Source of the DNA: Methanobacteriota archaeon
GTDB taxonomy: Archaea; Halobacteriota; Methanosarcinia; Methanosarcinales; Methanosarcinaceae
Length of the DNA stretch: 32,821 nt
Direction: 5' to 3'
Assembly: GCA_016841625.1 (NCBI GenBank)
Contig: JAENYU010000012.1
Coordinates: 35,620-68,440, forward strand
Part shown: in pieces, positions 1 through 32,821 of the stretch
How positions within the stretch are numbered: position 1 is the stretch's first letter
How the letters are laid out: every line of letters starts with the position of its first letter
The notes under the pieces: generated by a model
The model's input: only the letters and a program-made list of their open reading frames with translations
What the model was told of the DNA's origin: nothing
Databases searched by the model: none
Position numbers and translations under genes: made by a program

Positions 1-165
1 TCGATTCTTTTTTCGATTCTTTTTTCGATTCTTTTTTCGATTCTTTTTTCGATTCGTTTTTTAATTCGTTTTTCTGTTTGTTTTTCGATTCTTTTTTCGA
101 TTCGTTTTTCGATTCGTTTTTTAATTCGTTTTTTAATTCGTTTTTTAATTCGTTTTTCGATTTTA
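1..165. repeat. AT-rich tandem repeat downstream of mtsF
   Basis: The first four units are near-perfect 13-mers (TCGATTCTTTTTT). They grade into variants such as TTAATTCGTTTTT. No gene is visible here. It lies just past the mtsF terminator and is probably a simple-sequence expansion that continues beyond the window edge. Confidence 0.85.
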
Positions 166-240
166 CCTGCGCTTTTTTTGAAACATATATTTGTGCAGGA
201 AACTGTGGGAATCTGATTCAGTTCCAGGGATGAATAAGAA

Positions 241-266
241 AAGGGCGGGCAAAAAAGCCCGTCCTT
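241..266 (-). terminator. Hairpin terminator of mtsF
   Basis: Ten-base arms 241-250 and 257-266 pair around a six-base A/T loop with one mismatch. On the minus strand the hairpin is followed by TTTTC. It lies 50 bases past the mtsF stop codon, so it fits a transcript end or an mRNA-stabilising 3' stem. Confidence 0.55.
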
Positions 267-316
267 CCCAACAGCAAGCCTCAGCTTGCATTTTTTTCAG
301 GAAGCTACTTCCCGGT

Positions 317-2212
317 TTATCCGATGATCTGCTTGTAGATTTCCGGGCCTTTCTCTGCCACGGTGTAGGTCTGGGCAGTGATGGTGTCACAGGGTGCACC
401 TGGAGGGACTTCACAGCCGGTTGCAATCATGTACTTGGACTGCATTCCGTTCTCCTTGAGAGTGTTTAAGACGCTCTCCTGAAGAGCCACGGTGTCTGCT
501 TTCATCTTTTCGATGCCTTCTGGGCTGTTGTCCAGGAAGACGATCGGACTGACTTCTCCACCGAACATTGTGTCCTTTCCGTAGGTGGAGATCAGGTGCT
601 CGTGGTTCCTGGATCCCTTGTCTACCTCATCCGGATAGAAGGTGTAACTGTAGTACTTGGTGTCCCACTTGTTGATGAGGTCCCAGTGCGGGACGTCGGA
701 ACAGTTGTGGATGACTACAGGCTTGTTGTACTGCTTGTAGAGCGGGGCGATCCTGTTCTGCATGACCTGCCCTTCGGATTTCATGTATTCGTCAGCGCTG
801 AGGATGACGTTGTTAGTCCAGAGAGTAACCATACAGAGGTTGTCCGGCTGTGCTTCCTCGAACATGCCCTTCATGATTTCTTCAACGTAGGTTGCAGTCT
901 TGTCGAGGGCCTTGAGCACGACGTCGGGGTTTGTCCTGAGGTCGGAAAGCACGCGGGTTGCTCCCATGATCTGGGTCAGGGCGACCATCGGGCCTTCGAT
1001 CAGGGCGGTCATCGGGGCGTCGAGGGAGTGTGCCTTCTCGGTTGCGAGCTTGTTACCCTGAATGAGGTTGTGAGCCCTGGTCCCTTCCTTGATTTCGGGG
1101 ACTTCGAGTTTCTCGTAGTCTTCAAGGTGACCGATTGCGGCAGGGGTGTCCTCTTCAGGGTACCTGATTCCTGCACCGAAGTCTGCTGCGTCAACACAGA
1201 GGTCAGTCAGTCCGACGAAGGTGTCCATGTTGAAGTACTTGATACCTGTGAAGGCACTTTCTGCGTACTTCTCTGCCTTGGTAGAGTAGTCAGCGTAGGA
1301 GCAGGGTACAAACTTCCTGGACACACCGCAAGCGAGCGGGGAGACCGGGAGCCTGTCGACTTTCTTGTCCTGGAAGGCGGAGGTGAACCTCTCCTTCTTG
1401 GTCATGGTCTCGTTGAACTTGGGCACAACGGTGTCGAATTCTGCCATGACTACCTCGGCAGTTACGAGGCCGACATCGACCTTTTCCCTGGTACCTTTCT
1501 GGGCAAGGACTTCCTTGTACTTCATCTTGCTTTCTGAGATTGCGGAGTCGCTCCAGGCACCTGGCGGAAGTTCGCTTTCAAGGGAGGTCATGGTTTCGAC
1601 TGCTGCGCTGGCGTCAAGAGCTGTGCCGTCTGCACCGATGGAGTCTGAGAAGTCCCTGGAAACAGGTGCGCCGCCTACCATAACTACGAGGGAGTCCCTG
1701 ATACCTTCTTCCTGAAGCTGCTCAATAACGGTTTCCATGCCGCCCATGGTGGTGGTCATGAGGGTACTCATGGAGATGCCGGTTGCCTTGTTTTCCTTTG
1801 CGGCTTCTGCGAATTTGTCGAGAGGTACATCGCAGCCGAGGTCGATCATGTTGAAACCTGCTGCGGTCATCATGGTCTTTACAAGGTTCTTGCCGATGTC
1901 GTGCACGTCCCCTTCGACCGTACCGATGATCACGTTTCTGGGTTCAGCGCTTGTGTCTGCGTTGATATATGGAGTGAGGATGTCCATTCCGGCATACATT
2001 GCGTCAGCTGCGAGCAGAAGGCTTGGCACGAATGCTTCTCCCTTCTCGTACATGTCACTGATAATCTTCATGCCCTTTGCAAGCCCTTCGACGATAGCTT
2101 CGTATGCGTCTACTTCTTCATCAAGGGCTTTTTGTGCAAATTCTTCTGCAATATCGTCGTCGCCTTCAACTACAGCATCCGCTAAAGCGTTCAGAATGTC
2201 TTCTTTTGCCAT
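317..2212 (-). CDS. mtsF: Fused corrinoid protein/methyltransferase, methyl-sulfide type (MtsF-like)
   Basis: This 631-residue cytoplasmic protein joins a corrinoid-binding module (about 1-215) to a UroD-fold methyltransferase (about 270-631). The cobalamin motif DVHDIG is at 102-107, with His104 the expected lower cobalt ligand. The C-terminal half carries the zinc triad His502-x-Cys504 and Cys600. Known Mts fusions move methyl groups from dimethylsulfide or methanethiol toward coenzyme M on one polypeptide. The start at 2212 has GGAG about eight bases upstream. Divergent msrC, plus ram and mtaA nearby, support the assignment. The choice of mtsF over mtsD or mtsH rests on remembered gene order and is less certain than the family. 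Confidence 0.85.
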   Translation of the reverse strand: MAKEDILNALADAVVEGDDDIAEEFAQKALDEEVDAYEAIVEGLAKGMKIISDMYEKGEAFVPSLLLAADAMYAGMDILTPYINADTSAEPRNVIIGTVEGDVHDIGKNLVKTMMTAAGFNMIDLGCDVPLDKFAEAAKENKATGISMSTLMTTTMGGMETVIEQLQEEGIRDSLVVMVGGAPVSRDFSDSIGADGTALDASAAVETMTSLESELPPGAWSDSAISESKMKYKEVLAQKGTREKVDVGLVTAEVVMAEFDTVVPKFNETMTKKERFTSAFQDKKVDRLPVSPLACGVSRKFVPCSYADYSTKAEKYAESAFTGIKYFNMDTFVGLTDLCVDAADFGAGIRYPEEDTPAAIGHLEDYEKLEVPEIKEGTRAHNLIQGNKLATEKAHSLDAPMTALIEGPMVALTQIMGATRVLSDLRTNPDVVLKALDKTATYVEEIMKGMFEEAQPDNLCMVTLWTNNVILSADEYMKSEGQVMQNRIAPLYKQYNKPVVIHNCSDVPHWDLINKWDTKYYSYTFYPDEVDKGSRNHEHLISTYGKDTMFGGEVSPIVFLDNSPEGIEKMKADTVALQESVLNTLKENGMQSKYMIATGCEVPPGAPCDTITAQTYTVAEKGPEIYKQIIG

Positions 2213-2421
2213 TGAAAATCTCCTTTTTTTAGTGAAGGATCCAAACAGCCAGTTGTCTGTCTGTTTTTCCGGATCTCAATCCTTGGTTTTTTTACTGCAT
2301 TTAGATCCTTAAGCGGGTTCCACAGCCCGTTAATTCCCTAAATCCACGAATATACTCCTTAATCCACACAATAATCATCATCCTGATAATCTGTTTTTCT
2401 TTGTCCTGTCTTGAAGGACCC

Positions 2422-2463
2422 GGGAGTTTTCCCTTAAGCCTGAGGCCTGGTTTCTAAACTCCC
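2422..2463 (-). promoter_or_regulatory. Stem-loop in the long mtsF 5' leader
   Basis: On the minus strand GGGAGTTT (2463-2456) pairs with AAACTCCC (2429-2422), enclosing a smaller AGGCC/GGCTT hairpin. If transcription starts near 2484 this stem lies about 20 bases into a leader of about 270 nt. Long leaders are known for methanol methyltransferase operons in Methanosarcina, so a role in mRNA stability or translation is possible. Confidence 0.45.
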
Positions 2464-2483
2464 ATTCAGGCTAATAACTATTC

Positions 2484-2531
2484 CATATCAATTGATATGC
2501 TCCCTGATATATAGCTTAAACGACGTCGTTT
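2484..2531 (-). promoter_or_regulatory. mtsF promoter: TATA box flanked by two perfect palindromes
   Basis: Reading the minus strand, a 14-base perfect palindrome AAACGACGTCGTTT (2531-2518) comes first, then a TATA-like GCTATATATC (2515-2506), then a 16-base perfect palindrome CATATCAATTGATATG (2499-2484). The second palindrome sits where a start site is expected, about 25 bases from the TATA box. The first palindrome is placed as an activator site would be, the second as a repressor site would be. The transcription start itself is inferred. Confidence 0.55.
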
Positions 2532-3364
2532 TTCAATAATTGGTCATTATTTATCAGCATTAAAATTCTGTGTTCCGGGGATTTTTTCATTCCTCTGTAT
2601 GTTCCTATCTGCGGCATTTTTTGGGTATGGGTTGTTCTTTAGGGGCCGTTAAAATATTGCCCCCTCAATAAAAACGATTCTTTCAAAAGGGCTTGCTTTC
2701 CAGAAACCGGGGGATTTTGAAAAATGCCGCACGTTGAAAAAATAAGAGGCATTGAAATAATGAGGGTATTGAAAAAATGGGGGGTATTGATAGGGGAGTG
2801 CCGTATGTGTGCTCTTAAATAGTACTCTCCCGTTTCATTCCCGGATTTGCATGCCTCCGATGCTTATCGAATCCTTCCTTAAAAACAGTGGAACCGGGTT
2901 TTAAGTCCGTCATAAATGGAAAATTAATATCTTCCCTCTGGTTTTTATAATTTTTGATTTTATTCTTCATATGGTGATTTAAATATGGTGTTCGTTGTTT
3001 TTGTTTTGTTGTTCAGTATCAAGACTTAAATATAATCTATGTAATATATTTGCATGGGCATTATTAGAAAGTTGTTTCCCATTTTAAAAAATATGTCTAA
3101 TTCAGAGATCATTGGAGTATTCTGGCGATTTAAAATCAACAAAAAAGAATGTAAATCTCTCAATGATACAGTATCACGATACCATATCATAATACTATAT
3201 CATAATACTATATCCATAACTTCAATATATGATATTTGTAGCACTCTACCGATTTTTTGCCCGGAGCCGGGACATCTTTATCCCATGGGCTGTGTGGGAT
3301 CAGGATTAATTCCGGAAATCGGTACCTTTGAATAAAAAATGTGTATGGTTGGAAGTTGATAAAT
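2532..3364. other. Intergenic region between divergent mtsF and msrC
   Basis: About 830 bases without a convincing gene. It holds four degenerate units of about 17 bases built on ATTGAAAAAATGAGGGT (about 2731-2800), a GATACAGTATC palindrome (3165-3175) and 13-base direct repeats (about 3184-3215). The last two lie nearest msrC. A 93-codon reading frame at 3054-3335 has no recognisable features. Confidence 0.6.
3165..3215. promoter_or_regulatory. Palindrome plus 13-base direct repeats upstream of msrC
   Basis: GATACAGTATC (3165-3175) is followed by two full copies and one partial copy of ATATCATAATACT. The array is 150-200 bases before the msrC start. It looks like a regulator-binding array, but the msrC transcription start is not evident. 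Confidence 0.35.
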
Positions 3365-4138
3365 ATGAGTTCCCTGATAGACTTGATTTTCTTTTCTGAA
3401 AAGAGAAAAAATATCCTTGTCATGTTAGCAAACGGGCCAAAGGATATTGATGAGATCAAGGAATCCCTTACTGTGAAGGCATGTGCGGTAATGCCTCAGA
3501 TAAAAAAATTGAAGGATATGGATATTATCGAGCAGAGCGGTAACATCTACAAACTCTCGGACCTCGGAGAAGTAATCGTTGAAAAGATGCTCCCCCTTAC
3601 CTCTCTCCTGAACGTTTTTGACGGTAACAAGGATTACTGGTCAAAACATGACCGGGCTCCAATCCCCAGGCATCTGATTAAGAAGTTAGATATGTTGGGG
3701 CAGTGCACTCTGGAAGAACCCGATCTGGACCATCTTTTCGAGTTCCCAAATCTCTTGCGGGAGTCTCTGCACAAATCAAAGGTTCTTAAGTCCTTTTATT
3801 CCTACTTTTGCCCGGAATGTCCCACTATCCAGGCCACCTGTGCAAAGAACGGCGCCGAAGTGCACCTTATCCTTGACGAAAAGGTCTATAACAGGCTGAA
3901 GAACGATTTCGAGGATGAATATAATATACTCCTTGAAAACAAAGTGTCCCTCTATATCTATTCCGGAGATGTAAGACCCTCTTCTTTCATGGTTGCGGAT
4001 GATTTCATGTTGTTGAAACTCTTTGGAAAAGAAGGGGAATTCGATCACAGAAAGATCATGAGTTTCACTCCCGGTGCCCTGGAATGGGGGGACGAACTGG
4101 CCCAGTATTATATAGAGCATTCCGAGAAGATAAATTGA
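3365..4138 (+). CDS. msrC: Msr-family transcriptional regulator (MsrC-like)
   Basis: The product has 257 residues when started at 3365 (MSSLIDLIFFSEKR), chosen because the paralog at 13314-14096 begins with the equivalent MKVSLIDLAFLSEKR. Starting at 3341 would add eight residues. The N-terminal 85 residues form an ArsR-like winged helix (pattern NGPKDID..SL.V....MPQIKKLKD). The C-terminal half matches the methanogen-specific DUF1724/FilR1 sensor region, ending with a conserved FDHRKIMSF segment. Msr proteins control methanol and methyl-sulfide methyltransferase genes. In M. acetivorans MsrC, as I recall, activates mtsF, which fits the divergent position here. The effector is unknown. Confidence 0.8.
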   Translation: MSSLIDLIFFSEKRKNILVMLANGPKDIDEIKESLTVKACAVMPQIKKLKDMDIIEQSGNIYKLSDLGEVIVEKMLPLTSLLNVFDGNKDYWSKHDRAPIPRHLIKKLDMLGQCTLEEPDLDHLFEFPNLLRESLHKSKVLKSFYSYFCPECPTIQATCAKNGAEVHLILDEKVYNRLKNDFEDEYNILLENKVSLYIYSGDVRPSSFMVADDFMLLKLFGKEGEFDHRKIMSFTPGALEWGDELAQYYIEHSEKIN

Positions 4139-4215
4139 AATAGTAGTTGAAAAAAGAAGGATCATCGGGAATCTGTGCTAAAATGGGGGTTTTCGGTCCC
4201 GGTGGCCCGTGTACG

Positions 4216-4239
4216 AATCCGTAAGTTTACGGATTTTTT
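4216..4239 (+). terminator. Hairpin terminator of msrC
   Basis: AATCCGTAA (4216-4224) and TTACGGATT (4227-4235) are perfect complements and the stem is followed by a T run. It lies 77 bases after the msrC stop, between msrC and the converging cobW-type gene. Confidence 0.6.
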
Positions 4240-4292
4240 CTCAACATCCAGCGAGCACTCCGGGGTTCTCGTCTGTGTTCTTCACGCTCGTA

Positions 4293-5507
4293 TTAATGTC
4301 CATGCTGTTCACGCTCGTGCTCTTCATGGTCATCATGGTTATGCCCGTGTTCTTCATGCTCGTGATGATGTCCATGCTCGTGCTCTTCATGGTCATCATG
4401 GTTATGCCCGTGGGCGTGAGGAGTATGCTCTACTTTATGGATGCTGATTTCCTGCTTCTCGAAAATTTCCTGCACTGAACTGTTCACGACATCGTCGAGT
4501 TTTTCTTTCTTCACGTTTGATACCGCGGAGAGGATTTTTAAGGAGGGTTTTGCTTCGGGCTTTGAGTTTATGATGTCTTCCTGGGGATCTTCGGAGTAGA
4601 TGGTTACGCTCTGTTTTACGGTTTCCGTGCCGTTGTCCAGGAAGAGCTTGATGTGGCCTATGAACTCGGGGTTGAGGTCGAGGACTTTTGTTTTGATCGT
4701 TTTCATCAGCTCGGTGGTGATCTCCCTGGAAGCTTCCCTGTTAAGGTTCCGCTTTTCGACTGCAAATTCCACCGCGTAACTCCCAACCCCCGAAGCTTCG
4801 ATGGAGTTTTCGGTTTCTTTCGGGGCGGCAGGAGACAGGTTTTTGGTTTTCTCCGGGGTTTTTTCTATTTTTACCGGCTTTTCCCCGGCGAGATCCGGAA
4901 GCAGCATTTGCATCAGGGCTTCGAACTTCCTGTCCATAGCTTTCCCGGATAACTGGACTACCTTAGCTTTCGGGTTTAACTGCTGGACCGAGGCTTCGAG
5001 GATAGGGACCCTTATAGGCTCGATAAGGTCAACCTTATTGATCCCCAGGATCTCCGCGTCGATGATCTGGCGCATGGAGAATTCTTTCACTTCTTTCATG
5101 AGGTGCTTGAAGCGGCTCCCATCTATCAGGGTCACCAGGGGAGAGATCTCCACGGTATCCCCCAGGTTCATAAGTTCGATTTCCTTCTTGATCAAGTTGG
5201 GAAAAGCGATCCCTGTAGGCTCGATCATCAGGATGTCAGGCTTATATTCCTTCGCCAGGAGGGTCACTGTTGTCCTCAAGCCTACTTTCAGGGAACAGCA
5301 GATGCATCCGCTTGTGATTTCCTTTGTATCGAAGCCGTACCTGTCGATTACGTCCCCGTCGATCCCTACCTCTCCGATCTCGTTCACGATAATGGCGATC
5401 TTCTTCCCTCGTTCGGCAAGGTATTTCCCCATATTGATAATGGTGGTGGTCTTCCCGCTTCCGAGAAAACCTCCCACCACAATGACCTGCACGGTTCTTT
5501 CCTCCAT
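4293..5507 (-). CDS. CobW/G3E-family GTPase metallochaperone with His-rich tail
   Basis: This 404-residue protein has an N-terminal G3E GTPase domain: Walker A GSGKTT (16-21), CICC metal-binding motif (68-71), EPTG (96-99) and NKVD (157-160). A CobW C-terminal-like region follows, then a tail from about 361 made largely of His, Glu, Asp and Gly. The CxCC motif and His tail are typical of zinc or other transition-metal insertases such as COG0523 proteins, HypB and UreG. It starts 80 bases after the ram stop on the same strand, so co-transcription is likely. Since MtsF and MtaA both need zinc, zinc delivery to them is an attractive inference. Cobalt handling for the corrinoid is an alternative. 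Confidence 0.85.
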   Translation of the reverse strand: MEERTVQVIVVGGFLGSGKTTTIINMGKYLAERGKKIAIIVNEIGEVGIDGDVIDRYGFDTKEITSGCICCSLKVGLRTTVTLLAKEYKPDILMIEPTGIAFPNLIKKEIELMNLGDTVEISPLVTLIDGSRFKHLMKEVKEFSMRQIIDAEILGINKVDLIEPIRVPILEASVQQLNPKAKVVQLSGKAMDRKFEALMQMLLPDLAGEKPVKIEKTPEKTKNLSPAAPKETENSIEASGVGSYAVEFAVEKRNLNREASREITTELMKTIKTKVLDLNPEFIGHIKLFLDNGTETVKQSVTIYSEDPQEDIINSKPEAKPSLKILSAVSNVKKEKLDDVVNSSVQEIFEKQEISIHKVEHTPHAHGHNHDDHEEHEHGHHHEHEEHGHNHDDHEEHEREQHGH

Positions 5508-5587
5508 TTGCTGCCGTTTTTTTCCTGGCTTTTACTTATATTTTAGTTCCGATAAGCTTTTCCTATCTTTCATCCGGTCTCATTTTT

Positions 5588-7207
5588 TCAGTTTCCTGCC
5601 ACTGTCAGGTTTTCCCACTTGAACCTGTCTTCGGGGCAGGCATGGAGGCAGCGCTGGCAGTTTGCTCCGTCGCAAAGGTCGCTCCTTATCTTTACAATCC
5701 CGCCGTCACCAACCCTGAGGGCGCCGTTCGGGCAGACCTTTACGCATTCGTGGCAGCCTTCGCAGCCTTCGATTACCATGGTAAGGTAGGTCCCTACCTT
5801 CTCAAGCACGTGCAGGCCTTCTTCTCCGAGTTCCGGGATGTCCCTTTCGACCAGGCGGTCAATTTTCAGGATAGGGGAAGGTTCGTCAAGCATGGGGAGT
5901 TTTTTCTTCTTCAGGAACTTCTTGTGCATTTTGAACATCATGCCTTCGTTCCAGTAGGCAAGTTCCAGCATGTAGGCTTCCCTGAAAGCTTCCGAGGTTG
6001 CAAACATCACGTGGGTCCCGACGATCTCCTTTGCAATTTCCTGCAGTTCCCAGAGCCTGTCTTCCGAGAGCAGGATCTCCCGGGCAACGGCCAGGGAGGT
6101 GTTTCCTATCTGGGAGACGTAGCCTGCGTTGTAGGGGATCATTCCTACCTGGTGGGCTTTTGCGGCGTCCATGTATGTCCCGGCAGCTCCTGACATATGG
6201 GCGATTTTCAGGTCTTCCATCTCTATGCCGGCTTCGACGCAGAGGGTAATGTGCCCTGCCCTGATTGCACCGATGGCTCTTCCGGCTTCGATGAGGTCTT
6301 TTTCCGTAAACTTGATGCCGTCCTGGAGGTGGATGACGCTGTCCGGGGTCATGATCTTTGGAAGTGTGATCAGTTTGTTCCGCATCCCCGCTTCTATGAG
6401 GGCAATGACTCCGGTTCCTGTGATGCCCTTTGCCCTGGTATCCTCCTTCTCCACCACATCGCCGGTCTTCGGGTCCACAAGGTCCCCTTTTATGGAAGTC
6501 ATTTCTTTATCCAGAACATAGCAGCGAAGATTTTCCCCCTCGAATTCCACATCGCTGATCGTGTGGGGGGATGCAATGGACCCGTACTCTATTTCCTGTC
6601 CCTCAAGGGCAGGGCCCGCGGCCGCAGAGCCTGTGTAGATAACACCGTTTGCTTTCAGGGCCATTTCGGCGTTTGTCCCGTAGTCTGTAGCGATTGCGAT
6701 TTCTTCACTCCCCAGTATCCCTGACTTCTCAATGAGAGCCAGGGCATCTGCTCCGACCTCGTGTTTGATGGCAGGAGGGACGTAGAGTTTGCAGTTCTCG
6801 AATTCCTCAAAACCCTCGATTTCGGCCAGAGGAATTATACGGGCGTCCCGGTTCTGATCTTCAATGTGGTATTTCTGTTTTTTCCGTTCTCCTGCGTATG
6901 CAAGGTCTTCGATTGGAATTTTCTGGAAGATGGACAGCTGGATCGGGTTTCCGCATATTGAGAATTTTTCCAGTTCTTCAGGCTTTACTTCCAGCTCCTC
7001 AAGGATGTGCTTGACCGCTGTTATGGAGAGGCCGTGGGCTTTGTCCTGCCCGTAGTGGATCGCAAAATCAAGGTGGTCCATAACGTTTGCGCCTGGTAGG
7101 GGGTTTCGCAGGGTTATGACGGTTTTTAGAATTGTTTCGTTTTCCAGGTCAATTTTCTGTGCTCTGAAACCACTGGTTCCAAGGTCGATTGCAACGCCAG
7201 TTCTCAT
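5588..7207 (-). CDS. RamA-family corrinoid reductive-activation protein
   Basis: This 539-residue protein has the ASKHA-like ATPase body of the RamA/DUF4445 family (Gly-rich opening VAIDLGTSGF at 5-14, TDYGTNAEM at 174-182). Its C-terminal double [4Fe-4S] domain has cysteines 482, 485, 488, 492 and 512, 517, 520, 524. RamA uses ATP to reduce inactive Co(II) corrinoid back to Co(I) on methyltransferase corrinoid proteins. The start has a strong GGAGGAGGTT ribosome-binding site. Its neighbours suggest the clients are MtsF and perhaps methanol corrinoid proteins. A terminator-like hairpin separates it from mtaA, so it may have its own promoter near an AATTTATTAATAAATT palindrome (7271-7286). Confidence 0.9.
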   Translation of the reverse strand: MRTGVAIDLGTSGFRAQKIDLENETILKTVITLRNPLPGANVMDHLDFAIHYGQDKAHGLSITAVKHILEELEVKPEELEKFSICGNPIQLSIFQKIPIEDLAYAGERKKQKYHIEDQNRDARIIPLAEIEGFEEFENCKLYVPPAIKHEVGADALALIEKSGILGSEEIAIATDYGTNAEMALKANGVIYTGSAAAGPALEGQEIEYGSIASPHTISDVEFEGENLRCYVLDKEMTSIKGDLVDPKTGDVVEKEDTRAKGITGTGVIALIEAGMRNKLITLPKIMTPDSVIHLQDGIKFTEKDLIEAGRAIGAIRAGHITLCVEAGIEMEDLKIAHMSGAAGTYMDAAKAHQVGMIPYNAGYVSQIGNTSLAVAREILLSEDRLWELQEIAKEIVGTHVMFATSEAFREAYMLELAYWNEGMMFKMHKKFLKKKKLPMLDEPSPILKIDRLVERDIPELGEEGLHVLEKVGTYLTMVIEGCEGCHECVKVCPNGALRVGDGGIVKIRSDLCDGANCQRCLHACPEDRFKWENLTVAGN

Positions 7208-7448
7208 CTTTTAACCTCCTCCTGAAAAAATCTGAGACACTATTTGGTGAATGCGCCTCAAGCATTCATGAATTTATTAATAAATTTGAGTAAGTGTAAT
7301 TCTGAATAAATTTTCCACTTGTGAGTTATGATGTTATGATGTAATAATGTAATTATTCGCCTGGATGGGTGGCCTGCAAGGACTGCAGTTCCAGACGCCC
7401 TAATCCGGAATTTTAATCCCGGGCAAAGTTTAAAAAAATGTTAATAAC
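7208..7448. other. Intergenic region between mtaA and ram
   Basis: It holds the ram leader with its strong ribosome-binding site and the 16-base AT palindrome AATTTATTAATAAATT at 7271-7286, which could be a TATA region for ram on the minus strand. A minus-strand T run at 7430-7440 trails the mtaA terminator hairpin. No gene is seen. Confidence 0.5.
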
Positions 7449-7492
7449 CGGGCAATGGCTCCCGGAGCCTGAGTTTTGCCCCGGGATGCCCG
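7449..7492 (-). terminator. Branched hairpin terminator of mtaA
   Basis: CGGGCA (7449-7454) pairs with TGCCCG (7487-7492), enclosing a GGCTC/GAGCC hairpin (7457-7469). On the minus strand it is followed by a T-rich run near 7435. It sits 29 bases past the mtaA stop and suggests mtaA is mainly transcribed alone. Confidence 0.5.
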
Positions 7493-7520
7493 AAAAATAA
7501 AAGAAAATGGTTTTGCCTTT

Positions 7521-8540
7521 TCAGGCGTAGTACTCGTCTCTTGCGGTGACCATGGCCTTGATATTCTCGAGTGGGGTCATGGGTGCAATACCACAGCCAG
7601 GAGCGAGCACATCGATGCCGTCTACAAGGGCCTGCCTGGCTTCGGTGTTGATCTTCTCAACAGGTCCGGGCAGGAGGGTGAAGGGGCTGGAGATGTTTCC
7701 GACGAGCCTTGCTCTGTCTCCGATGACTTCCTTTGCTTTCTTCACATCGCCGATTTTTTCTTCGACGCTGAGCCCTTCGAAACCGCAGTCTGCCATGTAG
7801 TTAATGACAGGGTTTACGTTACCACAGATGTGGAGGATGGTCACGGAGTCCACTTCAGAGGCGAATTTCTGCAGCCTGGGCATGAGGAAGTCCCTGAAGG
7901 AATCCGGGCTCATCAGGTCGGGGGATGCAACGGGGTCTGCAACGGAGATGATGTCTGCACCTGCTTCGACCATTGCGTTTGCGTAGAGGACGGATGCTTC
8001 GGTTGCGAGGTCCAGAGCCTGTTCGAAGAGTTCAGGCTTCTTGATAGACCACTTCATGAAGGACTTTACACTTACCAGGTCGGAGGCAACGGTGATTGGA
8101 CCTTCCATACCGCCGATGATGGGTACGTCGGGGCCGAGCTTTTCCCTGATGATCTTGATGGCTTCGAGCACTGCTGGAATCCTTCCCTTCTGCAGGAGGT
8201 CTGCGGGAACTGCTGCGCCGTCCAGGCTCTTGGGGTAGGGGTGACCGGTGACAGAGGGCTGTCTGTTCTTGGTACCCATGTTGATTTCACAGTCCATGGC
8301 TTCGACAAGGACGGTCAGGCAGTAGGGGACCCTGACAGCTTCGAGCCCGCTGAGCTCGTGGTTTGCGATGGCCAGCTTTGCCATGAGTTCGGCATCGGTG
8401 TGGGATTCCGGCCAGGGTGCTCCAACTTTGTCCATGAGTTCCACGATTCCGGTCTGGGTAACGGAACAAACAGGTACCTTGTCAACTTCTTCGCCTTTCA
8501 GGGCGGCTAACAGTCTCGTTTTAAGTGTGAATGCGCTCAT
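7521..8540 (-). CDS. mtaA: Methylcobalamin:coenzyme M methyltransferase (MtaA/MtbA family)
   Basis: This 339-residue UroD-superfamily enzyme moves the methyl group from a methylated corrinoid protein to coenzyme M, entering methanogenesis. The zinc ligands His237-x-Cys239 (in LHICGN) and Cys316 (in PGCGIAP) are at the positions known for MtaA/MtbA, and the length is typical. The methanol form (MtaA) is chosen over the methylamine form (MtbA) because the recalled mtaA1 locus of M. acetivorans is adjacent to a ram gene and near mtsF. Sequence alone does not settle MtaA against MtbA. The ribosome-binding site is weak (AGGTTTGA). Confidence 0.85.
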   Translation of the reverse strand: MSAFTLKTRLLAALKGEEVDKVPVCSVTQTGIVELMDKVGAPWPESHTDAELMAKLAIANHELSGLEAVRVPYCLTVLVEAMDCEINMGTKNRQPSVTGHPYPKSLDGAAVPADLLQKGRIPAVLEAIKIIREKLGPDVPIIGGMEGPITVASDLVSVKSFMKWSIKKPELFEQALDLATEASVLYANAMVEAGADIISVADPVASPDLMSPDSFRDFLMPRLQKFASEVDSVTILHICGNVNPVINYMADCGFEGLSVEEKIGDVKKAKEVIGDRARLVGNISSPFTLLPGPVEKINTEARQALVDGIDVLAPGCGIAPMTPLENIKAMVTARDEYYA

Positions 8541-8616
8541 AATCGGTCAAACCTTTTTATCGATCTATTATTACATTTATTTTAATTATATTTGCAATTT
8601 TATTTTCTACTGTGCG

Positions 8617-8626
8617 ATATTATATA
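8617..8626 (-). promoter_or_regulatory. TATA box of mtaA
   Basis: The minus strand reads TATATAATAT here, 77-86 bases upstream of the mtaA start codon. A start site near 8596 would give a leader of about 55 bases. Confidence 0.5.
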
Positions 8627-8714
8627 GACTTTTTCAATCCAAAATGTTTCATACTCAGGGCTTTTGAACTCCTGAGTTTTCAAACATTATTAAAAACCAT
8701 GGGATATGTATAGG

Positions 8715-8753
8715 GGAAAAGGAGCAGGAAAAATCCTTAGGCTGCTCCTTTCC
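8715..8753. other. Strong inverted repeat upstream of the P-type ATPase
   Basis: AAAGGAGCAG (8718-8727) and CTGCTCCTTT (8742-8751) are perfect complements, with a small TCCT/AGG pair in the loop. There is no adjacent T run, so it does not look like a classical terminator. It lies 255 bases before the ATPase start. Confidence 0.45.
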
Positions 8754-9006
8754 ATGTTCGCTTGCACAGGGCCGAGAACCTGCGCGTAAAATGAATTCTC
8801 AAACCCTTCATTTTCGCATTGAGTAGAGGTTATTTTTCGTTAGCAAGTTATAAAACATAATTGCCGGATATTTTTTTTTGCCATATTTCTGATAAATCGG
8901 GTGAAAATTTTTGATCCAATGATCCGTGTCTTTCGAGATCCAGATACCCCTTCTTTTCGAAATGTCAAGCTTATATGCCTGTGTGGCATTGAATATAGGG
9001 GGTACG

Positions 9007-11847
9007 ATGGAGTCAGCATCGGCTGAAGGCGGGGTAGGTTTTTGCTTTCCCCGGGGTGACGAACACAGGATTCCTCTTCCTGAATTTCTGGAGAGGTTCG
9101 GGACGGATGAAAACGGGCTAGTGGAACAGGAGGCTGCCCGCCGTCTGCGGGACTGCGGTCCAAACGTCCTGGAAGAAGTGGGGAAAGAAAGCATAACCCG
9201 AAAATATTTCCGGCAATTCTGGAATTTCTTTTCTATTCTGCTGACCATAGGAGCCCTACTCTCCTTCTTTGCCGAGTACCTTGACCCCGGGAAGGGTAAC
9301 CTATATATAGGGATAGCTCTCGGCGTGGTCGTTGTCCTGAATGGGACCTTCACCTTTATCCAGGAGTACCAGGCCGAAAAGACAATGGAAAGCTTCCGGC
9401 AGCTTATTCCTCCCCACGCAAGGGTTTTCAGGGATGGGAAAATCCGGGACATCCTGGCTTCGGAACTGGTTGTCGGGGACTTGATTCTCCTCGAAGAAGG
9501 GGACAAGGCCCCGGCGGACGGGCGTTTGATAGAGGTTAATTCCCTGAAAGTGGACAATTCCGCTCTCACCGGGGAAGCCGAACCTCAGTTGCGTTCTCTG
9601 CACTGCACCCACCCGGACATGCTGGAGTGCAGGAACATGGTTTTTTCCGGGACCCTGGTGCAGAGCGGAAACGGAAAAGCTATTGTGTTCGGGACGGGAT
9701 CACACACACAGATCGGGAACCTGGCTACCCTGACCGAACAAACTTCTGCCGTGGACACCCCTATCCGGAAGGAGCTCAACCATTTCATAAAGGTAATTTC
9801 TTCAATTGCTATTTTTCTCGGGGTAACCTTTTTCCTGCTTGCCTTTTTCCTCCAGGACATCTTTCTTGCAAGTCTCATTTTTTCCATCGGGATAATCGTC
9901 GCCAATGTGCCTGAAGGGCTTCTTCCGACAGTAACCCTTGCCCTGAGCCTTGCCTCGCGCCGGATGGCCGACAGAAATGCCCTGATAAAACAGCTCGAGT
10001 CCGTAGAAACCCTGGGTTCAACCACCGTTATCTGTACAGATAAGACCGGGACCCTGACCCAGAACAAAATGGCTGTCCACTCCCTTCTCATCGGGTCTGA
10101 AGATGTGGACTTCAAAGGCCCTGAAGGTCCCGCAGAGGATCCCGCAGGGCAGGAGTCAGGTGCGGAGCCCGGAGAAAAAACAGCCTCCGGGGGAGAGGGG
10201 ATTTCTGGCGAGGGTCTGCCGGGTACGGGCTGGGATCCCGAAAAGATTCCTCCTGTTTTCATAAGGGTTGCCGGGCTCTGCAATAATGCGAGGCTTTCAG
10301 AAAGGGCTCCGGGGTATACGGGGGACCCTACCGAAGGAGCCCTCCTTGTCTTTGCAAACGGCTTTGCAGATCTGAAGGAACTCAATGATAATTATCCACG
10401 GCTGGAGGAATTTCCGTTTGATTCCCTCACAAAGCGGATGGAAGTAATCTGCCGCACTCCCGAAGGTGGATTTGAAGCCTACCTCAAAGGGGCTCCGGAA
10501 ATTGTGGTGGAGATGTGTAATTTCTCAATTGAGGCCGGGGAGGTGAGGGAACTTGGCAGAAAGGAGAAAGAAGAACTGCTGGACCGGCACCTGAGGATAG
10601 CAGAGAGGGGAGAGCGGGTGATCGCCCTTGCGTACAGGGAAGCGGAAAAGCGGGAAGAGTACACTGAAGGTTTCGTTTTCCTGGGTTTTATCGGGATTGT
10701 GGACCCCCCTCGCCCCGAAGTAAAAGAGGCTATTGCAAAATGCCATGCTGCAGGGATCAAGGTAGTCATGATTACAGGGGACCATCCTGTAACGGCAGAG
10801 TCCATTGCCAGGACTGTGGGGCTTTCGGATTCCGAGACCCTGGAAATTATCACGGGCGACGAGCTGAAAGCTCTTTCCAGGGAAGAACTTGCAGAGCGTT
10901 TGAAAAAGAAGAGCATAGTCTTTGCCCGGACCTCCCCTGTGCAGAAGCTGAAAATCGTGCAGCTCTTCCAGGCTGAAGGGGAAATCGTCACCATGACAGG
11001 GGACGGGGTTAACGACGCCCCCGCGATCAAGAATGCGGATATGGGGGTTGCCATGGGCAGCGGCACTGATGTTGCCCGGGAAGCTGCGGACATGGTGCTT
11101 CTGGACGACAACTTTGCCACCATAGTGAATGCTGTGGAAGAGGGCAGGACAGTTTTTGACAACATAAAAAAGTTCATTGCTTACATCCTGACCAGCAATA
11201 TCCCTGAGATCCTGCCTTTTATCGTCTTCGTCCTCTTCGCCCTGCCCCTCCCAATGAACGTGCAGTTAATCCTTGCAATTGACCTTGGGACTGATATCCT
11301 GCCTGCCCTTGCCCTGGGTGTGGAAGGCGGGGAGGGGGATATTATGAGGCGGCTTCCCCGGTCCAGGGAAGAAAAACTGCTTACTTCCCAGATGCTGTTA
11401 ACTTCCTACGGGATAAAAGGGCCGATAGAGGCGGCTGCCGGGTTTTTCTGCTACTTTGCCGTCCTTTTCGACGGGGGATGGAGTTTCGGGGAAGAGCTTG
11501 CAAACAGCAATCCCCTCTACATGCAGTCGATTACTGCTTTTTTTTCGGCGGTGATTATCTGCCAGGTTGCAAACGTCTTTACATCAAGGACCAGGTTGCA
11601 GTCGGTCTTCACCAAAGGACTTTTTAAAAACCGCTATGTCCTGGTAGGCATTGTGAGTGAGCTTCTTATCCTTTCATTTATAATCTGGAGCCCCCTGGCC
11701 CACCTGATTTTCAATACCTCCCCCATTGACCTCAAATACCTGCTGCTCGCTCTTCCCTTTGCCCTCTTCCTTCTTGCAGTTGACGAGCTCAGGAAGTATG
11801 CTCTCCGAAAGAATGTGGGCTGGGCCTCTCGCTTGTTCAGTTGGTGA
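9007..11847 (+). CDS. P-type cation-transporting ATPase, type IIC (Na+/K+-ATPase alpha-like)
   Basis: The frame is open from 8926, but I start at 9007 (MESASAEGG), where GGGGG precedes the ATG by four bases, giving 946 residues. The N-terminal cation-ATPase domain is followed by actuator motif LTGEAE, a membrane motif NVPEGLLPTVT typical of Na+/K+ and H+/K+ pumps, DKTGT with phosphorylated Asp345, a nucleotide domain, TGDGVND (664-670) and six C-terminal helices. Type IIC pumps exchange monovalent cations across the membrane. No beta subunit is nearby, as is usual for archaeal forms. A Gly/Glu/Pro-rich insert between residues about 372 and 415 sits early in the nucleotide domain. Ion specificity is not certain. 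Confidence 0.85.
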   Translation: MESASAEGGVGFCFPRGDEHRIPLPEFLERFGTDENGLVEQEAARRLRDCGPNVLEEVGKESITRKYFRQFWNFFSILLTIGALLSFFAEYLDPGKGNLYIGIALGVVVVLNGTFTFIQEYQAEKTMESFRQLIPPHARVFRDGKIRDILASELVVGDLILLEEGDKAPADGRLIEVNSLKVDNSALTGEAEPQLRSLHCTHPDMLECRNMVFSGTLVQSGNGKAIVFGTGSHTQIGNLATLTEQTSAVDTPIRKELNHFIKVISSIAIFLGVTFFLLAFFLQDIFLASLIFSIGIIVANVPEGLLPTVTLALSLASRRMADRNALIKQLESVETLGSTTVICTDKTGTLTQNKMAVHSLLIGSEDVDFKGPEGPAEDPAGQESGAEPGEKTASGGEGISGEGLPGTGWDPEKIPPVFIRVAGLCNNARLSERAPGYTGDPTEGALLVFANGFADLKELNDNYPRLEEFPFDSLTKRMEVICRTPEGGFEAYLKGAPEIVVEMCNFSIEAGEVRELGRKEKEELLDRHLRIAERGERVIALAYREAEKREEYTEGFVFLGFIGIVDPPRPEVKEAIAKCHAAGIKVVMITGDHPVTAESIARTVGLSDSETLEIITGDELKALSREELAERLKKKSIVFARTSPVQKLKIVQLFQAEGEIVTMTGDGVNDAPAIKNADMGVAMGSGTDVAREAADMVLLDDNFATIVNAVEEGRTVFDNIKKFIAYILTSNIPEILPFIVFVLFALPLPMNVQLILAIDLGTDILPALALGVEGGEGDIMRRLPRSREEKLLTSQMLLTSYGIKGPIEAAAGFFCYFAVLFDGGWSFGEELANSNPLYMQSITAFFSAVIICQVANVFTSRTRLQSVFTKGLFKNRYVLVGIVSELLILSFIIWSPLAHLIFNTSPIDLKYLLLALPFALFLLAVDELRKYALRKNVGWASRLFSW

Positions 11848-12115
11848 AGTTTGAAAATATTTTTGAATCATTTCTCTCTTTTTCTTTAGTGTTTAATTAT
11901 ATTTTTTTAATTGTACTCATATTTGGTAATGAGGTTAACAGATTCATTGTCGGGGTTATCAGTATAATTTTTTATGCCATGTTGCCCAATACAAGTATTT
12001 ATACTGACGTCAAATTAAATGATCAATTTCCTTTGTACAGGTTGGTCAATTCCTTCTGTACAAATGCTCTCAATTTTCTCGTGTAAAAAAAGCTCCTCTG
12101 TATCAAGTTTATATT
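11848..12115. other. T-rich intergenic region after the ATPase
   Basis: Runs of T at 11878-11912 may serve as U-rich archaeal termination. A short hydrophobic reading frame here lacks any ribosome-binding site and overlaps the ATPase end, so I do not call it. Confidence 0.5.
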
Positions 12116-12467
12116 ATGAATGTTAGCAAAAAGGTACTGGTTATCATCTACGTGATTTTTGCCTTATTGATTTCAGTCGTTATTTTTTCCCTCCCAGAGT
12201 ATCCTCGATTCCGGTTTTTCCGGCCTGGGAGCACAGGAAGCGATTGATAACATGGAAAATGCAAAAAACGTTATTGATTCACAGATTATCGAACTCGATG
12301 AGGCTAACGTTGCCCTTTCATCCAGGGACGAGGTCCGGGATTTTATGCAGAGTTCCGACTCCCGGACGAGGGATATACCCCTGATTGTCTGCACGGCAGG
12401 GGATTTCGATGAAAAGAATATTGAAGAACTGAACAATGAAATGCGGATAATTTGCTCTCTATCATGA
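12116..12467 (+). pseudogene. Broken CHASE4-type sensor fragment
   Basis: From 12116 the frame encodes MNVSKKVLVIIYVIFALL and a hydrophobic stretch, then continues into 18 unrelated codons and stops at 12247. A shift near the TCCCTCCC run (12188-12195) opens a second frame (QSILDSGFSGLGAQEAIDN...) that runs to 12467. Together they resemble the membrane anchor and start of a CHASE4 extracellular sensor domain, as found in many Methanosarcina histidine kinases. The rest of CHASE4 and the whole kinase are missing. The receiver gene that follows may have lost this partner. The identification rests on pattern similarity only. Confidence 0.6.
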
Positions 12468-12662
12468 AGAAAAGCGGGTCGTGGGGGTCAGTCATTGAAA
12501 ACCGGTTGCAGAAGAACTTTCTGTAAATATGCCTAATCAAGCTGAATGTGTCTGTTTTCTCAATCATGATCAATGACTCACGGACACGACCGAAAAGCGC
12601 TTTCGGAAGAAAAGAGTTAATTAACAGGATAAAACAATTAACTATGCCTGGGAGGCATAAAG

Positions 12663-13028
12663 ATGAAAGAGATTCTGATTGTTGAAGACAACCCAATGAA
12701 TATGGAACTGATCCTTGATTTGCTGGAATTCTACGGGCACAGCGTAACCGGAGCGGAGGACGGGATAAAGGCCCTCGAGTGCCTCGATGGGAATAAGTAC
12801 GACATCATTCTCCTGGATATGCAGCTTCCGAAAATGGACGGGCTCGAGGTGCTTGAAAGGATAAAGCAGAACCCTGCCATCGCCGACATCCCGGTGATTG
12901 CAGTGACTGCACATGCAATGAAAGGAAGTGAGGAACACTTCATCGAAAAGGGATGCGTTGATTACATCTCAAAGCCCATCGATATAAACAAGTTCAGGGT
13001 TCTGATTGAAAAATATCTCCATGATTAA
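12663..13028 (+). CDS. Stand-alone CheY-like response-regulator receiver
   Basis: This 121-residue protein is a single receiver domain: acidic pair Glu8-Asp9, phosphoacceptor Asp52 (in LLDMQLPKMDG), Thr82 and Lys104 (in SKPID). No output domain is attached, so it would act by protein contact or phosphotransfer. A GGGAGG ribosome-binding site precedes the ATG. The only nearby sensor is the broken CHASE4 fragment upstream, so its kinase is now probably encoded elsewhere. It resembles the DivK/Spo0F-like receivers common in Methanosarcina hybrid kinase systems. Confidence 0.9.
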   Translation: MKEILIVEDNPMNMELILDLLEFYGHSVTGAEDGIKALECLDGNKYDIILLDMQLPKMDGLEVLERIKQNPAIADIPVIAVTAHAMKGSEEHFIEKGCVDYISKPIDINKFRVLIEKYLHD

Positions 13029-13313
13029 GGACAGGATAACGGTATCTCTGGTAAAAAATACCAGGGGGTTAAACACCCTTTTCCGGGTTAACCAGGTGAT
13101 AAAATCCATTCGGATCAAAAACCGTTAGAAGATGGTCGATAGAAAATCGAAAATCAAAAGCCAGTCGACTATCAAAAGCCGTTTGACTCCTGTTGACTCG
13201 GTTAATAGCAAATCAGGAGCTCAAAAACCTGTAGACTCCGGTTGATAGCAAATCCGGAACTCAGTTGAATGCTAAGTGGAAATTAAGGGGATTTCTATCC
13301 TTTTGATCTTTCT
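13029..13313. other. Intergenic region between converging receiver and regulator genes
   Basis: A GGTA/TACC mini-hairpin (about 13050-13062) and a GGGGGT/ACACCC hairpin followed by TTTT (about 13064-13082) could end the receiver transcript. Beyond that are degenerate repeats of about 35-55 bases around GACTCCNGTTGA and ATAGCAAATC (13130-13275). No gene is seen. Confidence 0.4.
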
Positions 13314-14096
13314 TCATATCTTTTCAAGGGGTTTTGACATCTCCTTGTAATGATTGAAGAGTTCTTCACACCATTTCAGCGAGCTTTCGTCAAAGCTCAT
13401 CAGGCGCTGGTGGTCGAATTTCCCCTTCCTGTCAAATAGTACCAGGGAACAGAAACGGTCTGTTACCACGTTTTTAAGGGTTATTTTCTTGTCGCAAATG
13501 TAAATTTTCGTGTTTTTGGAATCCAGAAGCTCCTGAAGTTCTTCTGTGTAGTCTTTTTTCATTCTTTCATAGACCGGTTCGGTCAGGATGAGGTACATCT
13601 CCGTCCCTTTTTGCGCCAGTTCGGAATAAAGGGTCAGATAGAGGGGGTGGAAATAAGAAAGGAATGTCATGACGCGACCGGACTCAAGGAGGTTTTTCTT
13701 GAAGTCTTCCGGCACTTCAAAGAGGCGGTTAAGGTCGGGCTCGAGCAGGAAATAGTTTCCCAGTTCCTCAATCCTGCTAAGAAGGTTCTCGGGAATTGCG
13801 CTCAGGTCGTGGTTTACCCAGTAATCGTAATTTTCTTCGAAAACCCTCACGGTATTTAAGAGGGGTTCCATCTTTTCGACAACTATTTCCCCCATTTCCG
13901 AGAGCTGGTACCTGTCGCTTTCCTGATTGATCAGGTGGCCTTCTTTCAATTTCTTTATCTGGGGCATAATCGACGTCGAGCTGACGTTCAGGGCTGTTTT
14001 TATCTCGTCGCTGGTTTTTGGCCCCTCTTCCAGCAGGAGCAGTACATTTGTTCTTTTTTCAGAAAGAAACGCCAGATCAATAAGTGAAACCTTCAT
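13314..14096 (-). CDS. Second Msr-family transcriptional regulator
   Basis: This 260-residue paralog of MsrC has the same architecture: an N-terminal winged helix (GPKTSDEIKTALNVSSTSIMPQ) and a C-terminal DUF1724/FilR1-type region ending in FDHQRLMSFDESSLKW. A GGGGAGGT ribosome-binding site lies about ten bases before the start. Family members activate or repress methyltransferase genes. This one has no mta or mts gene beside it; its upstream neighbour is an unrelated SAM-dependent methyltransferase on the same strand, 370 bases away. It may act in trans, including on mtsF, since cross-regulation among Msr proteins is known. The target cannot be read from sequence. Confidence 0.85.
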   Translation of the reverse strand: MKVSLIDLAFLSEKRTNVLLLLEEGPKTSDEIKTALNVSSTSIMPQIKKLKEGHLINQESDRYQLSEMGEIVVEKMEPLLNTVRVFEENYDYWVNHDLSAIPENLLSRIEELGNYFLLEPDLNRLFEVPEDFKKNLLESGRVMTFLSYFHPLYLTLYSELAQKGTEMYLILTEPVYERMKKDYTEELQELLDSKNTKIYICDKKITLKNVVTDRFCSLVLFDRKGKFDHQRLMSFDESSLKWCEELFNHYKEMSKPLEKI

Positions 14097-14465
14097 GCAA
14101 GTCTACCTCCCCGGAAACCTCTTGAATATACCGGAGGTAATTTTCTTTCATTTTTTTTCCCAAACCCTTTTTGCTTAATTTGAAGTCCCGGTTTCATTTC
14201 CTGAAAGCCCCACCGGCAACTTCTTGAGGAATTATTGCTCTGAGTTTTCCAATTGATTACTTATATCTTTTTCCAAAAAACATTTATTTTTTCCAGTCCG
14301 GGACAATTTCCGGTTCCTTTTTTTCCTTCTTCTTTTCTTTTTCTTTTATTGAGCCGGTTTTGTCAACGATTAGCTTCTATTTTATCAACAATTAACTTCG
14401 GGGTTTTGCCCTTACCCATAATTTTCAGTTTTTCTTATATCTTTACTTTACAGTTTTCCTTCAAG
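14097..14465. other. Intergenic region upstream of the second Msr gene
   Basis: Very T-rich on the plus strand with no gene. The minus strand has a TATA-like GGTATATTC at about 14125-14133, about 30 bases before the regulator start, which would give a very short leader. Confidence 0.35.
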
Positions 14466-15323
14466 TCACTTTTCGGGCTTTGTTCCCGTAGCAAGCACAT
14501 AACCCACATACTTTGCGGTTGACTTTTTCCTCAGCAGGATCTTTTTTCCTTCCCCCAGCTGCCTGAAACGGTACCTGACCTTTTTGCTGATCAGCGTGTA
14601 CTTTATCATTTTAACCATGAGGCCGGCAAAGTACCGGGCAAATCCCAGGGTCCCACCCATTGCCCCGATAAGCTTCTTTGTCTCTTCCAGGCTTGGCGTG
14701 GGCCTGCATTTCCTGGACCTGACATTCACCAGCCCTGCTTCCTCGAGCTCCTTTTTCCATTCTTCCGGCGTCTGGAGGGTAAAGGGAAGTCCGGTTATCT
14801 CACCGAAAATGTTCTCGGCATGAGTTATCTTTTCTGCATGTCTCGGGGGAATTTCCTTTTCCCTGTACATTTCATTGATTCCCACACAGCCGCCTGGCTT
14901 CAAAACCCGGGCAAATTCCCTGAAAGCCCTGTCCCTGTCAAGGAACTGGGAGACAAACTCGGTAATTACGGCATCGAATGTTCCGGCTTCAAAGGGGAGG
15001 GCATAGGCATCTCCTATCCGAAAATCCGTTTTTTCTTCAAGGCCTTCCTTTTTTGCCCTTTCCTTTGCCTTCTCGATAGAAAGCTCCGCTATATCGACTC
15101 CCACAACTAAACAGCCGACTTTTTTTGCGAGGTAACAGGCGGAAAAACCCGTGCCGCACCCGACCATCAGCACCTTTTTATTCCTGTCAAGCCGGCAGAG
15201 TTCCGCCAGTTTTTCCGTGGAAACGAGGCCCCCTATGTGGAAGTAGGGAACCTCAAGGTAGCTCATGAAATCGTAGTAGCCAAGGGCTTCTATTTCCTGA
15301 ATCGAAAGTGGATGTCCTGACAT
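14466..15323 (-). CDS. Class I SAM-dependent methyltransferase
   Basis: This 285-residue cytoplasmic protein has the Rossmann-fold motif I VLMVGCGTGFSACYLA (about 50-65), motif II GVDIAELSIEKAKERAK, a motif IV-like FDAVITEFVSQFLD and post-motif LKPGGCVGINE. This is the UbiE/MenG-like Methyltransf_11 pattern. A basic region (about 235-275) follows the catalytic fold and may bind membrane or nucleic acid. The substrate is unknown. AGAGGAA precedes the start. It is not related to the corrinoid methyltransferases elsewhere in the window. Confidence 0.85.
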   Translation of the reverse strand: MSGHPLSIQEIEALGYYDFMSYLEVPYFHIGGLVSTEKLAELCRLDRNKKVLMVGCGTGFSACYLAKKVGCLVVGVDIAELSIEKAKERAKKEGLEEKTDFRIGDAYALPFEAGTFDAVITEFVSQFLDRDRAFREFARVLKPGGCVGINEMYREKEIPPRHAEKITHAENIFGEITGLPFTLQTPEEWKKELEEAGLVNVRSRKCRPTPSLEETKKLIGAMGGTLGFARYFAGLMVKMIKYTLISKKVRYRFRQLGEGKKILLRKKSTAKYVGYVLATGTKPEK

Positions 15324-15404
15324 AAATTCCTCTGGAAACCCCGTCCCAGGGCACCTGATAAATATGAGTATTTATTTATAAATTTTTCTTTATGTACTCT
15401 TCCA

Positions 15405-15675
15405 ACTTTTCCAGCGCTTCCGGCATGTTTTTCCTGCCGAACCCCAGCCTGAAGTACCGGTTCCCAAAATCATAAACAGTCCCCGGAAGCAGCATGACCC
15501 CCTGCTTCTCCACGACATCTATGCAGAATTCCTCTGCATTTTCGTCATAATTTATTTTGGGAGAGCCTCATGGTCATGCTTTCGGCTTTACCCACTCGAA
15601 AAGTTCCCCGTGTTCTTCAAAGAAGTCATCCAGAAGTTCCAGGTTTTCCCGGATTATTTCAGTCGAATTGGAGCG
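15405..15675 (-). pseudogene. C-terminal remnant of a class I aminotransferase
   Basis: On the minus strand the frame EIIRENLELLDDFFEEHGEL continues to FEWVKPKA, is broken by two TGA codons where Gly codons would be expected (around 15565-15573), then resumes as INYDENAEEFC and ends GVMLLPGTVYDFGNRYFRLGFG...EALEKLEEYIKKNL before TAA. The GVxLLPG...RLGFGR pattern is typical of the small domain of PLP-dependent class I/II aminotransferases. The large domain with the PLP lysine is absent, so the gene is dead. A hairpin sequence abuts the broken end. Confidence 0.8.
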
Positions 15676-15714
15676 GTGGCGCGAACATACCCCGTTGCTT
15701 GCAGCGGGGTGCGC
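15671..15714. repeat. Compound hairpin abutting the aminotransferase remnant
   Basis: An outer GGCGC/GCGCC stem encloses ACCCCGTTG, loop CTTG, and CAGCGGGGT, giving about 14 pairs in total. It is joined directly to the broken end of the aminotransferase. The shape resembles REP-like or IS200/IS605-end palindromes, but no transposase is present. Confidence 0.45.
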
Positions 15715-15873
15715 CAGCGCAACTTTGATTGCCTCTGTTAATATTTTATAGATTTTACCTGGCTTTTTGATTATGTTTTCCCACCAGTTCTGACTTCTGA
15801 TTTTCCTTCTAATCTCTAAAATTCACTTTTCTCCCTGCAATTTGAAGAAGATAATGTTTTTCCTTTTCAAAGG

Positions 15874-18066
15874 TTACAAGCCTACCCCAAATATGTAGCC
15901 GGATGGCAGTATATGCCTGGCATGGTTGCTGACGATAGCCACCTTAACGCGCCCGGATACTGCAGGTGTAGCAGGTACGTTATCTACGCCATCCTGGGTT
16001 GTTTCGTCAACCGACATCTGGCTTATGCTGTGGAGCTCCATCGCACTGTTTCCCACTGGCTCAGGATAACGCGCTGTGGGTACCCACTTAGTATCTATGG
16101 TAGTCACGCCAAAGGCGTTTTTCAGGATGCCGTCAGTAATATACCAGCCAGTTGATGTCCAGCCATCTTCTCCCGATTCGACATCCTCAAAGAAATCGAT
16201 TTCATGGATCTCGATATCATCAACGTACATCATCTGGAGGTTGGCGGCCCCATCCTGCCAGGTGGTGAAATAGAGGTCAATCGTATGCCCTGCAAAGGGG
16301 CTCAGGTCCATAGATACCGGGATCCAACCTCCGCTGTTACCTGTGAAAGCATGCCAGCAGCCGGTGGCTTCATAGTCTATGGGCTCACGGCCATCAGGGG
16401 TATTGGGATTGTCCTGCGAATGGGCGATATAGTTCACCGTACCTGTAGAGTCCAGCGTGCACCACTCTCCAGTGTTTCTGTCGTAGACTTCCACATAGCC
16501 GTAGTCCCAGTCCTTCTCGATTTCGTATAAGGTGCTAAAGTTGAGAGTTGCCCCGTCAGTCGGGATCTCGAAAGTCTGGTAGAAGCTGCGCCATGCCCAT
16601 GCTTCGGTATCAGAATACCATTCGTAGGTTCCGCTGCAGGCGGGGGTGCCGGCAAAGTCCTCTCCATCAATTGAGGCGGGGGTCATCTTATCATTGTTAA
16701 AGCGGAAGTAGTGAGCTGTATACGGTTGAGATTCTATTCCACACCAGTCCGAAGATACACTGAATGGTGCTTTAACCGGTAGTCCCCACCACATATTGCT
16801 CATTGCATACTCAATGGAATAGCCCCAGGTATCAATGGTGCCGATCTCAAGGGTGTCATAACCATATTTTCCGCCTGCCTTCTCTGTATCATCCAGGTAA
16901 TTGGCGATGGTCCAGTAATCATAGATCTCATCAAAGGTATCGGTATAGCCTGAGGTCGCCAGTGTCTTTTCAATACCCTCTATACCATTAGCCTGTTCCT
17001 TTACAAGAGCAGTAGTAAAGGCCGATTCTCCATAATTCTCGTAGAGGTAGAGCTGAAACAGGTAACTTGCGCCGTAATTCTGCAACCCTCCGTCCCAGAA
17101 TGTGAGCGAGACTATCGGGTGGTATACCATATAGTAAGCGATGTGGCCTGCCGGGTGACCGTAACCGCACAGGTAACCGGCCAGATCCGCCAAACCTTCA
17201 TTAACCCAGATAGACTCGTCAGGATCCACGTCAAAGAGGATAAGGTGCTCAAACTCATGGGCAAAGATCCCCTCGTATAAAAAGGGACGTGCTGAATCAG
17301 GGCCGACTCTGTTTGTCCAGTCATAGCTGTCAATGTGCATCATGTTCTTATTGTTGGCAGCATCCTCACTGGCTGAGAAGTAGCCTGCAACATACGAAGT
17401 TTGAGTACTGTCGTAATACGCTGCATCCCTTATGTTATGGATAAGGATCCATGTTTTCTGTCCCTCATTCCCACGCGGCAATGGTTCTCCGAAGACCGAA
17501 GTATCCTCTGGATATATTACTGTGTCAAATTGGTCCAGTAGATAGCTCAACTGCGCGGTAGAGATGCGGTCCTCTGCCCTCCAGGTGCCAGATGGATTGG
17601 GGAAGACATACTCATCAGTAGCTGAATCGTATTTGTCGTAAGCCGCCTCCTCAATCAGAATGATCCCGTACGTGCCATCCATTACAACTACAAAAGTCTC
17701 GTCGTAATCAATGCCATAACCCATGTCAGCGACATTGATGGTCAGCTCTTCACCGATCTCAGCCGGTTTACCGGTAGGTGAAGCTTCAGTTGCTTTCGCC
17801 GACCCTACCTGGGCTGCATACTCGCGAATAGCAATTTCATTTTCCCCCAACATTTCAACGGTGGCATCCATCGTATCAGGGCCAACTGGAGCCATACTAT
17901 TGCGTGGAAACTCCATCTGGGAAGCGGATTCTGGGCTAGCTGCGGTGGCTTCGGCTGTTGATAAAATCAAGATAAAAATTAAGCCTGCTGAAAGTAAAAC
18001 ACTCAACAACTTTAGTTGAGTAGTAAGTTTCTCTTTCTCTATTATTTTGGATCCATTTTCTTTCAT
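15874..18066 (-). CDS. Secreted HExxH metalloprotease with InhA-like C-terminal domain
   Basis: This 730-residue protein starts with a basic segment and a hydrophobic stretch (about 18-40), probably a signal peptide or membrane anchor. The zinc site is HEFEH (270-274) with NEG (Glu290) 16 residues later, a gluzincin pattern like hyicolysin/M30. The C-terminal half has an immune-inhibitor-A-like beta domain (about 440-625: the segments NFSTLYEIEKDWDYGYVEVY and YFTTWQDGA...YVDDIEIHE). Asp- and Tyr-rich composition fits an exported protein. It would degrade extracellular protein. No C-terminal sorting signal is visible. GGAG lies 12 bases before the start. A pairing of M30-like catalysis with an InhA-like tail is unusual but not unknown. 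Confidence 0.8.
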   Translation of the reverse strand: MKENGSKIIEKEKLTTQLKLLSVLLSAGLIFILILSTAEATAASPESASQMEFPRNSMAPVGPDTMDATVEMLGENEIAIREYAAQVGSAKATEASPTGKPAEIGEELTINVADMGYGIDYDETFVVVMDGTYGIILIEEAAYDKYDSATDEYVFPNPSGTWRAEDRISTAQLSYLLDQFDTVIYPEDTSVFGEPLPRGNEGQKTWILIHNIRDAAYYDSTQTSYVAGYFSASEDAANNKNMMHIDSYDWTNRVGPDSARPFLYEGIFAHEFEHLILFDVDPDESIWVNEGLADLAGYLCGYGHPAGHIAYYMVYHPIVSLTFWDGGLQNYGASYLFQLYLYENYGESAFTTALVKEQANGIEGIEKTLATSGYTDTFDEIYDYWTIANYLDDTEKAGGKYGYDTLEIGTIDTWGYSIEYAMSNMWWGLPVKAPFSVSSDWCGIESQPYTAHYFRFNNDKMTPASIDGEDFAGTPACSGTYEWYSDTEAWAWRSFYQTFEIPTDGATLNFSTLYEIEKDWDYGYVEVYDRNTGEWCTLDSTGTVNYIAHSQDNPNTPDGREPIDYEATGCWHAFTGNSGGWIPVSMDLSPFAGHTIDLYFTTWQDGAANLQMMYVDDIEIHEIDFFEDVESGEDGWTSTGWYITDGILKNAFGVTTIDTKWVPTARYPEPVGNSAMELHSISQMSVDETTQDGVDNVPATPAVSGRVKVAIVSNHARHILPSGYIFGVGL

Positions 18067-18848
18067 TACTCTTCACTCCATTAAATAAATGCATCTGTTA
18101 TCTAATGTACAATTCTTCTCCAAATTTTATTTCATGTTTAAAAAACAAGAGCAACTTTATTCCAAAGTAATAACTATGCACCCTGGGGTTCGGCAGGTAA
18201 CCTTTTCTTCTTTATATCATCAAGAAGAGTAACTGTTCAGCCCGACAAAAACAATATCTATAACCATCTTTATGAAATTCAATCGGCAAATTTCTGTGAA
18301 TTGATTCATTTGATTGTTGGATATTGATTCTGTTTTTTCATTTCTCTGCCTTTAGTAATCAGGCTTCTCTGTTCATCAAAACCAATATCAATCAGCTGAG
18401 TTTTCCAGGCTGAATGGCTGCCTTAATATGTTTGGCTCTTTGCTGTTTTGTGCAGGTCGAAACTAATTTTCCAGGTAAAAAAGTAACAACACCAGAGAGA
18501 TAAACCTCGAACTTGAATGTGATTTTTTTATACTGAATCTTTTCAAAAAAGTGTTGCATCTACACTAGAAAGTTACTACACTATTTCCCATCCAAAACAA
18601 CAAAGTGCCACATTTTTACTAATAATATTTTTTTTATCTGTCCCGAATGCGGTACTTATTTTATTATGTTTCTATATAAAATTACTGAAAAAGTTCTCCC
18701 TGCATATAATCTGTATTATAACGATGCAATGAGTTTCTCTGCAGGGAAAAACAGAATCATAGAAATTTTTGTGAAAATGAAAAGAACTGCCTAAAGCAGG
18801 ATAAAATGTTACTGTCTTTTATCAAGTACTTATATTCCAACCGTATCT
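18067..18848. other. AT-rich intergenic region upstream of the metalloprotease
   Basis: About 780 bases with no supportable gene. On the minus strand a 29-codon stretch (LIDIGFDEQRSLITKGREMK..., about 18315-18405) reads like protein but is too short to identify and may be a decayed remnant. The start of the protease leader lies near 18070-18110. Confidence 0.4.
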
Positions 18849-19160
18849 TCAATTACTCGAAGTCTGCTTCATCAGTAAAAGCAATCCTTTCAAAATCTCT
18901 TTCGGGGAAGGCGGGTTTCCAGGGATTTTCATGTCCAAGGGCAGTATTTTGTCGACCCCTCCGAGTACGGCGTAGGATCCCTTGTATATCCCCCCCCGTC
19001 GCAGGCGTCATCTCCTACTGCGACCACGAATTTGGGGAAGGGCATGGCTTCATAGGTTTTTTTCACGGCTTCAGCCATGTTCAGGGTGACTGCTCCGGTT
19101 ACCAGCAGGACGTCGGCGTACCGCGGGGATGCCACGCATGGATTCGTTCTCTTTACGCTT
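18849..19160 (-). pseudogene. Broken small-subunit gene of the NuoB/group 4 NiFe-hydrogenase family
   Basis: The minus strand encodes VASPRYADVLLVTGAVTLNM followed by AEAVKKTYEAMP.PKFVVAVGDDACDGG, the hallmark of the 20-kDa subunit shared by complex I and energy-converting hydrogenases. At a run of eight C residues (about 18991-18998) the frame shifts. The continuing frame reads IYKGSYAVLGGVDKILPL, then IPGNPPSPKEILKG and ends at TGA (18849). The N-terminal part, with the first cluster-binding cysteines, is missing. No partner subunits are nearby, so this is a stranded fragment. It resembles forms with IPGNPP in place of the usual PGCPP. Confidence 0.8.
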
Positions 19161-19304
19161 CGAGCTCTTCACAGTAATGATTCATCAATGATATCGGCTA
19201 CAGTAATGATGCAGCAATGACACGGTAATGTCCTTCTACGCATCGGAACAAAATCGATCATAATATAAACCCCACGTACATATTATATTTCTCAGGTATA
19301 AGTT

Positions 19305-19727
19305 ATGAACGGGGAGTCTATCTTCGATTCAAGAAAGTGGTTTTTGATTGAACTGCTCGCTTGCCTCGGAAAAATAAAAGGAATAACCAAGCTTCAAAAA
19401 GTGGTTTTTCTCGGACAGGAAGAACTGGAGCTTCCAAGGCTTTTTCAGTTCGATGAATATCATTACGGGCCCTATTCCTGGGATTTGAGTGATATTCTTG
19501 AGGATATGATTATAACCGGTTTTGTGAGTGAAAAGAAAGAATATCATGATGACGGTGTAATTTACACTTACAGCCTTGCCGATACTGCCCTGGAACAGGC
19601 TGGAAAAATAGGCGTGTATATCCCTGAGAGCAAAAAAGATATGCTTATAAAATATTCAAAACTTCCAATGTTTGCAATATCCGAGTTTGTTTACCAGAAT
19701 TTCCTTCACGAGGGAATAGCCTCTTAA
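19305..19727 (+). CDS. Small SocA/DUF4065-like (Panacea-type) protein
   Basis: This 140-residue soluble protein has the pattern KLQKVVFLGQEE...FQFDEYHYGPYS.DLSDILEDMI..GFV, as in the DUF4065/SocA-like winged-helix family used as antitoxins or proteolytic adaptors. Archaeal forms with the YHYGPYS motif are largely uncharacterised. No toxin-like gene is adjacent: upstream is a pseudogene and downstream an ABC exporter on the same strand 450 bases away. The ribosome-binding site is weak (AGGT). Family assignment is tentative; that it is a real gene is likely given its clean frame and composition. Confidence 0.65.
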   Translation: MNGESIFDSRKWFLIELLACLGKIKGITKLQKVVFLGQEELELPRLFQFDEYHYGPYSWDLSDILEDMIITGFVSEKKEYHDDGVIYTYSLADTALEQAGKIGVYIPESKKDMLIKYSKLPMFAISEFVYQNFLHEGIAS

Positions 19728-19821
19728 TCCCTCACTCTTGCCTTTTCTATATACATTTTCGGTTTTCAGTTCGTAACTTCCGCTTTTATCCTTCCCTTTT
19801 TATGATACTTTTTACTCTTCC

Positions 19822-20032
19822 CTATCCTTTTTCTGCTTCCCCCTTTACAAAATCGGCCTCCTCTTCGAGAGGGATTTCTTCACAGAAAATTTTGATTCCG
19901 GTTTTAGCGGTGTTCGAGCCGACAAGCATGGCATAGGGCCTGTAGCTGCTTAGGGTCCCGTAGTGGAGTTCGAGCCTGGTTTCGAAGCCGCTTATTGAGC
20001 AGTCGAGGATGATATTGTTGTGGATGATTAGT
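19822..20032 (-). pseudogene. Unidentified C-terminal ORF remnant
   Basis: About 69 minus-strand codons (...HNNIILDCSISGFETRLELH..SYRPYAMLVGSNTAKTGIKIF...) end at TAG (19822-19824). The composition looks like real protein, but there is no start. The 5' side runs into a four-copy 14-base repeat that introduces stops. I do not recognise the family. Confidence 0.45.
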
Positions 20033-20079
20033 TTCGGATGATTAGTTTCGGATGATTAGTTTCGGATGATTAGTTTCGG
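20024..20079. repeat. Four perfect copies of a 14-base tandem repeat
   Basis: ATGATTAGTTTCGG is repeated four times without error (20024-20037, 20038-20051, 20052-20065, 20066-20079). It interrupts the ORF remnant on the minus strand and precedes the ABC transporter gene. The length is not a multiple of three, so copy-number change would shift any frame through it. Confidence 0.95.
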
Positions 20080-20176
20080 GAGCATTGTGTATCTCCTGAA
20101 GAAGCGGGCATGTGGGTATTTTTTCGTATTATGGACTGAATTAACTTTATTGCCCTATGAGGATATAGTTAATCGG

Positions 20177-21220
20177 ATGCATGTTGTTGAAGTTGAAGGA
20201 GTATCAAAGTCCTTTGGGGGAAAAGATGTCATCAGGGACATTTCCTTTTCCGTTGAAAAGGGAGAGATCTTCGGGCTGCTCGGGCCAAACGGGGCAGGGA
20301 AGACCACGCTCATCAGGATGCTCCTGGACATCATCAGGCCTGATTCGGGGGAGATCCGGGTTTTCGGGGCGTCCCTGGACCCTTCCGGAAAGGACAGGAT
20401 CGGCTACCTCCCGGAGGAGCGGGGGCTGTACCGGAAAACAAAACTTGTCGATATGCTGGTCTACCTGGCGCAGCTCAAGAACGTTTCCGGGAAGCAGGCC
20501 CGGGAAAACGCTGATACCCTGCTGCGGTCCCTCGGGCTCTACGAGTACAGGGGGAAAAAGGTTGAAGAGCTTTCCAAAGGGATGCAGCAAAAAATCCAGT
20601 TTCTTTCTTCAATTATCCACCACCCGGACCTGGTCGTCCTGGACGAACCCTTTTCGGGGCTTGACCCGATGAGCACAAAGACCATCAAGGACAGGATTCT
20701 CGATTACAGGAATGCCGGCAAGACTGTCATCCTCTCAACGCACATGATGGAACAGGCCCAGACGCTCTGCGACCGGATCCTGGTGGTCGACAGGGGCAGA
20801 AGCGTGCTTTACGGCAGCGTGGAAAGGATCCGGAAAGAGCGCGGGAAAAATTCCCTGCTTGTGGAATTTGCAGGGTATGGTTCCGTCCATGGCGAAGTGT
20901 ATGCTTCAGGTTATGGTTCCGGACATGATTCCGTCCATGGAGAAAGGTTTGGCTCAGAGTCTGGCGCAGGGAATGTCGCAGGAGGTAACGCGGGTGGCGA
21001 CGCTCTGAGCGTACTTCGTGGAATCCCCGGGGTCAGGAGAATTGTGGAGCACGAAGAAGATAATAAAAAGTTCGTGGAGATCTTTCCGGAGGAGGGTGCA
21101 GGTATGCAGGTGATTCTGGAGGAGCTTGTCCGGAGAGTCGAAGTCCTGCGTTTCGAGCAGGCACTCCCGTCCCTGAACGAGATTTTTATTGAAACGGTAG
21201 AGGCCAATGCCAATGAGTAA
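20177..21220 (+). CDS. ABC transporter ATP-binding protein (NatA-like)
   Basis: Started at 20177 (MHVVEVEGVSKSFGG), this is a 347-residue ATPase subunit; upstream ATGs lie in repeat sequence or lack a homologous lead. Walker A GPNGAGKTT (36-44), signature LSKGMQQ (132-138), Walker B LVVLDEP (152-158) and H-loop His189 are all intact. A Gly/Ser/His-rich insert with internal repeats (SVHGE, GYGS) spans about 232-275, between the ATPase core and the C-terminal domain. It overlaps the permease start by 14 bases, so the two form one translated unit. The family includes NatA-type Na+ or drug exporters; substrate is not determinable. Confidence 0.9.
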   Translation: MHVVEVEGVSKSFGGKDVIRDISFSVEKGEIFGLLGPNGAGKTTLIRMLLDIIRPDSGEIRVFGASLDPSGKDRIGYLPEERGLYRKTKLVDMLVYLAQLKNVSGKQARENADTLLRSLGLYEYRGKKVEELSKGMQQKIQFLSSIIHHPDLVVLDEPFSGLDPMSTKTIKDRILDYRNAGKTVILSTHMMEQAQTLCDRILVVDRGRSVLYGSVERIRKERGKNSLLVEFAGYGSVHGEVYASGYGSGHDSVHGERFGSESGAGNVAGGNAGGDALSVLRGIPGVRRIVEHEEDNKKFVEIFPEEGAGMQVILEELVRRVEVLRFEQALPSLNEIFIETVEANANE

Positions 21221-22460
21221 ATTTTCAGGAAAGGCTTTTACGGTTGCCAGGCACGAGTTCCTGAAAACCGTGAAGCGCAAGGAATTCCTTTTCATGACCT
21301 TCATTTTCCCTGTCTTCCTGGCCGGGATTACCCTTGTCCCTGCCCTGCTTGCCGGCATGACCCCTTCCGAAGACCAGAGCATAGGTTACGTCGACAGGAC
21401 CGGTTCCCTTGACTTTCCCGGGGAAGTCACAAACGGTGGATTTGCGGTGGGACCTTTCGGGGAAGAAACCACAACAATAGAGTTTGTCCGGTACGCGGAA
21501 ACTCCTGATGCCAGCCGGGCGCTCAGGGCCGGGGAGATCTCTTCCTACATCGTAATCCCCGTGGACTTCCTGGAGACCGGGGTAATCGAACTTTACGCCT
21601 CCGAAAAAGGAGTCACCGTCCCCAGTGTCGATCTTGCGGCAGACCTTTCCGATATCGTTGTCACCTCCCTCCTGCAGGACGAGGTGGACGAAGCCGTGCT
21701 CCAGAGGGTCAAGGACCCTGTTAACATTAAGCTGTTCGACATCGAGGAGAGCGGGGAAGCCAACGAGCAGGGTGTTGCGGATATCCTGGGGGACCTGGGT
21801 CTCCCTTTCCTCACTGCCTTCCTCCTCTTTTTCAGCATTTTTTCGTCATCAGGCTACCTCCTCCGCAGCGTCTCCGAAGAGAAGGAGAACAGGATTATCG
21901 AAGTCCTGCTCTCCTCCGCAACCCCCACCGAACTCCTGACCGGCAAGATCATGGGCCTGGGTGCAGTCGGCCTCCTGCAAATTACTGTCTGGATTTCCGC
22001 AGTCGCCCTGGGCGCCTCGTACGCCCTCCCTCTGAGCCTGAACCCTTTCCTGCTTTTCCTGGCTGTCGTCTATTTCCTTTTTGGCTATCTCTTTTTCGCA
22101 AGTCTCATGGCCGCAGTCGGAGCCATGTCCTCCTCTCTTCAGGAAAGCCAGCAGGTAGCCGGAATCTTCACTTTCGCAGCCGCAGTCCCCCTCATCTTCA
22201 TGCAGCTCCTGCTTACAAAACCTGACAGCCCCCTTGCCATCTTCCTCTCCCTCTTTCCCATTACCTCCCCTGTCGCAATGCTGGTTCGGATAGGGGCTAC
22301 GGAAGTGCCTTTTTACCAGATAGCAGTGAGCCTTTTCATCCTGATGCTCTCAATCCACGGCGTAATCATATTCTCCAGCCGCCTCTTCAGGGCTTACCTC
22401 CTTATGTACGGAAAAAGGCCGGCTGTCAGGGAGATCCTGAGGAATATGCGGGAAGGATAA
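21207..22460 (+). CDS. ABC-2 type permease (NatB-like)
   Basis: This 417-residue membrane protein starts at ATG 21207, inside the end of the ATPase gene; ATG 21213 is an alternative start. An N-terminal helix (about 25-50) is followed by a 145-residue extracytoplasmic domain and then about six helices from 195 onward, the usual ABC-2/NatB/YhaP layout. The cytoplasmic segment SEEKENRIIEVLLSS matches the conserved motif of the family. It forms the transport channel for the preceding ATPase. Exported sodium, antibiotics or lipids are all possible. Confidence 0.9.
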   Translation: MPMSKFSGKAFTVARHEFLKTVKRKEFLFMTFIFPVFLAGITLVPALLAGMTPSEDQSIGYVDRTGSLDFPGEVTNGGFAVGPFGEETTTIEFVRYAETPDASRALRAGEISSYIVIPVDFLETGVIELYASEKGVTVPSVDLAADLSDIVVTSLLQDEVDEAVLQRVKDPVNIKLFDIEESGEANEQGVADILGDLGLPFLTAFLLFFSIFSSSGYLLRSVSEEKENRIIEVLLSSATPTELLTGKIMGLGAVGLLQITVWISAVALGASYALPLSLNPFLLFLAVVYFLFGYLFFASLMAAVGAMSSSLQESQQVAGIFTFAAAVPLIFMQLLLTKPDSPLAIFLSLFPITSPVAMLVRIGATEVPFYQIAVSLFILMLSIHGVIIFSSRLFRAYLLMYGKRPAVREILRNMREG

Positions 22461-23037
22461 GTAAGTTTCCGGTTCATGTAATCTCGAATATTTTAGCCCT
22501 TATTATGGGACCCCCTGATCCCCAAAATAATGGGACTAATTGAAGAAACAGATATTCTATCGCCAGTGATTTATATTACCCCTCACATAATATTGATTGA
22601 TTCATAGGGGTAGAGAAACAAAGGATGGGGAAGCCGTACAACTTGATAGGTACGGGACTTCATTCAATTGTGGAAGATCCTTATGAATCACCCCTATATC
22701 GAGCTTTTTTTCACTTCAAGTTTCTAATTTCAAGCATTGTTTTTCCTTTCTGAAATAAGGTTTTTTTTTGTATGGCTTCTGTCCTTTTTTCATTTCAGGG
22801 AATTGGTGGAAGGTTTCAGCCGTCTCCGGGACATGTCCGGACCTTGCAAAAAGGAAGGGTCTGTATAAATAATAACGAAAGCTTCGAGAGCCGTGGCTGC
22901 TCTGACTCCGAGGACGGGGAAGGTCAGGAGGATGGGGAAGTTTCATGAGTTTGCTTTGGACGGGGCATCTTCGTTAAAAAATTGAGCAACTAAATGAAAA
23001 TACTTATAATGTATTACGGTATATTACAATTATTATA
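22461..23037. other. Intergenic region with structured and repeated sequence
   Basis: It holds the candidate three-way-junction element (22604-22697) and one member of a diverged repeat pair (about 22795-22945). No supportable gene is seen. An AT-rich promoter-like stretch (about 23000-23040) leads to the small Cys-rich ORF. Confidence 0.45.
22604..22697 (+). ncRNA. Candidate three-way-junction structured element
   Basis: ATAGGGGT (22604-22611) pairs with ACCCCTAT (22690-22697). Inside are a hairpin GAAG-CCGTAC / GTACGG-ga-CTTC (22630-22661) with a ten-base loop, and a second hairpin ATTCA...TGAAT (22662-22688) with an inner GGA/TCC. The junction strand 22612-22629 is purine-rich. The GAAGCC...GACTTC hairpin is reminiscent of the RNA at the right end of IS200/IS605 tnpB genes, so a decayed transposon end is the main alternative. 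The strand is uncertain because the pairing is symmetric. Confidence 0.4.
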
Positions 23038-23095
23038 TAATGTAATTTCAAAAAACCCCCATGAGCTAATGTAATTTCAAAAAACCCCACGGAGC
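23038..23095 (+). repeat. 29-base direct repeat leading into the small Cys-rich ORF
   Basis: Two copies (23038-23066 and 23067-23095) begin TAATGTAATTTC and end GAGC, differing at a few bases. A third partial TAATGTAAT follows at 23096, and the ORF start codon falls at its end. The second copy supplies the GGAGC that could serve as ribosome-binding site. Confidence 0.85.
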
Positions 23096-23102
23096 TAATG
23101 TA

Positions 23103-23285
23103 ATGGAATATTTATGTTATGAAGAATGCAATCAATGTCCTTCATACGAAGAAAATCTATACCCCACCCATTGTAGAAAAATGAACGAGGACATTAAAGT
23201 CGGAGGGGCTATGATTGGTGCAGAAAGAGTAGAAAAATACTGGGATGCAATAATTTGCGAACAAAAATCCGAGCATAAACTCTGA
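23103..23285 (+). CDS. Small Cys-rich protein, unknown function
   Basis: The 60-residue ORF has cysteines at 5, 9, 12, 24 and 52, with the N-terminal cluster C-x3-C-x2-C-x11-C suggesting a metal or iron-sulfur site. The start is supported by GGAGC eight bases upstream. No signal peptide is present. Small Cys-rich proteins are common in methanogens, but this one is not recognised, and non-coding chance cannot be excluded at this length. It stands alone between non-coding stretches. Confidence 0.5.
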   Translation: MEYLCYEECNQCPSYEENLYPTHCRKMNEDIKVGGAMIGAERVEKYWDAIICEQKSEHKL

Positions 23286-24161
23286 TTTGCCGCCGGTTCC
23301 CAAATTATCTTTAATTGAACTGAGGCGATAGGCAACAAAGTCTATGAAATTGCTATCGTCAAACGGAAAAACTTTCAGCAACAGGACATGTGGTTCCGAG
23401 TTTCATGCCTCATGTCTTGAGTACGATTTTTTTAAACTCCACATGCGGTAGTCCACTTTTTCGACATTTTTGGTTTTTTTGCTTTGAAAATATGCAGGTT
23501 GGTGAGGATTCGAATTTATAATGCCTTCATTAACCCCGAAAAGCTTTTTCTCTAATAATTGCAGGGTGCCCCCGCCAGCTTGTCTGGCGGCTCTCTTCTA
23601 AAATTAAAATGGAGTTTGGAATAGGAATCTCCAGTGAAATAACTTTTAAATTATATTATTCCATGACGGTTCATACCGTTTTTTTCCTTCCCCTAAACTA
23701 CAGTTCTTTTCCTGCTGCCTCGAATGTTTAAGGGGTTCCGGGGTCTGTGTCTGGAGAATGTAAAAAAGAAGGGTCTGTAAAGCCAATGAAGATGGCAAAG
23801 AGTAATGATGGCTCCGGTGGCGAGAACGAGGAGGATTCGGAGGATGGGGAAGGGTTTAATTGGATCAGTTTTCTGGCGGATTTTGGGATTTGCTATTATA
23901 ATCAACGTTGTGTATTTTGAATCATGACTGTGCAATTATTATCGGACAGTGGATTGGATATTGGCATGCAAAATAAATTGCATAGTAGAAATATTTTTAT
24001 ATGTTCAACACACTATTAATATTTAATTAGACTGTTTGTCGCTCCCTCTACTTCATGTTATTCTGTTTAAAGGGTATATTCGCAGCGTCTAAATTGGTAT
24101 TTTTGCGCAATCGAAATTGGTGCACCTGATGATTATTTTTATTCTAATTCGGTGAATATTT
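23286..24161. other. Intergenic region upstream of the large surface protein
   Basis: About 870 bases. It contains a perfect hairpin CCGCCAG-ctTGT-CTGGCGG (23572-23590) and the second member of a diverged repeat pair (about 23718-23865). It also holds an AT-rich leader with ATTAATATTTAATTA (about 24015-24030) that could supply the TATA box for the large gene. No convincing gene is seen. Confidence 0.45.
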
Positions 24162-27100
24162 ATGAAATTTGTAAAAATAGTTATGCAGGTCTTCATTATA
24201 TTTTTTTTGATAAGCCCTGCTTTTGCAGAATCTATGGGTAGTAGTTCATTAGATGATAATAAGGCAACAAATACAGAACTGTTGACTGCCTCGCTTAATC
24301 CCGAGTTTATTGAATATCAAAAACAATTGAAACAGTATGAAAATACTGACCTTTTTTTGGTCCAATCTTTGGAATATAGAGGTGAACCGATAAAAAACAT
24401 TTATTTCAAAAACGGGCTTATACCCTCACCTGTTGATAATTCCCACATAGATAAAATTCCTGCAAGAATAAATAATAATATTAACTATCTTTCATCAAAT
24501 TCGCAAGCTTTGCCATCATATTACAACCTTCGTGATGAAGGAAATGTAACTCCTGTAAAAGATCAAGGTCGTGCAGGTAGTTGCTGGGCTTTTGCTTCAT
24601 ACGCTTCTCTTGAATCTTGCACAATTTCAGATGGGATATACGATTTTTCGGAAAATCACATGAAAAACCTTCTGAGTAACAATTATCCCAATGGGTTCGA
24701 TCGTGCTTCCGACGAGGGAGGGAATAGTTTAATGGCCCTGGCTTATCTGGCGCGCTGGACCGGGCCTGTTTATGAGTCCGATGATCCTTATAATGATCGC
24801 TCCAATCTTTCTGACGCCGGTATCCCTGAAAGAAAACATCTCCAGGAGGCAATATTTCTTCCTGATCGAGACGAGGGTGACCCACATGATAATGAATTTT
24901 TGAAAAGGGCTGTGATGGATTACGGGGCTATATTCGTAGCTATAGAGGTGAACTGGACCTGTTTTAACGACGATCGTTCTACATATTATTACGACTCCCC
25001 TACCTCTCATATCGTAGACGGAGGTCATGCAATTGCTCTTGTTGGCTGGGACGATAATTTTGACAGAAACAACTTTGCGGTTACACCCCCTGGGGACGGG
25101 GCATTTATTGTTAAAAATAGTTGGGGTACTGATTCTGGGGACAACGGTTACTTCTACATCTCCTACTACGATCCGTATATTGGGAGATATTGTACGAATA
25201 CTGTTTTTATAAACGCCGAAGATGTGGACAACTATGATAACATCTATCAGTACGATCCGCTTGGATATGTAAGTGAATATGGATGTAGTGGAGGTACCAC
25301 ATGGGCTGCAAACGTTTTTACGGCAGATTCAAATGAATATCTGAAAGCTGTCAGTTTCTATACAACGGATGAAGGGACGCAATATGAACTGTACGTATAT
25401 AGAGGATTGGACCAGGCACCGCTTGATTCCAGCGGGCCTGTATACTCTGCTTCAGGTACTTTTGAGTATGCGGGATACCATCCCGTAGACATCGGCAGCT
25501 CTCTACCTCTTGAATCCGGCCAGGATTACTCCATTGTGATTAAATTCACGGACCCTGATTATTCTTATCTTGTGGCAGTCGAAGAGCCTTATGACTTTTA
25601 TAGTAGCAGGGCAACGGCAAATTCTGGTGAAAGTTACTTGAGTTGGGATGGAGGGTCCTGGATAGATCTTACCAATGTAGGTGAAAATACTAATATTTGC
25701 ATTAAAGCCTTTACAAACACCCCTTCCCCGGAAGCTTTCATCGATACGCTAACCCCCACATCTCCTTTTGAAGGCGATTTAATTACTTTCACCGGCCACG
25801 GGAGTGACCCCGATGGCTCGATTACTGCCTCTGAATGGACTTCAAACCTTGAGGGACAATTAAGCACAGATGCCGTTTTTAGTACTCCGGCTCTTTCTCC
25901 GGGAACCCATTCCATCCTTTTTAAGGTAAAAGATGATGCAAATGTCTGGTCAGAGGCTAATTCAACTACGATTACTATTAAAAACAAGCTTCCATCTGCC
26001 AGAATCCTTTCCATATCTCCCGATCCCTGTTCTGAGGGGAGTTTGCTGAGTTTCAGTGGCTCGGGAACTGATCTCCAGGGTTCTGTAACTGCTTATGAGT
26101 GGAATTCGAGTATTGATGGCTTACTCAACACAAATGCCAGTTTCAAAAGTTCTCAGCTTTCTTTTGGAAAGCATACAATCTATTTCAGAGTTAAAGATGA
26201 TGAGGGGGCCTGGTCAGATCCTGTTTCATCAACTGTAACCATTATTGACGACACAAGTCCGGAAGTTAATATAAATGCGGTCTCCATAAAACTTATAGGT
26301 ATTAATCAGCCGGCGACTCTCATTTTAAACAGTACTGACGCCCGTCCCTGCTCTACAGAGTTCTTAATTACGAATGCTGCAGGTACTGAAATAAGGAACG
26401 AAACTCTTACGGACCAGGTTGCAAACGGAGCAAATTACGAATACATCTGGAATGCAACCGATTCTTCCGGGCAAGCAGTGCCGAGCGGGGAGTATCTTCT
26501 TACCTTAAGCAGTACCGATACATCCGGAAACAGCGCTGATGTAAATATTTCCGTGACCGTGGATAACGATAAGCCGGATGTACATATTGGTGCCGTACCT
26601 GCGGAACATATCAGTACCAACAATCCGGCAACTATCATTTTAAACAGCAGAGATGCAAATCCCGGTTTAACACAATTGGTAATCAAGGGTGCTGCAAATA
26701 CTGAAATTCTTAATGAAACAGTTACAACTCAGGTTGCAAACGGAGCAAATTATGAATTTTCCTGGGATGCATCCGATGTTTCGGATGAACCCGTTCCAAG
26801 TGGGAAGTATCGGTTGTTTGTAACCAGCATCGATGCCTTGAAAAACAGAGCTTCAATTAATGTTTCGATAGATGTTGATAACGATAAACCAGTTGTCAAT
26901 ATTGAAAGCATGGAAGGCACCGGTTCAACGGGCCTGGACGTTTATACAAATTCAACGTTAAGAGTCAATGCTTCTGCATCAGGAACTCCCGGAAACGCTG
27001 AGGAAGTCCTATTCACTTTAAGTTCTGAGTTTACGTGTTTTAAGCGTGTATTGAACGCGGAATTTATCGCTGAAAACTGGACTGCAACGTTTGACCTTTC

Positions 27101-28913
27101 GTCCTTTCCTGATGATGGGAAATATGTTGTGAATGCAAGTGTGAAAGATGCTGCGGGGAACATTAACTCAACAATGGTACCTGCTGTTGTGACCCTGGAC
27201 CGAAATGCCCCCGCTTTATCTGCCCTGGTCACAAAGTTCAATGACACTCATGGACGAATAAACATAAGTTCCAGTGAACCGCTTGGCCAAAATCCTCTTG
27301 TAAAATTAAATGGAACGCCAGTAGCATTGGAGCCAGTGGCGTTGGAGGCAGACCACAGAAATTGGTACGGTTTGATCCTGCTGGACTGTGAGATGTACAC
27401 TATTGATATGAGTGGTGCGGACCTTGCAGGAAACAGGGGGGAGGACAGTTCGAAAGCTTTCCTAAAAACAATCAGGACTTCGGAAGGAACTGCTTCATTG
27501 TTTAACGAAGATACGGGAACTTCTATTATTTTCAATACAACAAAAGATATTGAAGATTTTGTAATTCTCACTGAAAGCAGTGTCCCTATGGTAAATGTAA
27601 GCAAAAGTTCCATAAGTTTTTACTGCATCGATATTGAACCCGGCACTTTCCTGAATGAGAATCTATCTTATGCGACAATCGCCATCCCGGTGAATGAAAC
27701 AAATTTGCCTTCAGGTATTACGGTTGAAGATGTCTCAATCCGCTACTATAACTCCTCGGAAGGTACATGGGAGATTCTTGATACTGAGGTCAGGGAAATA
27801 AACGGAATCAATTGCTGGGTTGCCCAGGTTGATCACTTCTCAACTTTTGGGGCGATTGCAGATGATTCCGTAGCTCCCGTGCTTGAAAGTGTAACCCCGG
27901 CAAATGGGGCGGGTTTTGCTCAGGGAACCACATCTGTTAATGTAGGGTTTGATTATACTGATGGACAGACAGGCACCAATGCAAGCTCGATAAAGTTTAG
28001 TTTTGATGGGGACGAAGTGAAGAATAGCGAAAATCTGGAACTTACGGGTAGCTACGTATGTTATACTGCAACGGGCCTGAGTGCCGGGACCCACAAAGCT
28101 TCAGTTACTGTCTTCGATAACGCAGGAAATTCTGCCACATTTTCCACTTCATTTTCAATAGCTTCTTCCAGCAGTGGTTCTAGCGGCTCCAGTGGTTCCG
28201 GTGGTTCTGGCAGCTCTTCCGGCGGCGGGGGAGGCGGTGGGTCTCCTGAACCTCAGAGTAACGTCGAGGTAAAGGAACTTTCTCAGCAGTTCATTGCAAA
28301 CGGAATGCATGTTGAGTTCCAGTTCCCACAGGGAGTAACCTGCCTGGAACACGTGGGCTTCGATGCAAAAAGGACCCTGGGAAAGACAACAACCATTGTT
28401 GAGATGTTGAAGGGTAAGTCCGAACTGGTCTCTGAACTTCCTGCCGGTGCCGTCTACAAGAACCTGAACATCTGGGTTGGAAATGGGGGAGTTGCGACCC
28501 CTGAAAACATAGAAAACGGAGTTATAGGTTTTAAGGTGGAAAAGGGGTGGCTCGAAGAAATAGGCTCTGACTCGAAATCCATTAGCATGTGGCGCTATAA
28601 TGAAGGGAACTGGTCAGAACTTGATACTGGCCCGGCAAATGAAGATGAAACATACGTCTACTTTGAAGCAAAAACTCCCGGTTTCTCGCCTTTCTCAATA
28701 ATAGCAGATGGTGAGGCGGTTTCCGTGTCTGGCTCTGGAGTTTTGAATATCTCCCCTCTAAAAGATGTCTCTGACTCTTCTTTAGATACTTCATCTGATG
28801 TTGAAATGCCAGGGGCTGATGAAAAACCAAAAAGCACTCCGGGTTTTGGTTCCATGCTTGTGCTTGAAGTTGTTACCGCTTTATATTATGTGTTTAAAAA
28901 AGGGTGTAAGTAA
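24162..28913 (+). CDS. Giant secreted papain-like surface protein with PKD/Ig and PGF-pre-PGF domains
   Basis: This 1583-residue protein opens with a signal peptide (about 1-22). A C1A papain-like peptidase follows: Gln135, Cys141 (QGRAGSCWAF), His289 (GGHAIALVGW) and Asn319 (KNSWG). Next are a lectin-like beta domain (about 335-520), two PKD domains (about 527-700), two FlgD/Ig-like repeats sharing VANGANYE (about 705-910) and further beta modules. A Ser/Gly linker (about 1330-1365) precedes a PGF-pre-PGF domain (about 1370-1530) and a C-terminal TPGFGS plus hydrophobic segment ending KKGCK, a degenerate PGF-CTERM. It is likely exported, lipid-anchored by archaeosortase and displayed on the S-layer, where it would cleave proteins or act in adhesion. 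Confidence 0.9.
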   Translation: MKFVKIVMQVFIIFFLISPAFAESMGSSSLDDNKATNTELLTASLNPEFIEYQKQLKQYENTDLFLVQSLEYRGEPIKNIYFKNGLIPSPVDNSHIDKIPARINNNINYLSSNSQALPSYYNLRDEGNVTPVKDQGRAGSCWAFASYASLESCTISDGIYDFSENHMKNLLSNNYPNGFDRASDEGGNSLMALAYLARWTGPVYESDDPYNDRSNLSDAGIPERKHLQEAIFLPDRDEGDPHDNEFLKRAVMDYGAIFVAIEVNWTCFNDDRSTYYYDSPTSHIVDGGHAIALVGWDDNFDRNNFAVTPPGDGAFIVKNSWGTDSGDNGYFYISYYDPYIGRYCTNTVFINAEDVDNYDNIYQYDPLGYVSEYGCSGGTTWAANVFTADSNEYLKAVSFYTTDEGTQYELYVYRGLDQAPLDSSGPVYSASGTFEYAGYHPVDIGSSLPLESGQDYSIVIKFTDPDYSYLVAVEEPYDFYSSRATANSGESYLSWDGGSWIDLTNVGENTNICIKAFTNTPSPEAFIDTLTPTSPFEGDLITFTGHGSDPDGSITASEWTSNLEGQLSTDAVFSTPALSPGTHSILFKVKDDANVWSEANSTTITIKNKLPSARILSISPDPCSEGSLLSFSGSGTDLQGSVTAYEWNSSIDGLLNTNASFKSSQLSFGKHTIYFRVKDDEGAWSDPVSSTVTIIDDTSPEVNINAVSIKLIGINQPATLILNSTDARPCSTEFLITNAAGTEIRNETLTDQVANGANYEYIWNATDSSGQAVPSGEYLLTLSSTDTSGNSADVNISVTVDNDKPDVHIGAVPAEHISTNNPATIILNSRDANPGLTQLVIKGAANTEILNETVTTQVANGANYEFSWDASDVSDEPVPSGKYRLFVTSIDALKNRASINVSIDVDNDKPVVNIESMEGTGSTGLDVYTNSTLRVNASASGTPGNAEEVLFTLSSEFTCFKRVLNAEFIAENWTATFDLSSFPDDGKYVVNASVKDAAGNINSTMVPAVVTLDRNAPALSALVTKFNDTHGRINISSSEPLGQNPLVKLNGTPVALEPVALEADHRNWYGLILLDCEMYTIDMSGADLAGNRGEDSSKAFLKTIRTSEGTASLFNEDTGTSIIFNTTKDIEDFVILTESSVPMVNVSKSSISFYCIDIEPGTFLNENLSYATIAIPVNETNLPSGITVEDVSIRYYNSSEGTWEILDTEVREINGINCWVAQVDHFSTFGAIADDSVAPVLESVTPANGAGFAQGTTSVNVGFDYTDGQTGTNASSIKFSFDGDEVKNSENLELTGSYVCYTATGLSAGTHKASVTVFDNAGNSATFSTSFSIASSSSGSSGSSGSGGSGSSSGGGGGGGSPEPQSNVEVKELSQQFIANGMHVEFQFPQGVTCLEHVGFDAKRTLGKTTTIVEMLKGKSELVSELPAGAVYKNLNIWVGNGGVATPENIENGVIGFKVEKGWLEEIGSDSKSISMWRYNEGNWSELDTGPANEDETYVYFEAKTPGFSPFSIIADGEAVSVSGSGVLNISPLKDVSDSSLDTSSDVEMPGADEKPKSTPGFGSMLVLEVVTALYYVFKKGCK

Positions 28914-29063
28914 AAAATGGGTGTAAGCGTGAAACAAATCGAATAAATATCTGCCTGCAGCTACTCAGCTGCAATTTTTTGATTTTGTTAATTTAAGATA
29001 CATATTCTATTTTTTCCCTCTAAATTCAACAAAAAAAAGGCCCATCTCCATAAAAAATAGTAT

Positions 29064-29135
29064 AGTCCTGAGCGGATTCGAACCGCTGTCCCGGGCTCCA
29101 AAGGCCCGAAGGATTGACCGCTACCCTACAGGACT
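29064..29135 (-). tRNA. tRNA-Gln (anticodon TTG)
   Basis: The 72-base minus-strand sequence folds as a tRNA. The acceptor AGTCCTG pairs with CAGGACT, the anticodon stem CGGGC/GCCCG encloses the loop CTTTGGA with anticodon TTG, and the T arm contains GGTTCGAATCC. CCA is not encoded. A T run follows (about 29051-29057 in plus coordinates), which could end transcription. A TATA-like ATAAATAAG lies about 25-35 bases upstream. Confidence 0.95.
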
Positions 29136-29213
29136 GCGCATGAAGGCTTTTAGCTATACCTTATTTATGGTACTTAATTTTTGTGCCATGGAGGGTAGTT
29201 TTTGGAAGTCTGT

Positions 29214-29346
29214 GTTTCTGGTTGAAAATACGTATCCTGTCCAATTCTATGAAGGGTTCGAAACATTTTCAGGGAAATACTTTTTCGTGTGATTAAAAAT
29301 TTTCAATCAATTAATTTAAAATAATTTCCAATATAATTGTATGATT
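29214..29346 (+). promoter_or_regulatory. Upstream block of small-RNA unit 1
   Basis: It begins GTTTCTGGTTGAAAATAC and includes the shared CCAATTCTATG. The TATA box TTTAAAATA is at 29315-29323, 101 bases from the block start and 32 bases before the GGG predicted to start the RNA. The same spacing occurs in all four units. Confidence 0.7.
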
Positions 29347-29514
29347 GGGACTAGGAGAGAAAAGGGGAGAGATCAGACGCAGAATGAAATGCCTGAGGAC
29401 TCTGATCCTGCTTCGTATCCATATGCATGGGGCGCATATCTTCGGAGCGGTTGTATTGGGGGATACATTAAAAGGGTGAAGCGTTCTCGGGCTTCTTCTT
29501 CAGCTGCTTTTTTT
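29347..29514 (+). ncRNA. Tandem structured small RNA, unit 1
   Basis: The predicted RNA starts at GGGA. A 44-base purine-rich tail leads to closing stem P1: GCCTGAGGAC (29391-29400) with GTTCTCGGGC (29483-29492), ten pairs. A short P2, ATCC/GGGT, follows. P3 has GCTTCG/CGGAGC outside and ATATGC/GCATAT inside around an ATGGGGC loop. P4 is TGTAT/ATACA around TGGGGG. The stem sequences differ from unit 2 but pairing is kept. A T run at 29507-29514 may end the RNA. The function is unknown. Confidence 0.72.
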
Positions 29515-29797
29515 ACTTCTCTTGCTATGCTTTTTTATTGATGTGTTTTTTTGTGTGCTTTCATGCTTTTTTATGTTATTTTTTACTGTGTTTTCATCTG
29601 TTTTTTTGCTCTGTCTTCTTTTGGAAATGGCTTTCTCCGGGGTACTTTTTTTGGCATGTCGATAGAATCCGGTTTTTTGGGGATTTAGGAGAAGGAAAGT
29701 TAGGCGGCGGCAGGAATCCTGAAAGACGGGGAATTACTGCTCTCTTGATTCACTGGCCTCTTGATTCCGTCAGTTCCATATCCCATCCATATCCAGG
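29515..29797. other. Spacer between RNA units 1 and 2
   Basis: T-rich sequence with several T runs after unit 1, then GC-richer sequence with no conserved structure seen. Reading frames here overlap the RNA units and have no ribosome-binding site. Confidence 0.5.
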
Positions 29798-29930
29798 GTT
29801 TCTGGTTGAAAATACATTCATTGTCCAATTCTATGCAGGGCTTGAAAGTTTTTCAAGGACTAACTTTTTTTTTTGATTAAAAATTTTCAATGAATTAATT
29901 TAAAATAATTTATTGTATAATTGTATATTT
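29798..29930 (+). promoter_or_regulatory. Upstream block of small-RNA unit 2
   Basis: It begins GTTTCTGGTTGAAAATAC, contains TGTCCAATTCTATGCAGGG, and then the perfect inverted repeat CTTGAAA-gtt-TTTCAAG (29841-29857). The TATA box TTTAAAATA is at 29899-29907, 32 bases before the predicted start. Confidence 0.7.
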
Positions 29931-30126
29931 GGGAAATGGTAAGTGAACCGGGGAAACGAATCGGGGGAAATAAAAAGATTAAAATAAATGCCTGGAAATA
30001 ACTGATCCTGCTCCGGATCCGTGCTTAAGGGGAGCACATCTTCGGAGGGACTGCAGTGGGGGCTGCAGTAAAAAAAGGATCAGGAATTTCCGGGCTTCTT
30101 CTTACGCTGCATATCTCTTCTTTTTT
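29931..30126 (+). ncRNA. Tandem structured small RNA, unit 2
   Basis: A 59-base tail leads to P1 GCCTGGAAAT (29990-29999) with ATTTCCGGGC (30086-30095). P2 is CTGATCC (30002-30008) with GGATCAG (30077-30083). P3 has CTCCG/CGGAG outside and GTGCT/AGCAC inside around TAAGGGG. P4 is ACTGCAG (30050-30056) with CTGCAGT (30063-30069) around TGGGGG. This is the clearest of the four units and the best reference fold. A T run ends near 30126. A 21-codon frame starts six bases into the RNA but differs by several replacements from unit 3. Confidence 0.78.
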
Positions 30127-30344
30127 CTCTGTTTCCTGCTCTTCTTTTTGATTTTCTTTTGTTATTCTGTTTTTCTGGCCTGTATTCTTTGGAAATGATG
30201 TAATTTCTCCGTTTATTTCTGTTTCTGCCCGCTACCGTGCTGGTGAGCTCAGGTTTTATGGTCCTATTTTTACATTCTGCGGCAGGGATGCGCCGAATTT
30301 GAGGAAACAGCCGTGCCACTATCGTGTCTGTTTCATTGGACGAT
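30127..30344. other. Spacer between RNA units 2 and 3
   Basis: T-rich sequence after unit 2, then unremarkable sequence. No gene or conserved fold seen. Confidence 0.5.
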
Positions 30345-30477
30345 GTTTCTGATTAAAAATAAGTTTCCTGTCGAATTCTATGCAGGGCTTGAAAGTTTTT
30401 CAAAAACTAACTTTTTTTTGAGATTAAAACTTTTCAATGAATTAATTTAAAATAATTTCCTGTAGTATTGTATATTT
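30345..30477 (+). promoter_or_regulatory. Upstream block of small-RNA unit 3
   Basis: It begins GTTTCTGATTAAAAATAA, includes AATTCTATGCAGGGC and the inverted repeat TTGAAA-gtt-TTTCAA (30389-30403). The TATA box TTTAAAATA is at 30446-30454, 32 bases before the predicted start. Confidence 0.7.
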
Positions 30478-30681
30478 GGGAAATGGTAAGTGAACAGGGG
30501 AAACGAATCGGGGGACTAAACCGATTGAAAATAAATGCCTGGAAATCACTGATCTTGCTCCGGACCCGTGCTTAAGGGGAGCACATCTTCGGAGGGACTG
30601 TAGTGGGGACTGCAGTACTAAAGGATCAGGAATTCCGGGCTTCTTATTACTCTCATTTTCCTCCGTTTTTTTATTTTTTTT
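30478..30681 (+). ncRNA. Tandem structured small RNA, unit 3
   Basis: Very close to unit 2, with a 59-base tail. P1 is GCCTGGAA (30537-30544) with TTCCGGGC (30633-30640). P2 is CTGATCT with GGATCAG, including one U-G pair. P3 inner stem GTGCT/AGCAC encloses TAAGGGG. P4 is ACTGTAG (30597-30603) with CTGCAGT (30610-30616), where a C-to-T change is tolerated as a U-G pair, and its loop is TGGGGA. T runs at 30666-30680 may end the RNA. Confidence 0.75.
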
Positions 30682-30843
30682 ACTTGTTTACGCTTGTGTT
30701 TTTCCCTGTGAGTTGTTCTGCTTTCCTGCGCGTTTAATTTCTCTGCTTTTTCTGTGTGTTTGCTTTATTAGCTTCTTCTCCCCTTTCAAGCTCCTGCCTC
30801 ACGCTGTGTCTCTGTGAAAGGAGGTATCTTTTCCGGAATCTAT
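30682..30843. other. Spacer between RNA units 3 and 4
   Basis: T-rich sequence with no gene and no conserved structure seen. Confidence 0.5.
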
Positions 30844-30975
30844 CTCTCTAATTGAAAATATGCCTCCTGTACAATTCTATGCAGGTTTAGAAACTTTTTT
30901 AGAAAGGGTATTTTTCATATGATTAAAAATTTTCAACGAAGTAATTTAAAATAATTTGGTGGGTAATTGTATATT
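30844..30975 (+). promoter_or_regulatory. Upstream block of small-RNA unit 4
   Basis: The most diverged copy. It retains TTGAAAATA, TGTACAATTCTATGCAGG and the TATA box TTTAAAATA (30945-30953) at the same 101-base offset. The inverted repeat has decayed here. Confidence 0.65.
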
Positions 30976-31210
30976 GGATATGGAAAGTGAACAAGAAAAG
31001 ACATGATAATTGTGAAAGAAATGCCTGGGTTTGCTAATCCTGCTCCTGATTCTACTCTTGAGGGAGGGCGGATTTCCGGAGCTGCTGTATGAGGGATGCA
31101 GTAAAAAGGATGAAGCATTCTCGGGCATCTTCTCACTCTGTACATCTCACTCTGTACATCTCACTCTGTATATCTTACTCTGCACATCTCCTCATTTTTA
31201 TTTTTATCTG
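30976..31210 (+). ncRNA. Tandem structured small RNA, unit 4
   Basis: A tail of about 47 bases leads to P1 GCCTGGG (31023-31029) with CTCGGGC (31120-31126). P2 is ATCC/GGAT. The outer P3 is GCTCC (31042-31046) with GGAGC (31078-31082), but its inner stem is weak. P4 is CTGTAT (31085-31090) with ATGCAG (31096-31101) around GAGGG. The 3' side contains a repeated CTCACTCTGTACAT (about 31130-31190) before T runs, so the end is uncertain. Confidence 0.65.
31130..31190. repeat. 14-base tandem repeat after RNA unit 4
   Basis: About four units related to CTCACTCTGTACAT. The first two are nearly identical and the later ones diverge. Confidence 0.8.
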
Positions 31211-31618
31211 TTTTTACATTCTCTGTTCTTCTCTGCTCTTTTATGGGAATGTAGGGCGAGTTGCTCAGCAGGCCGTGAGGCAGAAAACGTTAAAAAATGA
31301 GAATTTTCCGGGTGCTCCTGTTTTTGAAAGTTTTGGGTAACTGCTTCTTCGATTGTTTCCCCCCCGGCTTGTTACGTCCAGTTCCAGGCAGAGCGACTCG
31401 TAAGCTTCCCCTTTTTTTGTTCACGATTGAAGTTAGTGTGAAAGTTTCCTTCATGTTTCCAGATCGGGATCGGGGCTAAGTTAAATATTTCGCAGCTTTT
31501 TTGAGGTTTTTTGCAGGACCGGGCTTCCAGGGTCAATATTTATAAAAGTAATTTTATACGGATTATTGTTTGGAAGCACTTACTAAAGGAAGCTATCAGG
31601 AAGTGGAGACAAAAACTC
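31211..31618. other. Intergenic region before the UroD-family methyltransferase
   Basis: About 400 bases with no supportable gene. A TATA-like AATATTTATAAAAG (about 31533-31547) could drive the methyltransferase, giving a leader of about 50 bases. Confidence 0.4.
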
Positions 31619-32731
31619 ATGGTTGAAAAAATGACTTCCAGGGAGCGTTTTATCAATGCTCTCGAAAGAAAAGAGGTGGACCGTGTTCCTTACGGCTACC
31701 TCTGGTTTGGCGCCGGGAATGCGGTGCTGGAGCGGATGGGCGCAAGCCTCAAAGATGTGTATTATTCGGCAGAGGGGATTGCGCGGGCGCAGATCCTTGC
31801 CCGGGAAATGTACCACCACGATAACGTGATGTCCCCCTGGGGCTGCCTCCTTGTGGAAGCCGAGGCGCTCGGGACGAAGGTGAACCTCAAGGAAAACGGA
31901 TACCCTACCGTGGAGAAGTACGCCCTGAAGTCTGCCGGGGAACATGAATTGATCAATCCCCGGGACATCGGGAAGTCCGAACGGGTAAAGACCATAGCAG
32001 GGTCAATCGAAATCCTCAAGAAGGAAATCGGGGATGAGGCTTTTATTTCCGGGGCAACGCTGGCCCCCCTTATGCTGGCTTCCCAGGTCCTGGGAGGGAG
32101 CAGGCTCTGCATTGATATGCTTAAAGATTCCGAAGCTTTCCATGCCCTGCTCGAAAAACTCACGGAAAGCTGCATCCTCTTTGCTGACTCCATGCTCGAA
32201 GCCGGAGCTGATGGCATCTTTGTCGAAAACGGGGAGAGTACCGGCGACCTCTTCAGTCCGCAAATGGCCGAGGAGTTCATGCTGCCCTACACAAAGAAAC
32301 TTTACGACCACATCAAGGCAAAAGGCGGGTACGTCATCTCCCACAACTGCGCAGCCCTTGCCTTCTACGACCTGGAAATGAAACTTGAGCCCCACGCCCT
32401 GAACTTTGCCTTCGGGGACGTCAAATTGCTCGGGAAAAAGTACGGGATCGAATGCAAGAAGCTCCACAACCACAACAACATTGGCTGCGGGCCAAGGCAC
32501 TGCTTCAAGGAGTTTAAAGCCTTCTCCGATGCCGGCATCTGCCTCATGGGCAACATCATCCCTGACGCCCCCCTGGCCGGAGGTCGGACCGAAATCGAGC
32601 ATGAGGTGAAAAGCTGCCTTGAAGCTGCCCCCGAAAAAGGTTTCATCCTTTCCACGGGCTGCGAGATCCCACTAAATACGCCGCTTGAGAAAATGGAAAT
32701 ACTCTGGGAAGCAATAAAGGGAAGGCTTTGA
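31619..32731 (+). CDS. UroD/MtaA-superfamily methyltransferase, orphan
   Basis: Started at 31619 (MVEKMTSRERFINALERKEV), because the 36 upstream codons are unlike the family and GGAG lies 11 bases before this ATG; the product has 370 residues. The zinc triad of corrinoid methyltransferases is present: His242-x-Cys244 (SHNCAA) and Cys348 (STGCEIP). The C-terminal TGCEIPLNTPLEKM matches the MtaA/CmuA/MtsF branch rather than heme-pathway UroD. It would move a methyl group between a corrinoid protein and a thiol or other acceptor. No corrinoid protein, activator or Msr gene is adjacent, so its partner and substrate are unknown. Confidence 0.8.
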   Translation: MVEKMTSRERFINALERKEVDRVPYGYLWFGAGNAVLERMGASLKDVYYSAEGIARAQILAREMYHHDNVMSPWGCLLVEAEALGTKVNLKENGYPTVEKYALKSAGEHELINPRDIGKSERVKTIAGSIEILKKEIGDEAFISGATLAPLMLASQVLGGSRLCIDMLKDSEAFHALLEKLTESCILFADSMLEAGADGIFVENGESTGDLFSPQMAEEFMLPYTKKLYDHIKAKGGYVISHNCAALAFYDLEMKLEPHALNFAFGDVKLLGKKYGIECKKLHNHNNIGCGPRHCFKEFKAFSDAGICLMGNIIPDAPLAGGRTEIEHEVKSCLEAAPEKGFILSTGCEIPLNTPLEKMEILWEAIKGRL

Positions 32732-32768
32732 AACTCTCTTTTGGAGTTGTCCCTTATTTTCCCTTTTT

Positions 32769-32821
32769 CATTCTTCATTCTTCATTCTTCATTCTTCATT
32801 CTTCATTCTTCATTCTTCATT
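32769..32821. repeat. CATTCTT tandem repeat at the window edge
   Basis: About seven and a half perfect copies of the 7-mer CATTCTT follow the methyltransferase stop by about 40 bases and continue to the window end. Confidence 0.95.

What the first reader, a model, noticed from the sequence alone, without database searches (positions are those of the whole stretch)
22604..22697. Compact three-way-junction candidate
An 8-bp closing stem and two inner hairpins, one with a two-base GA bulge, fold neatly in 94 bases of otherwise non-coding DNA. It may be a structured RNA. The GAAGCC...GACTTC hairpin also resembles transposon-end (omega-type) RNA left by a lost IS200/IS605 element.
Basis: partly seen in the sequence, partly recalled or inferred. 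Interest (0 to 1): 0.5.

Follow-up and report, generated by a model that had tools for sequence, protein, structure and literature searches.

The report
Conserved hairpin RNA gene of Methanosarcinaceae
The flagged stretch is part of a small RNA gene kept by natural selection in methane-producing archaea, the one-hairpin member of an apparently uncatalogued RNA family that elsewhere carries up to about twelve hairpins in a row; it does not look like a leftover of a transposon.

Summary
The structure is real, but its limits and fold were misjudged. The inferred RNA runs from about 22598 to 22711. A 12-14 bp stem (22598-22609 with 22679-22690) joins its ends; the reported 8-bp stem is a non-conserved competitor (pairing probability about 0.01 in the full RNA). 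Inside lies one stacked hairpin: a rod, not a three-way junction. A TATA-like box lies about 25 bases upstream; a T-run follows.

All 4 genus genomes carry one strong match (87-88% identity outside the own). The RNA is 87-92% identical to the other three; fourfold sites of the adjacent permease, measured for two, are 71-78%. Homologues lie downstream of the same ABC permease in 16 of the 19 closest loci, with compensatory changes in the end stem. A model built without this genus still finds the window element (E = 1.9e-4).

The family also holds tandem arrays of a 67-68-nt hairpin unit behind a similar promoter and end stem: 1 to 11-12 units, 53 of 237 genomes of the class, 4 of 39 genera, no Rfam match. 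The own genome has a 6-unit array elsewhere. The transposon reading fails. Function is inferred: a free-standing regulatory RNA with an exposed C-rich tail (this type) or repeated binding sites (arrays). A short leaderless peptide in this genus is not excluded.

The parts
22532..22562 (+). Upstream box (GGGACTAATTGAAGAAACAGATATTCTATCG), kept to varying degree in the homologues; possible regulatory site
   Evidence: Read; counterparts; promoter region 22530-22596 is 73-81% identical to three genus genomes
22570..22578 (+). TATA-like box (TTTATATTA)
   Evidence: Sequence; a TTTATA-like box, with variants such as TTATATA or TTTTGTA, lies at a similar distance by eye in the elements listed. Role inferred; no start site was measured
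22598..22711 (+). RNA gene (inferred transcript): one-unit type A element
   Evidence: One strong match in each of 4 genus genomes; independent model R3 hits 22598-22696, E 1.9e-4; fold z -4.4 for 22597-22703; 87-92% identity against 71-78% at fourfold sites
22598..22609 (+). P1, 5' arm of the outer stem
   Evidence: (I1)
22679..22690 (+). P1, 3' arm of the outer stem
   Evidence: (I1)
22623..22630 (+). P2, 5' arm (GGATGGGG); counterpart of ATGGAG in other members
22658..22665 (+). P2, 3' arm (CTTCATTC); counterpart of CTTCAT in other members
22634..22655 (+). P3 hairpin (CCGTAC, 10-nt loop, GTACGG); shorter and unlike the canonical P3 of the family
   Evidence: not matched by unit model R2
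22691..22703 (+). C-rich 3' tail (CCCCTATATCGAG), unpaired in the computed fold
   Evidence: 22691-22711 is 100, 100 and 90% identical in three genus genomes, 52% in KYL-1; CACCU or CACCCCU at the P1/tail border in type A members
22705..22711 (+). T-run, probable transcription terminator
   Evidence: Sequence; T-runs at the same place in the three genus homologues and KYL-1. Inferred
21207..22460 (+). Neighbour, not part of the RNA: ABC-2 type permease that marks the conserved place
   Evidence: Pfam PF12698, E 2.2e-45; element downstream of it in 16 of the 19 closest loci

Best explanation
An independent small RNA gene, read from its own TATA promoter. Its two ends are zipped by stem P1 around one inner hairpin (P2 plus P3), leaving a C-rich 3' tail single-stranded. 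It is the one-unit member of a Methanosarcinaceae RNA family whose other members repeat the inner hairpin up to 11-12 times inside the same kind of end stem. Shown: homology, synteny, purifying selection, the P1 stem on this strand, and the link to the array elements. Inferred: transcription, and function as a trans-acting regulatory RNA. For the window's form I think most likely that the conserved tail (CCCCUAUAU, after the last P1 bases CA), perhaps with the P3 loop, pairs with ribosome-binding sites of target mRNAs; the canonical units of the arrays look like repeated binding platforms for a protein. My estimates: conserved structured RNA gene 0.92; member of the array family 0.9; tail or loop pairing as the mode of action 0.35.
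For: One strong match in each of the 4 genus genomes, 87-88% identity in the three others. RNA 87-92% identical in three genus genomes, permease fourfold sites 71-78% (two of them), downstream DNA 40-48%. P1 98.7% paired on 13 sequences with compensatory changes at 3 pairs. Over 23 distinct P1 arm pairs at least 10 of 12 positions pair in each (for array and Methanosarcina elements the script chose the register that pairs best, and four arms slipped by one base). U-G pairs in P1 (7 of 13 rows at one pair) would be A-C mismatches on the other strand, which favours this strand. R3, built without this genus or KYL-1, finds the element, its three genus homologues and KYL-1, starting at the P1 5' end (E 7.7e-6 to 4.8e-4). 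Downstream of the same permease in 16 of the 19 closest loci and 0 of the next 10 (10 of the 16 helped to build R1). Promoter and P1 shared with the arrays. On 51 units RNAalifold returns exactly P2 and P3; 97.4% of cells pair, one P3 pair is AU 28, GC 14, GU 5.
Against: No transcript was seen. P3 and the conserved internal loop are lost in this genus: unit model R2 does not find the window element even at E <= 10, so its function may have shifted. P2 varies on one side only in 51 units and has no two-sided change in A5, so its support is weaker than that of P1 and P3. In this genus one frame from 22597 shows more silent than coding changes (12 against 9 summed over pairs). No target or protein partner was tested. 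The tail idea rests on tail conservation within the genus, which fails in KYL-1 (52%), and on analogy with M. mazei sRNAs that mask ribosome-binding sites (passages of PMC5867862, and PMC11456600).
Confidence: 0.58

Rival explanations
1. Protein-titrating RNA: each hairpin unit binds an RNA-binding protein, the arrays act as sponges in the manner of bacterial CsrB/RsmZ, and the one-unit element is a low-capacity or regulatory member.
For: The unpaired internal loop of the unit is about as conserved as its helices (columns 16-20, 22, 47, 48 and 52 at 94-98% of 100 near-complete units). The number of units varies from 1 to 11-12 between elements, which fits repeated binding sites.
Against: No protein partner is known; the window's own unit has lost the conserved loop, so this reading suits the arrays better than the window element.
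Confidence: 0.3
2. Small messenger RNA, array form: each unit encodes a peptide of about 19 residues (MEQI(Q/K)D..LK.DP...F..) and the arrays are polycistronic mini-mRNAs.
For: The frame is open in 80 of 85 full units; pN/pS is 0.53 in that frame. 21% of 314 newly found translated small ORFs of M. mazei lie in reported sRNAs (passages of PMC11456600).
Against: Shuffling columns while keeping pairs leaves 78.1 of 85 open on average (range 76-81), so openness is not more than column composition gives; pN/pS is 0.65 in another frame. Third codon positions are not the most variable. By eye the frame stops early in one-unit Methanosarcina members (sequences).
Confidence: 0.07
3. Small messenger RNA, window form: a leaderless frame starting at the TTG of 22597 (LIHRGRETKDGEAVQLDRYGTSFNCGRSL) is translated in this genus, alone or beside an RNA function.
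For: Over 26 codons in the four genus members this frame has 9 coding and 12 silent differences summed over pairs (pN 0.026, pS 0.113), against 24:0 and 18:0 in the other frames. It is open for 38 codons in the three other genus members and in KYL-1. M. mazei sRNA154 is reported to carry a leaderless 20-residue ORF (passage of PMC11456600). A 60-base DNA match lies in a SAMP2-type gene of G015 in the same frame by eye (KDGEAV).
Against: Few independent changes: 3, 4 and 7 of 14 variable columns fall on codon positions 1, 2 and 3. The start codon is TTG in three and CTG in one of the four; the frame stops after 29 codons in the window; by eye it stops after 7 codons in one-unit Methanosarcina members (sequences). 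None of the four genus peptides matches a Pfam family at E <= 10.
Confidence: 0.07
4. Remnant of an IS200/IS605 element: omega RNA left after loss of tnpB.
For: A superficial resemblance of the GAAGCC..GACTTC hairpin.
Against: 13 TnpB-type matches in the genome, none on this contig; no similarity above chance to five of them; single strong match; constrained and syntenic.
Confidence: 0.01
5. 3'-UTR structure or terminator of the permease operon rather than a separate gene.
For: P1 starts 137 bases after the permease gene on the same strand.
Against: It has its own TATA-like box and upstream box. In KYL-1 (L037) a diphthamide synthase gene (PF01902, E 3e-52, L037 6308-7015) lies between permease and element, and in L035 the element starts about 1.9 kb past the permease. 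Array members lie elsewhere.
Confidence: 0.04

Closest known systems
M. mazei regulatory sRNAs (sRNA154, sRNA162, sRNA41)
   Same: Intergenic sRNAs of a related archaeon; stem-loops that pair with or mask ribosome-binding sites are reported (passages of PMC3510493, PMC5867862, PMC11456600).
   Different: sRNA162 lies between MM2441 and MM2442, is 191 nt with SL1-SL3 and a 39-nt linker. sRNA154 lies between MM3337 and MM3338 with a potential NrpR operator. The passages read describe neither as one end-closed rod or as an array. The place of sRNA41 is not in those passages, so identity with it, or with another of the 199 M. mazei intergenic sRNAs, is open.
CsrB / RsmZ family of bacterial sponge RNAs (recalled)
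   Same: Variable number of similar hairpins in one RNA.
   Different: No Rfam match of any kind in the element or in 18 array loci beyond tRNAs; no archaeal partner protein that I can recall.
Cold-induced conserved sRNAs of Methanolobus psychrophilus (PMC5378194, passages read)
   Same: A set of nine conserved sRNAs behind a shared upstream box in a related methanogen.
TnpB omega RNA of IS200/IS605
   Same: A compact hairpin.
   Different: No tnpB on the contig, no sequence match to five tnpB loci.

Membership tests
Any Rfam 15 family | Covariance-model score at or above the gathering threshold | tested here: not met
   Window: only a tRNA. 18 array loci: only tRNAs. Permissive search of L127, L123 and L047 (E <= 1): one hit, PYLIS_5, at 7819-7882 of L047, over 1 kb from the element.
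Methanosarcinaceae end-stem RNA family (defined here) | P1 end stem of about 12 bp | tested here: met
Methanosarcinaceae end-stem RNA family (defined here) | P2 stem ATGGRG/CTTCAT | tested here: met
   Window ATGGGG/CTTCAT, six pairs counting G-U
Methanosarcinaceae end-stem RNA family (defined here) | Canonical P3 GGAC(A/G)G/C(U/C)GAUCC and conserved internal loop | tested here: not met
   R2 finds no hit on the window element; CCGTAC/GTACGG hairpin instead
Methanosarcinaceae end-stem RNA family (defined here) | Shared promoter layout and, for type A, place downstream of the ABC permease | tested here: met
   (by eye)
IS200/IS605 omega RNA | tnpB upstream or similarity to a tnpB locus | tested here: not met
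   (5 of 13 loci compared)
Trans-acting sRNA | Transcribed as a separate RNA | not testable with these tools
   No expression data; promoter and T-run inferred from sequence
Trans-acting sRNA | Base-pairing target mRNA | not tested
   No target search was run
CsrB-type sponge RNA | Repeated sites that bind a known regulator protein | not testable with these tools
   Repeats shown; protein unknown
Small-protein mRNA (spRNA) | Coding signal beyond base composition | tested here: inconclusive
   Arrays: openness not above column resampling, pN/pS 0.53 against 0.65 in another frame. Window form: a weak signal in one frame of this genus, no Pfam match

The most novel reading that the evidence does not exclude
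An undescribed archaeal RNA family that grows and shrinks by whole hairpin units (1 to 11-12) inside a conserved end stem, acting as a protein sponge or multivalent scaffold; it would be an archaeal counterpart of CsrB-type RNAs, with the window's element as a pared-down single-unit form that has kept the end stem and exposed tail.
Probability: 0.3. Interest if true: 0.8.

Novelty: new variant of a known kind. Interest (0 to 1): 0.55.

Why it matters
Methanosarcina is genetically tractable, and few archaeal sRNAs have a known mode of action. A family found in 26 genomes of genus g8 (taken to be Methanosarcina; at least two g8 genomes, G010 and G098, gave no match), 18 of g5, 5 of g14 and 4 of g1, with a covarying fold and a length that changes by whole units, gives a direct handle on how archaeal RNAs recruit proteins or targets. 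It also turns an isolated 94-base oddity into a gene that can be deleted, counted and pulled down.

Tried and rejected
Three-way junction: rejected after re-bounding the RNA. Omega RNA or insertion-sequence end: rejected. ATG frame at 22625 (42 codons): 24 coding and 0 silent differences in the genus, so not coding. Relic of a SAMP2/ThiS-like gene: a 60-base match in G015 (E 5.2e-5 for one genome, 100 searched) lies in a SAMP2-type ORF (PF21965, E 4.8e-14), but the element's peptides match no Pfam family (0 of 4); left as an unexplained likeness. Peptide-coding units: not supported, not fully excluded. Constant neighbour of the arrays: one protein was scanned at each of ten array loci; three are PRC-barrel, seven have other families or none. 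Identification with a named M. mazei sRNA failed: the key papers are not held. Literature: searches listed no paper that, from title and start of abstract, describes this family; only open-licence papers are covered, and supplements could not be read.

Results against or limits. In one search two measures do not exceed their shuffles (pairs changed on both sides 127 of 500, pair types 500 of 500); the same two (90 and 89 of 500). In A5 P1 and P2 have no two-sided change and the two in P3 are one sequence each. RNAalifold on A3 finds P1 but not P2, since the inner parts of the two groups align poorly. Searches used stricter filters, so absences there may hide weak members. A4 (51 units) is a choice from 191 HMM hits (145 distinct rows): 55 picked at below 86% identity, 51 aligned. 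A5 left out L043 and L111, which a script pattern missed, and its row L122 is misaligned in P1. The count of 12 units in L127 and L129 counts one partly duplicated unit twice. One search aligned two loci on the wrong strand and a useless ten bases; neither is used.

Full report
Origin. The window lies in G000, a 3.76-Mb genome of a genus (g1; 4 genomes held) whose named relatives are Methanosarcina and Methanosarcinaceae. The element sits between an ABC-2 permease (21207-22460, PF12698) and, after a gap with only short ORFs, a long protein with protease and Ig-like domains (24162-28913).

Observation. The 94 bases fold better than shuffles (z -3.2), and the 8-bp repeat is exact. But a longer inverted repeat, 22598-22609 with 22679-22690 (I1), overlaps it. 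When the RNA is folded from 22597, that repeat forms a 12-14 bp stem, probability 0.99 for 11 of 12 pairs, and the reported stem drops to about 0.01. The fold is then P1, P2 and P3 stacked in one rod, -36.4 kcal/mol, z -4.4 for 22597-22703. Within the window 147 of 3272 sampled stretches of that length fold as well, but only 2 of 776 with matching G+C, so the fold alone would be suggestive, not proof.

Conservation. A DNA search found one strong match in each of the 4 genus genomes (E <= 1.3e-50). Pairwise, the RNA (22597-22703) is 91, 92 and 87% identical to L036 (G002), L035 (G003) and L004 (G001), and 66% to KYL-1; 22691-22711 is 100, 100, 90 and 52%; DNA from 22745 on is 40, 46, 48 and 40%. 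The permease's fourfold-degenerate sites are 71, 78 and 48% for L036, L035 and KYL-1, not measured for L004. Within the genus this is purifying selection on the RNA.

Homologues. The permease protein was used to fetch 58 loci. Of the 19 closest (L035-L053; titled Methanosarcina or Methanosarcinaceae, two only 'Euryarchaeota archaeon'), 16 carry an element downstream of the permease (all but L046, L052, L053), and none of the next 10 (L054-L063) does. Ten of the 16 took part in building R1; the independent ones are L038-L042 and L044 (L044 scores the same as L047). Thirteen one-unit elements (A3; two from L045, which has two in a row) give P1 98.7% paired, with compensatory changes at three pairs (G-C/A-U, U-A/C-G, G-C/A-U), while slid registers pair 26-49%. 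The reported 8-bp stem gives 68.2% and no compensatory change. In control (a) two of five measures are not above the shuffles (127 and 500 of 500); the case rests on paired cells, double-change cells and the covariation score, all 0 of 500, and on the slide control.

Independent test. R3 was built from 13 Methanosarcina one-unit elements and one element of genus g14 (L122), without any g1 or KYL-1 sequence. It finds the window element at 22598-22696 with E 1.9e-4, G001 1.2e-5, L035 2.3e-4, L036 4.8e-4 and KYL-1 7.7e-6 over 161 kb; the next window hit has E 0.8.

The array family. R1 matched 39 of 111 family genomes in 4 of 14 genera, often several times per genome. Reading these places showed tandem arrays: the own genome has 6 units on C34 (L123, 674-1077), G033 has 11-12 (L127). 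By eye nearly all elements begin with a TTTATA-like box, a TTACATA..TAT-like stretch and a P1 5' arm, and end with the P1 3' arm. Over 23 distinct arm pairs at least 10 of 12 positions pair in each, with most registers chosen by the script to pair best. The unit is P2 (7 bp), a conserved internal loop, and P3 (6 bp with one bulged A). RNAalifold on 51 units returns exactly these 13 pairs; 97.4% of cells pair against 27-50% for slid registers, and one P3 pair is AU in 28, GC in 14 and GU in 5 units; P2 changes on one side only. A further position pair at the P3 loop covaries most of all but mostly as C-A and A-C (61 and 27 of 143), read here as a non-canonical pair. Unit model R2 finds 53 of 237 genomes of the class and 53 of 111 of the family, all in 4 genera.

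Where the window element differs. R2 does not match it or its genus homologues: P3 is a CCGTAC/GTACGG hairpin and the conserved loop is gone. It is a diverged one-unit member, tied to the family by P1, P2, promoter, place and R3.

Coding tests. In 85 distinct full array units the 18-codon frame from the ATG is open in 80, but column resampling that keeps pairs leaves 78.1 on average (76-81). pN/pS is 0.53 there, 0.65 and 1.12 in the other frames. Mean entropy by codon position is 0.64, 0.36 and 0.52. In the window form, the frame from TTG 22597 has 12 silent and 9 coding differences summed over the six pairs of genus members, against 0 silent in the other two frames; the changes are few (14 variable columns, 7 on third positions), one member starts with CTG, the window stops after 29 codons where the others read 38, and no Pfam family matches. 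A small leaderless peptide in this genus is therefore open, and would not explain the P1 covariation across genera.

Not a transposon relic. The genome has 13 matches to the TnpB zinc-ribbon family PF07282, none on contig C59. The element compared with five of these loci gives only chance matches (best E 1.8), while one of the five, L181, matches the other four at 94-99%.

Mechanism. Shown: a conserved, structured element, with U-G pairs that favour this strand, in a family of arrays. Inferred: transcription, from the TATA box about 25 bases before P1 and the T-run after the tail. Inferred more weakly: action by pairing of the exposed CCCCUAUAU tail with ribosome-binding sites for the window's type, and protein binding for canonical units, because the internal loop is about as conserved as the helices. 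The first idea follows the mode reported for M. mazei sRNA154 and sRNA41 (passages of PMC5867862 and PMC11456600).

Known or new. No Rfam 15 family matches. The M. mazei transcriptome has 199 intergenic sRNAs (PMC3432209, passages), whose list I could not read; I think it likely that some member was detected there without being recognised as this family. The claim of novelty concerns the family, its fold and its arrays, not that no transcript was ever seen.

Noticed in passing
L045 6517-6635 and L040 6538-6655: A divergent variant element with a longer end stem (GGTCCATAAAGTCAT with ATGACTTTATGGGCC in L045); in L045 it lies just upstream of a normal type A element.
   Followed up: partly
L009 1370-1582: A SAMP2-type gene of G015 shares a 60-base, 79% identical stretch with the element (E 5.2e-5); the KDGEAV codons lie in the element's 22597 frame. 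Chance or a real trace is unsettled.
   Followed up: partly
L037 8111-8190 (KYL-1): A second, partial and apparently decayed copy of the 3' half of the element, about 1 kb downstream of the intact one.
   Followed up: no
window 23103-23285: A 60-codon ORF for a small Cys-containing protein (MEYLCYEECNQCPSYEEN...); by eye the KYL-1 locus L037 has a counterpart from about 7628.
   Followed up: no
window 23038-23095: Two head-to-tail copies of a 29-nt unit (90% alike) upstream of the small ORF.
   Followed up: no
window 24162-28913: A 1583-residue protein with papain-type protease, Lectin_like and several Ig-like domains (Pfam), probably a surface protein.
   Followed up: no
L124 923-1303, L126 967-1365, L130 1336-1734: A PRC-barrel gene upstream of the array in three array loci.
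   Followed up: partly
unit alignment columns 29 and 36: The strongest covariation in the unit is mostly non-Watson-Crick (C-A, A-C, A-U, U-G), suggesting a wobble-type pair closing the P3 loop.
   Followed up: partly
array promoters in L123, L130, L135, L137 and L141: An ATTACT....AGTAAT inverted repeat upstream of the TATA box in these array promoters, not seen in type A promoters; possible operator.
   Followed up: no

Follow-up and report, generated by a model that had tools for sequence, protein, structure and literature searches.

Four tandem units lie between a tRNA-Gln gene and a URO-D family gene

The window, the whole analysed stretch of 32,821 nucleotides from a member of the Methanosarcinaceae, carries a promoter-containing repeat of 137 nt in four copies, which start at positions 29214, 29798, 30345 and 30844 (repeat-to-repeat spacing of 584, 547 and 499 nt) and are 74–82% identical to the first copy. 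Each copy belongs to a unit with its own TATA-like block and its own core, which bears out the four-unit tandem set proposed in an earlier, sequence-only reading of this DNA. The cluster and its boundaries are laid out as follows, with the fold z scores and the bit scores of covariance model R1 explained below.

29063..29135, minus strand: tRNA-Gln (TTG), the conserved boundary upstream of the RNA cluster; same tRNA at 10/10 cluster loci, other genomes
29214..29345, plus strand: unit 1 conserved upstream/promoter region, with the TATA-like block at 29309-29327
29383..29506, plus strand: unit 1 RNA core (outer helix, P1, P1b, P2/P3 arm, P4); fold z −2.2; R1 115.3 bits
29893..29911, plus strand: unit 2 TATA-like block
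29982..30109, plus strand: unit 2 RNA core; fold z −6.8; R1 131.1 bits
30440..30458, plus strand: unit 3 TATA-like block
30529..30654, plus strand: unit 3 RNA core; fold z −5.5; R1 121.7 bits
30939..30957, plus strand: unit 4 TATA-like block, one mismatch
31015..31140, plus strand: unit 4 RNA core; fold z −4.7; R1 100.1 bits
31511..32731, plus strand: URO-D family gene, MtaA/MtbA-like, the conserved boundary downstream of the cluster; orthologues adjoin the cluster in other genomes

Units 1–3 carry the TATA-like block AATTAATTTAAAATAATTT without mismatch and unit 4 with a single one, so that a TATA box per unit, as first noted, holds. The cores are about 125 nt long in each of the four units, and the T-rich sequence said to follow them is indeed found 3′ of every core, most weakly in unit 4. 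In that unit, a 14-nt tandem repeat, TCTCACTCTGTACA, of about 4–5 copies occupies positions 31131-31200, where units 1–3 carry T-rich sequence.

Regarding the surroundings, the product of the URO-D gene at 31511-32731 resembles MtaA/MtbA while falling far short of the cut-off of either named family, and the gene stands beside the RNA cluster across both genera that carry it. A 7-nt tandem repeat (TCATTCT) runs from 32770 up to the window end at 32821. At 317-2212 on the minus strand, the window encodes a B12-binding and URO-D fusion protein, built like the Mts proteins and similar corrinoid/methyltransferase fusions; together with the nearby URO-D, RACo and CobW genes, this marks a methylotrophy region. 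The methyltransferase region also contains, at 13314-14096 on the minus strand, a regulator that combines an HVO_A0261-type N-terminal domain with a FilR1 domain in its middle part.

The four cores share a three-way junction fold

Single-sequence folds were scored against dinucleotide shuffles, and each window core was found to fold on its own into the same shape, with the z scores listed above. The fold is a three-way junction, wherein a long P1 is continued by P1b, a P2 arm is capped by P3, and hairpin P4 forms the second arm; the P1 strands of unit 2 are GCCUGGAAAU/AUUUCCGGGC. The junction is closed by an additional short outer helix that pairs AAAGAA with UUCUU. Thus, the shape common to the four units that had been described as P1, P2, P3 and P4 stands, but its anatomy needs revision, in that P3 sits at the end of the P2 arm, P4 makes up the other arm, and the outer AAAGAA/UUCUU helix had not been included. 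Because the four window sequences alone covary only weakly, homologues were needed.

A conserved RNA family in two genera

Searching at the DNA level recovered this cluster from each of the three further genomes covered in the window's genus, at 4–6 matches per genome. In the 19 aligned units of this genus, the promoter block is nearly invariant, and the cores vary with compensatory changes. A covariance model, R1, built from these 19 units only, all from the window's genus, matched 35 of the 112 genomes of the family at 1–19 copies each, with E-values down to 1e-28, and down to 7e-28 outside the training genus. The matching genomes belong to only two genera, the window's own (4/4 genomes) and Methanosarcina. 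A second model, R2, built from 73 copies, matched 35/238 genomes of the class, and these fall into two of the 39 genera searched, both already known from R1; the RNA was not found in any of the others. All Methanosarcina genomes among those listed are positive, and we infer that no Methanosarcina genome is among 57 family genomes without a match, which were themselves not among the genomes listed. Nearly all of the species checked in Methanosarcina and its sister genus carry multiple copies of the RNA, which are both dispersed and clustered within genomes; the window's genome itself has a fifth copy on another contig. A pattern scan of genome contigs returned 27 stretches, 26 of them from Methanosarcina, Methanosarcinaceae or a bin matching the congener G001, and the remaining one, alphaproteobacterial, was taken as chance.

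The search of relatives with a covariance model, suggested at the outset, thus recovered homologues in 35 genomes of two genera, which places the observation made in the window far beyond chance. Across the 73 copies, both partners change in 33 of the 41 base pairs, and 89.9% of the cells are paired as against 38–53% with the partners slid; none of 500 shuffles reached any of these measures. Since the 73-copy alignment had been fitted to the model, 54 copies outside the training set were realigned with MAFFT and folded by RNAalifold without guidance. The same junction emerged (z = −13 relative to column shuffles), and among single folds of these copies, P1 forms in 54/54 and exactly two hairpins in 52/54. 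The covariation is therefore strong on the 73 copies and reproduced by an unsupervised fold of independent sequences.

No named RNA family had been recognized in the units, and this agrees with Rfam 15, where the window units have no match at the gathering threshold or at E ≤ 1, and where seven Methanosarcina loci have no match at E ≤ 0.5 except tRNA. We conclude with near certainty that these units represent a conserved structured RNA family. The family is previously unlisted in that it is absent from Rfam, while a prior entry of single members in the M. mazei transcriptome catalogue is not excluded. A strongly supported structured RNA family that Rfam lacks thus runs through a group of model methanogens, among which M. 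acetivorans is genetically tractable.

A nearly invariant promoter block precedes the cores

The promoter block TAATTAATTTAAAATAATT lies 61–107 nt 5′ of the core in 72/73 family copies, with a median of one mismatch, and in 32 of these 72 the TATA-like stretch is followed, 31 nt on, by the start of a GGAGTTGGGA-like element. In the four genomes scanned, all matches to the block that have one mismatch or none are units of the family. Such a near-invariant and family-specific block makes the units look separately promoted and co-regulated, although transcription is inferred here. T-rich sequence follows most family cores. Each RNA is probably about 180–200 nt long and transcribed from its own, nearly identical promoter, for which no transcript evidence is available.

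The tandem cluster and its paralogue lineages are ancient

The tRNA-Gln(TTG) gene lies on the opposite strand just upstream in 10/10 cluster loci, and a URO-D-type methyltransferase gene with 81–91% identity lies downstream in most of them; in the congener G001, identity of the adjacent URO-D protein drops to 67%, and it may be a paralogue. The number of units per cluster varies from 1 to 6. These conserved flanks indicate that the tandem cluster predates the split of the two genera, namely that it is ancestral. Within it, separate lineages of orthologues can be told apart for unit 1, for units 2/3, for unit 4 and for unit 6, so that the paralogue lineages are older than the species. Dosage or functional diversification had been offered as the meaning of the tandem set, and it is diversification that gains support, from orthologous paralogue lineages kept across species. 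The dispersed singletons are also syntenic, and those of one lineage are flanked in several species by a pair of MASE3-PAS-HisKA_2 kinases. The initial four-gene tandem therefore extends to a genus-wide and dispersed family, with a conserved tRNA-Gln/methyltransferase locus and with dispersed copies that cluster with sensor-kinase genes.

Dispersed copies lie near HisKA_2 sensor-kinase genes

In four complete Methanosarcina genomes (G103, G109, G108 and G110), a HisKA_2 domain is encoded no more than 4 kb away from 15 of the 36 RNA loci, as against 1.7 expected from circular shifts, none of 20,000 of which reached 15. With the conserved kinase-pair locus left out, the count is 11/32 against 1.5 expected. 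Transposases show no such HisKA_2 effect (3/100 against 4.4 expected), and RNA loci are not enriched beside transposases. The nearest kinases are co-directional with the RNA in 12/15 cases. Duplication of kinase-RNA blocks could partly contribute to this neighbourhood, and the focal tRNA-Gln cluster is not itself near a HisKA_2 kinase, the distance being 429 kb in one 5.75-Mb Methanosarcina genome.

M. acetivorans has 53 histidine kinases, mostly orphan, at a kinase-to-regulator ratio of 3:1, together with 11 receiver-only regulators; few of its response regulators have an output domain, and the existence of "alternative but unknown signalling partners" has been suggested (PMC11784639). The tie between the RNAs and the kinases bears on this open question of orphan-kinase outputs, and the link is now directly testable.

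The two hairpins usually carry G-rich loops

The commonest loop in both hairpins is UGGGGG, which is exact in 37/73 of the P3 loops (L3) and 35/73 of the P4 loops (L4), and GGGG is present in 67/73 L4. In a simple reading, hexaloops occur in 44/73 L3 and 36/73 L4, and 22 copies have an identical loop in both hairpins; in the window's genus, L3 varies (UAAGGGG, UGAGGG). One subfamily differs in context, as seven aligned copies without a T-rich tail lie 50–105 nt 5′ of an ORF for a 46-aa zinc-ribbon protein with two CxxC motifs (P = 4e-5). This ORF (MKHLKICPKCN...) is found at L083:3230-3367 and also 3′ of the RNA in L097, L090, L100, L113 and others, and relatives of the protein occur in genomes without the RNA, other genera included.

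Proposed mode of action and alternatives

We consider it likely that the RNAs are trans-acting regulators. The best specific reading, held tentatively and with somewhat less than even confidence, is that they are sibling trans-acting sRNAs whose paired loops dock a protein of the HisKA_2 kinase network, with partner, targets and expression all inferred. In such a mechanism, the three-way junction would hold two hairpins side by side, each usually with a G-rich loop, typically UGGGGG, and the paired loops would dock a single partner shared by all copies. This partner would most likely be a dimeric protein that binds RNA, with the HisKA_2 sensor-kinase network setting its activity or level. The common promoter would co-regulate the copies, copy number would set the dose, and the variable leader and stems would separate the paralogues. 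In the one subfamily, the RNA would serve as the 5′ leader of the 46-aa zinc-ribbon gene, which would make this small protein a candidate partner, though only a candidate, because its family is wider than the RNA.

The main rival to protein docking is mRNA base pairing, wherein the G-rich loops and purine-rich leaders of sibling trans-acting sRNAs would pair with C/U-rich mRNA segments without a dedicated protein partner. The Qrr, LhrC and csRNA families of bacteria pair with mRNAs, and the separate promoters, G-rich loops, purine-rich leaders and paralogue divergence all fit such a mode, as does the pairing action of M. mazei sRNA162 (PMC3510493). However, the loops are G-rich and not of the C/U-rich type that covers ribosome-binding sites, and the adjacent methyltransferase mRNA, the sole target tested, gave no signal, the unpaired parts pairing with it no more favourably than shuffled sequences did in most of 26 tests; we regard base pairing as possible but unlikely. 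Control in cis, with the core as a 5′ untranslated structure of the next gene acting by attenuation or by ligand or protein binding, would accommodate both the zinc-ribbon subfamily, with its spacing, missing T-rich tail and P = 4e-5, and the co-direction of 12/15 nearest kinases. It seems improbable for the family at large, since the tandem units precede the next unit's promoter rather than a gene, T-rich tails follow most cores, and the downstream genes are diverse, some being on the opposite strand. The strong structural conservation, many copies and common promoter could also belong to a housekeeping or structural ribonucleoprotein RNA, multiplied for dosage and not a regulator, but its restriction to two genera, the persistence of distinct paralogue lineages and the kinase neighbourhood render this improbable.

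Two further explanations remain. The dispersed multicopy distribution would suit a selfish repeat or a MITE-like element that spreads within genomes, whereas the copies within a genome are strongly diverged and yet keep orthologous positions across species, with compensatory changes throughout, and viral contigs gave no exact match to a core pattern. A mobile element was rejected on the missing transposase link and the conserved synteny, and this already disfavoured reading is very improbable. The remaining proposal, that the units are small mRNAs for a conserved peptide, rests on unit 1 and unit 6 orthologues, which in some species allow a frame of 27 aa; the window's unit 1 interrupts this frame, units 2 and 3 have stops in it, and Methanosarcina does not keep the start codon seen in the window's genus. 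The ORFs of family members do not exceed those of shuffled sequences in length (26.2 versus 27.9 aa), and no protein frame is common to the four units, exactly as the sequence-only reading had held. A conserved peptide was therefore rejected as the cause of the conservation, and the small-mRNA proposal is hardly credible.

Returning to trans-acting sRNAs that dock a protein, we raise as a speculative and rather unlikely extension that the RNAs are the missing output of the orphan HisKA_2 kinases of Methanosarcina, wherein a kinase-controlled protein, possibly the 46-aa zinc-ribbon protein or another, would bind the paired G-rich loops and the multicopy RNAs would titrate or redirect that protein. 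If true, this would be an archaeal two-component system working through RNA and not through DNA-binding response regulators.

Comparison with known systems

To our knowledge, multicopy sibling sRNAs are a bacterial theme. With multiple homologous RNA genes in a genome, some of them in tandem and each with its own, similar promoter, the present family has the gene arrangement of sibling sRNAs, with independent transcripts and shared targets only inferred, and resembles the bacterial ones (Qrr, LhrC, csRNAs and the neisserial sRNAs), but it is archaeal, has 1–19 copies, forms a large three-way junction with two G-rich loops, and is unrelated in sequence. With the CsrB/RsmZ-type sponge RNAs it shares repeated hairpins with a G-rich (GGA-like) loop and occurrence in more than one copy, and it differs in having two loops per RNA and many genes.

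Nearer at hand, M. mazei sRNA162/sRNA171 are likewise intergenic Methanosarcina sRNAs of about 190 nt with their own promoter and a paralogue; however, they are single copy in M. acetivorans and M. barkeri, are built of SL1-3 with a 39-nt linker, and lie beside an ArsR regulator (PMC3510493), whereas the present family has 10 copies in one 5.75-Mb Methanosarcina genome and a three-way junction. Identity with sRNA162/171 was rejected on architecture and copy number, without direct comparison with the sRNA162 sequence.

The ANTAR domain is a binder of dual-hexaloop RNA that is linked to kinases, and its target RNA is defined by loop A1 and G4 (PMC3369931). The present RNAs share with that target two adjacent hairpins, whose loops are hexanucleotides in only part of the copies by the simple reading above, G4 in the commonest loop and a link to sensor-kinase genes, but the commonest loop has U1 instead of A1, their hairpins lie inside a closed junction, and they are mostly standalone RNAs. 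A search for ANTAR (PF03861) in 14 genomes gave no match over the cut-off, the model being short and no control genome passing either, and membership was rejected on the U at loop position 1 and the lack of an ANTAR protein found in these 14 genomes. Nevertheless, by analogy, the family may work like the ANTAR system without being a member of it.
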